This document shows, piece by piece, positions 1-64,000 of a stretch of 64,000 bases of DNA. The position numbers were made by a program, and so were the translations under genes. Below the pieces are notes generated by a model that did no database searches, was not told where the DNA came from, and saw only the letters and a list, made by a program, of their open reading frames with translations. Origin of the DNA: Myxococcaceae bacterium (GTDB lineage Bacteria; Myxococcota; Myxococcia; Myxococcales; Myxococcaceae); the NCBI GenBank assembly GCA_016793095.1, contig JAEUJQ010000006.1, positions 62,001-126,000 on the forward strand, in the 5' to 3' direction. Position 1 is the stretch's first letter. Each line of letters begins with the position of its first letter.

Positions 1-126
1 CTGACGCGTCGCATCTACGCGTCTCACTCATGGGTCCGATGAGCCCTTCCGTCTTGATCGAGATCGGTCCCGGTGCCATGCGACGAGGAGGTTGTCCGAC
101 GACCACGCTGACGCTCTGGAGATCCC

Positions 127-1896
127 ATGCCCACGGTCACGACGCAGCTCACCAGGAACAAGCAGCTCCTCGACTGGGTGAACGAGATGGCGGCCATGAC
201 GACGCCCGATCAGGTCGTCTGGTGCGACGGCAGCGAGGAGGAGAAGAAGCGCCTCACCGAGTACGCCGTCTCGAAGGGCATCCTCATGCCCCTCAACCAG
301 CAGAAGCACCCCGGCTGCTACCTGCACCGCTCGAACCCGAATGACGTCGCGCGCGTCGAGCACCTCACCTTCATCTGCACGCCCACGAAGGAGGAGGCCG
401 GCCCTACCAACAACTGGAAGGCGCCTGACGAGGCGTACTCGATGCTGCGGGGCCACTTCACCGGCTCGATGAAGGGCCGCACCATGTACGTCGTGCCGTA
501 CGTCATGGGGCCGATCAACAGCCCGCACTCGAAGATCGGCATCGAGCTGACGGACAGCGTCTACGTCGCGCTCAACATGCGCATCATGACGCGCATGGGG
601 AAGCCGGCCCTCGACATGCTGGGCGACTCCAACGACTTCAACCGCGGCCTGCACTGCACGGGCGATCTGAACCCCGACCGCCGCTTCATCTGCCACTTCC
701 CTCAGGACAACGCGATCTGGTCGTTCGGCTCGGGCTACGGCGGGAACGCGCTGCTGGGCAAGAAGTGCCTCGCGCTGCGCATCGGCAGCTACCTCGGCAA
801 GAAGGAAGGGTGGCTGGCCGAGCACATGCTCATCCTCGGCGTCGAGGATCCGACCGGCCGCACCACCTACGTCGCCGCGGCGTTCCCCTCGGCCTGCGGG
901 AAGACGAACTTCGCGATGATGATCCCGCCCAAGCGGTTCGACGGGTGGAAGGTCTACACCGTGGGCGACGACATCGCCTGGCTGCGGGTCGGCGAAGACG
1001 GCCGCCTGTGGGCGATCAACCCCGAGAACGGCTACTTCGGCGTCGCGCCGGGCACGAACTCCAAGTCGAACCCGAACGCGATGAAGACCATCGCGAAGGA
1101 CACCATCTTCACCAACGTCGCCGTCACGAAGGACAACACCGTCTGGTGGGAAGGCCTCGACGGCGAGGTGCCCGACGAGCTCACCGACTGGAAGGGCCAG
1201 CCCTGGAAGAAGGGCTCGACGGAGAAGGCGGCGCACCCGAACTCGCGCTTCACCGCGCCGGCCTCGAACAACCCGATGCTGTCGAGCTACGTCAACGATC
1301 CCCGGGGGGTGCCCATCGGCGCCATCATCTTCGGCGGCCGTCGCTCGAACACGATCCCCCTCGTGATGCAGTCGTTCAACTGGGCGCACGGCGTCTACCT
1401 CGGCGCGACGCTCGCATCCGAGACGACCGCGGCGGCAGTCGGCGCCCAGGGAGTGGTGCGCCGCGACCCGATGGCGATGCTGCCCTTCACCGGGTACAAC
1501 GCCGCCGACTACTTCGGTCACTGGCTGGCGATGCAGAAGCGCATCCCCTACCCGCCGAAGATCTTCGTGGTGAACTGGTTCCGCAAGGGCAAGGACGGCA
1601 AGTTCCTCTGGCCCGGCTACGGCGACAACATGCGCGTCTTGAAGTGGATCGTCGATCGCGCGCACGGGAACGTCGCCACGCAGGAGACCCTGTTCGGCTG
1701 GGTCCCCAAGCAGGGCCACATCGATCTCTCGGGCCTCGACATCGATCCCGCGAAGGTGGACGAGGCCACCAACATCAACGAGGCCGAGTGGCGAGAAGAG
1801 CTCGAGTCGCAGAAGCAGTTCTTCGAGCAGTTCGGCGCTCACATGCCGAAGACCCTCGAGCTCATCCGCCAGACGCTGGTCTCGCGGCTCGAGTGA
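127..1896 (+). CDS. pckG: Phosphoenolpyruvate carboxykinase (GTP)
   Basis: Predicted to interconvert oxaloacetate plus GTP with phosphoenolpyruvate plus CO2 plus GDP, the entry step of gluconeogenesis, in the cytoplasm. The 589-residue length fits the GTP-dependent family. The P-loop with its family-specific reactive cysteine, FPSACGKTN, lies at residues 253-261. The metal-binding segment GDDIAWLR follows at about 280, and the substrate-binding FGGRR motif starts at 402. An N-terminal block carrying the GYGGNALLGKK segment is also typical. The ATG is preceded by GGAG six bases upstream, which supports this start. It is the first gene on the left, and the next gene follows after about 50 bases, so transcription may continue through. 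Family assignment is very secure. Confidence 0.97.
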   Translation: MPTVTTQLTRNKQLLDWVNEMAAMTTPDQVVWCDGSEEEKKRLTEYAVSKGILMPLNQQKHPGCYLHRSNPNDVARVEHLTFICTPTKEEAGPTNNWKAPDEAYSMLRGHFTGSMKGRTMYVVPYVMGPINSPHSKIGIELTDSVYVALNMRIMTRMGKPALDMLGDSNDFNRGLHCTGDLNPDRRFICHFPQDNAIWSFGSGYGGNALLGKKCLALRIGSYLGKKEGWLAEHMLILGVEDPTGRTTYVAAAFPSACGKTNFAMMIPPKRFDGWKVYTVGDDIAWLRVGEDGRLWAINPENGYFGVAPGTNSKSNPNAMKTIAKDTIFTNVAVTKDNTVWWEGLDGEVPDELTDWKGQPWKKGSTEKAAHPNSRFTAPASNNPMLSSYVNDPRGVPIGAIIFGGRRSNTIPLVMQSFNWAHGVYLGATLASETTAAAVGAQGVVRRDPMAMLPFTGYNAADYFGHWLAMQKRIPYPPKIFVVNWFRKGKDGKFLWPGYGDNMRVLKWIVDRAHGNVATQETLFGWVPKQGHIDLSGLDIDPAKVDEATNINEAEWREELESQKQFFEQFGAHMPKTLELIRQTLVSRLE

Positions 1897-1948
1897 GGAT
1901 CGACCAGCGCGCTGGACCCCCGGCGCGCAACGGCTAGGCTCGCGCGTG

Positions 1949-2758
1949 ATGGCTCGCTGCCTCACGCTCCTCTCCTTGATGCTCGCGAGCTTCGCGCTGG
2001 CGGCGCCGAACCCGAAGGCCACCGCCCTCGCGAAGGACGCTGAGCGTCTGTACAAGGACGGCCAGTACAAAGACGCGGCGAAGGTGCTCGAGCAGGCGCT
2101 CCAGCTCGAACCCAACCCCAAGCTGCTCTACAACATGGCCCGCGCCTGGGATCAGGCCGGCGAGCTGCAGTCGGCCCTCGACGCCTACCGGAAGTACGTC
2201 GGCCTGCCTGCCGAAGACACCGAGCCCGACCTCGTGAAGAAGGCCAACCTGTCGATGGACCGGATCCGCCAGTTGCTGGCGCGGCAGGAAGCCGACTCGC
2301 GCGTTCGTGACGCCGAGAAGGATCGTCTCGAGAAGGACGCCCGCGACGCCCGGGCCCGCGCCGACGCCGAGGCAGAGCGGGCGCGCAAGCAGAAGGCCGA
2401 CTTCGAGGCCAGAGAGCGGGCGCAGGCCGAGGCGGCCCAGTCGAAGGCGAGCGGGCGCATGATCGCCGCGTTCGTCGTGGGCGGGGTCGGCGTCGTCGGG
2501 CTGGGTCTGGGCCTCGTCTTCGGCCTGATGTCCAACGGCTCGCGGCAGGCCTTCCGCACGGCGACCCTCGTCGAGGACAAGCGGGCACGGCAGGCCGACA
2601 CGATCGGCCAGGCGATCGTCGCCGACGTCTCGCTCGCCGTGGGCGTCGCCTGCGCGGTGACCGCGATCATCCTGTTCCCCAAGGGCGAGCCCGAGGCGCA
2701 GCTCACGTTCACCCCGCTGCCGGGCGGCGCGCTGGGCGCCTTCACGTGGAGCTTCTGA
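1949..2758 (+). CDS. TPR-containing membrane protein with signal peptide
   Basis: The protein has about 269 residues. It begins with a cleavable-looking signal peptide (residues 1-18, ending in ALAA), followed by one to two TPR-like helical pairs (KDGQYKDAAKVLEQAL, then NMARAWDQAGELQSAL). A charged Arg/Asp/Glu/Ala coiled coil spans roughly 105-165, and two hydrophobic segments near 170-195 and 220-245 follow. A GTG three bases upstream (1946) is an alternative start. Proteins of this build (signal, TPR, coiled coil, C-terminal membrane segments) are common envelope proteins in myxobacteria, and their function is generally unknown. It is followed four bases later by a ligand-binding lipoprotein on the same strand, which suggests co-transcription. 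Role: perhaps an envelope scaffold; this is inference only. Confidence 0.8.
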   Translation: MARCLTLLSLMLASFALAAPNPKATALAKDAERLYKDGQYKDAAKVLEQALQLEPNPKLLYNMARAWDQAGELQSALDAYRKYVGLPAEDTEPDLVKKANLSMDRIRQLLARQEADSRVRDAEKDRLEKDARDARARADAEAERARKQKADFEARERAQAEAAQSKASGRMIAAFVVGGVGVVGLGLGLVFGLMSNGSRQAFRTATLVEDKRARQADTIGQAIVADVSLAVGVACAVTAIILFPKGEPEAQLTFTPLPGGALGAFTWSF

Positions 2759-2762
2759 ACCC

Positions 2763-4175
2763 ATGGCGCGTACGCGGCAGCTCCTCTCGGTGATGCTGGC
2801 AGGCACGGTCGGGGGAGCCGCCTGCTCGTTGATCAACGGCTCGGGCTTCGAAGAGTGCACCACCGATCTGCAGTGCGGCGCGAGCCGCGTGTGTGTGCAG
2901 CGCTACTGCATTCCCATGCCGGCACAGTGCCGGCGCGAGGTGGGCGCCTTCGACGCGGTGAACCCGATTCGCATCGCGGCGCTGCTGCCGCTGTCGGAAG
3001 GTCTCGACGGCGGCATCGTGGACGCGAGCGAGGTCGCGGGCCTCAACGCGATGGGGCTGGCGATCGAAGACGGGAACGCCGGCGGTGGGGTGAACCCGCG
3101 CCTGTTCGCCCTGTACGTCTGCAACACCGGCCGCCTGAAGGACGTCCTCTCGAGCCAGGTCGACTGGGCGGTCAGGCAGCTCGACGCGCCGGCGATCCTC
3201 ACGTCGGGCAGCAGCCAGACCGCCGCCGCGGCCGACACCCTCAGGGCGCTCGACGCAGGGACCCTGATCGTCTCGGCCACCTCGACCAGCGAGGAGCTGA
3301 TCGGCATCTACCAGCGCACCGGCGCGGTCTTCCGCGTCGCGCCCCCCGACACGCTGCAGGTCCCCGTGATGGCCCGCACGCTCGCGTCCGAACCCGACTA
3401 CTCAGCCGCGACCACACTGGCGGTGCTGTACGAGGACTCGAACTATGCGCTCGGCATCGCCTCGGCGCTGCGGAACCAGCTCGTCTCGATGGGGAAGACG
3501 GCCGACATCAAGCGCTACACCAAGCCCGTCAACGCGCAGGCGGTGATCAGCTCCCTCACCGAGGTGCATGGGGCGACGGTGCGGCCGAAGGTGACCATCT
3601 TCGTCGGCTTCCCGAGCGAGCTGCTGCCGATCCTCCAGGCGACGCGCGCGACGCAGGCGTTCTCGTACCTGGGTGGCAACCGGTGGTTCTTCTCGGACTC
3701 GTCGAAGGACACGAGCATCATCACGCCCGAGACCCTCTCACAGCTCGTGGGCGCGATCGGCACCACGCCCGCGCAGGGAGCAGGCATCGTCTACGCCGAC
3801 TTCCGCTCGCGCTACCGGGACCGGTTCCGCATCGACCCCAACGACTTCTCCTTCACGTCACACAGCTACGACGCCGCGTACCTCGTCATGCTCTCGGCCG
3901 CGTACGCGCTGCGGGACAACGGCCAGGCCACCGGCCCTCGCATGCGAGAGGCGCTCACGAAGGTGAGCTCGGCGAGCGGGACCACCTTCAGGCTGAGCCC
4001 GATGGCGTGGCGCGACGCCTCGGCAGCGCTGATGGCGGGCCGCTCCATCAACGTCGAGGGCACCAGCGGCAGCCTCGACTTCGATCTCGACGCCGGCGCC
4101 CCGCCCTCGCCGTACGAGGTGTGGCAGGTGACGGACGGCGGCACCTTCACGACGCTTCGCCTGGTGAACCCGTGA
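2763..4175 (+). CDS. Lipoprotein with periplasmic ligand-binding fold (ABC substrate-binding-like)
   Basis: A 470-residue lipoprotein with a lipobox at GGAAC near residues 18-22. A short Cys-rich segment (CTTDLQC...CVQRYC) is typical of myxobacterial surface lipoproteins. A type I periplasmic-binding-protein fold follows (from about residue 65 to 440), resembling the branched-chain amino acid receptor family: an IRIAALLPLS first strand, ILTSGSSQTAAAAD, and LAVLYEDSNYALGIA. No permease or ATPase subunit is nearby, so it may act as a ligand sensor or a solitary receptor rather than a transport component. It overlaps the start of the next gene by four bases (GTGA), which indicates translational coupling. 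The ligand cannot be predicted. Confidence 0.85.
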   Translation: MARTRQLLSVMLAGTVGGAACSLINGSGFEECTTDLQCGASRVCVQRYCIPMPAQCRREVGAFDAVNPIRIAALLPLSEGLDGGIVDASEVAGLNAMGLAIEDGNAGGGVNPRLFALYVCNTGRLKDVLSSQVDWAVRQLDAPAILTSGSSQTAAAADTLRALDAGTLIVSATSTSEELIGIYQRTGAVFRVAPPDTLQVPVMARTLASEPDYSAATTLAVLYEDSNYALGIASALRNQLVSMGKTADIKRYTKPVNAQAVISSLTEVHGATVRPKVTIFVGFPSELLPILQATRATQAFSYLGGNRWFFSDSSKDTSIITPETLSQLVGAIGTTPAQGAGIVYADFRSRYRDRFRIDPNDFSFTSHSYDAAYLVMLSAAYALRDNGQATGPRMREALTKVSSASGTTFRLSPMAWRDASAALMAGRSINVEGTSGSLDFDLDAGAPPSPYEVWQVTDGGTFTTLRLVNP

Positions 4176-4747
4176 CGCGCTGGTGCCTGGTGCTCCTCGT
4201 GGTGGCGGGCGCGGTGGGCTGCCCGAAGCGGCTCGGCCCGTCGTCCGGCGGCCAACGAGTCATCCGCCTGCTCTCCGACACGCCCGAGCGCGAGACGACG
4301 ACGCTCACCGAGCTGCGGAGCGATCTCGAGATCGACACCCGCGACTTCGATCGAACACCCCACGTGGTGGCGACCGGCGAGACGCCCCTCTTCTCGTCAG
4401 ACGGCGTGGACGTACGCCTGTACGGCGACGAGGCCTGCACGAAGGGCTTCTTCGTCGACAACCTCATCTTCCTCGAGGTGCTCGGCAGCGACGGCAAGGT
4501 GCTGCGCAGCGCGGTCATCGGCTCGTCGGACCCGGTGTCGCAGGGCAAAGAGACCATCGACAACCTCGGGCGCCGCGCCTTCTCCTTCGAGCCGGGAGAG
4601 CTGAACCTCGCCTCCCTGCTGCCGGAGCGCGGCAGCTTCCGCCTGCGCGCGACGGTGCTGGACTACTACGGTGTGGGCAAGGTGAGCGACGTGTTCCTGC
4701 GGGTCGAGGCCCGGGCTTCGTCCGCTGACGAGCTGCAGCAGCACTGA
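4172..4747 (+). CDS. Small lipoprotein, unknown function
   Basis: About 191 residues, starting at a GTG that overlaps the upstream stop codon (GTGA). The leader MTRWCLVLLVVAGAVGC gives a lipobox at AVGC. The mature part is soluble and looks beta-rich, with no domain I recognise. Its coupling to the ligand-binding lipoprotein suggests the two products work together at the membrane. It converges with the minus-strand gene ending at 4776. In this frame the sequence is open far upstream, but only this part has coding character, and the lipoprotein signal fixes the start. Confidence 0.78.
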   Translation: MTRWCLVLLVVAGAVGCPKRLGPSSGGQRVIRLLSDTPERETTTLTELRSDLEIDTRDFDRTPHVVATGETPLFSSDGVDVRLYGDEACTKGFFVDNLIFLEVLGSDGKVLRSAVIGSSDPVSQGKETIDNLGRRAFSFEPGELNLASLLPERGSFRLRATVLDYYGVGKVSDVFLRVEARASSADELQQH

Positions 4748-4775
4748 CGGCGCCCGCCGCAGCGTGAAGACACCG

Positions 4776-6716
4776 CTACTCGGGATCACACGGCCCGTCG
4801 CAGGTCTGCACGATCTCGCCCGAGCGGAAGAAGACCTCGAGCTGCCGGAGCACCGCGGGCCTCGTCCGAACGGCCTCGTGCACGAGCGTCGCCATCGCCG
4901 GAGCGTCGGCGCGGCGCGAGAAGGCGTCTGGATCGCCGAGCTGGAAGTCGTGGAGCTGCAGCCCGCTGGTCGCCGGGTACGTGGCCGTCTCGAGGCCCCA
5001 CGGGATGCGCGGTGACGGCGTCAGCACCGGCAACCCGATCAACCTCGCGTGCAGGAAGCTGCCGAGGTTCGGCACCGCCGCGTCCATGAGCCCGATCTGC
5101 ATCAGCACCCGCCGCGGCGCCTGGCCTGGAAGCGGCTCGCGGAGCAGGAAGGGGGCGTAGGTCGCCGGATCGATGCGATCGAGCGGCCGCTGCAGCTGCG
5201 CGAGGAACTTCTGCTGCTCGAGCGGATCCGACACGCTCAGCGCGAGGAGCTCGATCAACCCGCTGAACGCCTCGGCGCGGATCATCATCGTCGTGAAGCC
5301 CGCGCCGCCGACGTTGAGCGCGATCTTCGTGGTGGGCGGGTTCACGGCCGCCAGCGTCCCTCCCAGGATGTGACCCTGGCTGATGCCCAGGAACGCGTCG
5401 GCCGCGCCCGCCACCAACGCCTCGCCTCGAGGGCGCTGGAACGCCGGCAGCTCACCGAACCGCTCCGCGGCGCTGGTCAACACCAGCCAGTTCGCCATGC
5501 CCTGGTGAACGCGCTCGGTGAAGCGGGTCGTCTGCGAGAGCCGTCCCGTGAGCCCGTCACCGAGCACCGCGAGGTCGGTGAAGTGCATGCCCCACCACTC
5601 GGCGGCGATCATCACGCGGCCGGCGGCGCTCGCGACGCCTCGCGCGCTCGTGTCCTCAACCTCGGCGAGGGTGCCGAAGAAGCCGTGCCCGTAGAGGATC
5701 GGCGGCGCAGCGGACGACGCCTGCTCGACGCTCTTCGGGATGACGGCCACGAAGGGGAACTCCACGACGCCCTGCTGAACGATCCGCCCGTCATCGCCAC
5801 GAACGAGCACGCAGCCCGGCTGGGCCTTCATCGAGCAGAACGCGGGGCCCGTGAGGCTGCCCTTCACGATGCGAAAGGTGTCGGCCGGGCCGCGCTCGTT
5901 GACCGAGGTGACCCGTACGTCTGCGCGGTTCCCCTCGAGCCAGGCCAGCGTCAGCCGCCGCACGTCGAGCAGATCACGCGTCGCCCACTCGCGGCTGCCG
6001 GTGGTGAACTCCCAGGCGAGCTGGAGCTGCCGGCGCTCGAGTCCGACCGCCTTCGCGGCGGGGACGATGCGCTCCTCGAACGCGCGCGTCAGCTCGCCGA
6101 AGGCCGGGTCTCCTACCGCCTGGCCATCGACGAGGCGGCGAAACCCCTCGGGCGCCTTCGCCAGCTCGCCCGACACGGTGCGTGCGCCGGCGAGCAGCAC
6201 CAGGTAGCGGCGCTGGGGCTCGAGCGCGACGAAGGGGTGAAGCACCAGCGCCTGCCGCGCGCCGTCCGTCGCGCGTGGATCGAGATCGACGAAGTGCGGG
6301 ACCGGCGAGCGGGTCTCGGCGTCGAGGAGCAGCGTGTTCGAGGTGTCCTTCGAGAGGCTCGGCGCCCCGCCGTGTTCGAGCGCGACGAAGCCCTCCGCCG
6401 AGAGCGCCACCCCGAGCGTGGCGACGATCGTCGGGACCGTCGAGAACCCGTCGAGGGGTCGATCGAGGGTGACGTCGTGGCGCTTGCCCTCGTTCGAACG
6501 GGGAAGGGCGGCGTCGGACAAGGCGATGCGGGCGCCCGAAGGCTGCGCCGGGTCGCTCACCCGGAACGCGTCGGACGGGTACGGCAGCAGGCAGTCGAGG
6601 CCGGCGAGCAGCGGCTGACAGCCTCCCGGCAGGGACAGGGGCGGGGGGCGCGGGCTGCACCCCGCGACGACGCTGCTCAGCACGAGGAGGGCGGCGACGC
6701 GCACCTCGGGCGTCAC
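4776..6716 (-). CDS. Large lipoprotein, alpha/beta-hydrolase-like
   Basis: A 646-residue protein from a GTG start with a lipoprotein leader (lipobox VAGC at about residues 17-20) and a Pro-rich stretch just after it. The central part contains ILYGHGFFGT and, later, ISQGHILGGTLAAV. These resemble the oxyanion region and nucleophile elbow of alpha/beta hydrolases, although the elbow reads G-I-S-Q-G, so a serine nucleophile is possible. I infer an outer- or inner-membrane-anchored esterase-like protein; no specific substrate is indicated. The gene starts four bases after the stop of the PEGA-domain gene upstream on the same strand, so the two are probably co-transcribed. Confidence 0.72.
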   Translation of the reverse strand: MTPEVRVAALLVLSSVVAGCSPRPPPLSLPGGCQPLLAGLDCLLPYPSDAFRVSDPAQPSGARIALSDAALPRSNEGKRHDVTLDRPLDGFSTVPTIVATLGVALSAEGFVALEHGGAPSLSKDTSNTLLLDAETRSPVPHFVDLDPRATDGARQALVLHPFVALEPQRRYLVLLAGARTVSGELAKAPEGFRRLVDGQAVGDPAFGELTRAFEERIVPAAKAVGLERRQLQLAWEFTTGSREWATRDLLDVRRLTLAWLEGNRADVRVTSVNERGPADTFRIVKGSLTGPAFCSMKAQPGCVLVRGDDGRIVQQGVVEFPFVAVIPKSVEQASSAAPPILYGHGFFGTLAEVEDTSARGVASAAGRVMIAAEWWGMHFTDLAVLGDGLTGRLSQTTRFTERVHQGMANWLVLTSAAERFGELPAFQRPRGEALVAGAADAFLGISQGHILGGTLAAVNPPTTKIALNVGGAGFTTMMIRAEAFSGLIELLALSVSDPLEQQKFLAQLQRPLDRIDPATYAPFLLREPLPGQAPRRVLMQIGLMDAAVPNLGSFLHARLIGLPVLTPSPRIPWGLETATYPATSGLQLHDFQLGDPDAFSRRADAPAMATLVHEAVRTRPAVLRQLEVFFRSGEIVQTCDGPCDPE

Positions 6717-6720
6717 CAGC

Positions 6721-7683
6721 TCAGAAGTTCAGGACGCCCGAGGGCAGCCCTGCCGCCGAGCACTGGAAGCCGACGCAGATGTCGCACCTGCCGCCGTTCA
6801 CGGCGCACACGGTCTTCTCGTCGATGCGTTGCGGCGGCTGGTTGTTGTTGCTCACCACGACGCCGGTCACCACAGCCGCGCCCACCGCGACGGCCGCGAC
6901 CCCAGCCCAGAAGTACCAGCGGCCGTAGATGGGCGACTCGTCAACCGTGGCGGCCACGGCCGGCGTGAGCGCGGTGGGCTCGTCAGGCGTCAGCCTGGTG
7001 TCCACGGGTCGATCGGCCGCCGCCACCACCGTGCTCGTCGCGCCAGGGCTGAACTTCACGACGATGGGGTAGTCCTTGCCAGCCACCAGCACGACGCGCT
7101 GCTTGTCGTCCTTGAAGCCTTCCTTGCGCACGGCGATCTCGGTGGGGCCCGCGGGGAGCTCCATGTCCGTCATGGGTGCGGTGCCGACGAGCCGTCCATT
7201 CACGAAGACCTGCGCGTCGGGCACGTCGCTCGTCACCGACACGATGGCGTTGATGGCCTGCAGCTTCACCTCGAGCTCGGTGGGCTTGCCCCCGGTGATG
7301 GTGACCCGCTTCACGTAGTCGGCGTAGCCCAGGCGGCGGACCTTCACCTGGTGCTCGCCTGCGGTCAGCGACTGTGCCCCGAGCGGCAACGGCCCGACGT
7401 CTTTGTTGTCGACGCTGAGGATGGCGTTGGACAAGCCCTGCGGCAGCTTGATGATGAGGTCGCCCTTCGCGACCGCGATGGGGGCGAGATCGTCGTCGTC
7501 ATCGGCTGGCTTCGGCCTGGTGGCGGCCGGCGGCGGCTTCTTGGCGGGCGGCTTCTTGGCCGCTGGCTTCGGAGCCGGCTTCTTCGTCGGCGCGATGGGC
7601 GACAGATCGTCGTCGTCCTGGCCGAGGGCGACCGACGAGGCGGTGAAGACGACCAGCAGGATCCACGGGAGCGCGCGCGTCAT
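6721..7683 (-). CDS. PEGA-domain membrane protein
   Basis: A 320-residue protein with a signal peptide (ending near VALG), then a low-complexity Asp-rich and Lys/Pro/Ala-rich linker (residues 22-65). Two PEGA-type beta repeats follow, at about 70-130 (LPLGAQSLTAGEHQVKVRRLGY) and 135-205 (VFVNGRLVGTAPMTDMELPAG). A single transmembrane helix lies near 255-275 and a short Cys-containing tail (four Cys in the last 40 residues) closes the protein. PEGA domains are surface-layer and cell-wall-associated modules. The ATG is followed by a typical signal sequence, and the longer open frame upstream has no coding character. Likely co-transcribed with the downstream lipoprotein gene. Confidence 0.85.
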   Translation of the reverse strand: MTRALPWILLVVFTASSVALGQDDDDLSPIAPTKKPAPKPAAKKPPAKKPPPAATRPKPADDDDDLAPIAVAKGDLIIKLPQGLSNAILSVDNKDVGPLPLGAQSLTAGEHQVKVRRLGYADYVKRVTITGGKPTELEVKLQAINAIVSVTSDVPDAQVFVNGRLVGTAPMTDMELPAGPTEIAVRKEGFKDDKQRVVLVAGKDYPIVVKFSPGATSTVVAAADRPVDTRLTPDEPTALTPAVAATVDESPIYGRWYFWAGVAAVAVGAAVVTGVVVSNNNQPPQRIDEKTVCAVNGGRCDICVGFQCSAAGLPSGVLNF

Positions 7684-7779
7684 CACCCCGAGCCTATTCC
7701 GCCGCGCCCACCGCGTCGACCGCCCCGGTGCGCGGAGCTCGACTCGCGGGGCTGGTGGAGTAGTAGAAGCCGTCGAGTC
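7684..7779. promoter_or_regulatory. Divergent intergenic region
   Basis: A 96-base gap between the divergent PEGA-domain gene and the small lipoprotein gene. Both promoters must lie in or near it. I see no clear consensus boxes. Confidence 0.4.
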
Positions 7780-8424
7780 GTGACCCCCTCGTGGACCAGG
7801 TGTCTGCCACTGCTGGCGACGGCGTGCGTCACCGTCGTGCCGCCGCCCCGCCCTGCGCCGGTGCCCTCGCCCCCGCCGCGCCCTCCGCCCATCGTCGTCC
7901 CTGCCGGCTGCGAGGGCGATCTGAGCGGTCGCTATCTTCACGCTCACGACCCCCGCTTCCGCTACCTCGCGCTGGACTCGAGCGACGGCGGTCCGCTGCT
8001 GATCGAGGTGACGCTCGAGCAGCCCCTCGACGCCGGCCGCGCGCCGCGTCGCTTCAGCCGTGACGGGGGCCTGCCCTGGCTGGTGGATGCCGGTGTGGTC
8101 TCGTCGCCACCTCAGGCGGCCCCTGCGCTGGTGGCCGTGCTCGACCTCACCCGGACCGCGGTGGGCTTCGGAGGCACGGCGAGGCCACCCGACGGCGGCT
8201 GCGCTTTTCCGGTGCGGGTGTCTGCGTGCCGTCCCGAGGCGCTCATCCTCGTCACCCCCGCTCAGCTCGGCGCCGACTGCGCGCTCACCGACGCCGGGTG
8301 GGGGGAGCAGGTCCTGTACCCGATTCCCTCCCGGGACGGAGGTTTCGACACGGCGCGGCAGATGGCGGACCCGGACGCGGGCGCGGAGGATGGCGGCAGA
8401 GTAACGGTGCCTCCCTCTCGATGA
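7780..8424 (+). CDS. Small Pro-rich lipoprotein, unknown function
   Basis: About 214 residues from a GTG start. The leader (TRCLPLLATAC) ends in a lipobox at residue 16 or so, and a Pro-rich linker of about 25 residues follows. The mature domain is soluble with a few scattered cysteines and ends in an Asp/Gly-rich tail. I recognise no domain. It precedes the Cys-rich lipoprotein gene by 15 bases on the same strand, so the two likely form an operon. The start was chosen because the lipoprotein leader begins there; the open frame extends further upstream without coding character. Confidence 0.7.
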   Translation: MTPSWTRCLPLLATACVTVVPPPRPAPVPSPPPRPPPIVVPAGCEGDLSGRYLHAHDPRFRYLALDSSDGGPLLIEVTLEQPLDAGRAPRRFSRDGGLPWLVDAGVVSSPPQAAPALVAVLDLTRTAVGFGGTARPPDGGCAFPVRVSACRPEALILVTPAQLGADCALTDAGWGEQVLYPIPSRDGGFDTARQMADPDAGAEDGGRVTVPPSR

Positions 8425-8439
8425 AGGAGTGTGTGTAGG

Positions 8440-10560
8440 ATGCCCGCCATGTTCCAGCGTTGGCTCGTCGTGCTGTGCGTCTGCACAGCGGGTGGTTTCC
8501 TGTCGGCATGCAGCGGGTGCGGCAAGACGCCGATCGTCAAGAAGGACCAGTGCCTCGGCGTCGAGGGCGCTCAGGCCGACGCACCGGACGCCTGTGACGA
8601 GGCCACGGTGTGTGGAGACCACCACGCCTGCCGCGAGGTGAAGGACAAGGGTGGGCTGAAGTGCTGCGTCTACGTCGATCGCCTCTGCACCACCGACGCG
8701 GACTGCTGCCCCGGCCAGGGCTGCCAGACGCAGCGCAACCCGCCCCGCTGCTCCGATCGCTTCAACGAGTGCACGACGGACGCGGAGTGCGGCGACACCG
8801 GCGACCGCGTCTGCGTGGACTACCCGACTGACGGAACGAAGCGCTGCCGCCACCGTCCCTGCGGCGCGCTCGGCGAGTGCCCGGCCGGTCAGTCCTGCTT
8901 CCAGGGCGACTGCGTGGGCACGCTGCCCTGCGGCGGCTCCTGCAACGCCGGCGAGGGCTGCGTTCCTTCCGCGGGGCGCTGCCAGAACTACGTGGATCCC
9001 AAAGACCGGGCCGAGGCGGCCTGCCCGATGACGTGCAACGCCGGCTTCATCGCGACGTTCTCGCCCCGTCGTGAGCCGAACTCGACCGACTTCAAGACGC
9101 TCTGGGACACCTGCCAGCTCCCCACGATTCGCTGCTCGTGCGTCGAGCTGCCGGGCCTGTTGTCGAACGACCTGGGCCGCTTCTCGGCGGTCGCGGCGAA
9201 CGGCACCGAAGGGCTGCTGGCTTCGATGTACGACGGCAAGTACGGCGACCTCGTCGTCTACCGGTTTGACGCGACCGGCGCCCGCGTGGGCGTGGACTAC
9301 GTCGATGGAGTGCCGCAGGGCCAGGTGCGCTACGGCCCGTCGGGCCCGCGCGGCGGGGTCACCGAGCCGGGACCGGACGTGGGCCGCTACACCGACATCG
9401 CCGTCAACCAGGGTCGCGCCTACGTCAGCTACTACGACGTCACCAATGGCGATCTGAAGGTCGCCGTGCGCGACGGCGCGACCTGGACGACCCACCGGGT
9501 GGACGGCACGAACGGGGACGTCGGCCTCTACTCCTCGATCGCGGTGGACTCTGACGGGCTGCCGGGCGTCGCGTACTTCATGAAGAGCGCGTCTCAGGGC
9601 TTCAACGTGTCCGACTGCCCGGCCCCGGCTCCGACCGGCGCCCTGAAGGATCTCACCGCGCTCAAGTTCGCCCGCGCGCGAGTGGCGAACCCGCGCTCCG
9701 ACGCCGACTGGACGGTCCGTGTGGTGGCCTGCCTCGCGAAGCCCCCGCCCCCCTGTGACGGCTGCGCCAACACCTGCGCCGACGTGGGCAACGGGCCGGT
9801 CTGCCTGATGAACTCGATGACGGCCTGCATGCCCGCCTGCGACATGAACACCGAGGTCTGCGTCACCTCGAACGGCATGCCGCGCTGCGGGAAGAAGTAC
9901 AACCCGAGCCAGCTCATCGACATCCCCCTGGGCACGGGCGTGTTCGCGTCGCTCACCTTCAACGGGAAGAACGCGATCATCGCCTACATGCAGCGCACCG
10001 GGCCGACGGTGAACGGGCGCGTGGTGCCCGACGGCGATCTGTACGCCGTGCAGCTCGACGCCCAGAACGTACGCGCCACGCCGGTGCTGATCGACGGCAC
10101 GGGCGACACCGGCTACTTCCCGGACGTGAAGGTCGAGCCGTCGTCACGGCAGGTGGCGATCGCCTTCCACGACTTCACGACGAAGAGCCTCAAGTTCTAC
10201 TTCGCCGCCCAGCTGCAGACCGGCGTCACCCTCGAGACCATCGACAACGGCGCCGACATGGCGCGCCCTGGCGAGCAGAGCTTCGTCGGCACCGACACGG
10301 CCCTCGTCTTCGGCCCGCAGGCCGGTCAGGTCTGGGCGGTCTATCAGGACGCGACCCGCGGCGATCTCAAGCTGGCCCGGCGCGGCGCGAGCTGGATGGT
10401 GCAGACGCCGCTCGCCACCGAAGGAGCCGCCGGCTTCTTCGCCGACGCGGTGTACGCGAACGGCCGGCTGTGGGCGACGCACGCGCGCCTGCACTCGCGG
10501 CTGGTGAACGGCCTGCCCGAGCTCAACAACACCTTCCAGCTCCAGCAGGGTCCGCAGTAA
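8440..10560 (+). CDS. Cys-rich lipoprotein with repeat (beta-propeller-like) C-terminal part
   Basis: About 706 residues. The leader MFQRWLVVLCVCTAGGFLSAC carries a lipobox. Residues 25-200 are very Cys-rich, with repeated CTTDADCC, CTTDAECGDTGDRVC and CPAGQSC modules like those in many myxobacterial surface proteins. The rest contains repeated YTDIAVN, YSSIAVD and YFPDVKVEP segments that suggest a beta-propeller of unknown ligand, interrupted by a second Cys-rich patch around residues 435-480. An AAGGAG lies about ten bases upstream of this ATG. A GTG at 8431 would sit almost on top of it, and an in-frame ATG at 8449 is also possible. Probably a surface or outer-membrane lipoprotein. Confidence 0.83.
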   Translation: MPAMFQRWLVVLCVCTAGGFLSACSGCGKTPIVKKDQCLGVEGAQADAPDACDEATVCGDHHACREVKDKGGLKCCVYVDRLCTTDADCCPGQGCQTQRNPPRCSDRFNECTTDAECGDTGDRVCVDYPTDGTKRCRHRPCGALGECPAGQSCFQGDCVGTLPCGGSCNAGEGCVPSAGRCQNYVDPKDRAEAACPMTCNAGFIATFSPRREPNSTDFKTLWDTCQLPTIRCSCVELPGLLSNDLGRFSAVAANGTEGLLASMYDGKYGDLVVYRFDATGARVGVDYVDGVPQGQVRYGPSGPRGGVTEPGPDVGRYTDIAVNQGRAYVSYYDVTNGDLKVAVRDGATWTTHRVDGTNGDVGLYSSIAVDSDGLPGVAYFMKSASQGFNVSDCPAPAPTGALKDLTALKFARARVANPRSDADWTVRVVACLAKPPPPCDGCANTCADVGNGPVCLMNSMTACMPACDMNTEVCVTSNGMPRCGKKYNPSQLIDIPLGTGVFASLTFNGKNAIIAYMQRTGPTVNGRVVPDGDLYAVQLDAQNVRATPVLIDGTGDTGYFPDVKVEPSSRQVAIAFHDFTTKSLKFYFAAQLQTGVTLETIDNGADMARPGEQSFVGTDTALVFGPQAGQVWAVYQDATRGDLKLARRGASWMVQTPLATEGAAGFFADAVYANGRLWATHARLHSRLVNGLPELNNTFQLQQGPQ

Positions 10561-10571
10561 CAGACAGGGCC

Positions 10572-11207
10572 GTGGGCTCCACGCCGCATCACCACGTTCA
10601 CCTGATCGTCGAGACGCCCGGCGACCTGCTGCCGCGCTGCTACCCGAACGGCAGGCTCGGTGGACTGACCCTGAATGGCCAGGCGCCGGGCGCGCTGGGC
10701 GAGCTGGTCAAGGTGACGGTGCGCGTGCGCAGGCCGCCGCGTGAGTTCGTGCTGGGAGGGCAGATCGCCTGGGCGCGACACAAGGCCTCGAAGCAGCTGC
10801 ACGAGAGCTTCGGCGTCGACTTCCGCGACGACGACGACTCCACCGTCAGCCGCATGCTCGCCTTCGCGCGCAACGAGGTGTCAGCAGAGACGACCCGCCT
10901 CGAGCGCCGCGTCCCGCTCGAGCTGCCGATCAAGCTCGTCCACGGCAGCCGGTCGCGCCGGGAGCGCCTCTCGGATCTCTCGCACGGTGGCGCCTTCGTG
11001 CGCACGTGGGATCCGATCGACGTGGACGAGGTGGTCGAGCTCGTCGTCCGCCCGCCCTCGTCGTTCTTCTCGCTGCACTTCAAGGGGCGGGTCGCCTGGA
11101 TCCGCCGCGTCGGAGACGCCGCCGGCATGGGCATCGAGTTCTTCGACGTCGATGGCTCTCTGAGGCCGAGCGTGGACCGCCTGCTCAAGGAAGCGCGCCG
11201 CGCCTGA
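10572..11207 (+). CDS. Tandem PilZ-domain protein
   Basis: A 211-residue cytoplasmic protein with two PilZ-like modules. The N-terminal one (about residues 5-95) lacks obvious binding motifs. The C-terminal one (about 108-200) has the RLERR version of RxxxR and DLSHGG matching D/NxSxxG, the residues that bind cyclic di-GMP. It is therefore a likely c-di-GMP receptor with a degenerate partner domain. The GTG start lies 12 bases after the preceding stop. The frame stays open upstream inside the previous gene, but that part shows no PilZ character. It converges on recA, with a 21-bp tandem repeat between them. Confidence 0.83.
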   Translation: MGSTPHHHVHLIVETPGDLLPRCYPNGRLGGLTLNGQAPGALGELVKVTVRVRRPPREFVLGGQIAWARHKASKQLHESFGVDFRDDDDSTVSRMLAFARNEVSAETTRLERRVPLELPIKLVHGSRSRRERLSDLSHGGAFVRTWDPIDVDEVVELVVRPPSSFFSLHFKGRVAWIRRVGDAAGMGIEFFDVDGSLRPSVDRLLKEARRA

Positions 11208-11617
11208 CGCGCTGCTGCCCCGACTACGAGCGGGTGCGGCTCGGAGCATCGGTCGGAGCACTCGGAGCATCGGTCGGAGCACTCGGAGCATCGGCCGGAG
11301 CACGCGAGCATCGGCCGGAGCACGCGAGCATCGGTCCGGCGTGTCGGTCGGGCATCGGTGTTCGGAGCGCGTCGGTCATTGACCGGGCGAGCGGCGCGGG
11401 GAGCCGGTGAGAACACCCCGCACCGCCTGCCCCTCGTCAGCGCGAGAACCGTGCCCGTGAGAGCCACCGCGTCCACGGGCGGGACACGGGCCGACGATGG
11501 CGTTCCACCAGCCGCTCCCGCTTCGCCACGCAGACGTTGCTGGTCGTCGCCTCGTGGCGCGGCGGCGGCGACACCGGCTTCGACGACACCAGCAGCCCCA
11601 GCAGGACGGACAGCATC
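11208..11617. other. Intergenic region between PilZ gene and recA (convergent)
   Basis: About 410 bases between two convergent stop codons. It holds the 21-bp tandem repeat at 11243-11340 and otherwise unremarkable GC-rich DNA. I see no convincing gene on either strand. Confidence 0.5.
11243..11340. repeat. 21-bp tandem repeat (minisatellite)
   Basis: About four and a half copies of a 21-base unit beginning GGAGCATCGGTCGGAGCACT. The first two units are identical, the third has two changes, and the next copies have lost one base. Each unit itself contains two related GGAGCA(T/C) halves. Non-coding, in a convergent gap. Confidence 0.9.
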
Positions 11618-12658
11618 TCAGGCCGCCTCTTCCGTCGGGGCCGGCTCGTCCTTGCGCGGCGCCGTGAGGCTCCGCTCGACGATCGCAGCGAACTTCTCCG
11701 GGTTCTGGACGAACCAGTCCATGGCGGCCTGGCGGCCCTGGCCGATGCGGTCTCCCTCGAACGAGTAGTGGCTGCCCGACTTCTCGATGAGCCCCAGCTT
11801 CTCGCCGAGGTCGACGACCTCGCCCGCGCGGTTGATGCCCTTGTTGTAGATGATGTCGAACTCGGCCTCCTGGAACGGCGGCGCCATCTTGTTCTTCACC
11901 ACCTTCACCCTGGTGCGCGAGCCGATCACGGCATCACCGTCCTTCAGGTTCCCCGTCCGGCGGATCTCGCACCGCACCGACGAGTAGAACTTCAGCGCGT
12001 TGCCCCCCGTCGTCGTCTCGGGGTTGCCGAAGACGACGCCGATCTTCATGCGGATCTGGTTGATGAAGATGATGGTGGTGCCCGAGCGGCTCACCGCGCC
12101 GGTCAGCTTGCGCAACGCCTGGCTCATCAGCCGCGCCTGCACGCCCATGTGCGCGTCTCCCATCTCCCCTTCGATCTCGGCCTTCGGGACCAGCGCCGCC
12201 ACCGAGTCCACCACGATCAGATCGACCGCCCCGGAGCGGACGAGGTGCTCGGTGATCTCCAGCGCCTGCTCGCCGGTGTCGGGCTGCGAGATGAGCAGCT
12301 CCTCGACGCGCACGCCCAGCTTGCGCGCGTAGGCCACGTCGAGCGCGTGCTCCGCATCGATGAAGGCCGCCACCCCGCCCTGCGCCTGCACCTGCGCGAT
12401 CGCGTGGAGCGTCAGCGTCGTCTTGCCCGACGACTCGTTGCCGAAGACCTCCACCACCCGCCCGCGCGGGTAGCCGCCGACGCCGAGCGCCCGGTCGAGC
12501 CCCACCGACCCGGTCGGGATCACCTGCACCGGCGCCACCTCGCCCGCGTCCTCGCCCATCTGCATCACGCTCCCCCGGCCGAACTGCTTCTCGATCGCCG
12601 CCACCGCCGCTGCCACCGCCTTCAGCTTCTCCGAGACCTGCTTCATCACGCCCACCAT
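11618..12658 (-). CDS. recA: Recombinase RecA (possible second-type paralogue)
   Basis: A 346-residue RecA: ATP-dependent strand exchange, DNA repair and activation of LexA self-cleavage. Walker A GNESSGKT lies at residues 73-80. The [22 protein letters not shown] block, the QIRMKIGV loop and the GGNALKFY segment are all present. The N-terminus ([24 protein letters not shown]) looks more like what I recall of RecA2 of Myxococcus xanthus than RecA1; this is from memory, not a search. GGAAGG eight bases upstream supports the ATG at 12658. An ATG at 12646 is an alternative. No recX follows it. Confidence 0.95.
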
Positions 12659-13034
12659 GCCTTTCACCTTCCGTTGCTCCGCGAGACCCATTCCCACGGC
12701 AGTGCGCAGAGGCATCGCAAGGCACGTGCCCGACCTGCGCGGGTGGCGCCGCCCCCGGAGAACGACGAGATGCGCGCTGCGAGTGGTCCGACCGAGCGGA
12801 CGGGCGTGGACACACCAGCCGATTCTCGTGCCCCGAGAAGGAGCCGCTGGCGAGTGAGCTCCTCAGGCTCGCCCCGACCTCGACCCACGGAAGGCGTTCA
12901 CCCCAGCGCGACGCGCTTCGCCGAGCCGGCCATCACCTCGGAGTCGGCCCGGTGCGCGTACACCTTGAGCCCGAACTCCCGCTTCAGGAAGGCCGCATTG
13001 CCGGCGTGCCTCGTGGAGCGCCCCGCGCGCGCGC
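12659..13034. other. Region upstream of recA
   Basis: About 376 bases between the recA start and the end of the next minus-strand gene. It contains the MBL-like gene fragment (12898-13020) and must contain the recA promoter. I could not identify a convincing LexA box or promoter boxes by eye. Confidence 0.4.
12898..13020 (-). pseudogene. Fragment resembling a metallo-beta-lactamase-fold hydrolase
   Basis: A short open stretch on the minus strand reads HAGNAAFLKREFGLKVYAHRADSEVM and then ends at a stop after about 15 more residues. In metallo-beta-lactamase-fold hydrolases this segment follows the HxHxDH zinc motif. Here the motif itself is missing and nothing recognisable continues after the stop. 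I interpret it as a remnant of a deleted or degraded gene, located between recA and the upstream membrane-protein gene. It could be chance, since the frame is open in GC-rich DNA. Confidence 0.4.
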
Positions 13035-13532
13035 TCAAGACGCGGGCGGCTCGAGGTGGGTGACGGCGAAGGAGATCTCCTGGACCACCGTCTCGACGTC
13101 GAGGCGCCAGGCGAGGTACCCCACGGCGGGCCCCAGCACCGAGACGGCCGCGAGCCCGAGGGCCAGCTCGGCGAGCGCCTCGAGCTGCGCGACGTAGAGC
13201 GCGAGTGACAGGGTCGTCGCCATCCACACCACCAGGGTGAAGAACGGCACGGCGTGCATGCCGAGCGAGAGCTGCACCTGGCACCCGACCTCGCCGGGCA
13301 CGACCTCGCCCTCGACGACCGGGGTGAAGCTGTTGCGGAACTGCGCGCGACGCACCACCGAGAAGCGCCTCCCGTCGATCGTGCCCCGCAGCGGCGCCGA
13401 GCCGGGCTCGGGTCGATCGAGCGCGAACAGGGGCCCTCGCACCATCGCCCGCTCGAGCCCCTTCGCTGCCTGCTCCGCGCTCAGCCCCGTGTGCACCACC
13501 CGCGAGATGCCCAGAGCGAACATGCGGGGCAT
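13035..13532 (-). CDS. Hypothetical membrane protein
   Basis: About 165 residues. The N-terminal part is soluble and beta-rich, including GTIDGRRFSVVRRAQFRNSF. It is followed by two hydrophobic stretches (FFTLVVWMATTLSLALYV and LALGLAAVSVLGPAVGYLAW), so it is probably a two-helix membrane protein facing the cytoplasm. I recognise no named domain. GGAG five bases upstream favours the ATG at 13532 over the one at 13523. It is divergent from the membrane-protein gene at 13610, with 77 bases between them. Confidence 0.7.
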   Translation of the reverse strand: MPRMFALGISRVVHTGLSAEQAAKGLERAMVRGPLFALDRPEPGSAPLRGTIDGRRFSVVRRAQFRNSFTPVVEGEVVPGEVGCQVQLSLGMHAVPFFTLVVWMATTLSLALYVAQLEALAELALGLAAVSVLGPAVGYLAWRLDVETVVQEISFAVTHLEPPAS

Positions 13533-13609
13533 CGTGCTCCGATTCGGCCGGCCTCCCAACTGCTTTCCCCTCCATTGCCGAGGGGCGGTGCCTTAGAACG
13601 TCCCTCCTC
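13533..13609. promoter_or_regulatory. Divergent promoter region
   Basis: A 77-base gap between two divergent genes, one of them heading the six-gene operon to 17479. It must hold the operon promoter, but no boxes are clear. Confidence 0.4.
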
Positions 13610-14323
13610 ATGGAGCTCGACGGGCCCAGCCTCTTCCACCTCGGCACCGTCGTCGGTGGAGCGGCGCTTGTCTGGGCGAACCTGTGGCGCGCCCTCGTCT
13701 TCATCACCCCCTCGGCGACCCGCTTCGAGATTGACGACGGCAGCCCCGACGCCCCCGTCCCCGGGTGGCTCGAGCCCAGCCACGAGTCGCTGCGAGCATT
13801 GGGCTTCTCCCTCGTCGGCACGTGGCTCGAGCAGCGGCGCCTCGGCCCCACCCGCACCTCGTGGGGCTACGTCAACACGACGCAGCACACGTTCGCCGTC
13901 GTCTCCGACGGACCGCTGGTGCGCCGGGGCCAGCACGCCTGGACCCCGCCGGAGCCGCGCCTCGAGCGTGAGGGCCCGGCCGCGCGCGTCACCTTCGTCA
14001 CCGTGTCGGCGACCAACGGCTTCCTCCTGTCGTCGAACTTCCGCCGGCCGGGCGCGTCGGTGCCCGCCCGCCACCTCTGCGCAGGCCTGCCTGGCGCGGC
14101 CGCTGATCGGCTGTTTCGCGCACACCTTCGCCGCATTCCGGAGCTGGGCGCACCCACGGGCACCTTCACGCTCGACGGGCTGCTGACGCACCTGCGCGAC
14201 TGGCAGGCCACGGTGGGCCGCGCCGAGCTTCAGCGGCTCCACGCCGTTGGACTGTTGTGGACCGTGGGCGGCCTTGGCATGGTCGCAAGCCCGCTCGTCG
14301 AGCGGCTCTGGAGAGCGACATGA
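13610..14323 (+). CDS. Hypothetical membrane-anchored protein, first gene of operon
   Basis: A 237-residue protein with an N-terminal hydrophobic segment (about residues 8-32) and a C-terminal one (about 208-230). These enclose a soluble domain with no motif I can name. It is structurally reminiscent of the divergent neighbour at 13035-13532 (soluble domain plus membrane helices), but I see no sequence similarity. Its stop overlaps the thiolase start (ATGA), so the two genes are translationally coupled. Confidence 0.7.
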   Translation: MELDGPSLFHLGTVVGGAALVWANLWRALVFITPSATRFEIDDGSPDAPVPGWLEPSHESLRALGFSLVGTWLEQRRLGPTRTSWGYVNTTQHTFAVVSDGPLVRRGQHAWTPPEPRLEREGPAARVTFVTVSATNGFLLSSNFRRPGASVPARHLCAGLPGAAADRLFRAHLRRIPELGAPTGTFTLDGLLTHLRDWQATVGRAELQRLHAVGLLWTVGGLGMVASPLVERLWRAT

Positions 14324-15516
14324 AGAGTGCGTGGAAGCAGGACGACATCTGGTTTCTGAGCGGCAAGCGGACTCCCTTCGGCACCTTCGGCGGCGGCCTG
14401 AAGGATCTCTCGGCCACCGACCTCGGCGTCGAGACCGCCAGAGCCGCGCTGGCGCAGGCGAGCGTGGCGGCCGATCAGGTCGAGCACGTCGTCTACGGCA
14501 ACGTGATGCAGACGAGCGCCGACGCCATCTACCTCGCGCGCCACGTGGGGCTGAGGGCGGGCGTGCCCGTGCCGGTGCCCGCCCTGACGGTCAACCGCCT
14601 CTGCGGCTCGGGCTTCGAGGCCTTCACCGTCGCCGCGAGCCTGATGATGACGGAGCAGGCCAACGTCGTGCTCGCTGGCGGCACCGAGTCGATGTCTCAG
14701 GCCCCGCACGTGATCCGCGGCGCCCGCTGGGGTCTGCCGCTCGGCAAGTCCGGCCTCGAAGACACCATCATCGTCGGCCTGATCGACAGCTACACGGGCT
14801 TCCCGATGGGCATCACCGCCGAGAACCTGGCCGAGCAGTACAAGCTCACCCAGGCCGAGGTGGACGAGTTCTCGGTGCTGTCCCAGAAGCGCCACGCGGC
14901 GGCACAGGAAGCCGGCCGCTACCAGCAGGAGATCGCCCCCGTCGAGCTCAAGTCGAAGAAGGGCTCGACGTTCGTCTCGAAGGACGAGCATGGGCGCCCC
15001 GACGCCACCGTCGAGGGGTTCGCGCGCCTCCCGAAGGTCTTCAAGAAGGACGGCGTGGTGCACCCGGGCGCTGCCTCAGGCATCAACGACGGCGCCGCGA
15101 GCGCGGTGCTGGCGACCCGCTCCTGGGCCGAGAAGCACGGCAAGAAGCCCATCGGTCGGCTGGTGAACTGGGCGGCCGTCGGCTGCGACCCGAAGGTGAT
15201 GGGCATCGGGCCGGCGCCGGCCATCCGCGCGCTGATGGACAAGGCCGGCTTCAAGCTGGGCGACGTCGATCTCTTCGAGGTGAACGAGGCGTTCGCGCCC
15301 CAGTACCTGGCGGTCGAGAAGGAGCTGGGCCTGCCACGAGACAGGACGAACGTCGATGGGGGGGCGATCGCCATCGGGCACCCGCTCGCCGCTTCAGGCG
15401 CGCGCATCACCCTGCACCTGCTGTATGAACTGAAGCGTCGTGGCGCGCGGTGGGGAGTGGGGAGCGCCTGTATTGGTGGTGGTCAGGGCATCGCGGTACT
15501 CGTGGAGGCACTGTGA
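14320..15516 (+). CDS. Acetyl-CoA acetyltransferase / thiolase
   Basis: A 398-residue thiolase of the degradative/biosynthetic family. It catalyses reversible Claisen condensation of acyl-CoA with acetyl-CoA (or thiolysis of 3-ketoacyl-CoA). The nucleophilic Cys95 lies in NRLCGSGFEA. NEAFA, His354 in GHPLAASG and Cys384 in SACIGGGQG complete the active site. The ATG overlaps the upstream stop (ATGA), and the downstream gene again overlaps its stop, so this is the second gene of a coupled operon. There are no other beta-oxidation genes nearby, so the pathway (fatty acid oxidation, acetoacetyl-CoA supply) is undecided. The start was chosen by overlap; the frame remains open upstream. Confidence 0.95.
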   Translation: MKSAWKQDDIWFLSGKRTPFGTFGGGLKDLSATDLGVETARAALAQASVAADQVEHVVYGNVMQTSADAIYLARHVGLRAGVPVPVPALTVNRLCGSGFEAFTVAASLMMTEQANVVLAGGTESMSQAPHVIRGARWGLPLGKSGLEDTIIVGLIDSYTGFPMGITAENLAEQYKLTQAEVDEFSVLSQKRHAAAQEAGRYQQEIAPVELKSKKGSTFVSKDEHGRPDATVEGFARLPKVFKKDGVVHPGAASGINDGAASAVLATRSWAEKHGKKPIGRLVNWAAVGCDPKVMGIGPAPAIRALMDKAGFKLGDVDLFEVNEAFAPQYLAVEKELGLPRDRTNVDGGAIAIGHPLAASGARITLHLLYELKRRGARWGVGSACIGGGQGIAVLVEAL

Positions 15517-15746
15517 CGAGCAGCAACGTTCCGGACGCGAAGACGCTGCGTGAACAGGCGAAGAAGATCGCCGAGCAGCGACGCATCGACGCCAAGAACC
15601 GCAAGCGCAAGTGCGCGCTGTGCGGCACTGATGAGACCGAGCGCACGCCCTTCGTCGCCCACCCCGATGGCATCGGGCCGACGTGCAAGGAGCCGGGGCT
15701 CTGCGAGCACTACCGCGCACACACCGCCCGGGGCGGCGTTCGCTGA
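15513..15746 (+). CDS. Small zinc-ribbon-like protein
   Basis: A 77-residue protein with a GTG start overlapping the thiolase stop (GTGA). The N-terminal half is a charged helix. The C-terminal half has CALCG followed by CKEPGLCEHY, giving four cysteines and a histidine that could coordinate one zinc ion. I know no named family for it. Coupling to the thiolase suggests a regulatory or chaperone-like role, but this is only inference. Confidence 0.65.
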   Translation: MTSSNVPDAKTLREQAKKIAEQRRIDAKNRKRKCALCGTDETERTPFVAHPDGIGPTCKEPGLCEHYRAHTARGGVR

Positions 15747-15769
15747 GCGCACCGAAGGGGAGGCCGACG

Positions 15770-15967
15770 ATGGCGATGATCCCGTTCACCGGAGTGAAGA
15801 TCTTCTCGACCACGCTCGCGCGCGATCGCGAGATGATGGGCGAGACCATCACCCGGTGGCTCAAGGAGAACTCCAGCCTGGAGATCGTCGACAAGGAGGT
15901 CACCCAGAGCTCCGACAAGGAGTTCCACTGCCTCACCGTCACGCTCTTCTACAAGCCGAAGGGCTGA
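15770..15967 (+). CDS. Small conserved-looking protein (65 aa)
   Basis: A 65-residue soluble protein, MAMIPFTGVKIFSTTLARDR onward, with an alternating helix/strand pattern. AAGGGGAGG about seven bases upstream is a strong ribosome binding site and fixes this ATG. No family recognised. It lies 23 bases after the zinc-ribbon-like gene and four bases before the protease gene, within the same operon. Confidence 0.68.
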   Translation: MAMIPFTGVKIFSTTLARDREMMGETITRWLKENSSLEIVDKEVTQSSDKEFHCLTVTLFYKPKG

Positions 15968-15971
15968 GCCC

Positions 15972-16772
15972 GTGCTCAAGGGACTGGTCGTGACGTCGCT
16001 GCTCGCGGCGTTGACCCCCGAGGCGAGGCAGGCGCTGTTCGCGAAGATGAAGCAGTCGGTCGTCGTGCTGCAGTCCACGACCGTCTCAGGCGAGCGCATC
16101 GGCAACGGCACGGGGTGGGTGCTGCGCGGTGACGGCCTGGTGGTGACGAACCATCACGTCATCGAGGGGAAGCGTCGCCTCTCTGCCGTGTTCGCCGACG
16201 GCCGCCGGGTCGACGTGACCGGCGTGCTGCTCTCGGACGAGGCCCACGATCTCGCGGTGGTGCGCATCGACGCGGTGGGCCTCGCGCCGCTCGAGCTCGG
16301 GAGCTCGGCCGCGCTCGTCGAGGGCACCCAGCTCTTCATGGCCGGCAATCCCCTCGGGCTCGACTTCACCTTCAACGAAGGGGTGCTGACGGCGCTCAGA
16401 CCGAAGGGCCTGCCCGCCGACCAGGGCGCGCTGAAGCCCGCCGACACGCAGCCGCTCCTGCAGCTCGCCATCGACGCCGAGCCGGGCTCGAGCGGCAGCC
16501 CGATCGTGGACGCCGAGGGCCGGGTGGTGGGCATCGAACGTGCGGGCATGGGCAGCGCAGACTTCGCCGTCCCGGTGGACACCCTCAAGGCGCTGCTCAC
16601 CGACGACGTGCTGGCCCGCGAGTCCCGCCCCATGCGCGAGCTGCCCTGGTGGAACCTGGCCATCTCGGCAGCCGTCCTCGTCGTCATCGTCCTCTTCCTG
16701 ACGGGCAGGCTGGGCGCTGGCGCTGGCAGAGGCGCTCGGGCACAACGTCGATTCGGCGGGTACGAAGAATGA
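15972..16772 (+). CDS. Trypsin-like serine protease with C-terminal membrane anchor
   Basis: A 266-residue chymotrypsin-fold protease of the DegP/HtrA type without a PDZ domain. The catalytic triad is complete: His62 in TNHHV, Asp93 in AHDLAVV and Ser174 in GSSGSP. The N-terminus has a short hydrophobic segment that could be a weak signal or anchor. A single strong transmembrane helix (about 225-245) near the C-terminus would tether the protease domain to the membrane, which side being uncertain. The stop overlaps the start of the rhomboid-like gene (ATGA), so the two membrane proteins are co-expressed. It probably processes or degrades an envelope protein. Confidence 0.88.
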   Translation: MLKGLVVTSLLAALTPEARQALFAKMKQSVVVLQSTTVSGERIGNGTGWVLRGDGLVVTNHHVIEGKRRLSAVFADGRRVDVTGVLLSDEAHDLAVVRIDAVGLAPLELGSSAALVEGTQLFMAGNPLGLDFTFNEGVLTALRPKGLPADQGALKPADTQPLLQLAIDAEPGSSGSPIVDAEGRVVGIERAGMGSADFAVPVDTLKALLTDDVLARESRPMRELPWWNLAISAAVLVVIVLFLTGRLGAGAGRGARAQRRFGGYEE

Positions 16773-17479
16773 GCTTTGCGAACGAAGTGAAGCGCTGGTT
16801 CTCACCGAAGAGCATCGGCGGTCAGCTGGCGCTCATCATCACCCTCCTGACGCTGATCGGCGGGCGCTGGGGCGAGGTGACGCAGCAGCTCGCCCTCATC
16901 CCCTCTTCGGTCATCGAGGACTTCAAGCTGTGGCAGCTCGCGACCCACGGCTTCATCTCGGTCGCCGAGGGCTGGTCGATCATCTTCACCATCGTCATCT
17001 GCCTGCAGGCGGGCACGTTCCTCGAGCAGCGGTGGGGCGCGCGCAGGCTGTGGCTCTTCGTGGTGCTGGTGAACGTGATCGCGGGGGTCGTCACGGTGCT
17101 CATCGGGCTGTTCTCACCGAGGGTGGCCCACACCATCTACCTGGGAGGCCTCACCACCACGACGATCCTCTGGGTCGCTGAGGGCGTGATCCTGGGGCCG
17201 CAGCGGGTGAACTTCTTCTTCTTCCCCATCACCGGCTACGTGCTCGCGGTGATCGGCGCGATCTCCCCCCTCGTCATCGCCTGGACTCGTGGGTGGTGGG
17301 CCGTGGTGCCTCAGCTGGTCGGCATCGCCGTCACCATCGCGTGGGTGAAGGAGTACACGCCGGCGCAGCTCTGGCTGCGCTTCCGGTCTGCGCAGCTCGA
17401 GCGCGATCTCCGCAAGCGCGCGTCACACCTCTCCGTCATCGATGGAAAGCGCCGCGATCGCGACCAGTACCTGAACTGA
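16769..17479 (+). CDS. Rhomboid-like integral membrane protein, probably inactive
   Basis: A 236-residue protein with about five to six transmembrane helices. The segment TFLEQRWGARRLWLF resembles the L1 loop and second helix of rhomboid-family proteins. I do not find the catalytic GxSG serine or a convincing partner histidine, so it is more likely a pseudoprotease of the rhomboid superfamily (TMEM115/Derlin-like architecture). The start overlaps the stop of the membrane-tethered serine protease, which suggests a joint function in membrane-protein handling. It is the last gene of the operon and converges with a PilZ gene after 11 bases. Confidence 0.72.
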   Translation: MSFANEVKRWFSPKSIGGQLALIITLLTLIGGRWGEVTQQLALIPSSVIEDFKLWQLATHGFISVAEGWSIIFTIVICLQAGTFLEQRWGARRLWLFVVLVNVIAGVVTVLIGLFSPRVAHTIYLGGLTTTTILWVAEGVILGPQRVNFFFFPITGYVLAVIGAISPLVIAWTRGWWAVVPQLVGIAVTIAWVKEYTPAQLWLRFRSAQLERDLRKRASHLSVIDGKRRDRDQYLN

Positions 17480-17490
17480 GCGTCACCGGG

Positions 17491-17835
17491 TCACTGCTCG
17501 CGGCGAAGGAAGCCGGTCAGCGCCTCGCGGTCGCCGTTCTGGGCGACGCTGCCGAAGGAGACGCCCAGCCCGCGCAGCACGCCCCGCTGATCACGATCGA
17601 CCCGAGCGACCTCGCCGACGAGCGTGCAGTACCGTGGACCATCGACGAAGGGCAGCGCCAGGGCCACCCGCACCGGAGTCCCTTCGCGCGCGGGCTCGCG
17701 GGTCTTCAGGTACAGCCCGCCTTCGGAGAGATCGGCGACGGCGTCCTTCACGTACCGGTTGCCGATGCGACAGTGGGCCGTCAGCGAAACGGGGATCCTC
17801 GGAAACCCTCGTTTTTCACTGACTTCCTGTCGCAT
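17491..17835 (-). CDS. PilZ-domain protein (c-di-GMP receptor)
   Basis: A 114-residue single PilZ domain with both binding motifs intact: RGFPR (RxxxR) near the N-terminus and DLSEGG (D/NxSxxG) about 35 residues later. It should bind cyclic di-GMP and act as a stand-alone adaptor. GGAGG five to six bases upstream supports the ATG at 17835; a longer open frame to 17934 lacks PilZ character. Confidence 0.88.
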   Translation of the reverse strand: MRQEVSEKRGFPRIPVSLTAHCRIGNRYVKDAVADLSEGGLYLKTREPAREGTPVRVALALPFVDGPRYCTLVGEVARVDRDQRGVLRGLGVSFGSVAQNGDREALTGFLRREQ

Positions 17836-17969
17836 GCGCACCTCCGGCCCTGCGGTGTGTCGAGATGCGACAAGGTGCGCGAAGTGAGGCCTGAGTGTCA
17901 ATGGGTGGAGGCCGGGGAGAGCAGAAAATTCCACGACGCAGCTCGTCAGAGCTGGGGCTCAACCCGAGC

Positions 17970-20900
17970 TCAGCTCTCGATGCCGACTGCCTGCACGCCG
18001 TGGCGGTAGATGTAGATCCGCTCGGTGTTGGTGCGGTTGTCCGCAGGAATGACGAAGAAGCCGGGCCCGCCCTGCTGGTGATCGCGCGAGAAGCCCGCCA
18101 CCTGCCGCCCGTCCTTGAACGTCACCCGCACCTTCTGTCCGTCGCCAACGGGTGAACGCGCGCCGGGGGCCAGCATGAAGAAGATGGCCTTGACCCGTCC
18201 GAGGGCGATGGGTTCGACGCCGCCGGTCTGGTTCTCGAGCGAGAGGCTGTCAGCACCGAGATCTGGGTCCTTGAGGGCTCCGCGCTTCACCTGACCTTCC
18301 ATGGTGTGAAGGATGACGCGGTGATCACCGCGCACGAGCACCGGCGAGCCGCCCTTGACGCTCGCGCTTCGATCGAACAGCTGATCGGCCATCACGCGTG
18401 CGGGTGGCTGGGGAGCGACGGGGGCCTGCACAGGGGCCACGGGTGCTGGCGCGATCTGAGGTGCGACTGCCCGCTGAACCGGGGGCACAACGGGCGTCGT
18501 CGCCGCCCTGGCTGGAGCTGGAGCTGGAGCCGCGACTCCGATGGGCACCGCCACACGGGTGTCGATGGGCAGGTGGGCCGGCGCGGGGGCAGCCGGGATG
18601 CCAGCGTCCCATCCGGGCTCTGCTGCGGGCTCCTCTTCGACCACGACGCCCTGAATGATGTCGCCGTCGGACTCTTCCTCGACATCGATGGAGGGGCCGG
18701 TTCGTTGCCACGCCTCGCCCGCGCCGCTGAGCGCGTCGGTGCCGAGGAAGTCGGCGTTTGACGAGAGCTCGACCTTCTCCTCTTCGTACGCGCCCGGTCC
18801 GGAGCCGGTCATGTTGTTCGCGAGGCTCGCGGCCGGACCGGACTGGACCTCGAACGGCTCGACATCGACCGACACGTCGCCGACGTCGATCGTCGGCATG
18901 TCACCCGTCAGCGCTCCCTGAATGAAATCGGCGTTGGAGGCGAGCTCGACGCGCTCCTCGGGGCTCCCGCCGAGATCCACCTCTTCGCCTTCAGGTGCGG
19001 CGCCGAACGCAGACCGATCGGGGGCGGGCGCGGGCGGCTCGGGCTCGTTCTGCCAACTGCTGGCGAACACCTCGGAGCTGGACCCGGGGGTCGTCGGCGC
19101 GTCCCAGTTGCTCGCGAACACCTCGGGCTGGGCGGTGGCGGGCTTCGGCGCGGGCGCAGGCGGCGCGTCCCAGTTGCTCGCGAACACCTCGGGCTGGGCG
19201 GTGGCAGGCTTCGGCGCGGGGGCAGGCGGCGCGTCCCAGTTGCTCGCGAACACCTCGGGCTGGGCGGTGGCAGGCTTCGGCGCGGGCGCAGGCGGCGCGT
19301 CCCAGTTGCTCGCGAACACCTCGGGCTGAGCGGGCTTTGGCTGGGGCGCCGGTGCAGGCGGAGCGTCGCGAAGGTGCGGAATCGGCGCCTTCGAGGGACC
19401 CGAGGGGAGCGGCGGAGGGATCGCCAGAGCGTCGAAGGCGGTCGCAGAGGGTGCCAGCCCCTTTGGTTCGGCAACCTCCGGTTGGACCTCTTCTGTGAGA
19501 GCGCCGCCGACGACGGGCAGCTCGTCGAGCGCAGCCGGCGCGCTCTCCACGATCGGCAGGTCATCAAGCGAGGGCGAGAAGGCCTCAGCGGGAACGGTCT
19601 TCTTCGACGCTTCGACGACTTCGGCCCAGTTGGCGTCCGGAGCCTCGGGTTCGGCCGCCATCGAGACGTCGATCGAGTCATCATCGACGCTCGAAACCGA
19701 GGCGAGGGGCGAGACTCCGCCGGTCGGGAACGCCGTGTCTGCTGCGGTCGTTGCTGGTCCGCCCGTCAGTGACGTCGTTCCCGCAGTGGACGCGACCTCC
19801 ACGACCGGCGCGACCTCCATGACCGGCGCGACCTCCATGACCGGCGCGACGTCCATGACCGGCGCGACGTCCATGACCGGCGCGACCTCCACGACCGGCG
19901 CGACCTCCATGACCGGCGCAGCATCCACGCCTGGCGGCGCGACCTCCACGACCGGCGGCGCGACCTCGACGACCGGCGGCGCGACCTCGACGACCGGCGC
20001 TCCCTCGACGACCGGCGCGACCTCCACGACGGGCGCGACCTGGACGACGGGCGCGACCTCCACGACGGGCGCGACCTCGACCGGCGCGACCTCCACGACG
20101 GGTGCGACCGGCGCGACCTCGACCGGCGCGACCTCCACGACGGGCGCGAACTCCGCGACCTCCACCGGCGCGACGGCCAGGAGCGGCGCGACCTCCACGA
20201 GCGGAGACCCCTCGGCCGGTGCGACAGCAAGCGATGCGACGTTCACGACCGGCGCGACCTCGACCGGTGCGACCTCGACGAGCGGTGCGACGTCTCCGAC
20301 GGGCGCGAGCTCGACCGGCGCGACCTCGACCGGTGCGACCTCGACGAGCGGTGCGACGTCTCCGACGGGCGCGAGCTCGACTGGCGCGACCTCGACCGGT
20401 GCGACTTCGGAGAGCGGAGCGACGTCGACGACGGGCGCGGTCTCGCCTGGAGCGAGCTCGACTGGTGCGACCTCGACCGGTGCGACCTCAGCGATCGGCG
20501 CGAAGTCCGCAAGCCCTGCTCGCACAGCCTCAACGGGCGCGGATGTTCCCCCAGCCACAGGAGGCGCCCCCTCGACGAAGGTCGGGCTCTCGAGGACTGG
20601 CACCGTCGTGACTGGCGCCTCGACCGCCGTCGGCGTCTCCTCGAACGGAGGCACGTCGAGGAGCATGCTGGGCGTCGGGTCGATCACCGGCACCGGCGTG
20701 ACGTCCACCATCATGCTCGGCGTCGGGTCGATCACCGGCTCCGGGGTGACGTCCACCATCATGCTCGGCGTCGGATCGATCACCGGCGCGTCATCAACCG
20801 TTCGTTTCGCTTCGACCACCGCGCCGCCGAGCATCGGAAGATCCGGCAGCACGTCGGTCACGGCGTCGGCCGGCAGCTCGGTGACCCCGCTCGACGAGAC

Positions 20901-21977
20901 TTCGGAGACCTCGATGTCAGCCACCTCGGTCACGCCCGCGAGGCCGGTCTCGAGCACCGGCGTCTCGCTGAGGGCGCTCGCCACCACCGCTTCGAGCTTC
21001 GTCTCGGCGCCCTTCGAGCCCTGCGCATCGACCAGCGGCAGGTCCGACTCCTCGGGGGCCGGCAACAGCGGGGAGACGGCGGTCGCCTCGATGCGCCGTT
21101 CGGGTGGCCTGGGCTGCGCTGGCTTCGAGAAGAGCGCCCCGCCAAAGAGCGGGGTCGCAGGCAGCTTCACCGGCTCGGGAGGAGCAGCAACAGGCGCCGG
21201 AGCCGGCTTCTCGTCATCGTCGAGCAGCGCCGAGCGGAGATCGGCGACCGGGTCCTCCGGCACGTTGAGGTTGAGCGGGGGCGGCGGTGACGCGGGACGC
21301 TCGGGAGCGGCTGGAGCCGACGGGATCGGAGACACCTCGTCATCCGAGATCTCCATCACCTCATCGAGCGGTGCGGCCTGTGGCGGAGCCGCAGGCTGCG
21401 GAGCGGGCGCGGCGGGCTGGCCTGGCCACGGTTGCGGCCAACCGGGCTGCGGCGCGGGCGCGGGCTGCTGCCACTGCTGCGCGTAGCCCTGCTGGGCGTA
21501 GCCGTACTGCTGCTGGTTGGGGTCGTAGTAGCCCTGCTGCGGTTGTCCGTACCAACCCTGCTGCTGCGGTGGGTAACCCGGCTGCGCGTACTGCGGCGCC
21601 TGCTGGTACTGCGACGGATCGTAGCCGTAGTCCTGCTGCGACGGGTCGTAGCCCTGCTGCGGCTGCTGAGACGGATCGTACGGCGCCTGCGGCTGGTTCG
21701 GGTCGTAGTACCCCTGCTGATCGCCGTACCACTGCTGCTGTTGCTGGTTGGGATCGTAGTAGCCCGGGGGCTGCCACTGCTGCTGGGTCGGGTCGAAGCC
21801 GGGCGGGTACGGGTACCACTGCCCGTCAGCGCCCCAGGTGCCGTACTGGCTCATGTCGACCCCGAGCTGGGTCGCCAGCTCGTACCAGCGCTGCTCCTCC
21901 GGCATTGTCAGCCCGTTCGTCTTCCGCTTGTCGTCAAGGAAGCGGAACTCGCGCATGGCTGCCTGGGTATCCGACAT
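17970..21977 (-). CDS. Very large repeat protein with conserved N- and C-terminal modules
   Basis: A 1335-residue protein. Residues 1-55 form a compact conserved-looking module ([11 protein letters not shown] ... EEQRWYEL). Residues 60-190 are Tyr/Gln/Pro-rich with repeated YDPNQQ-like units. Then come three copies of a segment containing [11 protein letters not shown] (about 395-442), a long array of VEVAPV-type hexapeptides (about 490-735), and four copies of a 22-residue unit containing [16 protein letters not shown] (about 880-980). After an acidic region it ends in a globular domain (about 1195-1335, [14 protein letters not shown] ... [18 protein letters not shown]), which resembles the DUF6982-type domain of myxobacterial proteins (recalled, not searched). 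No signal peptide or membrane helix, so it should be cytoplasmic. Function unknown; a scaffold with a flexible extended middle is plausible. Confidence 0.82.
19040..19335 (-). repeat. 66-bp in-frame tandem repeat inside the large protein gene
   Basis: Three to four nearly identical 66-base units encoding a 22-residue [16 protein letters not shown]-type repeat. The central copies differ by only one or two bases, which implies recent expansion or homogenisation. Confidence 0.88.
19783..20500 (-). repeat. 18-bp-based coding repeat array (VEVAPV)
   Basis: About 700 bases of degenerate 18-base units, seen on the plus strand as CGGCGCGACCTCCACGAC variants, encoding VEVAPV, VMDVAPV and related hexapeptides in frame. 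Units are imperfect and sometimes shortened by three or six bases, which keeps the frame. Confidence 0.88.
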
Positions 21978-22015
21978 AAGAACGGCGCGAGCTTAGTCCC
22001 TGATTCCCCAGTTCC

Positions 22016-22112
22016 AAAGGAACCGATTGGTCACCTGGAGAGGATTTCGTCGCGAACGGACTCGCACCAGGTCGGAGGAGGTGTGCACGAACAAAGACCT
22101 GGTTGGCGGGCG
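22016..22112 (-). repeat. Direct repeat R1: decayed copy of the peptidase gene 3' end
   Basis: About 97 bases that are nearly identical to 23601-23696, the last codons, stop codon and 3' flank of the peptidase gene. It differs by an eight-base deletion and a few substitutions. It encodes the same ESVRDEILSR end but no longer belongs to a gene. Confidence 0.85.
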
Positions 22113-22218
22113 CAGTGTACCTCCACCATGCGCAGCTGGTTCGGGACGCGGCGTAAGGGCAGCCAGCGGGGTTCGGATACCGCGATTCTCGGCGATCGTT
22201 CGCGCGGGACGGCAGCCG

Positions 22219-23559
22219 CTACTGGCAGATGAACGAGCCGGTCGAAGGGGCCGGAAAGCACTGGCCGAAGAGGCACGCGTTCACGCACTGCCTGGTCGCT
22301 GTGTTGTAGTCGAGACAGGTGTCGCAGTAGCAGCCGGTCTGGAAGCCAAACGAGGTCACGTAGGACCAGCAGCGGCCGGTCTGCAGGCCGGTCAAGCTGC
22401 GGCAGTTCTCGAGCCAGGTGCGACCGTTCGGTGTGCAGGCGAACCAGTGTTCGCGTTGGATGGTGCTCCAGCCGGTTGGCGCACAGCTCCCTGCGGAGTT
22501 CAGCGACGGGAAGCTCGACCCGGGCGTTCCGCAGGTGCAGCTTCCCGTCCCCGGGCCGCGACCGTTGGGCTGGCACTGGCCCGCGCCGCAATCGATGAGC
22601 TGACGACCCCATTGGGGGTCGCAGACGATCCAGAACTGTCCGCCCACGCAGAACTCCCGGGGTTCAGACGTCGAGCATGACGCGCCGACGGCCGCACAGC
22701 CGGCGAGGTCAGCAGTGGGCAGGAAGCCCTGGTTGCACCCGCAGAAGCGGCCATCGGGCGCGCAAGTACTGTTGGCCGGGCAGGTGCCACAGGTGCCTCC
22801 GCAGGCATCCGCCCCGCACACCCTGCCCTGACACTGGGGGACGCAGCCGCAGACATTGAGCGTGCCACCGCCTCCACACGTCTGGGGACCTACACAGCTT
22901 CCGCAGTTCGCCGTCCTCGGCAGCCCGCACGAGTCGGTACCCGTGAAGGTGCCGCACGTCTTTCCAGAGCGCGCGCAGAAGGCCGAATCGGACTCGGGCG
23001 CGCAGCGGCAGAGGTTGTCGCTCTGGCAGGTCAGCGGGGCCAGACAGGTCCCGCACATCGCCGTGCGACTCTGGCCACAGTTGTCGTTGCCGGTGACTGC
23101 GCCACAGTTCTTGCCCAGGCGGCTGCAGAAGGACGCCTCGGATTCGGGAGCGCACTGGGTGACGCAACGACCGCTCATGCACGCTTCGTTCGGGCTACAG
23201 ATGCCGCAGGAACCCGAGCAGCCGTCGTCACCGCAGATCTTCATCTGGCAGTTTGGCGTGCACGTAGAGCCTCCCGCCGTGCCACCACCCGACGAGCCCG
23301 CCGTGCCACCCGACGAGCCCGCCGTGCCACCACCCGACGAGCCCGCCGTGCCACCACCCGACGAGCCAGCCGTGCCACCACTCGACGAGCCAGCCGCACT
23401 ACCGCCCGCGCGCGAGCCGCCTCCAGAGGCGCCGCCTGCCGAATTCCCGCCGGCCGAGTTCCCTGCGTTTCCACCGACTGAGGAGCCAGCATCCAAACCG
23501 GGCGCGGAGGGGCCGCAGCCGACGGCACCCAGCGAGAGAACGAGAACGAACCGAGTCAT
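22219..23559 (-). CDS. Cys-rich lipoprotein with Gly/Ser linker
   Basis: A 446-residue lipoprotein with leader MTRFVLVLSLGAVGC and a lipobox at AVGC. Residues 20-100 are a Gly/Ser/Ala linker with repeated GGTAGSSG units, coded by 24-base repeats near 23276-23395. The rest is Cys-rich: three modules of the CAPESEASFC, CGAVTGNDNCG and CGTC pattern, then CGADACGGTCGTC, then a C-terminal part with regularly spaced cysteines that probably form disulfide-bonded small domains on the cell surface. GAGGGG five bases upstream of this ATG favours it over 23577. The gene and its promoter are enclosed by the R1/R2 direct repeats, which suggests later insertion between the two neighbouring genes. Confidence 0.83.
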   Translation of the reverse strand: MTRFVLVLSLGAVGCGPSAPGLDAGSSVGGNAGNSAGGNSAGGASGGGSRAGGSAAGSSSGGTAGSSGGGTAGSSGGGTAGSSGGTAGSSGGGTAGGSTCTPNCQMKICGDDGCSGSCGICSPNEACMSGRCVTQCAPESEASFCSRLGKNCGAVTGNDNCGQSRTAMCGTCLAPLTCQSDNLCRCAPESDSAFCARSGKTCGTFTGTDSCGLPRTANCGSCVGPQTCGGGGTLNVCGCVPQCQGRVCGADACGGTCGTCPANSTCAPDGRFCGCNQGFLPTADLAGCAAVGASCSTSEPREFCVGGQFWIVCDPQWGRQLIDCGAGQCQPNGRGPGTGSCTCGTPGSSFPSLNSAGSCAPTGWSTIQREHWFACTPNGRTWLENCRSLTGLQTGRCWSYVTSFGFQTGCYCDTCLDYNTATRQCVNACLFGQCFPAPSTGSFICQ

Positions 23560-23600
23560 TGTTGCCCCTCGCGCCATGAATGCGACCTTGAGTCCAGCTC

Positions 23601-23696
23601 AAAGCGAACCGATTGGTCACCTGGAGAGGATTTCGTCGCGGACGGACTCCTCGAAGCGCACCAGGTCGGAGGAGGTGTGCTGAGCAAAGGCCTGGT
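23601..23696 (-). repeat. Direct repeat R2: parent copy at the peptidase gene 3' end
   Basis: The counterpart of R1. It covers about the last 26 codons of the peptidase gene, its stop codon (23617-23619) and 16 bases beyond. The parts outside the gene match as well as the coding part, so the duplication unit ignored the gene boundary. Confidence 0.85.
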
Positions 23697-25029
23697 CGAA
23701 GGGCTTCCCGCGACCGACGTCGCGGAGCAGGCCGACGAGATCGGCCATGCCGTACCGTTGCACGTAGCTGCGCATCGCCAGCGCCGCGTACGAATAGAGC
23801 AGGCCGGGATCCGATGACGCGATGAGCGGGTCGTCACGCATGGTGGCCAGCGAGGGCAGTCGTTTCTGGGAGGCGAGCTGGCGGATGTACGCGTCGTACC
23901 GGCCCTCGGGACGCGAGCGCCCCGTGTATTCCCACTCGACGAACTCGGCGAGGCCCTCGTTGACCCACTTCGGCAGCCCGCGGGTGTCGAACTGGCACAG
24001 CTCGTCCACCACGGCGTGCACGTACTCGTGCACCAGCGTCGCCTGGTTGCGGGGGTTGATCTCGGCTGAGTCGTTCATGCGGATCGCGCTCTGGGAGTAG
24101 AAGCCTGCGATGGCGGCCGCTGCCCAGGGCCCGTGGTGCAGGGTGAACTCGGACTTCGAGTAGAGGATCACATCGAGGGCGCTCTCGCGCGCGACGCCCA
24201 TGACGTTGCGGGCGGCCACGCGGGCCTCCTCGAGCGCGCCCTGGACGCGGCCCTCGTAGTCGGCGCGCTGACCGAAGTCGCGCTGGGCGTTGAAGTATCG
24301 GAAGCGGAAGTACGCGTTCTGGCGAATGCGGCGGCCTTCTTCATCGACGCTCGACTCGTAGGTGCGCGACTCTCCCAGCTTCGGAGGCGTCCGACGGCCG
24401 GGGCCGCGCAGGCCTTCGTCGTCCTCTTCGACCTCGTCCACTCCACCCGTCGAGGAGGGGGGCTCGACGGCCTCGACCGCCGCGCGCGGCTTCTCACGAC
24501 GAACGAGCTCGGCGCGAGCGCTCGAGGCCTCCCGCGCCAGGGACTCGGCGGTGACGAGCAGCGTCTGCGCCTCGTCGAACGCCTTCGAGCTCTTCGGGAT
24601 CGCGCGCAGCACCTCGACCGCGCCCCGGCCGTCCTTCTCCTCGAGCCGCAGCTTCGCGAGCTCGAGGGAGATCGCGCCGTCCTTCGGGTGGTGCTTGAGG
24701 CCAGCGCGAAGCGCGTCATCGGCCGCGGTGCGTTGATCGGTCTTGATGGCCGCGCGGGCGGTGCAGACGACCGCCTCGGGGGCGCTCGAGAAGGCGACGC
24801 TCTTCTCTCCGAGCGAGAACGCCATCACCGCGTCGGTCGCCAGCAGCGCGTCGCAGCCCTTCTGCAGCGCCCGGGCGATGCGCTGGCCGTCTTTGCCTTT
24901 GAAGGCCTTCGGCTGCGCCGCGGCGAACGCGAGGTACAGCTCTTCCCATTCCCCGCGTGCGGCGAAGCCCTCGGCCTGCGCGGCCTGGGGCGTGGCAGCC
25001 ATCGAGAGCGTGAGGAGCGCGACGAACAT
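23617..25029 (-). CDS. Secreted TPR-peptidase of the gluzincin (MA) type
   Basis: A 470-residue protein with a signal peptide (cleavage near AAQA). The N-terminal half (about 25-165) is helical and TPR-like, followed by a charged linker. A zinc metallopeptidase domain then carries HEYVH at 334-338 and a third ligand, Glu358, in NEGLAEF. This is the arrangement of the peptidase MA-like families. A substrate cannot be predicted; activity would be in the periplasm or outside. It lies 44 bases after the cNMP-binding gene on the same strand and may share its transcript. Its 3' end has been duplicated downstream (22016-22112). Confidence 0.86.
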   Translation of the reverse strand: MFVALLTLSMAATPQAAQAEGFAARGEWEELYLAFAAAQPKAFKGKDGQRIARALQKGCDALLATDAVMAFSLGEKSVAFSSAPEAVVCTARAAIKTDQRTAADDALRAGLKHHPKDGAISLELAKLRLEEKDGRGAVEVLRAIPKSSKAFDEAQTLLVTAESLAREASSARAELVRREKPRAAVEAVEPPSSTGGVDEVEEDDEGLRGPGRRTPPKLGESRTYESSVDEEGRRIRQNAYFRFRYFNAQRDFGQRADYEGRVQGALEEARVAARNVMGVARESALDVILYSKSEFTLHHGPWAAAAIAGFYSQSAIRMNDSAEINPRNQATLVHEYVHAVVDELCQFDTRGLPKWVNEGLAEFVEWEYTGRSRPEGRYDAYIRQLASQKRLPSLATMRDDPLIASSDPGLLYSYAALAMRSYVQRYGMADLVGLLRDVGRGKPFDQAFAQHTSSDLVRFEESVRDEILSR

Positions 25030-25073
25030 GGCAGGCAGCTTACCCGCAAGCCCGCGCGCCCGGGGGCCGCTCG

Positions 25074-25589
25074 TCAGAACGACCAGCGGTTCAAGATGCC
25101 CGCGAACTCCGCCAGCTCTTCGCGCTTGCCCTCGCCCTTTTTCTTCGAGTCGCCGACGAGACGATCGTTGATGGCCGCCAGCCGCTGCGCCATCACCTGC
25201 GCGAGGTTGGCCACCACCTTGAGCGACGCCAGGTTGTCGGCCTTGATGAGCTTCTGCACGCGCTTGCTGGGGATCTTCAGCACCGCCACGTCTGTCTTCG
25301 CGGTCGCGGTGGCCGAGCGGGCGTCGCCGGGGCTGACGACGCTCATCTCGCCGAGCACCGCGTGGGTCGAGAGGGACGCGAGCTCGACGTTCTTCTTCGT
25401 CACCGCCACCTCTCCGCCGAGGATCACGTAGAGCGCGTCGCCCTCGTCACCTTCGCGAAACAGCGTGCGCCCCTTCTCGAGTTCCTGCTCGAGGGCGACC
25501 TCGAAGAACTCCGCGGCCTCGGGCACCGTGAGGCCCTGGAAGATGGGGATCTGGACGAGCTTCTTGAGCAGCGACGCAGGGATCGACAT
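25074..25589 (-). CDS. Cyclic-nucleotide-binding domain protein
   Basis: A 171-residue protein made almost entirely of one CAP_ED/cNMP-binding domain (about 15-130: LFREGDEGDALYVILGGEVAV, LGEMSVVSPGDARSATATA) plus a charged helical tail. No DNA-binding domain, so it is a stand-alone sensor. The phosphate-binding cassette has GEMSVVSPGDARSA, close to the consensus GExALL..xxRxA. A GGAGG-containing leader fits the ATG. It is located 28 bases after the glutamate dehydrogenase gene, likely as part of the same operon. Confidence 0.88.
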   Translation of the reverse strand: MSIPASLLKKLVQIPIFQGLTVPEAAEFFEVALEQELEKGRTLFREGDEGDALYVILGGEVAVTKKNVELASLSTHAVLGEMSVVSPGDARSATATAKTDVAVLKIPSKRVQKLIKADNLASLKVVANLAQVMAQRLAAINDRLVGDSKKKGEGKREELAEFAGILNRWSF

Positions 25590-25617
25590 GAGGGGCCCCT
25601 CCGGGGTTGGGTCTTCT

Positions 25618-26847
25618 TCAGATGCCGCGCAGCACCGTCGCCTTGCCGACCCGTCCGATGGCGAGCACGTACGCGCTGGTGCGCAGAGGCAGCTTCCGCG
25701 AGCGTGAGATCTGCCCCACCTTCTCGTAGGCCTCCTTCATCACCCGCTGGAGCTCGGTGGTGACGCGCTCCTCTTCCCAGGTGATGTGCTGCATGTTCTG
25801 CACCCACTCGAAGTAGCTGACGGTGACGCCGCCGGCGTTGGCGAGGATGTCGGGCACCACGAGCACGCCGCGCTGCTCGAAGATCTCGTCGGCCTCGGGC
25901 GTGCACGGCGCGTTGGCGCCCTCGAGCACGATGCGGGCGCGCACCTCGGGAGCGACGCGTTTGTCGATGACGGCGCCGACGGCCGCAGGCACCAGCACGT
26001 CGCAATCGGCGACCAGCACGTCTTCGTTGCGGCAGGGCGTGCCGCCGGGGAAGCCGCGCACGGTGCCGTTCTTCTTCACGAACTCGAACAGCCCGGGCAC
26101 GTCGAGGCCCTTGGGGTTGGCCACGCCGCCGTGCACGTCGCTCACCGCCACCAGCTTCCCGCCGTCTTCATGGAACAGCCGCGCCGCGTGGCTGCCGACG
26201 TTGCCGAAGCCCTGGATCGCGAAGCGCGTGCCCTGCACCTGCTGGCCGACGTCGCGCAGGATCTCGCGAGCGATGAACTGAAGGCCGCGGGCGGTGGCGG
26301 TCTCGCGGCCGCGACTCCCGTAGAGGTCGATGGGCTTGCCCGTCACCACCGCTGGCGAGTGGCCGTGGTAGCGCGAGTACTGATCCATGATCCACGCCAT
26401 CACCTGCGGGTTGGTGTTCATGTCAGGCCCGGGGATGTCGCGGGTGGGCCCGATGACGTCGTGGATCTGATCGACGAACTTGCGGGTGAGGCGCTCGAGC
26501 TCCTTCACCGAGAGCTCAGCGGGGTTGCACTGGATGCCCCCCTTGGCGCCGCCGTACGGCAGGTTCACCACGGCGGTCTTCCACGTCATGAGCGAGGCGA
26601 GGCCGAGCACCTCGTCGTCGGTCACGTCGGGGTGGAAGCGCAGGCCGCCCTTCATCGGCCCACGCGCGTTGTCGTGCTGCACGCGGTAGCCCTTGAAGGT
26701 GCGGATCTCTCCGCTGTCGAGCTCGATGGAGACCTGCACGCTGACGCTGCGCAGGGGCGTGGCGAGGAGCGTCTCGATTCGCTCACCGACGTCCATGATG
26801 CGCGCGGCCTTCTTGAAGTACCAGGTGGCGGCTTCTGCCGAAGTCAT
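25618..26847 (-). CDS. gdhA: Glutamate dehydrogenase (Glu/Leu/Phe/Val family)
   Basis: A 409-residue NAD(P)-dependent dehydrogenase that interconverts glutamate with 2-oxoglutarate and ammonia. Lys66 in GPMKGGLRFHP, Lys90 in MTWKTAVV and catalytic Lys102 in PYGGAKGGI are present, and the Rossmann motif GFGNVGSHAA follows in the second half. The length fits the approx. 410-residue catabolic type. A leucine dehydrogenase is less likely because of length and motif context. It is first of a probable three-gene minus-strand run with the cNMP-binding protein and the peptidase, and divergent from a lipoprotein gene only 29 bases away. Confidence 0.95.
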   Translation of the reverse strand: MTSAEAATWYFKKAARIMDVGERIETLLATPLRSVSVQVSIELDSGEIRTFKGYRVQHDNARGPMKGGLRFHPDVTDDEVLGLASLMTWKTAVVNLPYGGAKGGIQCNPAELSVKELERLTRKFVDQIHDVIGPTRDIPGPDMNTNPQVMAWIMDQYSRYHGHSPAVVTGKPIDLYGSRGRETATARGLQFIAREILRDVGQQVQGTRFAIQGFGNVGSHAARLFHEDGGKLVAVSDVHGGVANPKGLDVPGLFEFVKKNGTVRGFPGGTPCRNEDVLVADCDVLVPAAVGAVIDKRVAPEVRARIVLEGANAPCTPEADEIFEQRGVLVVPDILANAGGVTVSYFEWVQNMQHITWEEERVTTELQRVMKEAYEKVGQISRSRKLPLRTSAYVLAIGRVGKATVLRGI

Positions 26848-26876
26848 GGTGCGCGGACCATAGGGCTGCGCGTAGC

Positions 26877-28589
26877 ATGTCGTCCATGATTCGACTCACC
26901 GTCCCCGTCCTGGCCATCACCCTGCTCCTGGGGCCGGCCTGTGGCTCGCCGCCGCCCGTGAAGTGTCAGCCCTCCAACTGCTCCGGCTGCTGCAACGCCG
27001 CCGGGGAGTGTCTGGGCTTCATGAAGCAGGCGAAGGCCGAGTGCGGCTCCGGAGGCAGCGCGTGCGTGGCGTGCGCGTCGAACCAGACCTGCAGCGCGCA
27101 GGGCCGGTGCGTGGCGGGCTCGGCAGGCGGCGCTGCTGGCGGAGGTGAAGCGGGCGGCAGCGCCGGGGGCGCCGCGGGGGGCGCGGGGGGCGGGATGGTC
27201 TGCGGCGGCGAGGGCGACGTCTGCTGCGCGAACCAGGGATGCAACCTGACGCTCTCGTGCAGTCGCGGCCTCTGCATCCGCTGCGGTCAGACGAACCAGC
27301 CGTGCTGCAACAACTCGTGCCTGGGCTCGAACGTGTGCACCAACGGGACCTGCGTGTTCCCCAGCACGGCAGGTGGCTCGGCGGCAGGTGGCTCGGCGGC
27401 AGGTGGCTCGGCGGCAGGCGGCTCGGCGGCAGGTGGCTCGGCGGCAGGCGGCTCGGCGGCAGGCGGCTCGGCGGCAGGCGGCTCGGCGGCAGGCGGCTCG
27501 GCGGCAGGCGGTTCGGCGGCAGGCGGTTCAGCGGCTGGTGGTTCAGCGGCTGGTGGTTCAGCGGCGGGCGGCTCCGCGGGTGGGTCCGCGCTCCTCTCGG
27601 TAGGCGACCCCTGCATCCTCGGGACGGAGTGCGCTGATGGCCTCTGCCTCACGGCCGGGTTCATCGATGGCTACTGCTCGAAGACCTGCACGTCGGATTC
27701 CGACTGCACCTTCGGGAGCAACTGCGGGCGCAACCCGCAAGGGGGAGCCAACGTCTGCCTCAAGCGCTGTACGTCCGCAGGGACCAGCGCCGGCTGCCGT
27801 CCCGAGTATGTCTGCGACCGCGGCAACACCTCGCTCCTCAACGTGCCCGTCTGCTACCCGAAGTGCACCTCACCGTCGATCTGTGGCGCAGGCGCCTCCC
27901 AGTGCGACAGCCGTGGGTTCTGCTGCGGCGCCTCCCCCTACGCGTGCTGTGAAGGCACCACCTGCGCCACCGGGACCTGCTCCGCGGGCTATTGCTCAGG
28001 CTCCGGAACCGGTGGTGGCTCAGCGGGTGGCGGCTCCGCGGGTGGTGGCTCGGCTGCGGGCGGATCGGCTGCGGGCGGATCGGCTGCGGGCGGATCGGCG
28101 GCGGGTGGCTCGGCGGCCGGCGGCTCGGCTGGCGGTGGGTCCGCCGCGAATCCCGTCGGGTCAGCGTGCACCAGCCAGTCGCAGTGCACCGGCTCGGTCA
28201 ACGATCGTCGCTGCGAGCCAACGTGGACAGGCGACCCCCCATGGACCGGCGGTTACTGCACCATCGGCAACTGCAGCACCGGCACCTGTCCGTCGGGCAG
28301 CTCCTGCGCCCTGTACGCCGGCACGCCCAACCACTGCCTCGCCAACTGCGACTTCCAGACCCAGTCCGGGTGTCGAACCGGCTACATCTGCGAGCGCGGC
28401 CTCACGGACAACTTCCTGCAGGGCACGTGCTACCCGCGCTGCTCGCAGAACTCCCACTGCGGAGGGACCGGCCGCTGCGACACGGCGACCGGGTTCTGCT
28501 GCGGCAACCAGGGCTTCCGCTGCTGCACGACGGGAACGGCGTGCATGCAGGGCACCTGCCGGTCCGATCTCGGGGGCTATTGCGGGTGA
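26877..28589 (+). CDS. Cys-rich lipoprotein with two Ala/Gly/Ser repeat linkers
   Basis: A 570-residue lipoprotein with a lipobox at GPAC near residue 22. Cys-rich modules are joined by two linkers of repeated AAGGS pentapeptides. The first (about residues 165-240) has some fourteen units and the second (about 380-420) about eight. The Cys-rich parts carry CTSDSDCTFGSNC, CNNSCLGSNVC and CCEGTTC patterns, so a disulfide-rich surface protein is likely. An in-frame ATG at 26886 is an equally good start; neither has a clear ribosome binding site. The stop overlaps the XRE regulator start (GTGA), indicating translational coupling. Confidence 0.83.
   Translation: MSSMIRLTVPVLAITLLLGPACGSPPPVKCQPSNCSGCCNAAGECLGFMKQAKAECGSGGSACVACASNQTCSAQGRCVAGSAGGAAGGGEAGGSAGGAAGGAGGGMVCGGEGDVCCANQGCNLTLSCSRGLCIRCGQTNQPCCNNSCLGSNVCTNGTCVFPSTAGGSAAGGSAAGGSAAGGSAAGGSAAGGSAAGGSAAGGSAAGGSAAGGSAAGGSAAGGSAAGGSAAGGSAGGSALLSVGDPCILGTECADGLCLTAGFIDGYCSKTCTSDSDCTFGSNCGRNPQGGANVCLKRCTSAGTSAGCRPEYVCDRGNTSLLNVPVCYPKCTSPSICGAGASQCDSRGFCCGASPYACCEGTTCATGTCSAGYCSGSGTGGGSAGGGSAGGGSAAGGSAAGGSAAGGSAAGGSAAGGSAGGGSAANPVGSACTSQSQCTGSVNDRRCEPTWTGDPPWTGGYCTIGNCSTGTCPSGSSCALYAGTPNHCLANCDFQTQSGCRTGYICERGLTDNFLQGTCYPRCSQNSHCGGTGRCDTATGFCCGNQGFRCCTTGTACMQGTCRSDLGGYCG
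27369..27588 (+). repeat. 15-bp coding tandem repeat (AAGGS)
   Basis: About fourteen copies of a 15-base unit, GGCTCGGCGGCAGGT with T/C variation, in frame in the lipoprotein gene. A second, shorter array of the same type lies at about 28012-28142. Array length is likely variable by slippage. Confidence 0.9.
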
Positions 28590-29074
28590 CCGGAGGCGAG
28601 GAGGAGGCCATCGATGCCCGCGCGCACCTGGCGGCGCTCGGTCGGCGCGTGCGGACGCTCCGCGAGACGCTGCGGCTCACCCAGGAAGCCTTCGCCCTGC
28701 GCTGCGGCATCTCGGTCAGCTTCGCCTCGCTCCTCGAGCGTGGCGAGCGCAGCCCGTCGTACGAGACGCTGATCGCCATCGGCCGCGCGCTGGAGGTCCC
28801 CGTCGCCGAGCTGTTCCGCGACGGGCCGTCCTTCGCGACCGACGATCCCTCCCACGTGCGGCTGCTGGACTTCGCGCGGAAGGCCCAGCTCACCCGCGCG
28901 CAGGTCGATCGCGTCATCGCCGTCGGCCACGCCATGTTCGGCCTCGAGCCCGATCAACGCCGCGCCGGGAAGGTCGCGGTCTGCTCCGAAGACGGGTGTG
29001 ATCGCCCGGTGCTGGCGCGGGGCCTCTGCGGGCCGCACTACCACCGGGCCCGGCGGGCGCGGCTCAACGAGTGA
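28586..29074 (+). CDS. XRE-family regulator with C-terminal Cys/His (zinc-binding-like) tail
   Basis: A 162-residue protein with a GTG start overlapping the lipoprotein stop. Residues 15-75 form a Cro/CI-type helix-turn-helix (TLRETLRLTQEAFALRCGIS, LLERGERSPSYETLIAIGRAL). The C-terminal 35 residues carry VCSEDGCDRPVLARGLCGPHY, a C-x4-C-x8-C-x3-H pattern that suggests a small zinc site, as in proteins with the ARGLCxxHY motif. It is likely an autoregulatory DNA-binding protein for the coupled lipoprotein gene. It overlaps the convergent histidine kinase gene by 11 bases at the tail. Confidence 0.83.
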   Translation: MTGGEEEAIDARAHLAALGRRVRTLRETLRLTQEAFALRCGISVSFASLLERGERSPSYETLIAIGRALEVPVAELFRDGPSFATDDPSHVRLLDFARKAQLTRAQVDRVIAVGHAMFGLEPDQRRAGKVAVCSEDGCDRPVLARGLCGPHYHRARRARLNE

Positions 29075-30191
29075 GCGGGAAACACACCGAGAAGGTCGTG
29101 CCCTTGCCCGGCGCGGTTGTCAGCCCCAGCCCCGCGCCGTGACTGCGGACGATGCCCGCGACGGCCGCCAGCCCCAGCCCGCGACCGACCTGCTTCGTCG
29201 AGAAGAACGGATCGTAGATGCGGGCGACGACGTCTGCGGTCATGCCCACGCCGGTGTCGGCCACCTCGAGGACGACCGCGGGACCGGCTGCGAGCACGCC
29301 CACCGATGGGCCCATGAAGGTGGCGGGATCGACGGAGCGCTGCGAGAGCCTCACCACGACGGTGCCCGCCCCTTCGATCGCCTCGCACGCGTTGTTCACG
29401 AGCGACAGCAGCACCTCACGCACTTGAGCCGGGTCGCACCTCACCCGAGCGACGCCGCTCGCGAGCTCGAAGGCGAGCTGCGCCCTGCCGTGCGCGGCCC
29501 CCTCCAGCAGCGGGGTGATCCCGGTGACCAGTTCGTGAAGATCGGTGTCGGCGAGCGCCGTTCTGCCGAGGCCCAGGTAGGCCAGCAGCCGATGCGTGAG
29601 CTCCGACGCACGTCCCACGGCGGCCTCGATGGCCTCGATCGACTCGAGGCCGCGCGCGCCCGACACCTCCCCCCGCAGCGCGCTCGCCTCACCCAGAATC
29701 ACCGTCAGCAGGTTGTTGAAGTCGTGCGCCACCCCGCCGGCCATCCGCCCCAGGCTCTCGAGCTTCTGCAGCTCGCGCAGCCGCAGCTCCGTTTTCTGCC
29801 GCTCCGCCTCCGCGCGCTTCCGCTCCGAGATGTCGCGGCTGTTGGCCACCACGCCCCGCACGGCCGGGTTGTCGAGCTGGTTGCTCGCGACGGCCTCCAT
29901 CCACAGCCAGCGCCCGTCCTTCGTGAGGTACCGGTACTCGACGGTGCGGAGGGTGCCGGGCGCGCCGAGCACCTCGGCGAAGACGCGCGCCACTTCGGCC
30001 CGATCCTCGGGGTGGATCAGCTCGAAGGTGTCCTTGTGCTGCAGCTCCTCGGGCGTGAAGCCGTTGATGCGGACGGTCGCCGGCGAGTTGAAGAGGAGCC
30101 GGCCCTGGCCGTCGAGCAGCGAGATGATGTCCACCGAGTGGAGCGTGAGCGCGCGGAACAGCTCCTCGGTCCAGACGGCGTCGTCACTCAT
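29064..30191 (-). CDS. PAS-domain sensor histidine kinase
   Basis: A 375-residue soluble kinase. A PAS domain of the PAS_3 kind covers about 10-130 (DIISLLDGQGRLLFNS, YRYLTKDGRWLWMEAVA). The phosphoacceptor is His156 in GGVAHDFNNLL, followed by the HATPase domain with N box LVNNACEAI, G1 box DTGVGM and G2 GRGLGLAAV. No transmembrane segment is visible, so sensing is cytoplasmic. It starts six bases after the CpaF stop, in the same direction, so ATPase and kinase are co-transcribed. No response regulator is adjacent. Confidence 0.92.
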   Translation of the reverse strand: MSDDAVWTEELFRALTLHSVDIISLLDGQGRLLFNSPATVRINGFTPEELQHKDTFELIHPEDRAEVARVFAEVLGAPGTLRTVEYRYLTKDGRWLWMEAVASNQLDNPAVRGVVANSRDISERKRAEAERQKTELRLRELQKLESLGRMAGGVAHDFNNLLTVILGEASALRGEVSGARGLESIEAIEAAVGRASELTHRLLAYLGLGRTALADTDLHELVTGITPLLEGAAHGRAQLAFELASGVARVRCDPAQVREVLLSLVNNACEAIEGAGTVVVRLSQRSVDPATFMGPSVGVLAAGPAVVLEVADTGVGMTADVVARIYDPFFSTKQVGRGLGLAAVAGIVRSHGAGLGLTTAPGKGTTFSVCFPLTR

Positions 30192-30197
30192 GTGGGC

Positions 30198-31862
30198 TCA
30201 GCGCTTGGGCGGGATCCGGTGGGGCGAGGTCGGCGGGCGCGCGCCGGGACCGGTCGTCGGCCGTTGCGGAGCGCCCGCGGGCCTGGGCCGGTTGGCGGGT
30301 GGCTGCGGGTAGGCCTTGATGTTGGTGCCGTCGGAGTCGCCTTCCCCACCCTCCCCTTCGGCCATCAGCTCGTCGTCGACCTGCACGCTGCCCTCGTCTG
30401 ACGGGGCCTCGTCATCGCCCGGCTCGGGAGGCTTCTTCGCGAGCAGCGGGTTGCGGGTCGGCGGCGGGGTCGCATCGTCGCGCGCTGGGCGGGGCGCCGC
30501 GCTCTGGGAGGGACGGGCCGGGGCGGCGGAGGCGGGCTTCGGGCCCGGGCTCGGCGGCACCTGCACCTGGGCGCTCCCCTTCGAGCCACCCGCCTTCTCG
30601 GCGTTCTTCTTCCGAGCGTCCTCCTGCAGCTGGTGCTCGAACTCGCGGTAGCGCTGCTCGAACTCGTCGGGATCGGGCAGGTGCTTCTCGCGGTGCTTGA
30701 GCGAGGGCGCCCAGTGCGTGGTGACGTTCTCGCCCACGCCGTGGATGAGCGGCGGCGGGGGCAGGTTGTAGGTCGCCGGGTCGAAGTACTTCTCGTCGAG
30801 ATCGGTGAAGCCGTACGCCCGCGCCTTCGCGAGGAACGTCGGCAGGATGCCCGTCGGCGCGTGGTACCCGAGGATGTTGCCCTGCTCGTCCTTGGTGACG
30901 GGGATGTAGAGCCAGATGTCCTGCGTGCGGTAGTCGCCCTTCTCGTTGAGCGGCAGCACCTCGGAGATCGCGATCGTCTTGCGCGAGCCGTCTTGCAGGC
31001 GCTCGCAGCACACGACGAAGTTGATCGCCGCCGCCACCTGCGCGCGCACGGCCACCATCGGCAGCTCGACCGAGCTCATCAGACAGAGCGACTCGATGCG
31101 CCGCAGCGACTCGGTGGGCGTGTTCGCGTGCGTCGTCGCCATCGAGCCGCCGTGGCCGGTGTTCATCGCCTGCATGAGGTCGAACGCCTCGCCGCCGCGC
31201 ACCTCGCCGACGATGATGCGGTCGGGCCGGAGCCGCAGCGCCGAGTGCAGCAGGTGCCCCATGTTCACCTCGCCCTTGCCGTACTTGTCCGGCGGGCGCG
31301 ACTCGAAGGGCACGAGGTGCTCCTGGTTCAGCTGCAGCTCGGCCGAGTCCTCGATGGTGAGGATGCGCTCGTCGTTGGGGATGAGCGACGAGAGGATGTT
31401 GAGGAGCGTCGTCTTGCCCGAGCCCGTGCCGCCCGACACCAGCATGTTCAGCTTCACGCGCACCGCCGCCTCGATGACGCGCACCATCGGCGGCGTGATC
31501 GACCCGAACTTGATGAGGTTCTCGGGCGTGAGCTTGTCGCGGAAGAACTTGCGGATGGAGATGGTGGTGCCCTTGCGCGCGATCGGCGGCAGCACCACGT
31601 GAATGCGGCTGCCGTCGGGCAGGCGCGCGTCGAGGCGGGGGCGATCTTCCGACAGCGGGCGGCCGACGTACTGCGCCATGTTGCGCGCGGCGCCGAGCAG
31701 CCCCTCCTCGGTGAAGGTGGCGTCGGTCTTGTAGAGGCGCCCTTTGCGCTCGATCCACACGTCCTTCTCGCCGTTGATCATGATCTCCGAGACGCTCTCG
31801 TCATCCAGGTACTGGGTGACGGGCTTCAAGAACGCCCGGAGGGACTCCTGGAACATCGACAT
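30198..31862 (-). CDS. CpaF/TadA-type secretion ATPase with Pro-rich tail
   Basis: A 554-residue type II/IV secretion-superfamily ATPase of the CpaF group, which powers Flp/Tad pilus assembly. The Walker A motif SGGTGSGKTT lies at 143-152, Walker B (LRPDRIIVGEVRGGE) near 215-230 and the His box (MATTHANTP) near 250. Beyond residue about 390 there is a long Lys/Pro/Ala/Glu-rich low-complexity tail that normal CpaF proteins lack. The start is at GTG/ATG near 31862; the frame is open to 32186, but the conserved sequence begins here. No other tad genes are in the window. It is coupled to a PAS histidine kinase. Confidence 0.92.
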   Translation of the reverse strand: MSMFQESLRAFLKPVTQYLDDESVSEIMINGEKDVWIERKGRLYKTDATFTEEGLLGAARNMAQYVGRPLSEDRPRLDARLPDGSRIHVVLPPIARKGTTISIRKFFRDKLTPENLIKFGSITPPMVRVIEAAVRVKLNMLVSGGTGSGKTTLLNILSSLIPNDERILTIEDSAELQLNQEHLVPFESRPPDKYGKGEVNMGHLLHSALRLRPDRIIVGEVRGGEAFDLMQAMNTGHGGSMATTHANTPTESLRRIESLCLMSSVELPMVAVRAQVAAAINFVVCCERLQDGSRKTIAISEVLPLNEKGDYRTQDIWLYIPVTKDEQGNILGYHAPTGILPTFLAKARAYGFTDLDEKYFDPATYNLPPPPLIHGVGENVTTHWAPSLKHREKHLPDPDEFEQRYREFEHQLQEDARKKNAEKAGGSKGSAQVQVPPSPGPKPASAAPARPSQSAAPRPARDDATPPPTRNPLLAKKPPEPGDDEAPSDEGSVQVDDELMAEGEGGEGDSDGTNIKAYPQPPANRPRPAGAPQRPTTGPGARPPTSPHRIPPKR

Positions 31863-31928
31863 GGGCGCGCAGTGTAGCCCGGCCGAAGTGTGAGTGGCGA
31901 AGCGCCGAAGGCGTTCTAACGTCCTCTC

Positions 31929-32573
31929 ATGGCCAGCCGCCGACCCGCCCGACCCGCCCGAAAGCCTGCCGCGAAGCCGGACAAGCCCCCAGCAGGGGAC
32001 GGGGACCAGGCCGCGGCCGACGAAGGCGAGGCGCCGACGGACGAGGCGCTGCCGAAGAACACCCTGCCCTTCGAGATCGACCCGAAGAAGGTCGAGGACT
32101 CGCTCAAGAAGGTGCGCGAGCAGCTCGTGCAGTTCGCGAAGAAGGGGCGCTACACGAAGGTGCGCTTCAAGTTCCGCGGCAAACAACTGCTGCCCGATCT
32201 CCCGCTGGCCGCCGTCGTCGCGGTCGAGGGCGCGACGTTCTACTGGACCGGGCTCTTGCGGCTGCTCGTGTTCAACCTGGCCGGTCGCGCCGTCATCGAC
32301 GTCGAGCTGGTGAACGACTCCGAGAAGCGCATCACCGCGGGCAAGGAGGCGCTGCTGTCAGGCGATCTCGACGAGGCGCTCAAGGCCTTCCGCGAGGCGC
32401 TCGACATGGACCCCGAGAACCCGGTGGTGCACCTGAACCTGGGCGTGGCCTACAAGCTCAAGGGGCAGAAAGACGTGGCCCGGCTGGCGCTGACGAAGGC
32501 GAAGGCGCTCGATGCGCAGGGCCCCACCGGCGCAGAGGCCGATCGGCTGCTGGCCGGCCTCGGTCCCGCCTGA
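31929..32573 (+). CDS. TPR-domain protein
   Basis: A 214-residue protein. Residues 1-45 are basic then acidic low-complexity. A helical/beta domain follows (about 50-125, FRGKQLLPDLPLAAVVAVEGATFYW). At least two TPR units close it (about 135-205, SGDLDEALKAFREALDMDPENPVVHLNLGVAYKLKGQ). No signal or membrane helix, so it is probably cytoplasmic. It is followed 52 bases later by an MFS gene and divergent from cpaF, and its partner is unknown. Confidence 0.8.
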   Translation: MASRRPARPARKPAAKPDKPPAGDGDQAAADEGEAPTDEALPKNTLPFEIDPKKVEDSLKKVREQLVQFAKKGRYTKVRFKFRGKQLLPDLPLAAVVAVEGATFYWTGLLRLLVFNLAGRAVIDVELVNDSEKRITAGKEALLSGDLDEALKAFREALDMDPENPVVHLNLGVAYKLKGQKDVARLALTKAKALDAQGPTGAEADRLLAGLGPA

Positions 32574-32625
32574 CGAACGATCGCCGCACGCGCCTGACCG
32601 TCTCGGTATAAGGCCGGGCTCCCGC

Positions 32626-33912
32626 ATGGCTCAGCGTCGCAAGCCCGCTATCGGCTTCATCTTCGTCACCCTGTTCCTCGACGTCCTGGGGATCGGGCTG
32701 CTCATTCCCATCATGCCGGGGCTGGTGAAGACCTTCGCCGAGCAGGCGCTCGCAGGCGGAGGCGACGCGCTGATGAACCTGGCGCTGCACGACACGGCCA
32801 CCGCCCAGGAGCTCGCCTCGAAGTGGTACGGCTGGCTGATCGCGTCGTACGCGGCGATGCAGTTCCTGTTCTCGCCGATGATGGGCAGCCTGTCGGATCG
32901 CTTCGGCCGGCGGCGCGTGCTGCTCTTGTCGAACTTCTTTCAGGCCGCCGGCTATCTGCTGAACGGGTTCGCGCCGTCGCTGACGTGGCTCTTCCTGGGC
33001 CGCCTCGTCTCGGGCATCACCGGCGCGAGCATCGGCACCGCCACCGCCTACATCGCCGACGTCACGCCGCCCGAGAAGCGCGCGCAGAGCTTCGGGCTGG
33101 TGGGCATCGCCTTTGGCCTCGGCTTCATCTTCGGCCCGCTGCTCGGCGGCGTGCTGGGGCAGGTCGAGCTCCGGCTGCCCTTCTACGTCGCGGCGGCGCT
33201 GGCACTCTTGAACGCCGCCTGGGGCTTCTTCGTGCTGCCCGAGAGCCTGAAGGAAGAAGACCGGCGGCCGTTCTCGTGGGCGCGCTCGAACCCGTTCGGC
33301 ACCCTGAAGGCCCTGGGCCGGTACCCGATCGTGCTCGCGATGACGGCGACCGCGTTCCTCTTCAACCTCGGCCAGCGCGCGCTCGAGAGCACCTGGGTGC
33401 TCACCACCGCCCACCGCTACGGGTGGACCCCGAAGGACGCCGGCGTCTCCCTCGCGCTGGTGGGCGTCGCCGCCGCGATCGTGCAGGGCGGCCTGGTGCG
33501 CCGGGTGGTGCCGATGCTGGGCGAGCGGCGCGCCTTCCTCGTCGCGGGCGCGATCAGCACGGTCGCGTTCGTCGCCTACGGCCTCGCGCCCACGGGCTTC
33601 ATCGCCTCCTGCGTCATCCCTTTCGGCGCGCTGGGAGGCATCGCCGGACCCGCCGTGCAGGCGATGCTCTCGCGCGCGGTCCCGGCCAACGAGCAGGGCA
33701 TGCTGCAGGGCGGGCTCGTGAGCCTCACCGCGCTCACGCAGATCATCGGACCGCCGGTGGCCACGGGGCTCTTCGGCTACTTCATCAGCACGCAAGCGCC
33801 CGTGCAGGTGCCCGGCGTCTCGTTCTTCTTCGGAGCGGCCTGCATGCTCGTGGGGCTCGGCTTCGCGGTGCGCGCGTTCGCGAAGCACCCTGAGCGGGTC
33901 GCCGCGGGCTGA
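32626..33912 (+). CDS. MFS transporter (TetA-like, drug:H+ antiporter family)
   Basis: A 428-residue 12-TM major facilitator. The first helix carries LDVLGIGLLIPIMPGL, like TetA-group (class 12-TM) exporters. Motif A, GSLSDRFGRRRVLL, sits between helices 2 and 3, and motif C (GLVGIAFGLGFIFGPLLGGVLG) in helix 5 marks it as an antiporter. The substrate could be a tetracycline-like drug or another small amphipathic compound; nothing nearby decides. No tetR-like regulator is adjacent. The start was chosen at the ATG that begins the first helix, since the frame is open upstream. Confidence 0.88.
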   Translation: MAQRRKPAIGFIFVTLFLDVLGIGLLIPIMPGLVKTFAEQALAGGGDALMNLALHDTATAQELASKWYGWLIASYAAMQFLFSPMMGSLSDRFGRRRVLLLSNFFQAAGYLLNGFAPSLTWLFLGRLVSGITGASIGTATAYIADVTPPEKRAQSFGLVGIAFGLGFIFGPLLGGVLGQVELRLPFYVAAALALLNAAWGFFVLPESLKEEDRRPFSWARSNPFGTLKALGRYPIVLAMTATAFLFNLGQRALESTWVLTTAHRYGWTPKDAGVSLALVGVAAAIVQGGLVRRVVPMLGERRAFLVAGAISTVAFVAYGLAPTGFIASCVIPFGALGGIAGPAVQAMLSRAVPANEQGMLQGGLVSLTALTQIIGPPVATGLFGYFISTQAPVQVPGVSFFFGAACMLVGLGFAVRAFAKHPERVAAG

Positions 33913-33915
33913 CCG

Positions 33916-34134
33916 CTACTTCGAGATGGGCGCCTCGGCCTCGCCCGAGCCGCGCTCCTCCTGGTACTGCTTCGGGTTCGTCGGCCACGTGAGATCCGCC
34001 GGCACCTTGCCGCCGCCGCGCTGCTCGCGGCCGGTGCTCCACTCGTTCTCGTGGTGGGCGAGGTCGTTCGTCGCGCGGCTCTTGAAGGGAACCGGGAGCT
34101 TCTTCGGATCGGCTGGCTTGTTCGAGGAACCCAT
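33916..34134 (-). CDS. Small hypothetical protein
   Basis: A 72-residue, highly charged and Pro-rich protein, MGSSNKPADPKKLPVPFKSR onward, with HHENEWSTG and WPTNPKQYQEE in the middle. No cysteines, no membrane segment. It looks like a conserved small cytoplasmic protein, but I know no name for it. The gene is convergent with the MFS gene and divergent from the acyltransferase gene. The upstream extension of the frame lacks coding character. Confidence 0.6.
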   Translation of the reverse strand: MGSSNKPADPKKLPVPFKSRATNDLAHHENEWSTGREQRGGGKVPADLTWPTNPKQYQEERGSGEAEAPISK

Positions 34135-34192
34135 GCCCCGTTGATAGCGAGGGGTGGGCTCGCTGGCTACGGCCTCGTAGACTGACCGGGCT

Positions 34193-35296
34193 TTGAGCGC
34201 TCCCGGCGGCCGCATTCACGCGTTCGACTGGCTCCGCGGCGTCGCGGTGGTGGTGATGATCCAGACCCACGCCCTCGTGCTGCTGCAGAAGGGCCTCGAG
34301 AAGGACGCGCTGTACTCGTGGCTGGTGCGCATCGACGGCCTGGTGGCGCCGTCGTTCATCTTCTCGGCGGGCTTCGCGCTGGCGCTCGTGCAGGTGCGGG
34401 CTGCGCTCGCGTCCCTGGCGAAGGGCGGGGCCGAGGGGCTGGCCGCGCGGAAGGCCCAGGCGCTCAAGACGCTCAAGCGGGTCGGCGAGGTGCTGCTCGT
34501 CGCCTCGATCGTCAACGCGATCTGGTTCCGGGTGTTCCGTGAGCCGAAGTGGCTCCTCCGCATCGACATTCTCCACTGCATCGGGCTCGCGCTGCTCCTC
34601 GTGCTGCCGCTGCTGGTGCTGCTCGCGACCCGCCCGCAGCTGCTGCGCTGGACGATGCTGGGGCTCGCGGCGCTCGTCTTCGGCGCCTCTCCTCTGCTGG
34701 AGGGCGTCACGGGCTTCTGGAGCATCTTCGTCAACACGCGCGTCGGGGCCATCGACGACACCCTGGGCACCACGTTCCCGCTGTTCCCCTGGGCCGGCTA
34801 CGTGTTCCTGGGCGCGTCCTTCGGCGCCACCGTCGCGATGATGAAGCAGGAGCACGAGCTCTGGGGCTGGTGGGCGTTGCTCTGGGGCCTCGGCGTGATC
34901 TTCTGGGTGACGGACGGCTTCTGGCGACAGCTCTACCCGCCCCACAACTTCTGGGTCACCAACCCGGCCAACGCGGCGCAGCGGTGGACGCTGGTGCTGT
35001 CGGTGGTGGCGCTCTTCAGGATCGTCGAGGTCGGCGTGCCTTCGTCGAAGACGTCGAAGCTGGCCGTGCTCGTGGGCACCTTCGGCGCCTCGTCGCTGTC
35101 GGCGTACTTCTTCCACGAGATGCTGCTCTACGAGCACCACGTCGGCGTCTTCACGAAGCTCTTCCGCGAGCGGTGCGACTGGGTGACGTGGTGGCCGGTG
35201 CTGGGCGCGCTCGTGTTCGCGACCTGGGTGTGCGTGAAGCTGTGGGACCGGGTGGATCCCAGGCTCCGCGCGGCGCTGGCGACGAAGCGCACCTGA
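34193..35296 (+). CDS. HGSNAT/DUF1624-like integral membrane protein
   Basis: A 367-residue multipass protein of about ten helices. The N-terminal HAFDWLRGVAVVVMIQTHA matches the first helix of the heparan-alpha-glucosaminide acetyltransferase-like (DUF1624) and acyltransferase-3-like families, which move acyl groups across the membrane. The histidines H9 and H26 in that segment could be relevant. The start appears to be a TTG at 34193, the only in-frame candidate just before the conserved region, which is unusual. The C-terminus is basic and cytoplasmic. Acceptor and donor are unknown; no neighbours suggest a polysaccharide pathway. Confidence 0.78.
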   Translation: MSAPGGRIHAFDWLRGVAVVVMIQTHALVLLQKGLEKDALYSWLVRIDGLVAPSFIFSAGFALALVQVRAALASLAKGGAEGLAARKAQALKTLKRVGEVLLVASIVNAIWFRVFREPKWLLRIDILHCIGLALLLVLPLLVLLATRPQLLRWTMLGLAALVFGASPLLEGVTGFWSIFVNTRVGAIDDTLGTTFPLFPWAGYVFLGASFGATVAMMKQEHELWGWWALLWGLGVIFWVTDGFWRQLYPPHNFWVTNPANAAQRWTLVLSVVALFRIVEVGVPSSKTSKLAVLVGTFGASSLSAYFFHEMLLYEHHVGVFTKLFRERCDWVTWWPVLGALVFATWVCVKLWDRVDPRLRAALATKRT

Positions 35297-35827
35297 CTAC
35301 TTCTTCGGCAGCACCGCCTCGACCTGCTGCTTCACGCTGTCGCTCATCGGCTCGGCCTTCGAAGGCAGGTGCGCCACCACCGTGCCGTCGGCGGCCACGA
35401 GGAACTTGTTGAAGTTCCAGTTCACCTCACCGCCGTTCTTCGGGAGCCCCTGCAGGTACTTGTAGAGCGGGTGCGCGCCGTCGCCCTTCACCGCCACCTT
35501 CGCGAACAGGGGGAAGGTCGTCTTGTACTTGAGCTCGCAGAACTGCTTCACCTCGGCGTTGGTGCCGGGCTCCTGACCGCCGAAGTCGTTCGACGGGAAC
35601 GCGAGCACCTCGAAGCCCTTCGCCTTGTACGCCTGGTACAGCTCCTCGAGGCCCTTGTACTGGGGCGTGTAGCCGCACTGCGACGCGGTGTTGACGATGA
35701 GCAGCGCCTTGCCCTTGTACTGCGCGAGCGAGACGTCCTTGCCGTCGATCGTCTGCACGTTGAGGTCGTAGAGGCTCATGGGCGGGGCTCCGGCGAGGGT
35801 GAGGGACAGCGCGAGCGTCGTGATCAT
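35297..35827 (-). CDS. Glutathione peroxidase, exported
   Basis: A 176-residue thiol peroxidase reducing hydrogen peroxide or lipid peroxides. The peroxidatic Cys51 lies in NTASQCGYTPQY, Gln85 in FPSNDFGGQEPG and Trp near 137 in NWNFNKF. It has cysteine rather than selenocysteine. The N-terminal 16 residues form a short signal-like leader (MITTLALSLTLAGAPP), suggesting export. An internal start at 35779 would give a cytoplasmic form. It lies 33 bases after the pilT-like gene on the same strand and may be transcribed with it, though function is unrelated. Confidence 0.93.
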   Translation of the reverse strand: MITTLALSLTLAGAPPMSLYDLNVQTIDGKDVSLAQYKGKALLIVNTASQCGYTPQYKGLEELYQAYKAKGFEVLAFPSNDFGGQEPGTNAEVKQFCELKYKTTFPLFAKVAVKGDGAHPLYKYLQGLPKNGGEVNWNFNKFLVAADGTVVAHLPSKAEPMSDSVKQQVEAVLPKK

Positions 35828-35860
35828 GGGCGACGAGCTAACGGCCGCCCTCGCGCCGCG

Positions 35861-36928
35861 CTACCCCAGGTTCTTCACGAGCGGCTCGAAGCGCGGCTTG
35901 TTCGTCGCCTTGTGGAACGCGTCTTCGCCCGAGATCCTGCCCTCTTCGGCCAGCTTGAAGAGCACGTCGTCCATCGCCTGCATGCCCATCTGCTTCCCTG
36001 ACTGGATGATGGAGTTGATCATCGGCGTGTTGCCCTCGCGGATGATGTTGGGCAACCCCGGCGTCTTGAGCAGGATCTCGTGCACCGCGAGGCGGCCGCG
36101 GCCGTCAGGGGTGCGGAGCAGGAGCTGCGAGACCACCCCCGCGAGCGACTCGGACAACATGGTGCGCACCTGTTGCTGCTGATCGGTGGGGAAGGCGTCG
36201 ATCACCCGGTCGATCGTCTTGGGCGCGCTGTTCGTGTGCAAGGTGCCGAACACCAGCACGCCCATCTCGGCCGCGGTGATGGCCAACGAGATCGTCTCCA
36301 TGTCGCGCATTTCGCCGACGAGGATGACGCCGGGGTCCTGGCGGATCGCGCTGCGCAGCGCCGCCGCGAAGCTCCTGGTGTCGTTGCCGACCTCGCGCTG
36401 GCTGAGGGTGCACTTCTTGTTCTGGTGCACGAACTCGACGGGGTCCTCGATGGTGACGATGTGCTTCGAGTGCCTCGTGTTGATGAGATCGATGATCGCC
36501 GCCAGCGTGGTGGACTTGCCCGAGCCGGTGGGGCCGGTGACGAGCACCAGGCCCTGCTCGAGATCGGCCAGCCCCGCGAGCGCCGCCGGCGCCTTCAGCT
36601 CTTCGAGCGTGCGGATCTTCTCGGGGATGATGCGGAACACCGCCGCCGCGCCGCGCTCCTGGTTGAAGTAGTTCGCGCGGAAGCGGGCGACCCCTGGCAG
36701 GGCGTAGGCGAAGTCGAGGTCGAGGTTCGACTCGAAGTGCCCCCACTGCTTCTCGTTCGCGAGCTCCTTGAGGTGATCGCGCAGGCTCGCGTCGGTGAAG
36801 GGCTGCCAGCCAGCGACGGGCTTCACCGCGCCGTGCTGGCGCATGTGCGGAGGCATGCCGGAGGCGAGGTGCAGATCGCTGCCGCCGGTGTCTTTGAGCT
36901 GCTTGAAGAGGACGTCGAGTCGGGCCAT
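35861..36928 (-). CDS. PilT-family twitching motility ATPase
   Basis: A 355-residue hexameric ATPase of the PilT/PilU type that powers type IV pilus retraction. The N-terminal PAS-like domain is followed by the Walker A motif GPTGSGKSTT near 132-141, the Asp box (TIEDPVEFVH), Walker B (ILVGEMRD) and the His box (GTLHTNSA). Of full family length. It ends a two-gene set with the larger PilT-like protein just upstream (7-base gap). Whether it is the main PilT or a paralogue cannot be told from the window alone, because no other pil genes are present. Confidence 0.93.
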   Translation of the reverse strand: MARLDVLFKQLKDTGGSDLHLASGMPPHMRQHGAVKPVAGWQPFTDASLRDHLKELANEKQWGHFESNLDLDFAYALPGVARFRANYFNQERGAAAVFRIIPEKIRTLEELKAPAALAGLADLEQGLVLVTGPTGSGKSTTLAAIIDLINTRHSKHIVTIEDPVEFVHQNKKCTLSQREVGNDTRSFAAALRSAIRQDPGVILVGEMRDMETISLAITAAEMGVLVFGTLHTNSAPKTIDRVIDAFPTDQQQQVRTMLSESLAGVVSQLLLRTPDGRGRLAVHEILLKTPGLPNIIREGNTPMINSIIQSGKQMGMQAMDDVLFKLAEEGRISGEDAFHKATNKPRFEPLVKNLG

Positions 36929-36935
36929 GGCGAGC

Positions 36936-38393
36936 TCAGGCGAAGCGCTTGGGGTCTTCTGCGTGGCGGCGGGCCTCGGCCTTCGTCACCTGCCCGCTCT
37001 TCACGAGTTCCAGCAGGCTGTCGTCGAGCAGGCACATGCCGTCGGCGCGCCCCGTCTGCATGATGCTGCGGATCTGGAACGTCTTCTCTTCGCGGATCAG
37101 GTTCGACACCGAGGGCTTCACGTAGAGCACCTCGAGGGCGGGCACGCGCCGGGTGCCGTCGGCGGTGAGGACGAGGCGCTGCGAGACGATCGCGCGCAGC
37201 GACTCCGACACCATCGCGCGAATCTGCGACTGCTGCTTCGGCGGGAACACGTCGAGGATGCGGTTGATGGTGCGGATCGCGTTGTTCGTGTGCAGGGTGC
37301 CCAGCACGAGGTGGCCCGTCTCGGCCGCCGAGATGGCGAGCTGAATCGTCTCGAGATCGCGCAGCTCGCCGATGACAATGATGTCGGGGTCTTCGCGCAG
37401 CGCCGCGCGCAGCGCGTTGGCGAAGCTGTGCGTGTGCTTGCCGGCCTGGCGTTGGTTCACCACGCAGCCCTGCGGCGTGTGCACGTACTCGATCGGATCT
37501 TCGACGGTGATGATGTGATCGTTCCGCGACGCGTTCAGCATGCTCACCAGCGCCGCGAGCGTGGACGACTTGCCGCACCCCGTCGGCCCGGTCACGAGCA
37601 CCATGCCCTGGTGGAAGTCGGTGAGCTTCGACAGGGACGCTGGCAGACCGAGGCTCTCGAGGGTCGGCGGGCTGGGGGGGATGGTGCGGAACACGCCGTC
37701 CCACCCGCGCTGCTGCTTGTAGAAGCTGCAGCGGAAGCGGCCAACGCCCGGCAGCGCGATGGCGAGATCGAGATCCCACGACTCGTCGAGCAGCTTGCGT
37801 TGCTCGGGGTCGAGCGCGTCTTTGAGGATCGACTCCACCTGCTGCGGGTCGAGCACGCCGGTCTTCAGCTCGCGCAAGACGCCGTTGACGCGCATCTGCA
37901 GCGGCGCCCCACCGTGAATGTGCACGTCGCTCGCCTTCGACTCGACGGCCTTGGTGAGGATCTGCTGCAGGGTGGGCAGCCGCCCGCCCCCCATCGAGGG
38001 GCGCGGCCCGACCTGGGGCAACGACGACGCGGACTGGGCGGTTGGGGCGGGCGGTGCGCTGGGCGCTGGAGCGACAGGGGTGGACGTCGCGGGTGCCGGT
38101 GCCGACGCCGCGGGTGCCGGTGCTGGCGCCGCGGGAGCAGCCGGTCGCGCGGGTGAGGCGGCGGGCGCCGGGGCCGCCGGGGCCGCACCGCCCTGCTTCG
38201 CCAGAAACTGGGCCTGCGCCTGCGCGAGCCACTTCGCCTGTTCAGCGGTGATGAACTTCAGCTCCATCAGGATCGCCGACAGCGGCTTCGCCTCGACCGC
38301 CTGTCGCTGCGCCGCCGAGGTGAGCTGCTCCTGGCTGATGAGCTTGTAGTGAACGGCGATTCGCCCCAGCAGCGCGTCTTCTTGACTCTGCAT
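36936..38393 (-). CDS. PilT-like ATPase with additional N-terminal domain
   Basis: A 485-residue ATPase. The N-terminal 65 residues (LGRIAVHYKLISQEQLTSAA) resemble the small helical domain of PilB/GspE-type assembly ATPases. A long Ala/Pro linker (about 70-125) follows, then a complete PilT core. It has the Walker A motif GPTGCGKSST, EDPIEYVHTPQG, the Walker B motif VIGELRDLETI and the His box GTLHTNNA. The fusion of a PilB-type N-domain and a PilT motor through a flexible linker is unusual. It is coupled to the standard-size PilT gene, suggesting a hetero-complex as for PilT and PilU. Confidence 0.9.
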   Translation of the reverse strand: MQSQEDALLGRIAVHYKLISQEQLTSAAQRQAVEAKPLSAILMELKFITAEQAKWLAQAQAQFLAKQGGAAPAAPAPAASPARPAAPAAPAPAPAASAPAPATSTPVAPAPSAPPAPTAQSASSLPQVGPRPSMGGGRLPTLQQILTKAVESKASDVHIHGGAPLQMRVNGVLRELKTGVLDPQQVESILKDALDPEQRKLLDESWDLDLAIALPGVGRFRCSFYKQQRGWDGVFRTIPPSPPTLESLGLPASLSKLTDFHQGMVLVTGPTGCGKSSTLAALVSMLNASRNDHIITVEDPIEYVHTPQGCVVNQRQAGKHTHSFANALRAALREDPDIIVIGELRDLETIQLAISAAETGHLVLGTLHTNNAIRTINRILDVFPPKQQSQIRAMVSESLRAIVSQRLVLTADGTRRVPALEVLYVKPSVSNLIREEKTFQIRSIMQTGRADGMCLLDDSLLELVKSGQVTKAEARRHAEDPKRFA

Positions 38394-38445
38394 TCGACCG
38401 CGCAGCCTAGCCCAGCGCTCGCCATCTCCCGCCGTCTTTCACGGC

Positions 38446-38466
38446 CTTCGCCGGTGACCGGTGAAG
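38446..38466. promoter_or_regulatory. Near-palindrome upstream of divergent genes
   Basis: A 21-base imperfect inverted repeat centred on CCGGTGACCGG, flanked by CTTC and GAAG, lies in the divergent gap between the pilT-like and ABC exporter genes. It could be an operator. No regulator is suggested by the sequence. Confidence 0.35.
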
Positions 38467-38516
38467 AAAGGTGAAGAGGTGTGTGCGGCGGGCGGTTGCT
38501 GGTTAGGTAGGGTTCC

Positions 38517-38732
38517 TGAGACGAAGCCGGAAGTGAGGGCGGAGTCGACGAGGCCAGCGTCCCCTCGTCACCTGAGGCCGAGGAGCGCAGGCCGAACGAA
38601 GGCGAAGTCGAACTGAGAAACACGTGAGACGAAGCCGGAAGTGAGGGCGGAGTCGACGAGGCCAGCGTCCCCTCGTCACCTGAGGCCGAGGAGCGCAGGC
38701 CGAACGAAGGCGAAGTCGAACTGAGAAACACG
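38517..38732. repeat. Perfect 108-bp tandem duplication
   Basis: Two adjacent, base-for-base identical 108-base units (38517-38624 and 38625-38732). Each starts TGAGACGAAGCCGG and ends GAGAAACACG. The second unit ends exactly at the GTG start of the ABC exporter gene. There is no coding support on either strand despite an open minus-strand frame. Confidence 0.93.
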
Positions 38733-40513
38733 TGACACGCGACGAGCGCGACAAGGCAACCCCCAGGGCGAAGCCGCAGGTGACGCTGCGCAGGCTCTAT
38801 TCCCTCGCGTGGCCCGAGCGCGGGCCGCTCGCCCTGGCGACCGTCTTCCTCCTCATCGGCTCCACGGGCTCGCTCGCCTTCCCCAGCGCGGCCGGCCGCC
38901 TCTTCGACGAGGCGCTCAACGTGAAGTCGGGCAAGGTCGATCTCGCGCGGGTGGACTCGTTGGCGCTGGCGCTGGTCGGCATCTTCGCGGTCACCGCGGT
39001 CGCGTCGGCGCTGCGCTTCTTCATCTTCAGCCGCGCCGGCGAGCGCATCGTCAGCCGGTTGCGCGTGCAGCTCTACGAGTCGCTCATGCGGCAGGACACG
39101 GGCTTCTTCGACGGCCAGAAGACGGGCGAGCTCTCGTCACGCCTGTCCTCCGACGCGACGGTGCTGCAGACGACGGTGACGGCGAACATCAGCATGGTGC
39201 TGCGGAACACCGTGCAGGCGCTGGGCGCCGTCTCCATCCTGCTGCTCACCTCTTCGAAGCTGACGCTCATGATGCTCGCGATCGTGCCGCCGGTGGCCCT
39301 GGGGGCCGTCTTCTATGGCCGGCGTGTGCGCAAGCTGGCGAAGGAGAGCCAGGACGCGCTGGCGAAGGCGAGCGAGGTCGCGGTCGAGTCGCTCTCGGGC
39401 ATCCGCACGGTGCGCTCCTTCGCTGCCGAGAAGCTCGAGGTCGCGCGTTACGGGAAGGCCATCGACGGGTCGCTCAAGCTGGCCTTTCGCCGCATCCTGC
39501 TGTCGTCGTCCTTCTTCGGCTTCGCGTCGTTCCTCGCCTTCTCGTCCGGCGCGGCGGTGTTCTGGTACGGCGCGCGCATGGTGGCGCACGGCGAGCTGAC
39601 CGCGGGGGCGCTCCTCACCTTCCTCATGCAGACGATGCAGCTCGCGTTCGGGCTCTCAGCGCTCGCCGAGCTGTGGACCGACGTGCAGCGCGCGGCTGGC
39701 GCCGCCGAGCGGGTCTTCGAGCTGCTGCACCGCACGCCCGCCATCCCCTCGAGCGGAGGCGCCACGCTGCCGGCGGTGAAGGGCGCCGTCACCTTCTCTC
39801 ACGTGCACTTCGCCTATCCGGCGCGGGCCGACGTGAAGGTGCTCGAGGACTTCAACCTGTCACTCGAGCCGGGAGAGATCGTCGCCCTCGTCGGCCCGTC
39901 CGGCGCGGGGAAGTCCACCATCGCGTCGCTGCTGTACCGGCTCTACGATCCGCGCGAGGGCCACCTCGAGCTCGACGGGCGAGCCTACGCCCAGCTCGAC
40001 CCCGAGTGGCTCCGACGGCAGGTCGGCGTCGTCGCCCAGGAGCCCCTGCTCTTCTCGAGCAGCATCGCCGAGAACATCCGCTACGGGCGGCCCGACGCCA
40101 CCGACGCCGAGGTCGAAGACGCCGCGCGGCTCGCCAATGCGCACACGTTCATCTCTGCCTTCCCCGAGGGCTATCGCACGCTCGTCGGCGAGCGCGGCAT
40201 TCAGCTCTCCGGCGGCCAGAAGCAGCGCGTGGCCATCGCGCGGGCGGTGCTGAAGAACCCGCGCCTGCTGATCCTCGACGAGGCCACCAGCGCCCTCGAC
40301 GCCGAGAGCGAGCACCTCGTGCGGGAGGCGCTCGAGCGGCTGATGAAGGGACGGACGACGTTGATCATCGCGCACCGGCTCTCGACCGTGAAAGACGCCC
40401 ATCGCGTCGTGGTGCTCGAGGGCGGCAAGGTGGTGCAGAGCGGCACGCACTCGGGCCTCGTCGAGCAGGACGGCCTGTACCGCCGCCTCGTGGAGCGACA
40501 GTTCGCCGCGTGA
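38732..40513 (+). CDS. ABC exporter (ABCB/MsbA-like, half-size, fused TMD-NBD)
   Basis: A 593-residue half-transporter: about six transmembrane helices in residues 25-310, then the nucleotide-binding domain. The Walker A motif GPSGAGKST starts at 388, the signature LSGGQKQR at 492 and the Walker B LLILDEATSALD at about 512, with the H-loop in IIAHRLST. The family exports lipids, peptides or drugs as a homodimer. The GTG start lies directly at the end of a 108-base repeat and has no clear ribosome binding site. A GTG at 38777, 15 codons in, is an alternative, so the true 5' end is uncertain. Confidence 0.93.
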   Translation: MTRDERDKATPRAKPQVTLRRLYSLAWPERGPLALATVFLLIGSTGSLAFPSAAGRLFDEALNVKSGKVDLARVDSLALALVGIFAVTAVASALRFFIFSRAGERIVSRLRVQLYESLMRQDTGFFDGQKTGELSSRLSSDATVLQTTVTANISMVLRNTVQALGAVSILLLTSSKLTLMMLAIVPPVALGAVFYGRRVRKLAKESQDALAKASEVAVESLSGIRTVRSFAAEKLEVARYGKAIDGSLKLAFRRILLSSSFFGFASFLAFSSGAAVFWYGARMVAHGELTAGALLTFLMQTMQLAFGLSALAELWTDVQRAAGAAERVFELLHRTPAIPSSGGATLPAVKGAVTFSHVHFAYPARADVKVLEDFNLSLEPGEIVALVGPSGAGKSTIASLLYRLYDPREGHLELDGRAYAQLDPEWLRRQVGVVAQEPLLFSSSIAENIRYGRPDATDAEVEDAARLANAHTFISAFPEGYRTLVGERGIQLSGGQKQRVAIARAVLKNPRLLILDEATSALDAESEHLVREALERLMKGRTTLIIAHRLSTVKDAHRVVVLEGGKVVQSGTHSGLVEQDGLYRRLVERQFAA

Positions 40514-40932
40514 ACGCGCTCACGCGTCGAGCCACGACCCGCTCGACGACGAACCCGAGCACCTGACAGTGGGCGCCGTGAAGAGCGGGGCGCTGCAGGC
40601 GCAGCTCCGGGCGAGCGTGCCTCGGCACCGGGCGTCAGCGGCGCAGGGGCGCCCTCCTCGAGCCCGCGGGGCCGACTGGCTGCGCGAGGATCGTCAGTGC
40701 CCGTCGAGCGGCTGCACCCGCGGGGCCGACTGGCTGCGAGAGGGATCATCAGCGCCCGTCGAGCGGCTGCACCCGCGGGGCCGACTGGCTGCGCGCTCGT
40801 CGAGCGGCTGCACCCACGGGACCGGCTGGCTGCGCGAGGATCGTCAGCGCCCGCAGTTCCTCGACGGCACCTGGGACCGGAGGGAACCGGTGCTCCGACG
40901 CGAGGACAGGGCGGGTGCTGCGAGAGGGATCG
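40514..40932. other. Convergent intergenic region with minisatellite
   Basis: About 419 bases between the ABC exporter and hpt, mostly taken up by the 54/55-base repeat at 40660-40855. No gene seen on either strand. Confidence 0.5.
40660..40855. repeat. 54/55-bp degenerate tandem repeat derived from the hpt 3' end
   Basis: Four copies with GGCCGACTGGCTGCG(C/A)GAG followed by GATCGTCAGCGCCCGTCGAG; spacings of the shared motif are 54, 55 and 41 bases. The second half matches the last codons and stop codon of hpt (40921-40950), whose own upstream flank is GCTGCGAGAGGGATCG. Confidence 0.82.
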
Positions 40933-41262
40933 TCAGCGCCCGTCGAGCGCCGTGAGCACGCGCCGCAGCTCCTCCTCGAGCCGCGACAGGAGCGTGGTGA
41001 CCTTCGAGAGCTCGTTCGCGCTGCCGGCCTGCTCGAGCTCCTTCGCAAGCTCGGTCGCCCCCTTCGCGGCGAGGCTCAGCAACGCGCCCTTCAGCCGGTG
41101 CGCCGTGCGCTTGATGGCTGGCCCGTCGTTGGCCCGCACCGCGGCCTGCACGTCACCGAGCAGGGCCGGGGCTTCCCGGCGGAAGAGGCCGACGATCTCG
41201 GTCACCAGCCCGTCGTCCCCTGCGCAGTTCTCGCTCAGCGCCTTCCAGTCGATGGGTTCCAC
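40933..41262 (-). CDS. Histidine phosphotransfer (Hpt) protein
   Basis: A 109-residue single Hpt domain. The phosphorylatable His55 sits in TAHRLKGALLSLAAKG, and the flanking helices (GLVTEIVGLFRREAPALLGDV, ELAKELEQAG) fit the four-helix bundle. It shuttles phosphoryl groups between hybrid kinases and response regulators. The GTG at 41262 precedes the first domain residues (VEPIDWKALSEN); the frame is open far upstream without domain support. No kinase is adjacent. It is divergent from a cNMP-DUF1003 gene. Its 3' end, including the stop codon, is the source of the neighbouring repeat array. Confidence 0.82.
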   Translation of the reverse strand: MEPIDWKALSENCAGDDGLVTEIVGLFRREAPALLGDVQAAVRANDGPAIKRTAHRLKGALLSLAAKGATELAKELEQAGSANELSKVTTLLSRLEEELRRVLTALDGR

Positions 41263-41356
41263 CAGGCCGGTTATCGCACAGCGCGCGGGGCCGGCCACCG
41301 TCAACGTGTAGCCACTCCCATGACCCGGGCTGAAACGTGCTAGGTCGCGCGGTCGC

Positions 41357-42250
41357 ATGCCCGCCGACACCGCGCTGCTCGCCAGCGTTCCCCTCTTCGA
41401 GCGCCTCGACGAAGAAGAGCGCACCCTGCTCGCGGCGCAGCTCGACGACGTGTCCTTCGAGGCGGGCCAGGTCGTCTTCAAGCGCGGGGACCCGGGCGGC
41501 TCGATCTTCATCGTGGTGTCGGGCTCGGTGGAGATCTTCGTCGAAGACACTGTCGGTCAGCGGGTGGTGTTCGAGACCGCGAAGGCCGGCGACTTCTTCG
41601 GCGAGCTCTCGCTGCTCGACGGCGACCCCCGCAGCGCCTCGTCGGTGGCGCTCGAGACGACGCGCGCGGTGCGCCTCGATCGCAACGACCTCGAGCTGCT
41701 CTTCAAGCGCCACCCCACCGCCGCGATGGACGTGCTGGCCGTCATCGGGAAGCGGCTGCGCGAGGCCGACCGCCTCATCGGCAGCCGCCCCAGCTACAGC
41801 CCCAACCAGGCCGTCGAAGGCAAGCTCACGCCCGTCCAGCGCATCGCCGACGCCGCGGCCGCCTTCTCGGGCAGCATCAGCTTCCTCGTGGTGCACATGC
41901 TCTGGTTCGGCGTGTGGATCGCGGTGAACCTCGACCTCGTCTCGTCGGTGCACGCCTTCGATCCGTTCCCCTTCGGCCTGCTCACGATGGTCGTCTCACT
42001 CGAGGCGATCTTCCTGTCGTGCATGGTGCTCATCAGCCAGAACCGCCAGGCCGCGAAGGAGCGGATCCGCTCCGACGTCGAGTACGACGCGAACATCCGC
42101 GCGGGGCTCGAGGTCACCCAGCTGCACGTGAAGGTCGACGCCCTCTACGAGCAGACGCTGGCCCGTCTCGCCGCCGTGGAGAAACGCCTGGCGGCGCCCG
42201 CGCCTCCGCCGCCCCTGCCCCCGCCTCCAGTCGGCCCGGGGCCTTCCTGA
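41357..42250 (+). CDS. cNMP-binding domain fused to DUF1003 membrane domain
   Basis: A 297-residue protein. The N-terminal cNMP-binding domain (about 8-130) has FKRGDPGGSIFIVVSGSVEIF and GELSLLDGDPRSAS. The rest matches the DUF1003 family, with two transmembrane helices (SISFLVVHMLWFGVWIAV and FGLLTMVVSLEAIFLSCMVLI) and SQNRQAAKERIRSDVEYDANIRAG. A short Pro-rich tail ends the protein. Fusion of a cyclic-nucleotide sensor to DUF1003 occurs in several proteobacteria; the function of DUF1003 is unknown. Perhaps a membrane protein gated or tethered by a nucleotide. Confidence 0.88.
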   Translation: MPADTALLASVPLFERLDEEERTLLAAQLDDVSFEAGQVVFKRGDPGGSIFIVVSGSVEIFVEDTVGQRVVFETAKAGDFFGELSLLDGDPRSASSVALETTRAVRLDRNDLELLFKRHPTAAMDVLAVIGKRLREADRLIGSRPSYSPNQAVEGKLTPVQRIADAAAAFSGSISFLVVHMLWFGVWIAVNLDLVSSVHAFDPFPFGLLTMVVSLEAIFLSCMVLISQNRQAAKERIRSDVEYDANIRAGLEVTQLHVKVDALYEQTLARLAAVEKRLAAPAPPPPLPPPPVGPGPS

Positions 42251-42349
42251 GTTGATTCAAGCGGTTGCGGAAACCGGACGAGGGACTGTCACAAGCTCCG
42301 TGGGTGGTCGCGTTGAGGTCCATGAACCCCTCGCCGAAAGGACCCACAC

Positions 42350-44905
42350 ATGTCGCGCATGCCTGCCTCCAACCCTTCTCCTTCGCCGTACGAGTCCTCC
42401 GGTGGTCGCCTGGTCGCCATCGACGGCCGCACCCTGCCGCTGACCGGCGCCTCGCTCACAGCCGACGCGAAGGCGGGCCTGGTGCAGGTCACGCTGTCGC
42501 AGACGTTCTTCAACCCCCACGCCGAGCCGCTCCGGGTGACGTACTCGTTGCCGCTGCCGGCGGACGGCGCGGTGAGCGGGTTCTCCTTCACGATCGGCGA
42601 TCAGCGCATCGTCGGCGAGGTGGACACGAAGAAGCAGGCGCGCCAGCGCTTCGAAGACGCGGTGCTCGAGGGCCGCACCGCGGCGATCCTCGATCAGGAG
42701 CGCACCAGCCTCTTCACCCAGGAGGTCGGCAACGTGCCGCCGCGCCTGTCGGTGGTGTGCGAGGTGACGATCGATCAGAAGCTGGCGTGGCTGCCCGACG
42801 GCTTCTGGGAGTGGCGCTTCCCGACGGTGGTGGCGCCACGCTACCTCGGTGAGCCGGGGCGGGTGGCCGATCACGCGAAGGTGACGGTGGACGTCGCCGA
42901 CCGCGCCCTGCCGGTGAAGCTGTCGCTCGGCATGACGATTCGTGATCGCCTGGCGGACGGCTGCCGGCCCGAGTCGCCCTCGCACGCCCTGCACACGGTG
43001 CGGGGACTGCAGTCGACCGACGTGCAGTTCGCCGCCGAGTCCGGCGCCAGCCTCGATCGTGACGTGGTGGTGCGCTGGAAGGCGGCGCAGCTGAAGGTGG
43101 GCGTCGAGCTCGACGTGGCGCGGCCTGCGAAGGGCGCCGCCTCGGAGCACGCGTACGGGCTGCTCACGCTCGTCCCACCCTCCGTCGAGGCGAAGCTGGC
43201 GGCGGTCGCGCGCGATCTCATCGTGCTGCTCGACACCTCGGGCTCCATGTCGGGCCAGCCGCTCGATCAGGCGCGCCGCTTCACCGCCGCCCTCATCGAC
43301 AGCCTCGACGATCGCGACACGCTCGAGCTCATCGAGTTCTCGTCGTCGCCGCGCCGCTGGAAGAAGGAGGCCGTCAAGGCGACGTCCGCCAACCGCCGTG
43401 ACGCGCAGGGCTGGCTCGCGAAGCTGCGCGCCTCGGGCGGCACCGAGATGGCGAGCGGCATCATCGAGGCGCTCTCGCCGCTCCGTCAGGAAGCGCAGCG
43501 GCAGGTGGTGCTGATCACCGACGGCCTCATCGGCAGCGAGCACGAGGTGCTGACCGCCATCGCGCACCGGCTCCCGTCCGGGTCGCGCGTGCACACCATC
43601 GGCGTCGGCTCGGGGGTCAACCGCAGCCTCACCCAGCCCGCGGCGCGGGCAGGTCGTGGCGTCGAGCTGGTGATGGGCCTGGGCGAAGACGTCGAGGTCG
43701 CCATCCGCCGGTTGCTCGCCCGCACCCACCAGCCGCTCATCACGGACGTCGAGCTGTCCGGCGACGCGCTGGTGCTCTCGGCCCCGCAGCGCCTGCCTGA
43801 CGTGTTCTCCGGCTCGCCAGCGCTGCTGTCGATGAAGCTCTCGCCGCGCGGCGGCCGGCTGGTGGTGCGCGGCCGGGCGGGCGACGGAGACTTCGAGGAG
43901 ACGCTCGAGGTGCCCGCGGTGGATCGCGCCCAGGGCAGCCGGTCGGTTGCGACGCTCTTCGCGCGTGAGCTGGTGGAGGACCTCGAGACCCAGCGCGTCG
44001 TCGAGCCGGGCGCGCAGGTCGATCAGGCCGTGCAGAGCCTCGGCCTCGACTTCCAGATCTCCACCCGCCTCACCTCGTGGGTGGCCATCAGCGAGCAGAT
44101 GACCGTGGACCCTCGGCTGCCGCGGCGCAACGTCACCCAGCCGCACGAGCTCGCGTACGGGATGTCGGCCGAGGGGCTGGGCCTGCGTCAGCCGATGGCC
44201 CCGATGGCGGGCGGGGTCGCGCCGATCCAGGCCTCGTTGTCGGCCGCGCCCATGCGCCCCGGCGCGCCGATGCCGAAGTCCCTGGCCTCACCGACGGGCG
44301 CCCCCCGCGGGGGACGCGCGGACGAGGGCAAGCGCGAAGAGGCCGAGCGACCTTCGCTCAGCCGCAGCCGCCGCTTGTCCGAGATCGCCTCGAAGGACGA
44401 CTCCGCCGACGACCGCAGCGACAGCGAGGTGTTCGACGAAGCCGAGTTCGACGGGGCGCCGTCCGGTTCCTTCGAGCCGCCCGCTGCAGCCGAGCCGGAG
44501 CCCACCGAAGAGCAGGTGAAGGACAAGAAGGCCGAGCCGGCGCCGAAGAAGCGCCCCACGTTCGGCCTCGGCGGGCTGGTGGACAAGCTGGTGAAGGCCG
44601 TCACTGGCGCGGCCAGGCAGCTCACGGGACGGGTGCTGCGCCAGCACGGCACGCGGCTCGACCTCGAGATCGTGCTCGATCAGCAGCTCGACTGGACGCC
44701 TGCGAAGGACGTCGTCATCGAGCTCCAGAACGGCACGACGGTGAAGGCGCAGGTGAACTTCTCGTTCACCACCTCGAGCGGCGTGTACGGCCCGGGCCGG
44801 GTGCTGACGCTGACGCTCACCACGCCGGGCGAGGTGCAGGACCCGGTGCGCGTGCAGCTCATCTCGAACGGCGAGAACGTCGAGATCACGCTGCGCACGC
44901 CGTGA
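42350..44905 (+). CDS. VIT and VWA domain protein (inter-alpha-trypsin-inhibitor-like)
   Basis: An 851-residue protein. The VIT domain covers about 20-145 (LVQVTLSQTFFNPHAEPLRVTYSLPLP, VSGFSFTIGDQRIVGEV). The VWA domain of about 285-460 has the complete MIDAS motif start DTSGS at 295-299. A long linker rich in Pro, Ala and charged residues (about 600-745) leads to a C-terminal beta domain (about 765-851). No signal peptide is obvious, so location is uncertain. GAAAGGA precedes the ATG. Sixteen bases downstream is an ECF-like sigma factor gene, so the three genes 42350-45712 form an operon. Bacterial VIT-VWA proteins are of unclear function. Confidence 0.9.
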   Translation: MSRMPASNPSPSPYESSGGRLVAIDGRTLPLTGASLTADAKAGLVQVTLSQTFFNPHAEPLRVTYSLPLPADGAVSGFSFTIGDQRIVGEVDTKKQARQRFEDAVLEGRTAAILDQERTSLFTQEVGNVPPRLSVVCEVTIDQKLAWLPDGFWEWRFPTVVAPRYLGEPGRVADHAKVTVDVADRALPVKLSLGMTIRDRLADGCRPESPSHALHTVRGLQSTDVQFAAESGASLDRDVVVRWKAAQLKVGVELDVARPAKGAASEHAYGLLTLVPPSVEAKLAAVARDLIVLLDTSGSMSGQPLDQARRFTAALIDSLDDRDTLELIEFSSSPRRWKKEAVKATSANRRDAQGWLAKLRASGGTEMASGIIEALSPLRQEAQRQVVLITDGLIGSEHEVLTAIAHRLPSGSRVHTIGVGSGVNRSLTQPAARAGRGVELVMGLGEDVEVAIRRLLARTHQPLITDVELSGDALVLSAPQRLPDVFSGSPALLSMKLSPRGGRLVVRGRAGDGDFEETLEVPAVDRAQGSRSVATLFARELVEDLETQRVVEPGAQVDQAVQSLGLDFQISTRLTSWVAISEQMTVDPRLPRRNVTQPHELAYGMSAEGLGLRQPMAPMAGGVAPIQASLSAAPMRPGAPMPKSLASPTGAPRGGRADEGKREEAERPSLSRSRRLSEIASKDDSADDRSDSEVFDEAEFDGAPSGSFEPPAAAEPEPTEEQVKDKKAEPAPKKRPTFGLGGLVDKLVKAVTGAARQLTGRVLRQHGTRLDLEIVLDQQLDWTPAKDVVIELQNGTTVKAQVNFSFTTSSGVYGPGRVLTLTLTTPGEVQDPVRVQLISNGENVEITLRTP

Positions 44906-44921
44906 TGCTACGGAGCTCGTG

Positions 44922-45491
44922 ATGCAGGCTGAAGTCGCTCAGCTCGCACGCATCTCGGCCGGCGATGCCGCTGCCTTCGGGCAGTGGGCGTCGTCGATCG
45001 AGGCGTCTCTGCGCGGCACGCTCCGGCCGTTCGCCACGCTCTGCGACTGCGAGGCCGTGGTGCAGGAGGCGCTCCTGCGGGTGTGGCAGGTGGCGCCGCG
45101 CTTCAAGCACGACGGCCGACCCAACGCGCTGCTGCGGTTCGCGGTCACCACCGCGCGCAACGTCGCGCTCTCGGAGCTGCGCCGCACCTCGGCGACCCCC
45201 ACCGAGCTGGAGTCGTTGCACCGCGCCCTCGAGGCTCAGGGCGACGCCACGCCACGCCCGCCGGATCCCCACCTGCGGACCGCCGTCGCCCGGTGCCGCG
45301 AGAAGCTGCCCGGCCAGCCCGCCGCGGCCCTGACCGCCCGCCTCGAGCGCGCCGAGGATGATCACGCCCTCGCCGCGTCGGTGCGCATGACGCTCAACAC
45401 CTTCCTGCAGAACGTCAGCCGTGCGCGGAAGCTGCTGGCCGACTGCCTGAAGAAGGCCGGCATCGACCTCGACCTGGAGCTCGCGCCATGA
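44922..45491 (+). CDS. ECF-like RNA polymerase sigma factor (degenerate region 4)
   Basis: A 189-residue protein. The N-terminal two thirds follow sigma region 2 (CEAVVQEALLRVWQVAPRFK, NALLRFAVTTARNVALSELRR). The C-terminal part, AASVRMTLNTFLQNVSRARKLLADCL, looks like a weak region 4. It is therefore either an ECF sigma factor with a divergent -35-binding domain or a sigma-like regulator. GGAG upstream favours the ATG at 44922; GTG at 44919 is also possible. The stop overlaps the next gene (ATGA). It probably controls the VIT/VWA operon or envelope genes, but no anti-sigma factor is recognisable. Confidence 0.78.
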   Translation: MQAEVAQLARISAGDAAAFGQWASSIEASLRGTLRPFATLCDCEAVVQEALLRVWQVAPRFKHDGRPNALLRFAVTTARNVALSELRRTSATPTELESLHRALEAQGDATPRPPDPHLRTAVARCREKLPGQPAAALTARLERAEDDHALAASVRMTLNTFLQNVSRARKLLADCLKKAGIDLDLELAP

Positions 45492-45712
45492 CGCCCGAAG
45501 AACTGCTGTTGCTCGAGCAGGTCGTCTCGGCGCACCGCGAGCGCACCGTCGACGGCGTCATCAAGAGCCACCCGGCCTGGCACGATCTCGACGCCGCCGG
45601 CCGAAGCGCCGCCTTCGACGAGACGCTGCGCCAGCGGGCCCTCGAGCGCGCCGGAGACCCGGCGGGCCAGAGCTCGACCGTCAAGGCCGTGCTCGCGCGC
45701 CTCGCGCGCTGA
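45488..45712 (+). CDS. Small helical protein coupled to the sigma factor
   Basis: A 74-residue soluble protein, mostly helical with Leu/Ala/Arg content (MTPEELLLLEQVVSAHRER start). The ATG overlaps the sigma gene stop. It has no membrane helix and no ZAS zinc motif (HxxxCxxC), so it does not look like a classic anti-sigma factor. It could still bind the sigma factor. Function unknown. Confidence 0.65.
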   Translation: MTPEELLLLEQVVSAHRERTVDGVIKSHPAWHDLDAAGRSAAFDETLRQRALERAGDPAGQSSTVKAVLARLAR

Positions 45713-45715
45713 CGC

Positions 45716-47707
45716 TCACCGTTCCGTCGGCAGCTTGAAGTCGCGGAGCTCGCCCGGCGCGAGCGGCCGCTCCTGTGGCACCGCATAAAGCGTGAAGCTG
45801 GTGGACTTGTCGTCGAACTGCTTGAGCGGCGGGTTGGTCGAGGCCCCGACGCCTCCTGCACTGACGCCGATCGACTTCGTCGGGCCGACCGTCCACGACA
45901 CGCGCTGCACCTGACCGCCCCGGGTGGTGATGTCGATGACGCTCCTGAAGCCCACCGAAGCGCTCGCAGGTCCCACCTGCGGCGGGGAGAACTCGACGTA
46001 AGAGCCGCCCGAGAGCGTGAGCTCCTTGTTCTCGTACGAGTACGAGGCGCCACCGACGACGCCGAAGGGCCCGGCGACCGGCGCCTTGCACTCCGCGCCG
46101 ACGCTCTCGCACCCTTCGATCGCCACCGAGCAACCCACGCTGCTGCTGACCTCCGCGTCCACTGACACCCCCTTGGGCACGGGGCAGGTTGGCTTCATCT
46201 TCGGGGGCCGCGCCTCCTTCGCGGCCGCTGGCGGTTGCGGCGGCGGTACGTCCTTGTCACAGGGCCCCAGCGGAGAGACGAGGTGCATGCGATACATGAG
46301 CGCGCGCGTCGGGTACGTCATCGGGAAGGTCCCGAGGCGGCCCCAGATCGTGAGTTCGACGCTGCCTTGCATGAAGGTGCGCTCGCCGTCGTCGTTGTAG
46401 AGGCCCAGCAGCTCGCCGCTCAGCTTCCAGTACTCCCGGAGCAGCTCGACAACGCGGTCGTAGTAGCGCTTCTCGGAGTCGCGCCACTGGACGAAGGCCG
46501 TGCCGACGAGCTGCTTCGCGCCCCGGCAGTGAACGTTGTGCCGCTGCCGGGCCGCCTCGAGCGGCGCCGCCGAGAGGTTCTGCAGCCCCTCGAGAGGGAT
46601 CTGCTCGAACGACTTCGTCGATTGCGCGAGCTGGTCGGACAGGCGCTGATCGATGACCGACGTCTCCTTGTTGTGCGCCTTCGAGAGCTCGTCGAGCTGC
46701 TTGCCGTAGCGGTACCTGAGATCGTCGAGGCCCCAGCCGGCCTCCTCATTCGGGTTCATCACGACGGCCCCGGGGTGCTCCTGTTGAAGGCGTTGACGCC
46801 GCTGGTTCGCGGCGACCGGCGCCTGCGGGTTCATGTCCTTCGTCGCCTGATCGCGCAGCGCCGCGAGCTCGTTCTTCCAGCGGTCGAAGCTGTCCTTCGC
46901 GCCCATGAAGACCTCGACCGAGCTCCAGTTGGGGAACTCGCGGATCTCGAGCTCGGCGCCGGCCTTCCCACCACCGCCGCCCTGGTCGCCACCAGCGCCC
47001 GCACCATCAGCCCCCGTTCCGCTCGGCGCCTCGGTGCTCTTCGGTGGCTCCTTGCGCGACTCCTCCCGCAGCTGTCCGCGGCGCTGCTTGATGGTGCTGC
47101 ACGGCAGCGCGTGGAGATAGGCCTGGACGCCCCGCCGCGCGTCGCCCTCGTTCGCGTAGACGATGGCGAGCGCGTTCCACGCGGGGCAGTGGTCGCGATC
47201 GAACGTCGTCGCTTCGAGCAGCCGCATCTTCGCGAGGCTGTTCTCGCCGAGGTCCGCGTACACGCTGCCGAGGTTGGTGAGGATCTGCGGCGTGCGCGGC
47301 GCGAGCTGGTTCGCGTAGAGCTGCACCTTGAGGGCTGCGTCCTTCTTCTTCGCGTGCGCGAGCGCGACGCCGAACGTGGTGGCGACGATCGCGTTGTCCG
47401 GGGCGTCCATCGCCGCGAGGGCGAGGTTGGCAACGCCTTCCGGCTTGCCGAACGCCACCTCCACCGCGCCCATCGAGGCCCGCCCGAGAATGTCCTTCAC
47501 CGTCTTCGGCCGCGAGGCGACGGCCTCGGTCGCCTTCTTCAAGTCGTCCTTCGAGGTGAAGGCGTCGTCGAAGGCCTTCTGTGCGATCGCCACGTATTGC
47601 TCCTGCGTCGGTGGCTTCACGAAGGCCGGAGGTTCAGCGGGCGGCTTCGGCCCGGCCAGCGAGGCGAACGCCACCAGCACCACCACGGCCAGGCATGAGC
47701 GAGCCAT
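45716..47707 (-). CDS. Large exported TPR protein
   Basis: A 663-residue protein with a signal peptide (ending near SLAG). TPR-like repeats lie at about 60-210 (DAALKVQLYANQLAPRTPQILTNLGSVYADLGENSLAKMRLLEA), followed by a Gly-rich linker with an Asp/Gln patch. A helical part with YYDRVVELLREYWKLSGELLG follows, and the C-terminal beta region (about 500-660) is without a known domain. GGAGG five to six bases upstream supports the ATG at 47707 over a longer form to 47752. Periplasmic or surface location is likely. Convergent with the sigma-factor operon, three bases apart. Confidence 0.78.
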   Translation of the reverse strand: MARSCLAVVVLVAFASLAGPKPPAEPPAFVKPPTQEQYVAIAQKAFDDAFTSKDDLKKATEAVASRPKTVKDILGRASMGAVEVAFGKPEGVANLALAAMDAPDNAIVATTFGVALAHAKKKDAALKVQLYANQLAPRTPQILTNLGSVYADLGENSLAKMRLLEATTFDRDHCPAWNALAIVYANEGDARRGVQAYLHALPCSTIKQRRGQLREESRKEPPKSTEAPSGTGADGAGAGGDQGGGGGKAGAELEIREFPNWSSVEVFMGAKDSFDRWKNELAALRDQATKDMNPQAPVAANQRRQRLQQEHPGAVVMNPNEEAGWGLDDLRYRYGKQLDELSKAHNKETSVIDQRLSDQLAQSTKSFEQIPLEGLQNLSAAPLEAARQRHNVHCRGAKQLVGTAFVQWRDSEKRYYDRVVELLREYWKLSGELLGLYNDDGERTFMQGSVELTIWGRLGTFPMTYPTRALMYRMHLVSPLGPCDKDVPPPQPPAAAKEARPPKMKPTCPVPKGVSVDAEVSSSVGCSVAIEGCESVGAECKAPVAGPFGVVGGASYSYENKELTLSGGSYVEFSPPQVGPASASVGFRSVIDITTRGGQVQRVSWTVGPTKSIGVSAGGVGASTNPPLKQFDDKSTSFTLYAVPQERPLAPGELRDFKLPTER

Positions 47708-47845
47708 GAGAACCTCCGCCACGAGCGTGCGCCCGCGGCGCGGAAGGCACAAGCACGACGTCCAACCGTTGCGCCGCGGCCGCGCGTTCGGGCGATGGGC
47801 TGTGGGCCGGCCGCAAGCGCGGCGGCACGCGAGCCCTGGTCTGGG

Positions 47846-49087
47846 TCAAGGCGTACCGGCGTCGCCCGGAAGCAGCGACCGCGAGCCCGCGTCGAGCTCG
47901 AGCCCGTCGAGCAGCCCGCGTGCGACCGGCGCCGCGTGCACCTCGCCGCTCGCGGGCGGGACCGCGACCATCACTGCGCCGGCCTTCGCGTCGAGCTTCG
48001 AGGCCTCCTCGAGCGCCGCCACGGCAGCCTCGAGCTGCTTCGCTTCCAGCGCCTTCAGCGCCTCGGCGTACCGTTTCGCCGATTCGTCGAGCGCCTCAGC
48101 CGCCGGCGCGAGCTCGGGACGATTGGCGAAGAGCGACGACATTGCCTCGGCGTTCTCCCGCCGCACGTGCGCGGCGACGCGGACCCCGTTCAGCAGCTCG
48201 GCGGTCACGACCTCCGCGCCGTGACGGGTGATCGCACGCGCCGTCTCTGACACGGCCACCGAGCCCGTCGAGGGCCCTTGCGACTTGAGGCCCACCAGCG
48301 CGCGCCCGTTCACCGCGAGCAGCGGCGAGAGATCGGGCGTCGTCGGTCCCGGCTCCAGCACCAGCAGCTGGTACGTCCACGGGTACTGGAACACGAGCGC
48401 CTGCGACTCCGCGGCGATGAGGAGCTGCGCCGTCGTCATCGTCAGCCCGGTCGCGCCGGCCGGCCGCTCCGTCGCCTCGCAGCGCTTCGCGTCGTCACAG
48501 GTGGGCTCGTAGTACTCGAAGCCCGCCTCGTCGTAGCCGACGAGCACGACGCTGTGCGGAGCGGCCCCGCGCCGGTCGAGCAGGATCGAGCGGTCGAGCG
48601 CGACCCGCACCGCCCGGCCCTTCGACAGGAACGTCTTGAGCGCCCGCACGAAGTCGTCGGCGCTGTCGGTGGTGAGGTAGCGCCGCTCGAAGCCGAGGAA
48701 GGGCGCGGCCCGCAGGAAGCCCACCTCGGGATCCTGGCCGGGGAAGAAGCCGGTACGACGGGGGATGGCGGTGGCGCCCCAGGTGAAGCCCATGAGGAAG
48801 TCGAGCGTCGGGCGTGGCAGCGCGCGGCCCTGCTGCGCGGCGAGCATGCGCAGGCTCCCCGACTGACAGAGCCCGACCTCCTCGCTGAGCCACGGCACGT
48901 CGGTCACGCGCGCGCGGGGCGGCGGCTGACCGAGGTCCGACTCGGCCAGCGGCGCCGGGTGGTACTCGTTCAGGTAGTAGGCGTGGATGAAGGAGCGCAT
49001 CACGAGCTGCCAGGCCACGATGAGCCCCACGACGAGCGCGACGCCGACGCCCGCCAGCACCGGCTTCCACGGAATCCGCGAGGCCAT
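47846..49087 (-). CDS. Membrane-anchored papain/C39-like protein
   Basis: A 413-residue protein with an N-terminal transmembrane helix (about 8-30) and a large exterior domain. The residues C74 in EEVGLCQSGSLR, H178 in APHSVVLVGYD and E194 in FEYYEP have the order and spacing of a cysteine-peptidase catalytic triad. This fold is shared by C39 peptidases and BtrH_N-type acyltransferases. I cannot tell peptidase from acyltransferase. The C-terminal part (about 330-370) is Ala/Lys/Glu-rich. It follows the GST_N-like gene by three bases in the same operon. Confidence 0.78.
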   Translation of the reverse strand: MASRIPWKPVLAGVGVALVVGLIVAWQLVMRSFIHAYYLNEYHPAPLAESDLGQPPPRARVTDVPWLSEEVGLCQSGSLRMLAAQQGRALPRPTLDFLMGFTWGATAIPRRTGFFPGQDPEVGFLRAAPFLGFERRYLTTDSADDFVRALKTFLSKGRAVRVALDRSILLDRRGAAPHSVVLVGYDEAGFEYYEPTCDDAKRCEATERPAGATGLTMTTAQLLIAAESQALVFQYPWTYQLLVLEPGPTTPDLSPLLAVNGRALVGLKSQGPSTGSVAVSETARAITRHGAEVVTAELLNGVRVAAHVRRENAEAMSSLFANRPELAPAAEALDESAKRYAEALKALEAKQLEAAVAALEEASKLDAKAGAVMVAVPPASGEVHAAPVARGLLDGLELDAGSRSLLPGDAGTP

Positions 49088-49090
49088 GAC

Positions 49091-49858
49091 TCAGCTCCCT
49101 CCGTACGTCCGCTCGAGGTAGCGCTCGATCTCGAGGCTCTCGAAGCCCTGCCAGCCGGTGTTCGGGTCGGCGAGCCAGGGGACCTGCATCTTCCCGCTGC
49201 GAGCGATGAAGGCGTCGCGTCGCGGGCTGCCCTTGGCGACGTTGTGCAGCACGTACGGAAGCTCGAGCTCGCAGAGCGTGAAGCGCACCATGCGGCACGG
49301 TGGGGAAGACTCGAACGAGTAGAGCTCGAGCGGCTGCTCCGGCGCCTTCGACGGCCTCGCGATCGCGCCCCGCCCGGCCGTCAGCACCCGCGCCAGCAGC
49401 CCCGTCGCGACCCGCACCGGCGCCGCGTTCACGAGCCACGGCGCAGTCCCGGCGCCGTACTTCGCGTAGAGGTGCGAGACGATCGCCGGCGCGCCGACGA
49501 GGCGCTGCCCGGTGTTCGGATCCTCGAGCTGAGGGCCAGCCCCGCTCCCGAGCTCGGACCTGAAGCGGGCGCCACCCGGCGGGCACGGCCGCACCTCGGC
49601 GTCGAGGTCGAGGCAGCTCAGCGCCTCCCGGACGCTGCGCGAGTGAGGACAGCCCTCGAAGTCCCACAGCCGGACCGTCTGCGCCGGCCGCGGGCCGAGC
49701 GCCCGCTCCACGGTGGTGCCGCGCGCGAGCCGCAGCCCAGACGCCGTGAACCCGCCGAGGAGCTGCAGCTTGCGCGACAGCCCGGTGGTCGGATCGGAGA
49801 GCGTCCGGGCGAGCGCCTTCGCGGTGTCGCTGGTGACGGTGGCGAGCGTCGGCTTCAC
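49091..49858 (-). CDS. Tandem thioredoxin-fold protein (GST N-terminal / glutaredoxin-like repeats)
   Basis: A 255-residue protein made of two similar domains. The first has DFEGCPHSRSVREALSCLDL and the second SFESSPPCRMVRFTLCELEL, each followed by the GST_N/glutaredoxin-like LEDPNTGQRLVGAPAIVSHL or WLADPNTGWQGFESLEIERYL. CPHS in domain 1 resembles a glutaredoxin active site, while domain 2 has SPPC. It may be a thiol-disulfide reductase or an electron carrier. Neighbouring operon members (papain-like protein, helicase, PATAN regulator) give no clear pathway. Confidence 0.83.
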   Translation of the reverse strand: MKPTLATVTSDTAKALARTLSDPTTGLSRKLQLLGGFTASGLRLARGTTVERALGPRPAQTVRLWDFEGCPHSRSVREALSCLDLDAEVRPCPPGGARFRSELGSGAGPQLEDPNTGQRLVGAPAIVSHLYAKYGAGTAPWLVNAAPVRVATGLLARVLTAGRGAIARPSKAPEQPLELYSFESSPPCRMVRFTLCELELPYVLHNVAKGSPRRDAFIARSGKMQVPWLADPNTGWQGFESLEIERYLERTYGGS

Positions 49859-49867
49859 GGTCCCTGC

Positions 49868-52393
49868 CTACAGCGGAGTGAGGAAGCGCGCGATCACGAC
49901 CTTCACGCCTGCGTCGAAGCGCACCGTCAGCTTCGCGTTCGGGCCCTTGCCGGCGACGTCGAGGATCACGCCCTTGCCGAACTGCGAGTGCCGCACCCGC
50001 TGGCCGCGCACGTCGTGGTCGCCGTCCTGGTGAAAGTCGGTGGACTGATCGTACGAGCGATCGATCACGGGGCCTTCATCGGCCTGCCGGCGCCGCAGCA
50101 CCGGCATCGCGGCCTGCGGCACGTGGGGCTGGGTGGCGAGCAGCCCGGGCCCGTTGACGTCGATGCCGAAGAGCTCGGGCGGCACCTCGGACAGGAAGCG
50201 TGAGGGCGGGTTGAAGCGAAGATCTCCGAAGAGCGCCCGCTGCTGCGCGAGCGTGCAGAGGAGCCGGCGACGCGCGCGGGTGAAGCCGACGTAACAGAGC
50301 CGTCGCTCCTCGGCCATGTCCTCCTCGGACGCCTCGGGCCCGGTCGCGCGCCGGTGGGGGAAGATCTCCTCCTCCATGCCGGTCAGCGCGACCACGTCGA
50401 ACTCGAGCCCCTTCGCCGCGTGCAGGGTCATCAGCGAGACCCGCCCCTGCCCCACGCCAGAGTCACCGTCGGCGTCACCGAGCAGGCTGATGCGCTCGAG
50501 GAAGGCCTGGAGCGGCGGCGCTTCGATCTCCAGCGACACCGGCTCCACCGAGGCGTCCACCGGCGCCGGCGGCGAAGGCTCAGGCGCGGGCTCCGCGGCC
50601 GGAGTCACCTCGGGCTCGGGGGCGTCGAACAACGAGAACAGGTCGTGCTGCGCCGAAGGGGCGAGGGCCCTCTTCTTCTGGCGCTCGGGATCCTTCGGCG
50701 GTGGCGGGGGCGCGGGCGGAGGCGGCGGGGGCGCCTTCACCTCGCCCTCGGCCGTGGTGAGCCCAAGCGCCTCGGCGCGCTGCTGATCGAACTCCTGCGT
50801 CGCGGTGAGCAGCTCGCGCAGGTTCTCGGCGCGCGTGAGGGCGTCATCGCTGCCGTCGGCGAGGTACCCGGCGAGCATGCCCGTCTTCTCGAGCATCACC
50901 TCGGCCGCGCGCGTCACCTCGGGAGCGCTCCGCGCGAAGGCCACCAGCTCGTCGATGAGGCCGCGCACCTGCGAGAGCCGGCGCTGCTGGCCCGCGTTCA
51001 ACGTCTCGATGCGCTCGACCTCGCCCAGCGCCTCGTACAGGCTGACCCCGGCGTCGGCGGCCCACGACTTGAGCCGATCGACCGTCGTCTCGCCGATGCC
51101 CCGCGGAGGCACGTTGATGACGCGATCGAGATCGGCGTCGCTGCGCGGGTTCACCATGAGGCGCAGGTAGCTCGCCGCGTCCTTGATCTCGGTGCGCTCG
51201 TAGAAGCTCCGCCCAGACACCAGCACGTAGGGCACGCGCGCGAGCCTGAACGCCTCCTCGAACACGCGGCTCTGCGCGTTCGTCCGGAAGAAGACGGCCA
51301 TCTGCTCGAAGTCCGCGATGCCCTGGTTGCGCAGCTCGTGCAGCTTCAGCGCCACCGCCTGCGCCTCTCCGCGCTCGTCTCGCGCGGCCATCAGCTCGAG
51401 CGGCTCGCCCTTCGCGCGGGCCGACCACAGCTTCTTCGACATGCGCTTGCGGTTGCGCTCGATGACCGCGTGCGCCGCCTCGAGGATCGTCTGGTCGCTG
51501 CGGTAGTTCTGCTCGAGCTTCACCACCAGCGCGCCCGGGTAGACGGCCGGGAACGAGAGGATGTTGTCCACCTCGGCGCCGCGCCACCGGTAGATGCTCT
51601 GATCGTCGTCGCCCACCACCACCAGGTTCGAGTCCCGAGGAGCGCCATGCCGCACGGCGTCGGCCGAGCCAGGGGGCGGCGCCAGCAGCCTCAGCAGCGC
51701 GTACTGCACCGGGTTGGTGTCCTGGAACTCGTCCACCAGCACGTGAGCGAAGCGATCCTGGTAGCGGCGGCGCACCTCTTCGTTCGTGCCCAGCAGCTCG
51801 ACGAGCAGCATCAACAGGTCGCCGAAGTCCACCGCGTCGGCCGCGCGCAGCAGCCGCTGGTAGCGCCGGTAGACGCGCTGCACCGTCTGCGCCTTCGGGT
51901 CGCCGCCCGGCTTCATCGCGTCAGGCAGCCGCCCCTGGTTCTTCTCGCCGTCGATGCGCGACAGCACCTCACGCGGCGTCATGCTCGACAGCTCGATGCC
52001 CTCTTCGCGAATGGCGCGCTTCACCAACGTGAGCTGATCGCTGTCGTCGTAGATGACGAAGCTCTTCGACAGCCCCACGGCTTCCGCCTCGCGCCGGAGC
52101 AGCATGGCCGCCGCCGAGTGGAAGGTGCTCACCACCAGCCCCTGCGCCTGGGGCCCCAGCAGCACCTCGAGGCGCTGCTTCATCTCGCGCGCGGCCTTGT
52201 TGGTGAAGGTGACCGCGAGGATCTTCCAGGCTGGCACTCTGCGCTGGGTGACGAGGAAGCCGATGCGACGGGTGATGACGCGCGTCTTGCCGGACCCGGC
52301 GCCAGCGAGCACCAACAGCGGGCCCTTCTCGTGCAACACCGCGTCGCGCTGCGGCGGGTTGAGATCGTCGAGCAGCTCGGCCTGCGTCACCAC
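49868..52393 (-). CDS. UvrD/PcrA/Rep family ATP-dependent DNA helicase
   Basis: An 841-residue superfamily 1A 3'-5' helicase. It has the Q motif LNPPQRDAV, the Walker A motif LAGAGSGKTRVITRR in the first 50 residues, motif II DEFQDTNPVQ, GDDDQSIYRWRGA, and the late TLHAAKGLEFDVVALTGMEE. A Pro/Glu-rich insertion of about 70 residues (about 550-620) separates two halves of domain 2B. The C-terminal part retains a RFDAGVKVVIARFL-like Tudor-type extension of PcrA. Likely functions: repair and removal of RNA polymerase or RecA. Starts at GTG 52393 or 52390, two bases after the regulator gene upstream. Confidence 0.95.
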   Translation of the reverse strand: MVTQAELLDDLNPPQRDAVLHEKGPLLVLAGAGSGKTRVITRRIGFLVTQRRVPAWKILAVTFTNKAAREMKQRLEVLLGPQAQGLVVSTFHSAAAMLLRREAEAVGLSKSFVIYDDSDQLTLVKRAIREEGIELSSMTPREVLSRIDGEKNQGRLPDAMKPGGDPKAQTVQRVYRRYQRLLRAADAVDFGDLLMLLVELLGTNEEVRRRYQDRFAHVLVDEFQDTNPVQYALLRLLAPPPGSADAVRHGAPRDSNLVVVGDDDQSIYRWRGAEVDNILSFPAVYPGALVVKLEQNYRSDQTILEAAHAVIERNRKRMSKKLWSARAKGEPLELMAARDERGEAQAVALKLHELRNQGIADFEQMAVFFRTNAQSRVFEEAFRLARVPYVLVSGRSFYERTEIKDAASYLRLMVNPRSDADLDRVINVPPRGIGETTVDRLKSWAADAGVSLYEALGEVERIETLNAGQQRRLSQVRGLIDELVAFARSAPEVTRAAEVMLEKTGMLAGYLADGSDDALTRAENLRELLTATQEFDQQRAEALGLTTAEGEVKAPPPPPPAPPPPPKDPERQKKRALAPSAQHDLFSLFDAPEPEVTPAAEPAPEPSPPAPVDASVEPVSLEIEAPPLQAFLERISLLGDADGDSGVGQGRVSLMTLHAAKGLEFDVVALTGMEEEIFPHRRATGPEASEEDMAEERRLCYVGFTRARRRLLCTLAQQRALFGDLRFNPPSRFLSEVPPELFGIDVNGPGLLATQPHVPQAAMPVLRRRQADEGPVIDRSYDQSTDFHQDGDHDVRGQRVRHSQFGKGVILDVAGKGPNAKLTVRFDAGVKVVIARFLTPL

Positions 52394-52395
52394 GG

Positions 52396-54054
52396 CTACG
52401 ACTCCGCCTGGTGCACCCCTGAGGTCGAGCTCTCGGACGGCGGCGGTTCGCTGAGCAGCACCCCGCGCCGCAGCAGCTCGGACAGGGCGAGCTCGACCTC
52501 TTCGTACGGCAGCCCGATGGACTCGGCGAGATCAGCCACGCTCCGCGGGTGCTGGCGAATCGCCGCGAGCACGCGCAGCTCTTTGTCGCTCGCGATGCGC
52601 GCGAACAACTGCGACAGCTCGGGGTGCAGATGCAGGCGATCGGGTTGAGACACCGCGTCACGCATCCGCGCCGACATCCACGACTCCACGGCCTTGCCCG
52701 CGCCGTCAGCCGCCTCGAACACCCACGGCAACGTGCCCTGACCACGCGCGACCTCGCCCGGCTCGAACAGGCCCTCGCCTGACGACGACAGGAACGACTC
52801 GATCGCCAGGGGCCCCTCGATGCGCAGGCTGCCCGTCTGCGCCGAGGCGGTCACCAGCTGACCGTGCGACACCTGCACCTCGTACCGGCCCAGCGGCTCG
52901 TCGATGGTGAGGGTGCCGACGAGATCGAGCTCGGCGATGGCGCGCAGCGTCCACAACGGGCCGACGAGGCGCAGGTCGATGGGCGTCTTCTCCTTGCGCG
53001 CCAGCGAGTCCCACGCCTCCTTGCGCGGTGAGAGGAGCAGCTCGAGCGTGTCGATGAGGGGCTTCGCGCGGCCCGTCTTCTTGAGGTACGCACGCGCCCC
53101 CGCCCTGGCGGCCTTGAGGGTGTCGCGCAGCTCATCGTGCGCCGACAACACGAGAATGGCGGCCTCACGGGCCGTCACGTGCTGCCGGAGCTGCCGCAGC
53201 AGGCCCCAGCCGTCGAGCCCGGGCAGGTTGAGGTCGGCGATCACCACGTCCCACGGCTTGCTCGTCGCCTTGAGCAGCCCGTCGATGCCATCGGCGGCGC
53301 CTTCGACGTGCGCGAACGACGAGAGCTGCTTGAGCAGCATGCCGCGCAGGGCGTCGTCGTCTTCCACCACCAGCAGCTTCGCCCTGTACGAGCCCCCGGG
53401 CACGCGGGTGCGCCCCGTCGGTTCGTCTCCGTCGATCCACCGCAGCGGGGCGTCGTCGAGGCTGAGCAGCTCGTCGAGGGCGCCGTCGGACTCGTTGCCG
53501 CCCGCGCGCGCGCCGACCAGCTCACCGTCTTTGAAGCGGGCCCGACCCTCGAAGGGGGTGTCAGGGTAGAAGAGGATCCGGCCCGAGAGGTGGTGACGCC
53601 TCGCCCACGCGAGCAGGCGCGCCCGAAGGGCCCCCGTGTGCACCCGCGTCTCGGCGAGCTCGTCAAGCAGCGCCTTCGCAGCCTCGGCGATGTCGAACGT
53701 CGGCCGACGCAGCCACACGTCGCTCGCGCCGGCGCGGAGCCAGTGGACGGCCTGAGGCACCGACTGCTCGGTGACGAGCGCGACGATGGGGAGCTCGAAG
53801 AAGGCGCCCTGGGCGTGCACCCGCTGGGCGACCTCTCGCCCCGTGGTGCCGGGCAGCCGTTCACCGACGACGAGCAGGTGCGGGCGCCACCCCGTCAGCG
53901 TCTTCTCCAGCTCGGCTCCGTCACGCTGCGAGCGCACCTCGAAGCCAGCGGACACCAGCGCGCTCGAGAGCTCGTCCCGGCCAGCGGCTTCTTCGGCCAC
54001 GAGCAGCACGCGGACGGCGACGGGGTCGAGGGTCTCAGCGGTGTCCGACTTCAT
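52396..54054 (-). CDS. Response regulator with two receiver domains and PATAN (DUF4388) domain
   Basis: A 552-residue protein. A first, degenerate receiver domain (about 14-125) has Gly in place of the phosphoacceptor aspartate (VVGERLPG). A PATAN/DUF4388-like domain follows (about 150-205, LSGRILFYPDTPFEGRARFKDGELVGAR). A second receiver (about 225-345) keeps the acidic pair EDDD and phosphoacceptor Asp274 in IADLNLPG. A C-terminal second PATAN-like domain and a winged-helix-like end (about 360-540) complete it. PATAN regulators of this class are common in myxobacteria and often control motility or development. No kinase is adjacent. Divergent from the glycosyltransferase gene (63 bases). 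Confidence 0.88.
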   Translation of the reverse strand: MKSDTAETLDPVAVRVLLVAEEAAGRDELSSALVSAGFEVRSQRDGAELEKTLTGWRPHLLVVGERLPGTTGREVAQRVHAQGAFFELPIVALVTEQSVPQAVHWLRAGASDVWLRRPTFDIAEAAKALLDELAETRVHTGALRARLLAWARRHHLSGRILFYPDTPFEGRARFKDGELVGARAGGNESDGALDELLSLDDAPLRWIDGDEPTGRTRVPGGSYRAKLLVVEDDDALRGMLLKQLSSFAHVEGAADGIDGLLKATSKPWDVVIADLNLPGLDGWGLLRQLRQHVTAREAAILVLSAHDELRDTLKAARAGARAYLKKTGRAKPLIDTLELLLSPRKEAWDSLARKEKTPIDLRLVGPLWTLRAIAELDLVGTLTIDEPLGRYEVQVSHGQLVTASAQTGSLRIEGPLAIESFLSSSGEGLFEPGEVARGQGTLPWVFEAADGAGKAVESWMSARMRDAVSQPDRLHLHPELSQLFARIASDKELRVLAAIRQHPRSVADLAESIGLPYEEVELALSELLRRGVLLSEPPPSESSTSGVHQAES

Positions 54055-54117
54055 CGGAAGTGAAGAGATACCGTGTCCGCGTCACCATCGCACGCCTTCT
54101 CGGACGATGGTTGGGGT

Positions 54118-55134
54118 ATGGACGACCGCGGTCCGATGCTCATCGTCCACCCCCACTTTCATCCCCGGCGCACGGGCGTGACCGCCCACGTCGAGCTGGT
54201 GGCGAAGGCCCAGGCTGCGCTCGGTGAGGTGAGGGTGATCGGCGACCAGCTCCCGCCTGAGCTGCCGCGCCTCACCTGGGGCGAGCTCTGGCGTCGCAGC
54301 GGCAGAGAGCCGGTGCTCTGGCACGCCCACCGCAACAACGAGGTGCTGTGGGGCTACCTGCTCAAGCTGCTCGGCCGGAAGCTGACGGTGGTGGCGACCA
54401 GCCACAGCCCGAGGCCCGTGGGGCGCTTCACGAAGCTGCTCTTGCGGTTCGCGAAGCAGGTGGTGACGCTCAACAAGCTCGCGGCGGCGTGGGTCGAGAC
54501 GCCGTCCACCATCGTTCAGCACGGGCTCGAGCTGCAGCGCTTCTCACCGCCCGCTGACCGGCGCGAGGCCTTCGCGGCGCTGGGGCTGCCCGGAGCGCGC
54601 GGCATCGGCGTCGTCGGGCGCGTGCGGCCCAACAAGGGCCAGGGCGACTTCGTCGAGGCGGTGGCGCCGCTGCTCGACAGCGCGCCGGAGTGGACGCCGG
54701 TGCTGGTGGGCCTGGCGAAGGGCGCCGACGCCGCCTGGGCCGAGGGGCTCCGGGCGAAGACGAAGGGCCGCCTGGTGCTGGCGGGCGAACACCAGAACGT
54801 CGTGCCCTGGTACCAGGGCTTCTCGATCCTGGTGCACCCCTCGTACGCCGAGGCGTTCTCGATGGTGCTGATCGAGGCGATGGCGACGGGCTGTTGCGTG
54901 GTGGCGACGCGCATCGCCGCGGTGCCCGAGGTGATCGAGGACGGGAAGACGGGCTTTCTCTTCGAGCCGGGCGACGTCGAGGGGCTGCGGCGGATCCTCG
55001 AGCGGCTGATGAAGGACCCGGCCCTCGTCGAGCAGGTCGGCCGGGCGGCCCGCGAGGTGGCGGTGCAGCGCTTCGGCGTCGAGGTCGAGGCGAAGAAGCT
55101 GCTGGCCGTCTACGCAACGGCCGCAGGGGCCTGA
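54118..55134 (+). CDS. Glycosyltransferase family 4
   Basis: A 338-residue GT-B-fold glycosyltransferase of the group 1 kind. The C-terminal half has GRVRPNKGQGDFVEAV, the conserved SYAEAFSMVLIEAMATGCCVVATRIAAVPEVIEDGKTGFLFEPGD EX7E region, and the donor-binding elements of family 4. Donor and acceptor unknown, possibly involved in envelope polysaccharide or LPS. ATG at 54118 was chosen because the domain begins with MLIVHPHF; the frame is open 15 codons upstream. Solitary, divergent from the PATAN regulator and convergent with a UPF0158-like gene. Confidence 0.93.
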   Translation: MDDRGPMLIVHPHFHPRRTGVTAHVELVAKAQAALGEVRVIGDQLPPELPRLTWGELWRRSGREPVLWHAHRNNEVLWGYLLKLLGRKLTVVATSHSPRPVGRFTKLLLRFAKQVVTLNKLAAAWVETPSTIVQHGLELQRFSPPADRREAFAALGLPGARGIGVVGRVRPNKGQGDFVEAVAPLLDSAPEWTPVLVGLAKGADAAWAEGLRAKTKGRLVLAGEHQNVVPWYQGFSILVHPSYAEAFSMVLIEAMATGCCVVATRIAAVPEVIEDGKTGFLFEPGDVEGLRRILERLMKDPALVEQVGRAAREVAVQRFGVEVEAKKLLAVYATAAGA

Positions 55135-55138
55135 CGCT

Positions 55139-55591
55139 TCAGCTCTTCGTCGCGGCGACGCCGACGGTCGAGAGCCACGAGTGCGCCCGCGCCTCGCAGC
55201 GCTGCTGGCGGAAGGCGTGCCACTTCTCGAGCTCGGCCGGCAGCCACCCCAGCACCGCGCGGAAACGACGCTCGGGCCGCGGCGCGGTGAGGGCGAGCTC
55301 GAGCGACTCCTTGAGGCGGGCGTCACCCAGCGCCGCCACGAAGGCCTGCATGTCGGCCAGCTGGTGGTTCGGCTCGGGCGGGGGCACCGGCTTGAAGCGG
55401 GCGGGGTTGCCCTCGATCTCCTCGGGCTGCAGTCCACCCCACTCGTTCGCGTCGTACTCCCGGCTCACGAGGATGACGCGCCCCGACTCGAGATCGAGGA
55501 ACCACTTGAGCTCGGACGTCTCGGAGTCCGCCTCGAGCGCGATGCAGAGCTCGGCGAGATCGACCGGCAGCGCTTTGAGCGTTTGACTCAC
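55139..55591 (-). CDS. UPF0158 family protein
   Basis: A 150-residue soluble protein. The pattern LSQTLKALPVDLAELCIALE, WFLDLESGRVILVS and the C-terminal HAFRQQRCEARAHSWLS fit the UPF0158 family of unknown function. Of normal family length. It lies downstream of the POT transporter gene on the same strand, 98 bases away, and converges with the glycosyltransferase. Confidence 0.78.
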   Translation of the reverse strand: MSQTLKALPVDLAELCIALEADSETSELKWFLDLESGRVILVSREYDANEWGGLQPEEIEGNPARFKPVPPPEPNHQLADMQAFVAALGDARLKESLELALTAPRPERRFRAVLGWLPAELEKWHAFRQQRCEARAHSWLSTVGVAATKS

Positions 55592-55689
55592 GAATCAGCC
55601 TACCCCCGGGCCGGGCGCTCTAGGCCAACGCCCGTCCGTTGTGCAAGGGCGCTCCGACCGGTTTCGGCGCCGGAGCAGGACACGCCGCG

Positions 55690-57636
<1,947 letters not shown>

Positions 57637-57738
57637 CGTGACCTCGGCAGAACGACGGGAATGAGAAGGCGCGGCCTCGTTGCACCGAAGCGCGTGAGGG
57701 TCAAGGCATCGCTCGTGGCTTGATTCTGTGCGCCTCAA

Positions 57739-59514
57739 GTGGTGACAAGCGCCGCCGTGCTGGAGCGACGGGCCCACTGGCTGCTGGCGGCGTTCGCGCT
57801 CGCGCTCTACGCGCCGTCACTGCTCAACGGCCTCACGACCTGGGACGATCCGGACTACACCTTCGAGAGCCCCTTCGTGACGAAGGGCCTCGGCGGCCTC
57901 GTCGATGCGTTCACCACGCCGTACGGGGGCGCGTACATTCCCCTCTCGCACGCGACCCTGACGCTCGCGGGCGCGGCGGACCCGTCGAACCCCCTGCCCT
58001 ACCACCTCGTGCAGTGGCTGCTCCTCGGGCTGACAGCGCTGCTCCTCCCGCGCGCCCTCGGGGCCCTCGGCCTGTCGCGCGACGTCGCCGTCATCGCCGG
58101 AGCCCTCTGGCTCGCGCACCCCTTCCGCGTCGAGTCCGTCTCGTGGGTCGCCAACACCAAGGACACGCTGTCGCTCTTCTGCCTCGTTGCGGCGCTCGCC
58201 CTCTTCGGCGCCGGGCGGCGGTGGACCTCTGCGACCGTCTTCACGCTGGGGCTGCTCGCCAAGGCCGCGCTCGCCCCCCTCGCACCACTCTTCCTGGTGC
58301 TGGAGTGGCGCCGCGCGAAGGGCACGCCGGCGCTCGTCTCGTCGCTCCGCTGGTTGATGCCCGCGCTCGCCGCCGGCGTGGGAGCCCTGTTGGTGCACCG
58401 CGTCTCCCTGCCCGCGCACCACTTCGAGGGAGGGTGGACGACGCCGCTCTCCACGCCCTTCTGGTACCTTGGGCGCACGCTGCTGCCGATCGGGTCTCGC
58501 GCCATCTACGACTGGTCGCCGCCGCAGGGCACGGCGGTGGCGCTCCTCCTGGGAGCGTGGGCCGCGGTGGTGCTGGGCGTGGTGCTGGGCCTGCGTCGCG
58601 CCGCGCCACGGCTCTTGCGCGCGTTCTCGGCCGGAGCGGTCGCCTTCCTCGTCCCGCTCGCGCCGTTCTCGGGCGTGGTGCCGCAGGCGCACCCGGTCGC
58701 GGAGCGCTACACCCTGTACCCGTCGCTCGTGCTCGCCATCGGCCTCGCGCTGGGCCTCCACCGGCTCGGCCGCGCGGGCCTCGTGATGACGGCAGGGCTG
58801 CTGGTCGCGCTGGCGGTACCGAACGTGCTGCGGCAGCGGGAGTGGCGAGACGGACTCTCGTTGTGGACGAGCAACGTCGCCCTGGCGCCGGGGGCCGTCG
58901 CGGCGCAGGTCAACCTGGCGGGCGCGCTCGGCGGTGCTGGCGACTTCGCGGGCGCGGTCGAGCGGCTGCAGGTCGTCCGCACCATCGACCCCCACTACCC
59001 GAAGCTCGACTGCTTCATGGCGATGGCGCGCGCGGGAAAGGAGCGGCTCGACCCGTCGTTCGCGGTGACCGAGCTCACTGAGCTCTGCGCGCTGCCCGCC
59101 TCGCAGCGGTGGCCGGTCGCCACGCCCATCGTCGCGCGGAAGGACGCGTCGTCGGTGGTGGTGCTCGAAGAGCTCGCCTTCGGGAACGATCGCGCGAAGG
59201 CCGCCGCCGCCGCCGCCGCGCTCGCCCTCGAGAAGAACCAACTCGAGCGGGCGCTGGGCCTCGCGACCCAGGCGCGCCTGTGGGATCCGTCGCTCGAGCG
59301 TGCGCTGGTGACGCAGCTCATCGCGCTCGTGAAGCTGAAGCGCCTCGACGAGGCCGACGCGCTCGCCCGCACCCCCGTGAAGGATCCGCGCGTCGAGGCC
59401 CGCCTCCTGGGGCTGCAGGGCGTCGTACTCAACGAGCGCGGCCGCCACGCCGAGGCCGAGCAGCTGCTCATCCAGAGCGCTGAGCGCCTCCGCGAGCTGG
59501 GCGAACGCCCCTGA
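57739..59514 (+). CDS. GT-C-like multipass protein with TPR C-terminus (TMTC-like)
   Basis: A 591-residue membrane protein. About ten transmembrane helices occupy residues 12-370. The first loop has TTWDDPDYTF, with a D-D pair like the catalytic loop 1 of GT-C glycosyltransferases, and SHATLTL and FRVESVSWVANTKDTLS follow as in the TMTC/O-mannosyltransferase-like group. Residues 390-585 are TPR-like helical repeats. A lipid-linked sugar donor and protein O-mannosylation are plausible roles. Start is GTG at 57739 or 57742. Divergent from the POT gene by 102 bases. Confidence 0.8.
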   Translation: MVTSAAVLERRAHWLLAAFALALYAPSLLNGLTTWDDPDYTFESPFVTKGLGGLVDAFTTPYGGAYIPLSHATLTLAGAADPSNPLPYHLVQWLLLGLTALLLPRALGALGLSRDVAVIAGALWLAHPFRVESVSWVANTKDTLSLFCLVAALALFGAGRRWTSATVFTLGLLAKAALAPLAPLFLVLEWRRAKGTPALVSSLRWLMPALAAGVGALLVHRVSLPAHHFEGGWTTPLSTPFWYLGRTLLPIGSRAIYDWSPPQGTAVALLLGAWAAVVLGVVLGLRRAAPRLLRAFSAGAVAFLVPLAPFSGVVPQAHPVAERYTLYPSLVLAIGLALGLHRLGRAGLVMTAGLLVALAVPNVLRQREWRDGLSLWTSNVALAPGAVAAQVNLAGALGGAGDFAGAVERLQVVRTIDPHYPKLDCFMAMARAGKERLDPSFAVTELTELCALPASQRWPVATPIVARKDASSVVVLEELAFGNDRAKAAAAAAALALEKNQLERALGLATQARLWDPSLERALVTQLIALVKLKRLDEADALARTPVKDPRVEARLLGLQGVVLNERGRHAEAEQLLIQSAERLRELGERP

Positions 59515-59594
59515 CACGCACGCGGACGTTGAACGCCTCCTGAGGGCTCGACGCAGGGTCGGTGAGCAGCTCCTCCTGACGCGCAACCGGCGAC

Positions 59595-59641
59595 GCGAGT
59601 CCTGCAGAAGGTTGCGCCCACCACCTTCCTGCACGACTCGC
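59595..59641. repeat. Palindromic element, copy 1
   Basis: A 47-base hairpin-capable sequence with arms GCGAGTCCTGCAGAAGGT and ACCTTCCTGCACGACTCGC, differing by one mismatch and one extra base. Located just downstream of the GT-C/TPR gene, where it could also terminate transcription. Confidence 0.85.
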
Positions 59642-59706
59642 GACGAGGCGGACGGCCGGACGGGCCCCCTCGGGCGAACCGACCTCCCCCGACGCCCGAC
59701 CGCGAC

Positions 59707-59753
59707 GCGAGTCCTGCAGAAGGTTGCGCCCACCACCTTCCTGCAGGACTCGC
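59707..59753. repeat. Palindromic element, copy 2
   Basis: Same 47 bases as copy 1 except for a single change that makes the stem complete (CTGCAGGACTCGC in the right arm). The two copies are spaced by 112 bases. Confidence 0.88.
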
Positions 59754-59921
59754 GACGAGACACTCGGCGCGCAGCGGCGAACGCCCCTGACGCGCGACGA
59801 GGCACCCCTGGGCGAGCTGGGCCGAGCGCCTCTGAACACGTCGAGACCGGAGGTCCGAGCCACCGCGCATGTCAGCCCCATGTGCGAGAAGACGCTCGGG
59901 CCGGACTGGAGTGGAGGGTGA

Positions 59922-60836
59922 ATGGGTTCAGAGGAGCGGTGCTGGGCGGCGGCGTGTCGGCAGGACGGTGTGCTCGAGCGAACGCAGGCCGTGAGTGCAG
60001 GGTTGACGGCGTGGCAGGTCGCGGCACGAACCCGAACAGGGGAATGGGAGCGGCTGACCCCGCGCGTATACCGGTTGGCCGGTGCCCCCCGCACGTGGGA
60101 GCAACGCCTTCGGGCGCTCGCGCTCTGGGCAGGCAACGGCAGCGTCTTCTCGCACACGACGGCTGCGGCGTTGTGGGGCTTCACGCGCTTCCGTGCACGC
60201 CGCGAGCTGCACGTGACGCTCCGGCACTCGGGTCGAGCTCCGAATGATGACGTGCGGCTTCACGAGGCGTCGCTCGACGCCCGAGACGTCGCCTCGCTGC
60301 GAGGCTTCAGGGTGACCTCCGTCACGCGCACGCTGCTCGACCTCGCCGCGACCCGCTCGATCGACCGCCGTGACGTGCTGACGGCCGCCGATGAGGCGGT
60401 GCGCAACCAGTGGACGACTGTCGAGCGCCTCGACAGCTTCGCCGCTCGTCACGCTGGCCACAGGGGGGTTCGCCTCATCAGGCGCCTGGTGACCGCGTAC
60501 CTCGGCGGCGACGGCCCCTGTGAGAGCGAGCTCGAGTCCCGGGTGCTCGAGTTCCTCGAAGACCGCGGCTTCCCGCGCCCCAGGCGACAACGAACCATCA
60601 TGATCGCGGGCCGACTCCGGCGGTTGGACTTCTGCTTTCCTGGAACGAACGTGGTGATCGAGGCCGACGGCTATGCGCACCACGCGTCAGCCGCCGCCTT
60701 CGAGAAGGACCGCGCCAGACTGAGCCAGCTCACTGCGCGCGGCTATCGCGTGCTGCAATGGACGTGGAGGGCGCTCCACCAACGCCCGGACCAGCTCGCT
60801 GGGGACCTGCGGCAGGCCCTCTCCCTCGCCAACTGA
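59922..60836 (+). CDS. AbiEi-like/DUF559 protein (possible nuclease or antitoxin-like)
   Basis: A 304-residue protein. The N-terminal 170 residues (LTAWQVAARTRTGEWERLTPRVYRLAG, TRTLLDLA) match the winged-helix plus core region seen in AbiEi antitoxin-like proteins of the type IV TA family. The C-terminal part (about 205-300) has VVIEADGYAHHASAAAFEKDRAR and RGYRVLQWTW, the pattern of DUF559, related to very-short-patch-repair nucleases, with E and D of a PD-(D/E)xK-type site plausible. There is no AbiEii toxin next to it. GGAGGG precedes the ATG. It is bracketed by the palindromic elements, a possible sign of transfer. Confidence 0.82.
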   Translation: MGSEERCWAAACRQDGVLERTQAVSAGLTAWQVAARTRTGEWERLTPRVYRLAGAPRTWEQRLRALALWAGNGSVFSHTTAAALWGFTRFRARRELHVTLRHSGRAPNDDVRLHEASLDARDVASLRGFRVTSVTRTLLDLAATRSIDRRDVLTAADEAVRNQWTTVERLDSFAARHAGHRGVRLIRRLVTAYLGGDGPCESELESRVLEFLEDRGFPRPRRQRTIMIAGRLRRLDFCFPGTNVVIEADGYAHHASAAAFEKDRARLSQLTARGYRVLQWTWRALHQRPDQLAGDLRQALSLAN

Positions 60837-60849
60837 CCCGGCCCTGGTT

Positions 60850-60895
60850 GCGAGTCCTGCAGAACGGTGGCCCAGCCAACATTCTGCAGGACTCA
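60850..60895. repeat. Palindromic element, copy 3
   Basis: A diverged copy with perfect 13-base arms, GAGTCCTGCAGAA (60852-60864) and TTCTGCAGGACTC (60882-60894), around a 17-base loop that differs from the other copies. Located 14 bases after the AbiEi-like gene and before the convergent ybeY. Confidence 0.85.
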
Positions 60896-60975
60896 TGGTC
60901 CCGGGGCCGGCGACGCCGAGGGACGACGAAACGGGCGACGAGGGGTGACTGATGAGGCCGGCGACGGGTGGACCG

Positions 60976-61437
60976 TCAGAGCTCGTCCGAGCGACTCAGC
61001 ATCGACGGGCGCTTGAGGAGCTGCTTCTCGAGCGCCTCCATCTCGCGCGCCGCGGCCTTCGTGTGGTGATCGTGCCCCAGCAGGTGCAAGAGCCCGTGCG
61101 CGAGGTAGAGGTCGAGCTCGTCTGACAGCGTCGAGCCGAAGTCCTTCGCGGCGCGGCGCGCGGTGTCGATCGAGATCACGACGTCGCCGAGCGGGCGGCG
61201 GCCCGGCCCCGGCATGTCACCAGCCGGGAACGAGAGCACGTCGGTGGCCTTGTTCTTCTTGCGCCACAGGGCGTTCAGCTCGCGGATCTCGTCATCGCTG
61301 ACGAGGCTCAGGGACAGCTCGACGTTGGTGAGCTTCAGCGTGCGGAAGAAGCGCCCCGCGAGGCGCACCAGGCGATCGCCCTGCGCGTCGGCGCCACGAC
61401 CACCACGGGAAGAATCGAGCCAGACCTTGTTGGGCAC
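60976..61437 (-). CDS. ybeY: Endoribonuclease YbeY
   Basis: A 153-residue YbeY: zinc-dependent RNase needed for 16S rRNA 3'-end maturation and ribosome quality control. The zinc ligands H114, H118 and H124 lie in AHGLLHLLGHDHH, and KNKATDVLSFPAG precedes them as in the family. Numbering matches the usual size. The gene lies downstream of the 7TM-HD phosphohydrolase gene and an intervening lipoprotein gene on the same strand, a variation of the pgpH-ybeY order of many bacteria. Confidence 0.96.
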   Translation of the reverse strand: MPNKVWLDSSRGGRGADAQGDRLVRLAGRFFRTLKLTNVELSLSLVSDDEIRELNALWRKKNKATDVLSFPAGDMPGPGRRPLGDVVISIDTARRAAKDFGSTLSDELDLYLAHGLLHLLGHDHHTKAAAREMEALEKQLLKRPSMLSRSDEL

Positions 61438-61447
61438 GGGCGAGCTT

Positions 61448-62020
61448 CTACTTCGTGACGGCGATGGAGACGCGGGTGTTGTTGGGCGCAGGGCTGCTCG
61501 GGGTCGGACGAAGCGACGCGTCGAGCTGGAAGGTGAAGCGCAGCTGGGCTCCGCCGCTCGACGTCGCGAGCCTGCCGGTCACCTCGTTCGCGCGGAAGCT
61601 GAACATGTGCGGGTCGATCATCTGCGCCTTGGACGCCGCGAAGCTGTTGCCCGCTGGAGCGTCATTCACCAGCAGCTCGGCGTGCAGCAGGTCGTCCGTC
61701 CACGAGTACGCCTTGCCCGGCTCGGGCTCGAGCGGAAAGCGCAGGACGAGGTTCACCTCGGGGTTCCGGTCGCGGGTGTTCCCGGTGATGGTGACGGTGG
61801 TGTTGTTCGGCCCGCCGCGCGCGAAGACGGCCGTCACCTCGCAGGGGAACGCGCCGGTCGCCGCGCCGACGAGGCTCGCCTGGCAGAAGAGGTTCTGGCC
61901 GAGAGAGCCCGCGTCTGTCGGCGTCATCGAGCCGGTGCCGCCGTCACCGCCGGAGCTCGAGGGCCCGCAGCCGGTGAGCCCGAGGCCGAGCGTGACCAGC
62001 GCCGCGCCCCAGGCCTTCAC
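61448..62020 (-). CDS. Lipoprotein, unknown function
   Basis: A 190-residue lipoprotein with leader ALVTLGLGLTGC and a lipobox at LTGC, then a Gly/Ser linker. The mature part is a soluble beta-rich domain with two cysteines (NLFCQASL, FPCEVTAVF) that may pair. The GTG start overlaps the stop of the 7TM-HD gene (GTGA), so it is coupled to it. It is followed by ybeY after 10 bases. No known domain. Confidence 0.76.
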   Translation of the reverse strand: MKAWGAALVTLGLGLTGCGPSSSGGDGGTGSMTPTDAGSLGQNLFCQASLVGAATGAFPCEVTAVFARGGPNNTTVTITGNTRDRNPEVNLVLRFPLEPEPGKAYSWTDDLLHAELLVNDAPAGNSFAASKAQMIDPHMFSFRANEVTGRLATSSGGAQLRFTFQLDASLRPTPSSPAPNNTRVSIAVTK

Positions 62021-64000
62021 GCTCCCGCCTTCTTCGAATCGACGTCAGCGTCGCTCTTCACCACCACGAGGCCGGGGCCCTGCGGCCGGAGCGCGCCGGG
62101 CGGGTACTCGGGTCGCGCGTGGTAGATGCCGTCGAGCGTGCGCACCATCGAGTCCGCGATGAGGGCGAGATCCTTCAACGTGAGATCACACTCGTCGAGC
62201 TGCCCCTCGCTCGAGATGTGGTTGATCATCTTCTGGACCTGCGCCTTGAGCTTGTCCGTCGTCGGCTCGGCGATGCTGCGACACGAGGCCTCGACCGCGT
62301 CGGCGATCATGCAGAGCGCGGCCTCGCGGAACTGGGGGCGCGGGCCGGGGTAGCGGTAGATCGACTCGTCGATGGAGGGAGCGTTCTCCTTGCCGTCGAG
62401 CTCGCGCTGCGCCTTGTGGAAGAAGTAGCCGACCAGCCTGGTGCCGTGGTGCTGGGGAATCGCGTCGGCGACGCGCCGGGGCAGCTTGTACTGCCGCGCC
62501 ATCTCGAGGCCCTCGGTGACGTGGCGCTTGATGATGACCGCGCTCATCTGCGGGGCGAGCCCGTCGTGCGCGTTCGAGCCCTTCTGGTTCTCGCCGAAGA
62601 AGCCCGGGTTCCGGCCCTTGCCGATGTCGTGGTAGTAGGCGCAGCTGCGCGCGAGCAGCGGGTTGGCGCCGATCGACTCGGCGGCGGCCTCGACCAGCGA
62701 GCCCATGATGATGCTGTGGTGGTAGGTGCCGGGCGCCTGCAGCACGAGCTCCTTGAGGGCCGGGTGGTTCAGGTTGGCCAGTTCGAGCAGCTTCAGATCC
62801 GACGCGTAGCCGAACCCCACCTCGGCGACGGGCGTGAGCGTCAAGACGAGCATCGGCGCCGCGACGGCCGCCGACACCACCGAGAGCAGCGCCGCCCACA
62901 CGCTCTCGGCCCCCAGCCCGCGCCCGGCCGCCAGGTTCATGAAGATCACCATGCCCACCCCGGCCAGCCCGGCGAAGGCGCCCGCGCGGAACAACCCGGC
63001 GCGATCGCGAACGTGCGACATGCGATCCGACGCGACCAGCGAGGTGACGAGCGTGAAGAGGAACGTCGCCAGCGAGTTGCTCAGCATGATGCCGGCCAGC
63101 GCGGCGAAGCAGATCGCGAAGTAGAGCGAGGCCTCTTCGGACAGCACGAACCGCACCAGCATCGCCCCGGCAGCGACGGGGAAGGCGAGGTGCAGGGCCT
63201 CGAGCGGCACGCCGGGGTACTTGTCGTGCAGGGCGTCGCAGACCAGCAGCCACAGCTGCAGCAGCCCCAGCAGGCCGATCGCCGACAAGCCCATGAAGAG
63301 GGCGTCGCGGCGGGACGGAGCGAAGCGGCGCAGCGCGGCCTGGAAGAAGAGCCACGTGCCGGCGAGCAGCAGGGCCACCATGCCGGCGCCGCCGATCTGC
63401 AGCTGCACGCGATCGAACTCGCTCATCTGCTCTCGCAGGCCCTTCAGCAGGAGCAGGTGGGTCTCGTTGACGAGCTCTCCATCGGCGATGACGCGCTGGC
63501 CCTTCTTCACCTGGACCACCACGGGCTTCACCGCCAGCGCGGCGGCTTCCCGGCGGGCCTCGGTCTCAGCGGCGTTGATCGACAGGTTCGATCGCAGCTG
63601 TTTCTTCGCCACGCGCAGCACCGCGCGGCGCACCAGCGGCGGCGACTCGGGCAGCAGGTTGCCGGGCACGGAGGCGAAGCGATCGAGCTCGGCCGACGCC
63701 TCGCGCACGTCCATCACCTGCGGCAGGGCCGTCACCAACAGCTCGCTCTCGCTGCGGCCGCCGAGGATTCGAACGGTGATGCCGTTGGCGTCCACCCGGG
63801 ACAGCTCGTCGCGCGAGGGCACCACCTTGCTGCGGAACGCGATCTCGAGCAACCCCAGCGCCGCCTGCTCGATCTCGGGCGTGAAGCGGGCCTGCACGAG
63901 GGCCTCGAAGTCCTCGTCCTCGGAGAGGGGCGCGTGATCTTCGAAGCGACGCCGGGCCTCGCGCAGCGCGCCGCTGAGCTCGGCCTCGAGCTGCTCCTTC
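62017..64000 (-). CDS. 7TM-HD phosphohydrolase (PgpH-like), 5' end outside window
   Basis: The visible 660 residues are the C-terminal part of a 7TMR-HD family protein; the frame stays open to the window edge, so the gene is partial. An extracellular 7TMR-HDED part precedes about seven helices, then an HD domain with HHSIIMGSLVEAAA and YYHDIGKGRNPGFFGENQKG (HD at about 62625-62630), followed by a second helical half with HHGT. The family includes c-di-AMP phosphodiesterase PgpH in Firmicutes; the substrate in this group is unknown. It is the first gene of a coupled minus-strand set with a lipoprotein gene and ybeY. Confidence 0.9.
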   Translation of the reverse strand, partial: KEQLEAELSGALREARRRFEDHAPLSEDEDFEALVQARFTPEIEQAALGLLEIAFRSKVVPSRDELSRVDANGITVRILGGRSESELLVTALPQVMDVREASAELDRFASVPGNLLPESPPLVRRAVLRVAKKQLRSNLSINAAETEARREAAALAVKPVVVQVKKGQRVIADGELVNETHLLLLKGLREQMSEFDRVQLQIGGAGMVALLLAGTWLFFQAALRRFAPSRRDALFMGLSAIGLLGLLQLWLLVCDALHDKYPGVPLEALHLAFPVAAGAMLVRFVLSEEASLYFAICFAALAGIMLSNSLATFLFTLVTSLVASDRMSHVRDRAGLFRAGAFAGLAGVGMVIFMNLAAGRGLGAESVWAALLSVVSAAVAAPMLVLTLTPVAEVGFGYASDLKLLELANLNHPALKELVLQAPGTYHHSIIMGSLVEAAAESIGANPLLARSCAYYHDIGKGRNPGFFGENQKGSNAHDGLAPQMSAVIIKRHVTEGLEMARQYKLPRRVADAIPQHHGTRLVGYFFHKAQRELDGKENAPSIDESIYRYPGPRPQFREAALCMIADAVEASCRSIAEPTTDKLKAQVQKMINHISSEGQLDECDLTLKDLALIADSMVRTLDGIYHARPEYPPGALRPQGPGLVVVKSDADVDSKKAGA

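Follow-up and report, generated by a model that had tools for sequence, protein, structure and literature searches.

A Cys-rich lipoprotein gene inserted with a long target duplication at a conserved gene junction in a Myxococcaceae genome

The window, by which we mean the whole 64,000-nucleotide stretch of DNA that was analyzed, comes from an 8.8-Mb genome (G000) in 93 contigs with an estimated completeness of 98.65%. On its minus strand it carries, in order, genes for a Glu dehydrogenase, a cNMP-binding protein, a Peptidase_MA_2 protein, a Cys-rich lipoprotein, and a repeat-rich protein with a DUF6982 end. The peptidase gene (23617..25029, minus strand) encodes a HEYVH motif and matches PF13485 with an E value of 9.9e-9, above its cut-off. 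The genes for the cNMP-binding protein and Glu dehydrogenase (25074..26847, minus strand) provide a conserved upstream context for synteny, and the downstream neighbor (17970..21977, minus strand) is a repeat-rich gene whose product has DUF6982 at its C terminus (PF22478, E = 6.2e-26). Between peptidase and DUF6982 genes lies the lipoprotein gene (22219..23559, minus strand; 446 aa). Its best start is at 23559, and a GAGGGG ribosome site can be read just upstream.

The lipoprotein gene is bracketed by direct repeats. The first-pass annotation had noticed about 95 bases at 23601-23696 that recur at 22016-22112; this pair is real, and the alignable stretch is slightly longer (23594..23704 versus 22008..22111, both on the minus strand and in the same orientation). 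The proximal copy, 23594..23704, comprises the last 88 bp of the peptidase gene, stop codon included, and 23 bp beyond. The peptidase stop ends at 23617, and the 16 bases that the annotation had counted beyond it in its shorter repeat are correct. The distal copy, 22008..22111, is a non-coding remnant. Over the entire stretch the two copies share 92 matches against 11 mismatches, with 8 bases missing from the distal copy and one extra base present in it. In the core of the repeat (22015-22103 and 23600-23696), 84 of 88 aligned bases match; beyond these substitutions, the distal copy lacks the 8 bases, has one base in excess, and is a further base shorter near the 3' end. The annotation had placed the eight-base deletion in the distal copy, and rightly, because all six congeners examined (6/6) have the 8 positions in their peptidase gene.

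Within the window the repeat pair has a BLAST E value of 1.3e-24. A search of the whole genome found two copies only, the next match having an E value of 0.46. When direct pairs in the window were listed (at least 50 bp, within 8 kb, E at most 1e-8), five others appeared: four lie within the repeat-rich DUF6982 gene, and the fifth consists of coding paralogues. The copies enclose an inserted segment of 1482 bp (22112..23593, minus strand), made up of a 34-bp leader with the ribosome site, the lipoprotein coding sequence, and about 107 bp of 3' DNA. The lipoprotein is the sole likely gene in this segment; a search for relatives of the 107-bp 3' DNA found none. Beside the distal copy lies what corresponds to the ancestral junction (21978..22033, minus strand), consisting of a remnant stop codon and a 53-bp spacer with a conserved promoter-like motif.

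What does this junction look like in relatives? We compared the locus with those of six other species of the same Myxococcaceae-type genus (G001-G006, one genome per species). In all six congeners the peptidase and DUF6982 genes are immediate neighbors, in that order: no lipoprotein gene intervenes, and the stop-to-start gaps are 50-54 bp. Peptidase matches, many of them partial, occurred in 48 of 60 genomes, and 18 loci were compared: those of the six congeners and 12 from other genera of the family, where the same adjacency held in 11 of 11 informative loci. A named collection of 40 loci, which includes the six congeners and overlaps the other loci examined, gave the same adjacency in 39 of 39 informative loci, with gaps of 47-136 bp; the fortieth ends at a contig edge. 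The lipoprotein domain is absent from all 40 named peptidase loci in the stretches covered.

The empty orthologous site of the relatives holds a single repeat copy, and in G000 the distal copy together with its right flank rebuilds that empty junction. The remnant stop in the distal copy stands 53 bp from the DUF6982 start, compared with 50-54 bp in congeners, so the ancestral spacing has been kept. Read by eye, the spacer contains a CTTTGGGAAC-like motif followed by a CTAAGCT-like one, both conserved among congeners, which looks like a putative promoter of the DUF6982 gene. The motif is intact in G000 while the coding remnant of the distal copy decays. Because relatives have the empty site and the distal copy retains the ancestral spacing, the lipoprotein insertion can be polarized as derived. 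We conclude that the lipoprotein locus is, judging from these alignments, a derived insertion with a long target duplication.

This outcome bears on several suggestions in the first-pass annotation. An insertion with duplication of the junction, one of the two readings that it offered, is supported by the empty sites in relatives and the ancestral spacing beside the distal copy. The comparison with related genomes that it called for found one repeat copy and no lipoprotein gene in congeners, as insertion predicts; the opposite pattern, with both copies and the lipoprotein gene in all relatives, was not what the compared genomes held. The lipoprotein cassette, proposed there to be an accessory unit, is indeed present or absent between species, a statement at species level only since one genome stands for each.

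Aligning and dating the two copies, as had also been proposed, gave a core divergence of 4.5% (4/88). At 4-fold sites of the Glu dehydrogenase and peptidase genes, G000 differs from G001, G003, G005, and G006 by 0.27-0.45 (JC 0.33-0.69). Given 4/88 in the core as against 0.27-0.45 at 4-fold sites, the insertion is recent and much younger than the split of these species, with an age figure that is rough, the copies being short and partly under selection.

Read by eye, the start of the lipoprotein resembles a lipobox. The protein also contains a GG(S/T)-rich linker and CGxDGCGGxCG-type repeats, and its conserved C-terminal domain has many invariant cysteines. It matched no family in Pfam, NCBIfam, or PHROGs, and nothing in collections of plasmid and phage records at an E value of 1e-5. 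An AlphaFold2 model of the C-terminal domain was poor (mean pLDDT, 54). The domain is patchily distributed, occurring in 13 of 96 genomes of the family (E at most 1e-8) and 13 of 195 of the phylum (E at most 1e-15). Within the genus it was found in G000 and G005 only, and the G005 relative is the only full-length one found. This relative sits at a different locus, flanked on one side by a gene that Pfam identifies as a cobalamin adenosyltransferase and on the other by one without a known family. The site is empty in G003, which is 89-91% identical to G005 there, and in G001, the two genes being adjacent in both; the G005 insertion has a few duplicated bases at most. Members of the lipoprotein family have thus apparently been inserted independently at two places within the genus. 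The 4-fold divergence between the G000 and G005 lipoproteins is JC 1.1, whereas two host genes compared between these species give 0.34 and 0.59. Simple vertical orthology of the two lipoproteins is therefore unlikely, and the comparison points to separate acquisitions.

The GC3 of the lipoprotein gene is 0.80 (0.67 in the C-terminal part), and those of the peptidase and Glu dehydrogenase genes are 0.90 and 0.94. Values comparably low were seen in the G005 relative (0.82), the window's second lipoprotein (0.84), and the DUF6982 gene (0.84). Because other lipoproteins and the DUF6982 gene are also low, GC3 is only a weak hint of a foreign origin. Seven relatives of the lipoprotein lie in IMG/VR contigs, which are filed as viral. 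In the two such contigs tested, the neighbors are of phage type (a KilA-N anti-repressor-type protein in L171, and NlpC/P60 and P63C proteins in L175), and one of the IMG/VR contigs matches genome G092 without a difference across 10.6 kb. For the lipoprotein family as a whole, prophages may thus serve as a vehicle. In several of these contigs (L171-L177) the lipoprotein gene is followed by a metallopeptidase-like gene (with HEAAH or HEVAH in the two checked) and a small lipoprotein-like ORF; the three may possibly form a prophage cargo set. A metallopeptidase-like gene also follows the lipoprotein gene in several Myxococcus- and Corallococcus-type genomes (Pfam DUF6782, E = 0.008, below cut-off). 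A partner metallopeptidase for the G000 lipoprotein was considered and rejected: none lies at the locus, and the host peptidase is not meaningfully similar to the metallopeptidase-like gene.

Is the structure confined to this locus? Our scan covered 1,282,653 bases of G000, in 62 stretches that overlap by about 9 kb in all, and looked for direct repeats whose copies measure 45-400 bp, lie 300-8000 bp apart, and do not fall within one called ORF. Before counting, we removed any pair confined to a single called ORF and any pair that had at least two overlapping partners; the five G000 pairs that are coding on both sides were tallied separately. The scan returned nine pairs with a copy that is not wholly coding, five of which bracket one or two genes. 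The remaining four are a partial tandem gene copy (L212) and three short-spaced pairs at contig or stretch ends (one in L183, two in L195). When open stretches in any frame were checked, four of the five bracketing pairs stood; both copies of the fifth (L235) lie in one open stretch.

The first of the five cases is the peptidase 3' end that recurs beyond the Cys-rich lipoprotein gene (22008-22111 and 23594-23704). In case 2 it is the 3' end of a serine acetyltransferase (cysE-type) gene, 96 bp with 6 mismatches, that reappears beyond another Cys-rich lipoprotein-like gene of about 766 aa. The site is empty in G001, where cysE and the next gene stand tail to tail with 13 bp between their stops, and the distal copy in G000 gives 11 bp. 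Elsewhere G003 has a different gene there, G006 and G002 are uninformative, and a search at the chosen cut-off returned nothing for G004 and G005. Case 3 involves 88 bp (3 mismatches) of the 3' end of a phosphofructokinase (pfkA-type) gene; its remnant, beyond a ZIP-family transporter gene, has an 8-base deletion too. In G001 and G002 the site is empty, with pfkA adjoining the downstream gene, while G003, G004, and G006 have other genes at the site and G005 gave no match. The distal copy in G000 abuts a gene that was not found at that place in congeners. Case 4, in which 70 bp (8 mismatches) from the 3' end of a DegV gene recur beyond two genes of no known family, is uninformative in the three congeners where the DegV gene was found. 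In case 5 a small ORF lies between two copies of 68 bp (L235); this case is doubtful because both copies lie in one open stretch, and it may be an ordinary internal repeat. Empty sites in congeners are thus available for three cases (1, 2, and 3). These comparisons show the same type of scar recurring in G000, with at least two further scars having empty sites in congeners.

The junction downstream of pfkA (L197 6343-10111 in G000; L273-L277) has different genes in G000, G003, G004, and G006 and none in G001 and G002, and is, by its gene content, a likely insertion hotspot.

The same scan of G000 found no inverted pairs at 300-8000 bp. At spacings of 8-19.5 kb direct pairs of this kind were absent, and the inverted ones came to two overlapping hits, the only inverted pairs that the scan listed (L180, 4353-4441 and 17944-18074; 67-91 bp, about 13.6 kb apart). 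Among congeners it returned one pair in 169.8 kb (the G002 tandem copy) and one in 122 kb (L273), and at other loci of the family it returned 0 pairs in 194 kb. At 34 of the 40 named loci there were 20 pairs in 390.6 kb. Of these, 18 fall within a single open stretch on the downstream side of the peptidase, which is the place of the repeat-rich DUF6982 gene. Two remain, both in L102 from another Myxococcaceae genome, at 110-411 and 2676-2938, about 2.5 kb apart and near an ORF end (138 bp at 92% and 51 bp at 84%); they could be a further case or a tandem copy.

How might such scars arise? We think it probable that a DNA fragment was captured at a staggered break and, after fill-in, end-joined between the peptidase and DUF6982 genes. 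A fragment of about 1.5 kb, with the lipoprotein gene, its own ribosome site, and a 34-base leader, would have been captured at the peptidase/DUF6982 junction in this species. The target would have opened as a staggered break about 105 bases wide, spanning the last 88 bases of the peptidase gene with its stop codon. Fill-in of both ends and their joining to the fragment would then duplicate those bases. The proximal copy would keep the peptidase intact, and the distal copy would keep the upstream region and spacing of the DUF6982 gene, its former coding part being left to decay. The lipoprotein would presumably be read as the last gene of the peptidase operon. In this account we infer the stagger of the break, the end-joining, the origin of the fragment (from outside or from a since-lost copy), and the operon reading. 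We prefer capture at a break because it needs neither a donor in the cell nor pre-existing target sequence on the fragment.

Could a transposase have done the same? Terminal inverted repeats were sought in the first 50 bases at each end of the five inserts and none were found, three of the five scoring below the shuffle mean and two above it but unremarkably. The lengths of the repeat copies vary from 68 to 111. A transposase with a fixed duplication is unlikely on these two grounds. No transposase or integrase was present among the insert proteins searched (the lipoprotein had no family match; inserts of the other cases were searched against Pfam), and the insert is not multicopy, searches of G000 having turned up no further full-length copy of the lipoprotein. 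Compared with one another in both orientations, the five repeats show no common sequence; of 20 comparisons, none ranked in the top 5% of shuffles. A common attachment site is thus unlikely. Ku is present in G000 and in five of the six congeners, with no Ku match in G002. G028, which also lacks a Ku match, had 0 scars in 400 kb, compared with 1.3-1.6 expected at the G000 rate; zero has a chance of about 0.2-0.3 and is not significant. Counting against capture at a break, the stagger of about 105 bp is long, and the G005 insertion has few duplicated bases, so that long duplication is not constant. A donor for the lipoprotein fragment was searched for and none was found.

Other routes to these repeats have to be weighed. 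A circular or concatemeric molecule carrying the lipoprotein gene and a peptidase 3' end could recombine with the chromosomal copy in a single crossover (Campbell-type integration), leaving direct repeats. This gives exactly the observed structure, and a related model has been proposed for transposed genes of Arabidopsis, where the repeats described in the accessible part of the paper likewise match genic sequence of the target site (PMC2869330). Nevertheless, such a circle must already hold about 100 bp of the target gene, and four or five unrelated targets would mean as many prior captures. Moreover, the genome-wide search found no third repeat copy in G000. We regard this route as unlikely. 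Quite unlikely, in our judgment, is template switching during replication, in which a nascent strand would leave the peptidase 3' end, copy an ectopic lipoprotein template, and return about 100 bases upstream. Duplications of variable length with no element ends would result, as observed. However, a template must be available in the cell, and G000, at 98.65% completeness, gave no second full-length lipoprotein copy when searched.

Gene 3' ends are usual targets of genomic islands, which speaks for site-specific integration of a minimal element, the repeats being its attachment sites and the integrase acting in trans or since lost. The lipoprotein relatives in contigs filed as viral would fit as well. 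But five repeats with no common sequence, and a G005 insertion with no long repeat, make this explanation highly improbable. The annotation's second reading was a tandem duplication with replacement of its middle. This reading, applied to the peptidase gene and widened to include decay of the middle, can draw on an apparent decayed tandem copy one gene upstream in G002 (L064), on the partial tandem copy in G000 (L212), and on a copy spacing (1586) not far from the peptidase gene length (1413). Against this, a search beside the distal copy found no peptidase homology outside the roughly 105 bp of the repeat, the gene in the middle is intact and has a homologue, and in the other cases the spacings do not follow the length of the host gene. 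We find it hardly credible here.

Capture at a staggered break can be set beside systems already described. Neisseria minimal mobile elements place variable genes between conserved neighbors with no mobility genes, much like the pfkA junction here. They differ in relying on homologous recombination in both flanks, and they are not known to duplicate a neighbor's end. In Arabidopsis, single transposed genes are flanked by direct repeats of 30-287 bp in most of the cases listed (Woodhouse et al. 2010, PMC2869330). According to the same paper, in its available portion, many of these repeats match genic sequence of the empty orthologous target and are not transposon sequence. Some of the cases have a known donor copy, at which the repeat is sometimes present, and cases with no parental copy are also given. 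The resemblance to the present locus, as far as that portion goes, is one gene at a new place and a repeat present at the relatives' empty target; unlike Arabidopsis, the case here is bacterial, and no full-length parental lipoprotein copy was found elsewhere in G000.

Streptomyces ambofaciens, like G000 a bacterium with Ku, inserts segments of 30 bp to 18.8 kb at healed double-strand breaks, and the authors of that work speculate, in the text accessible, that end-joining could integrate foreign DNA (PMC5869714). There the breaks were induced and the inserts endogenous, and the accessible text describes no long target duplication around an inserted gene. SitA lipoprotein toxins, encoded on Mx-alpha prophage elements, combine a variable C-terminal toxin domain with an adjacent immunity gene, in the account given by the part of the source available (PMC5562445). 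They share with the present family the linkage of myxobacterial lipoprotein genes to prophage-like elements. A SitA/SitB identity was set aside for our gene, since, in contrast to the toxins described in this source, it has a conserved, Cys-rich C-terminal domain and is followed by the DUF6982 gene. Our literature search for bacterial gene insertions with long target duplications found no precedent; most subscription papers fell outside the search, and a precedent may exist.

More tentatively, and with more doubt than confidence, we suggest that this lineage gains single genes by a transposase-free route, in which conserved junctions are opened with a stagger of about 70-110 bases and a fragment is pasted in. 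If so, the four clear scars (five with the doubtful one) in about 1.28 Mb would extrapolate to some 27-34 recognizable recent scars per genome. Such a route would be a main source of new genes, perhaps linked to Ku, and one whose traces are legible in the sequence itself. Uptake of single foreign genes with neither mobile elements nor flanking homology is mostly inferred in bacteria once its traces have faded. Here the scars are still fresh enough to be legible, several occur in a single genome, sister species supply the matching empty sites, and the repair pathway that they predict is testable. What our analysis adds is that scars of this type recur in the genome and that three of the cases have empty sites in congeners; the mechanism is put forward as probable.

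Some features of the loci compared stand apart from these questions. Adjacent paralogous coding stretches, about 70% identical, occupy 36101-36721 and 37155-37775 of the window. In G002 the 3' part of the cNMP-binding gene is tandemly repeated beside the peptidase gene, apparently in decayed form (L064:3426-4130). A record titled Comamonas sp. (L118, BNCN01000001.1) carries a myxobacterial peptidase-DUF6982 locus and may be mislabeled or mixed. Finally, the second lipoprotein gene of the window, also Cys-rich and with GGSA repeats, adjoins the Glu dehydrogenase gene at 26877-28589, a position seemingly kept in congeners, as judged from overlapping-frame matches.
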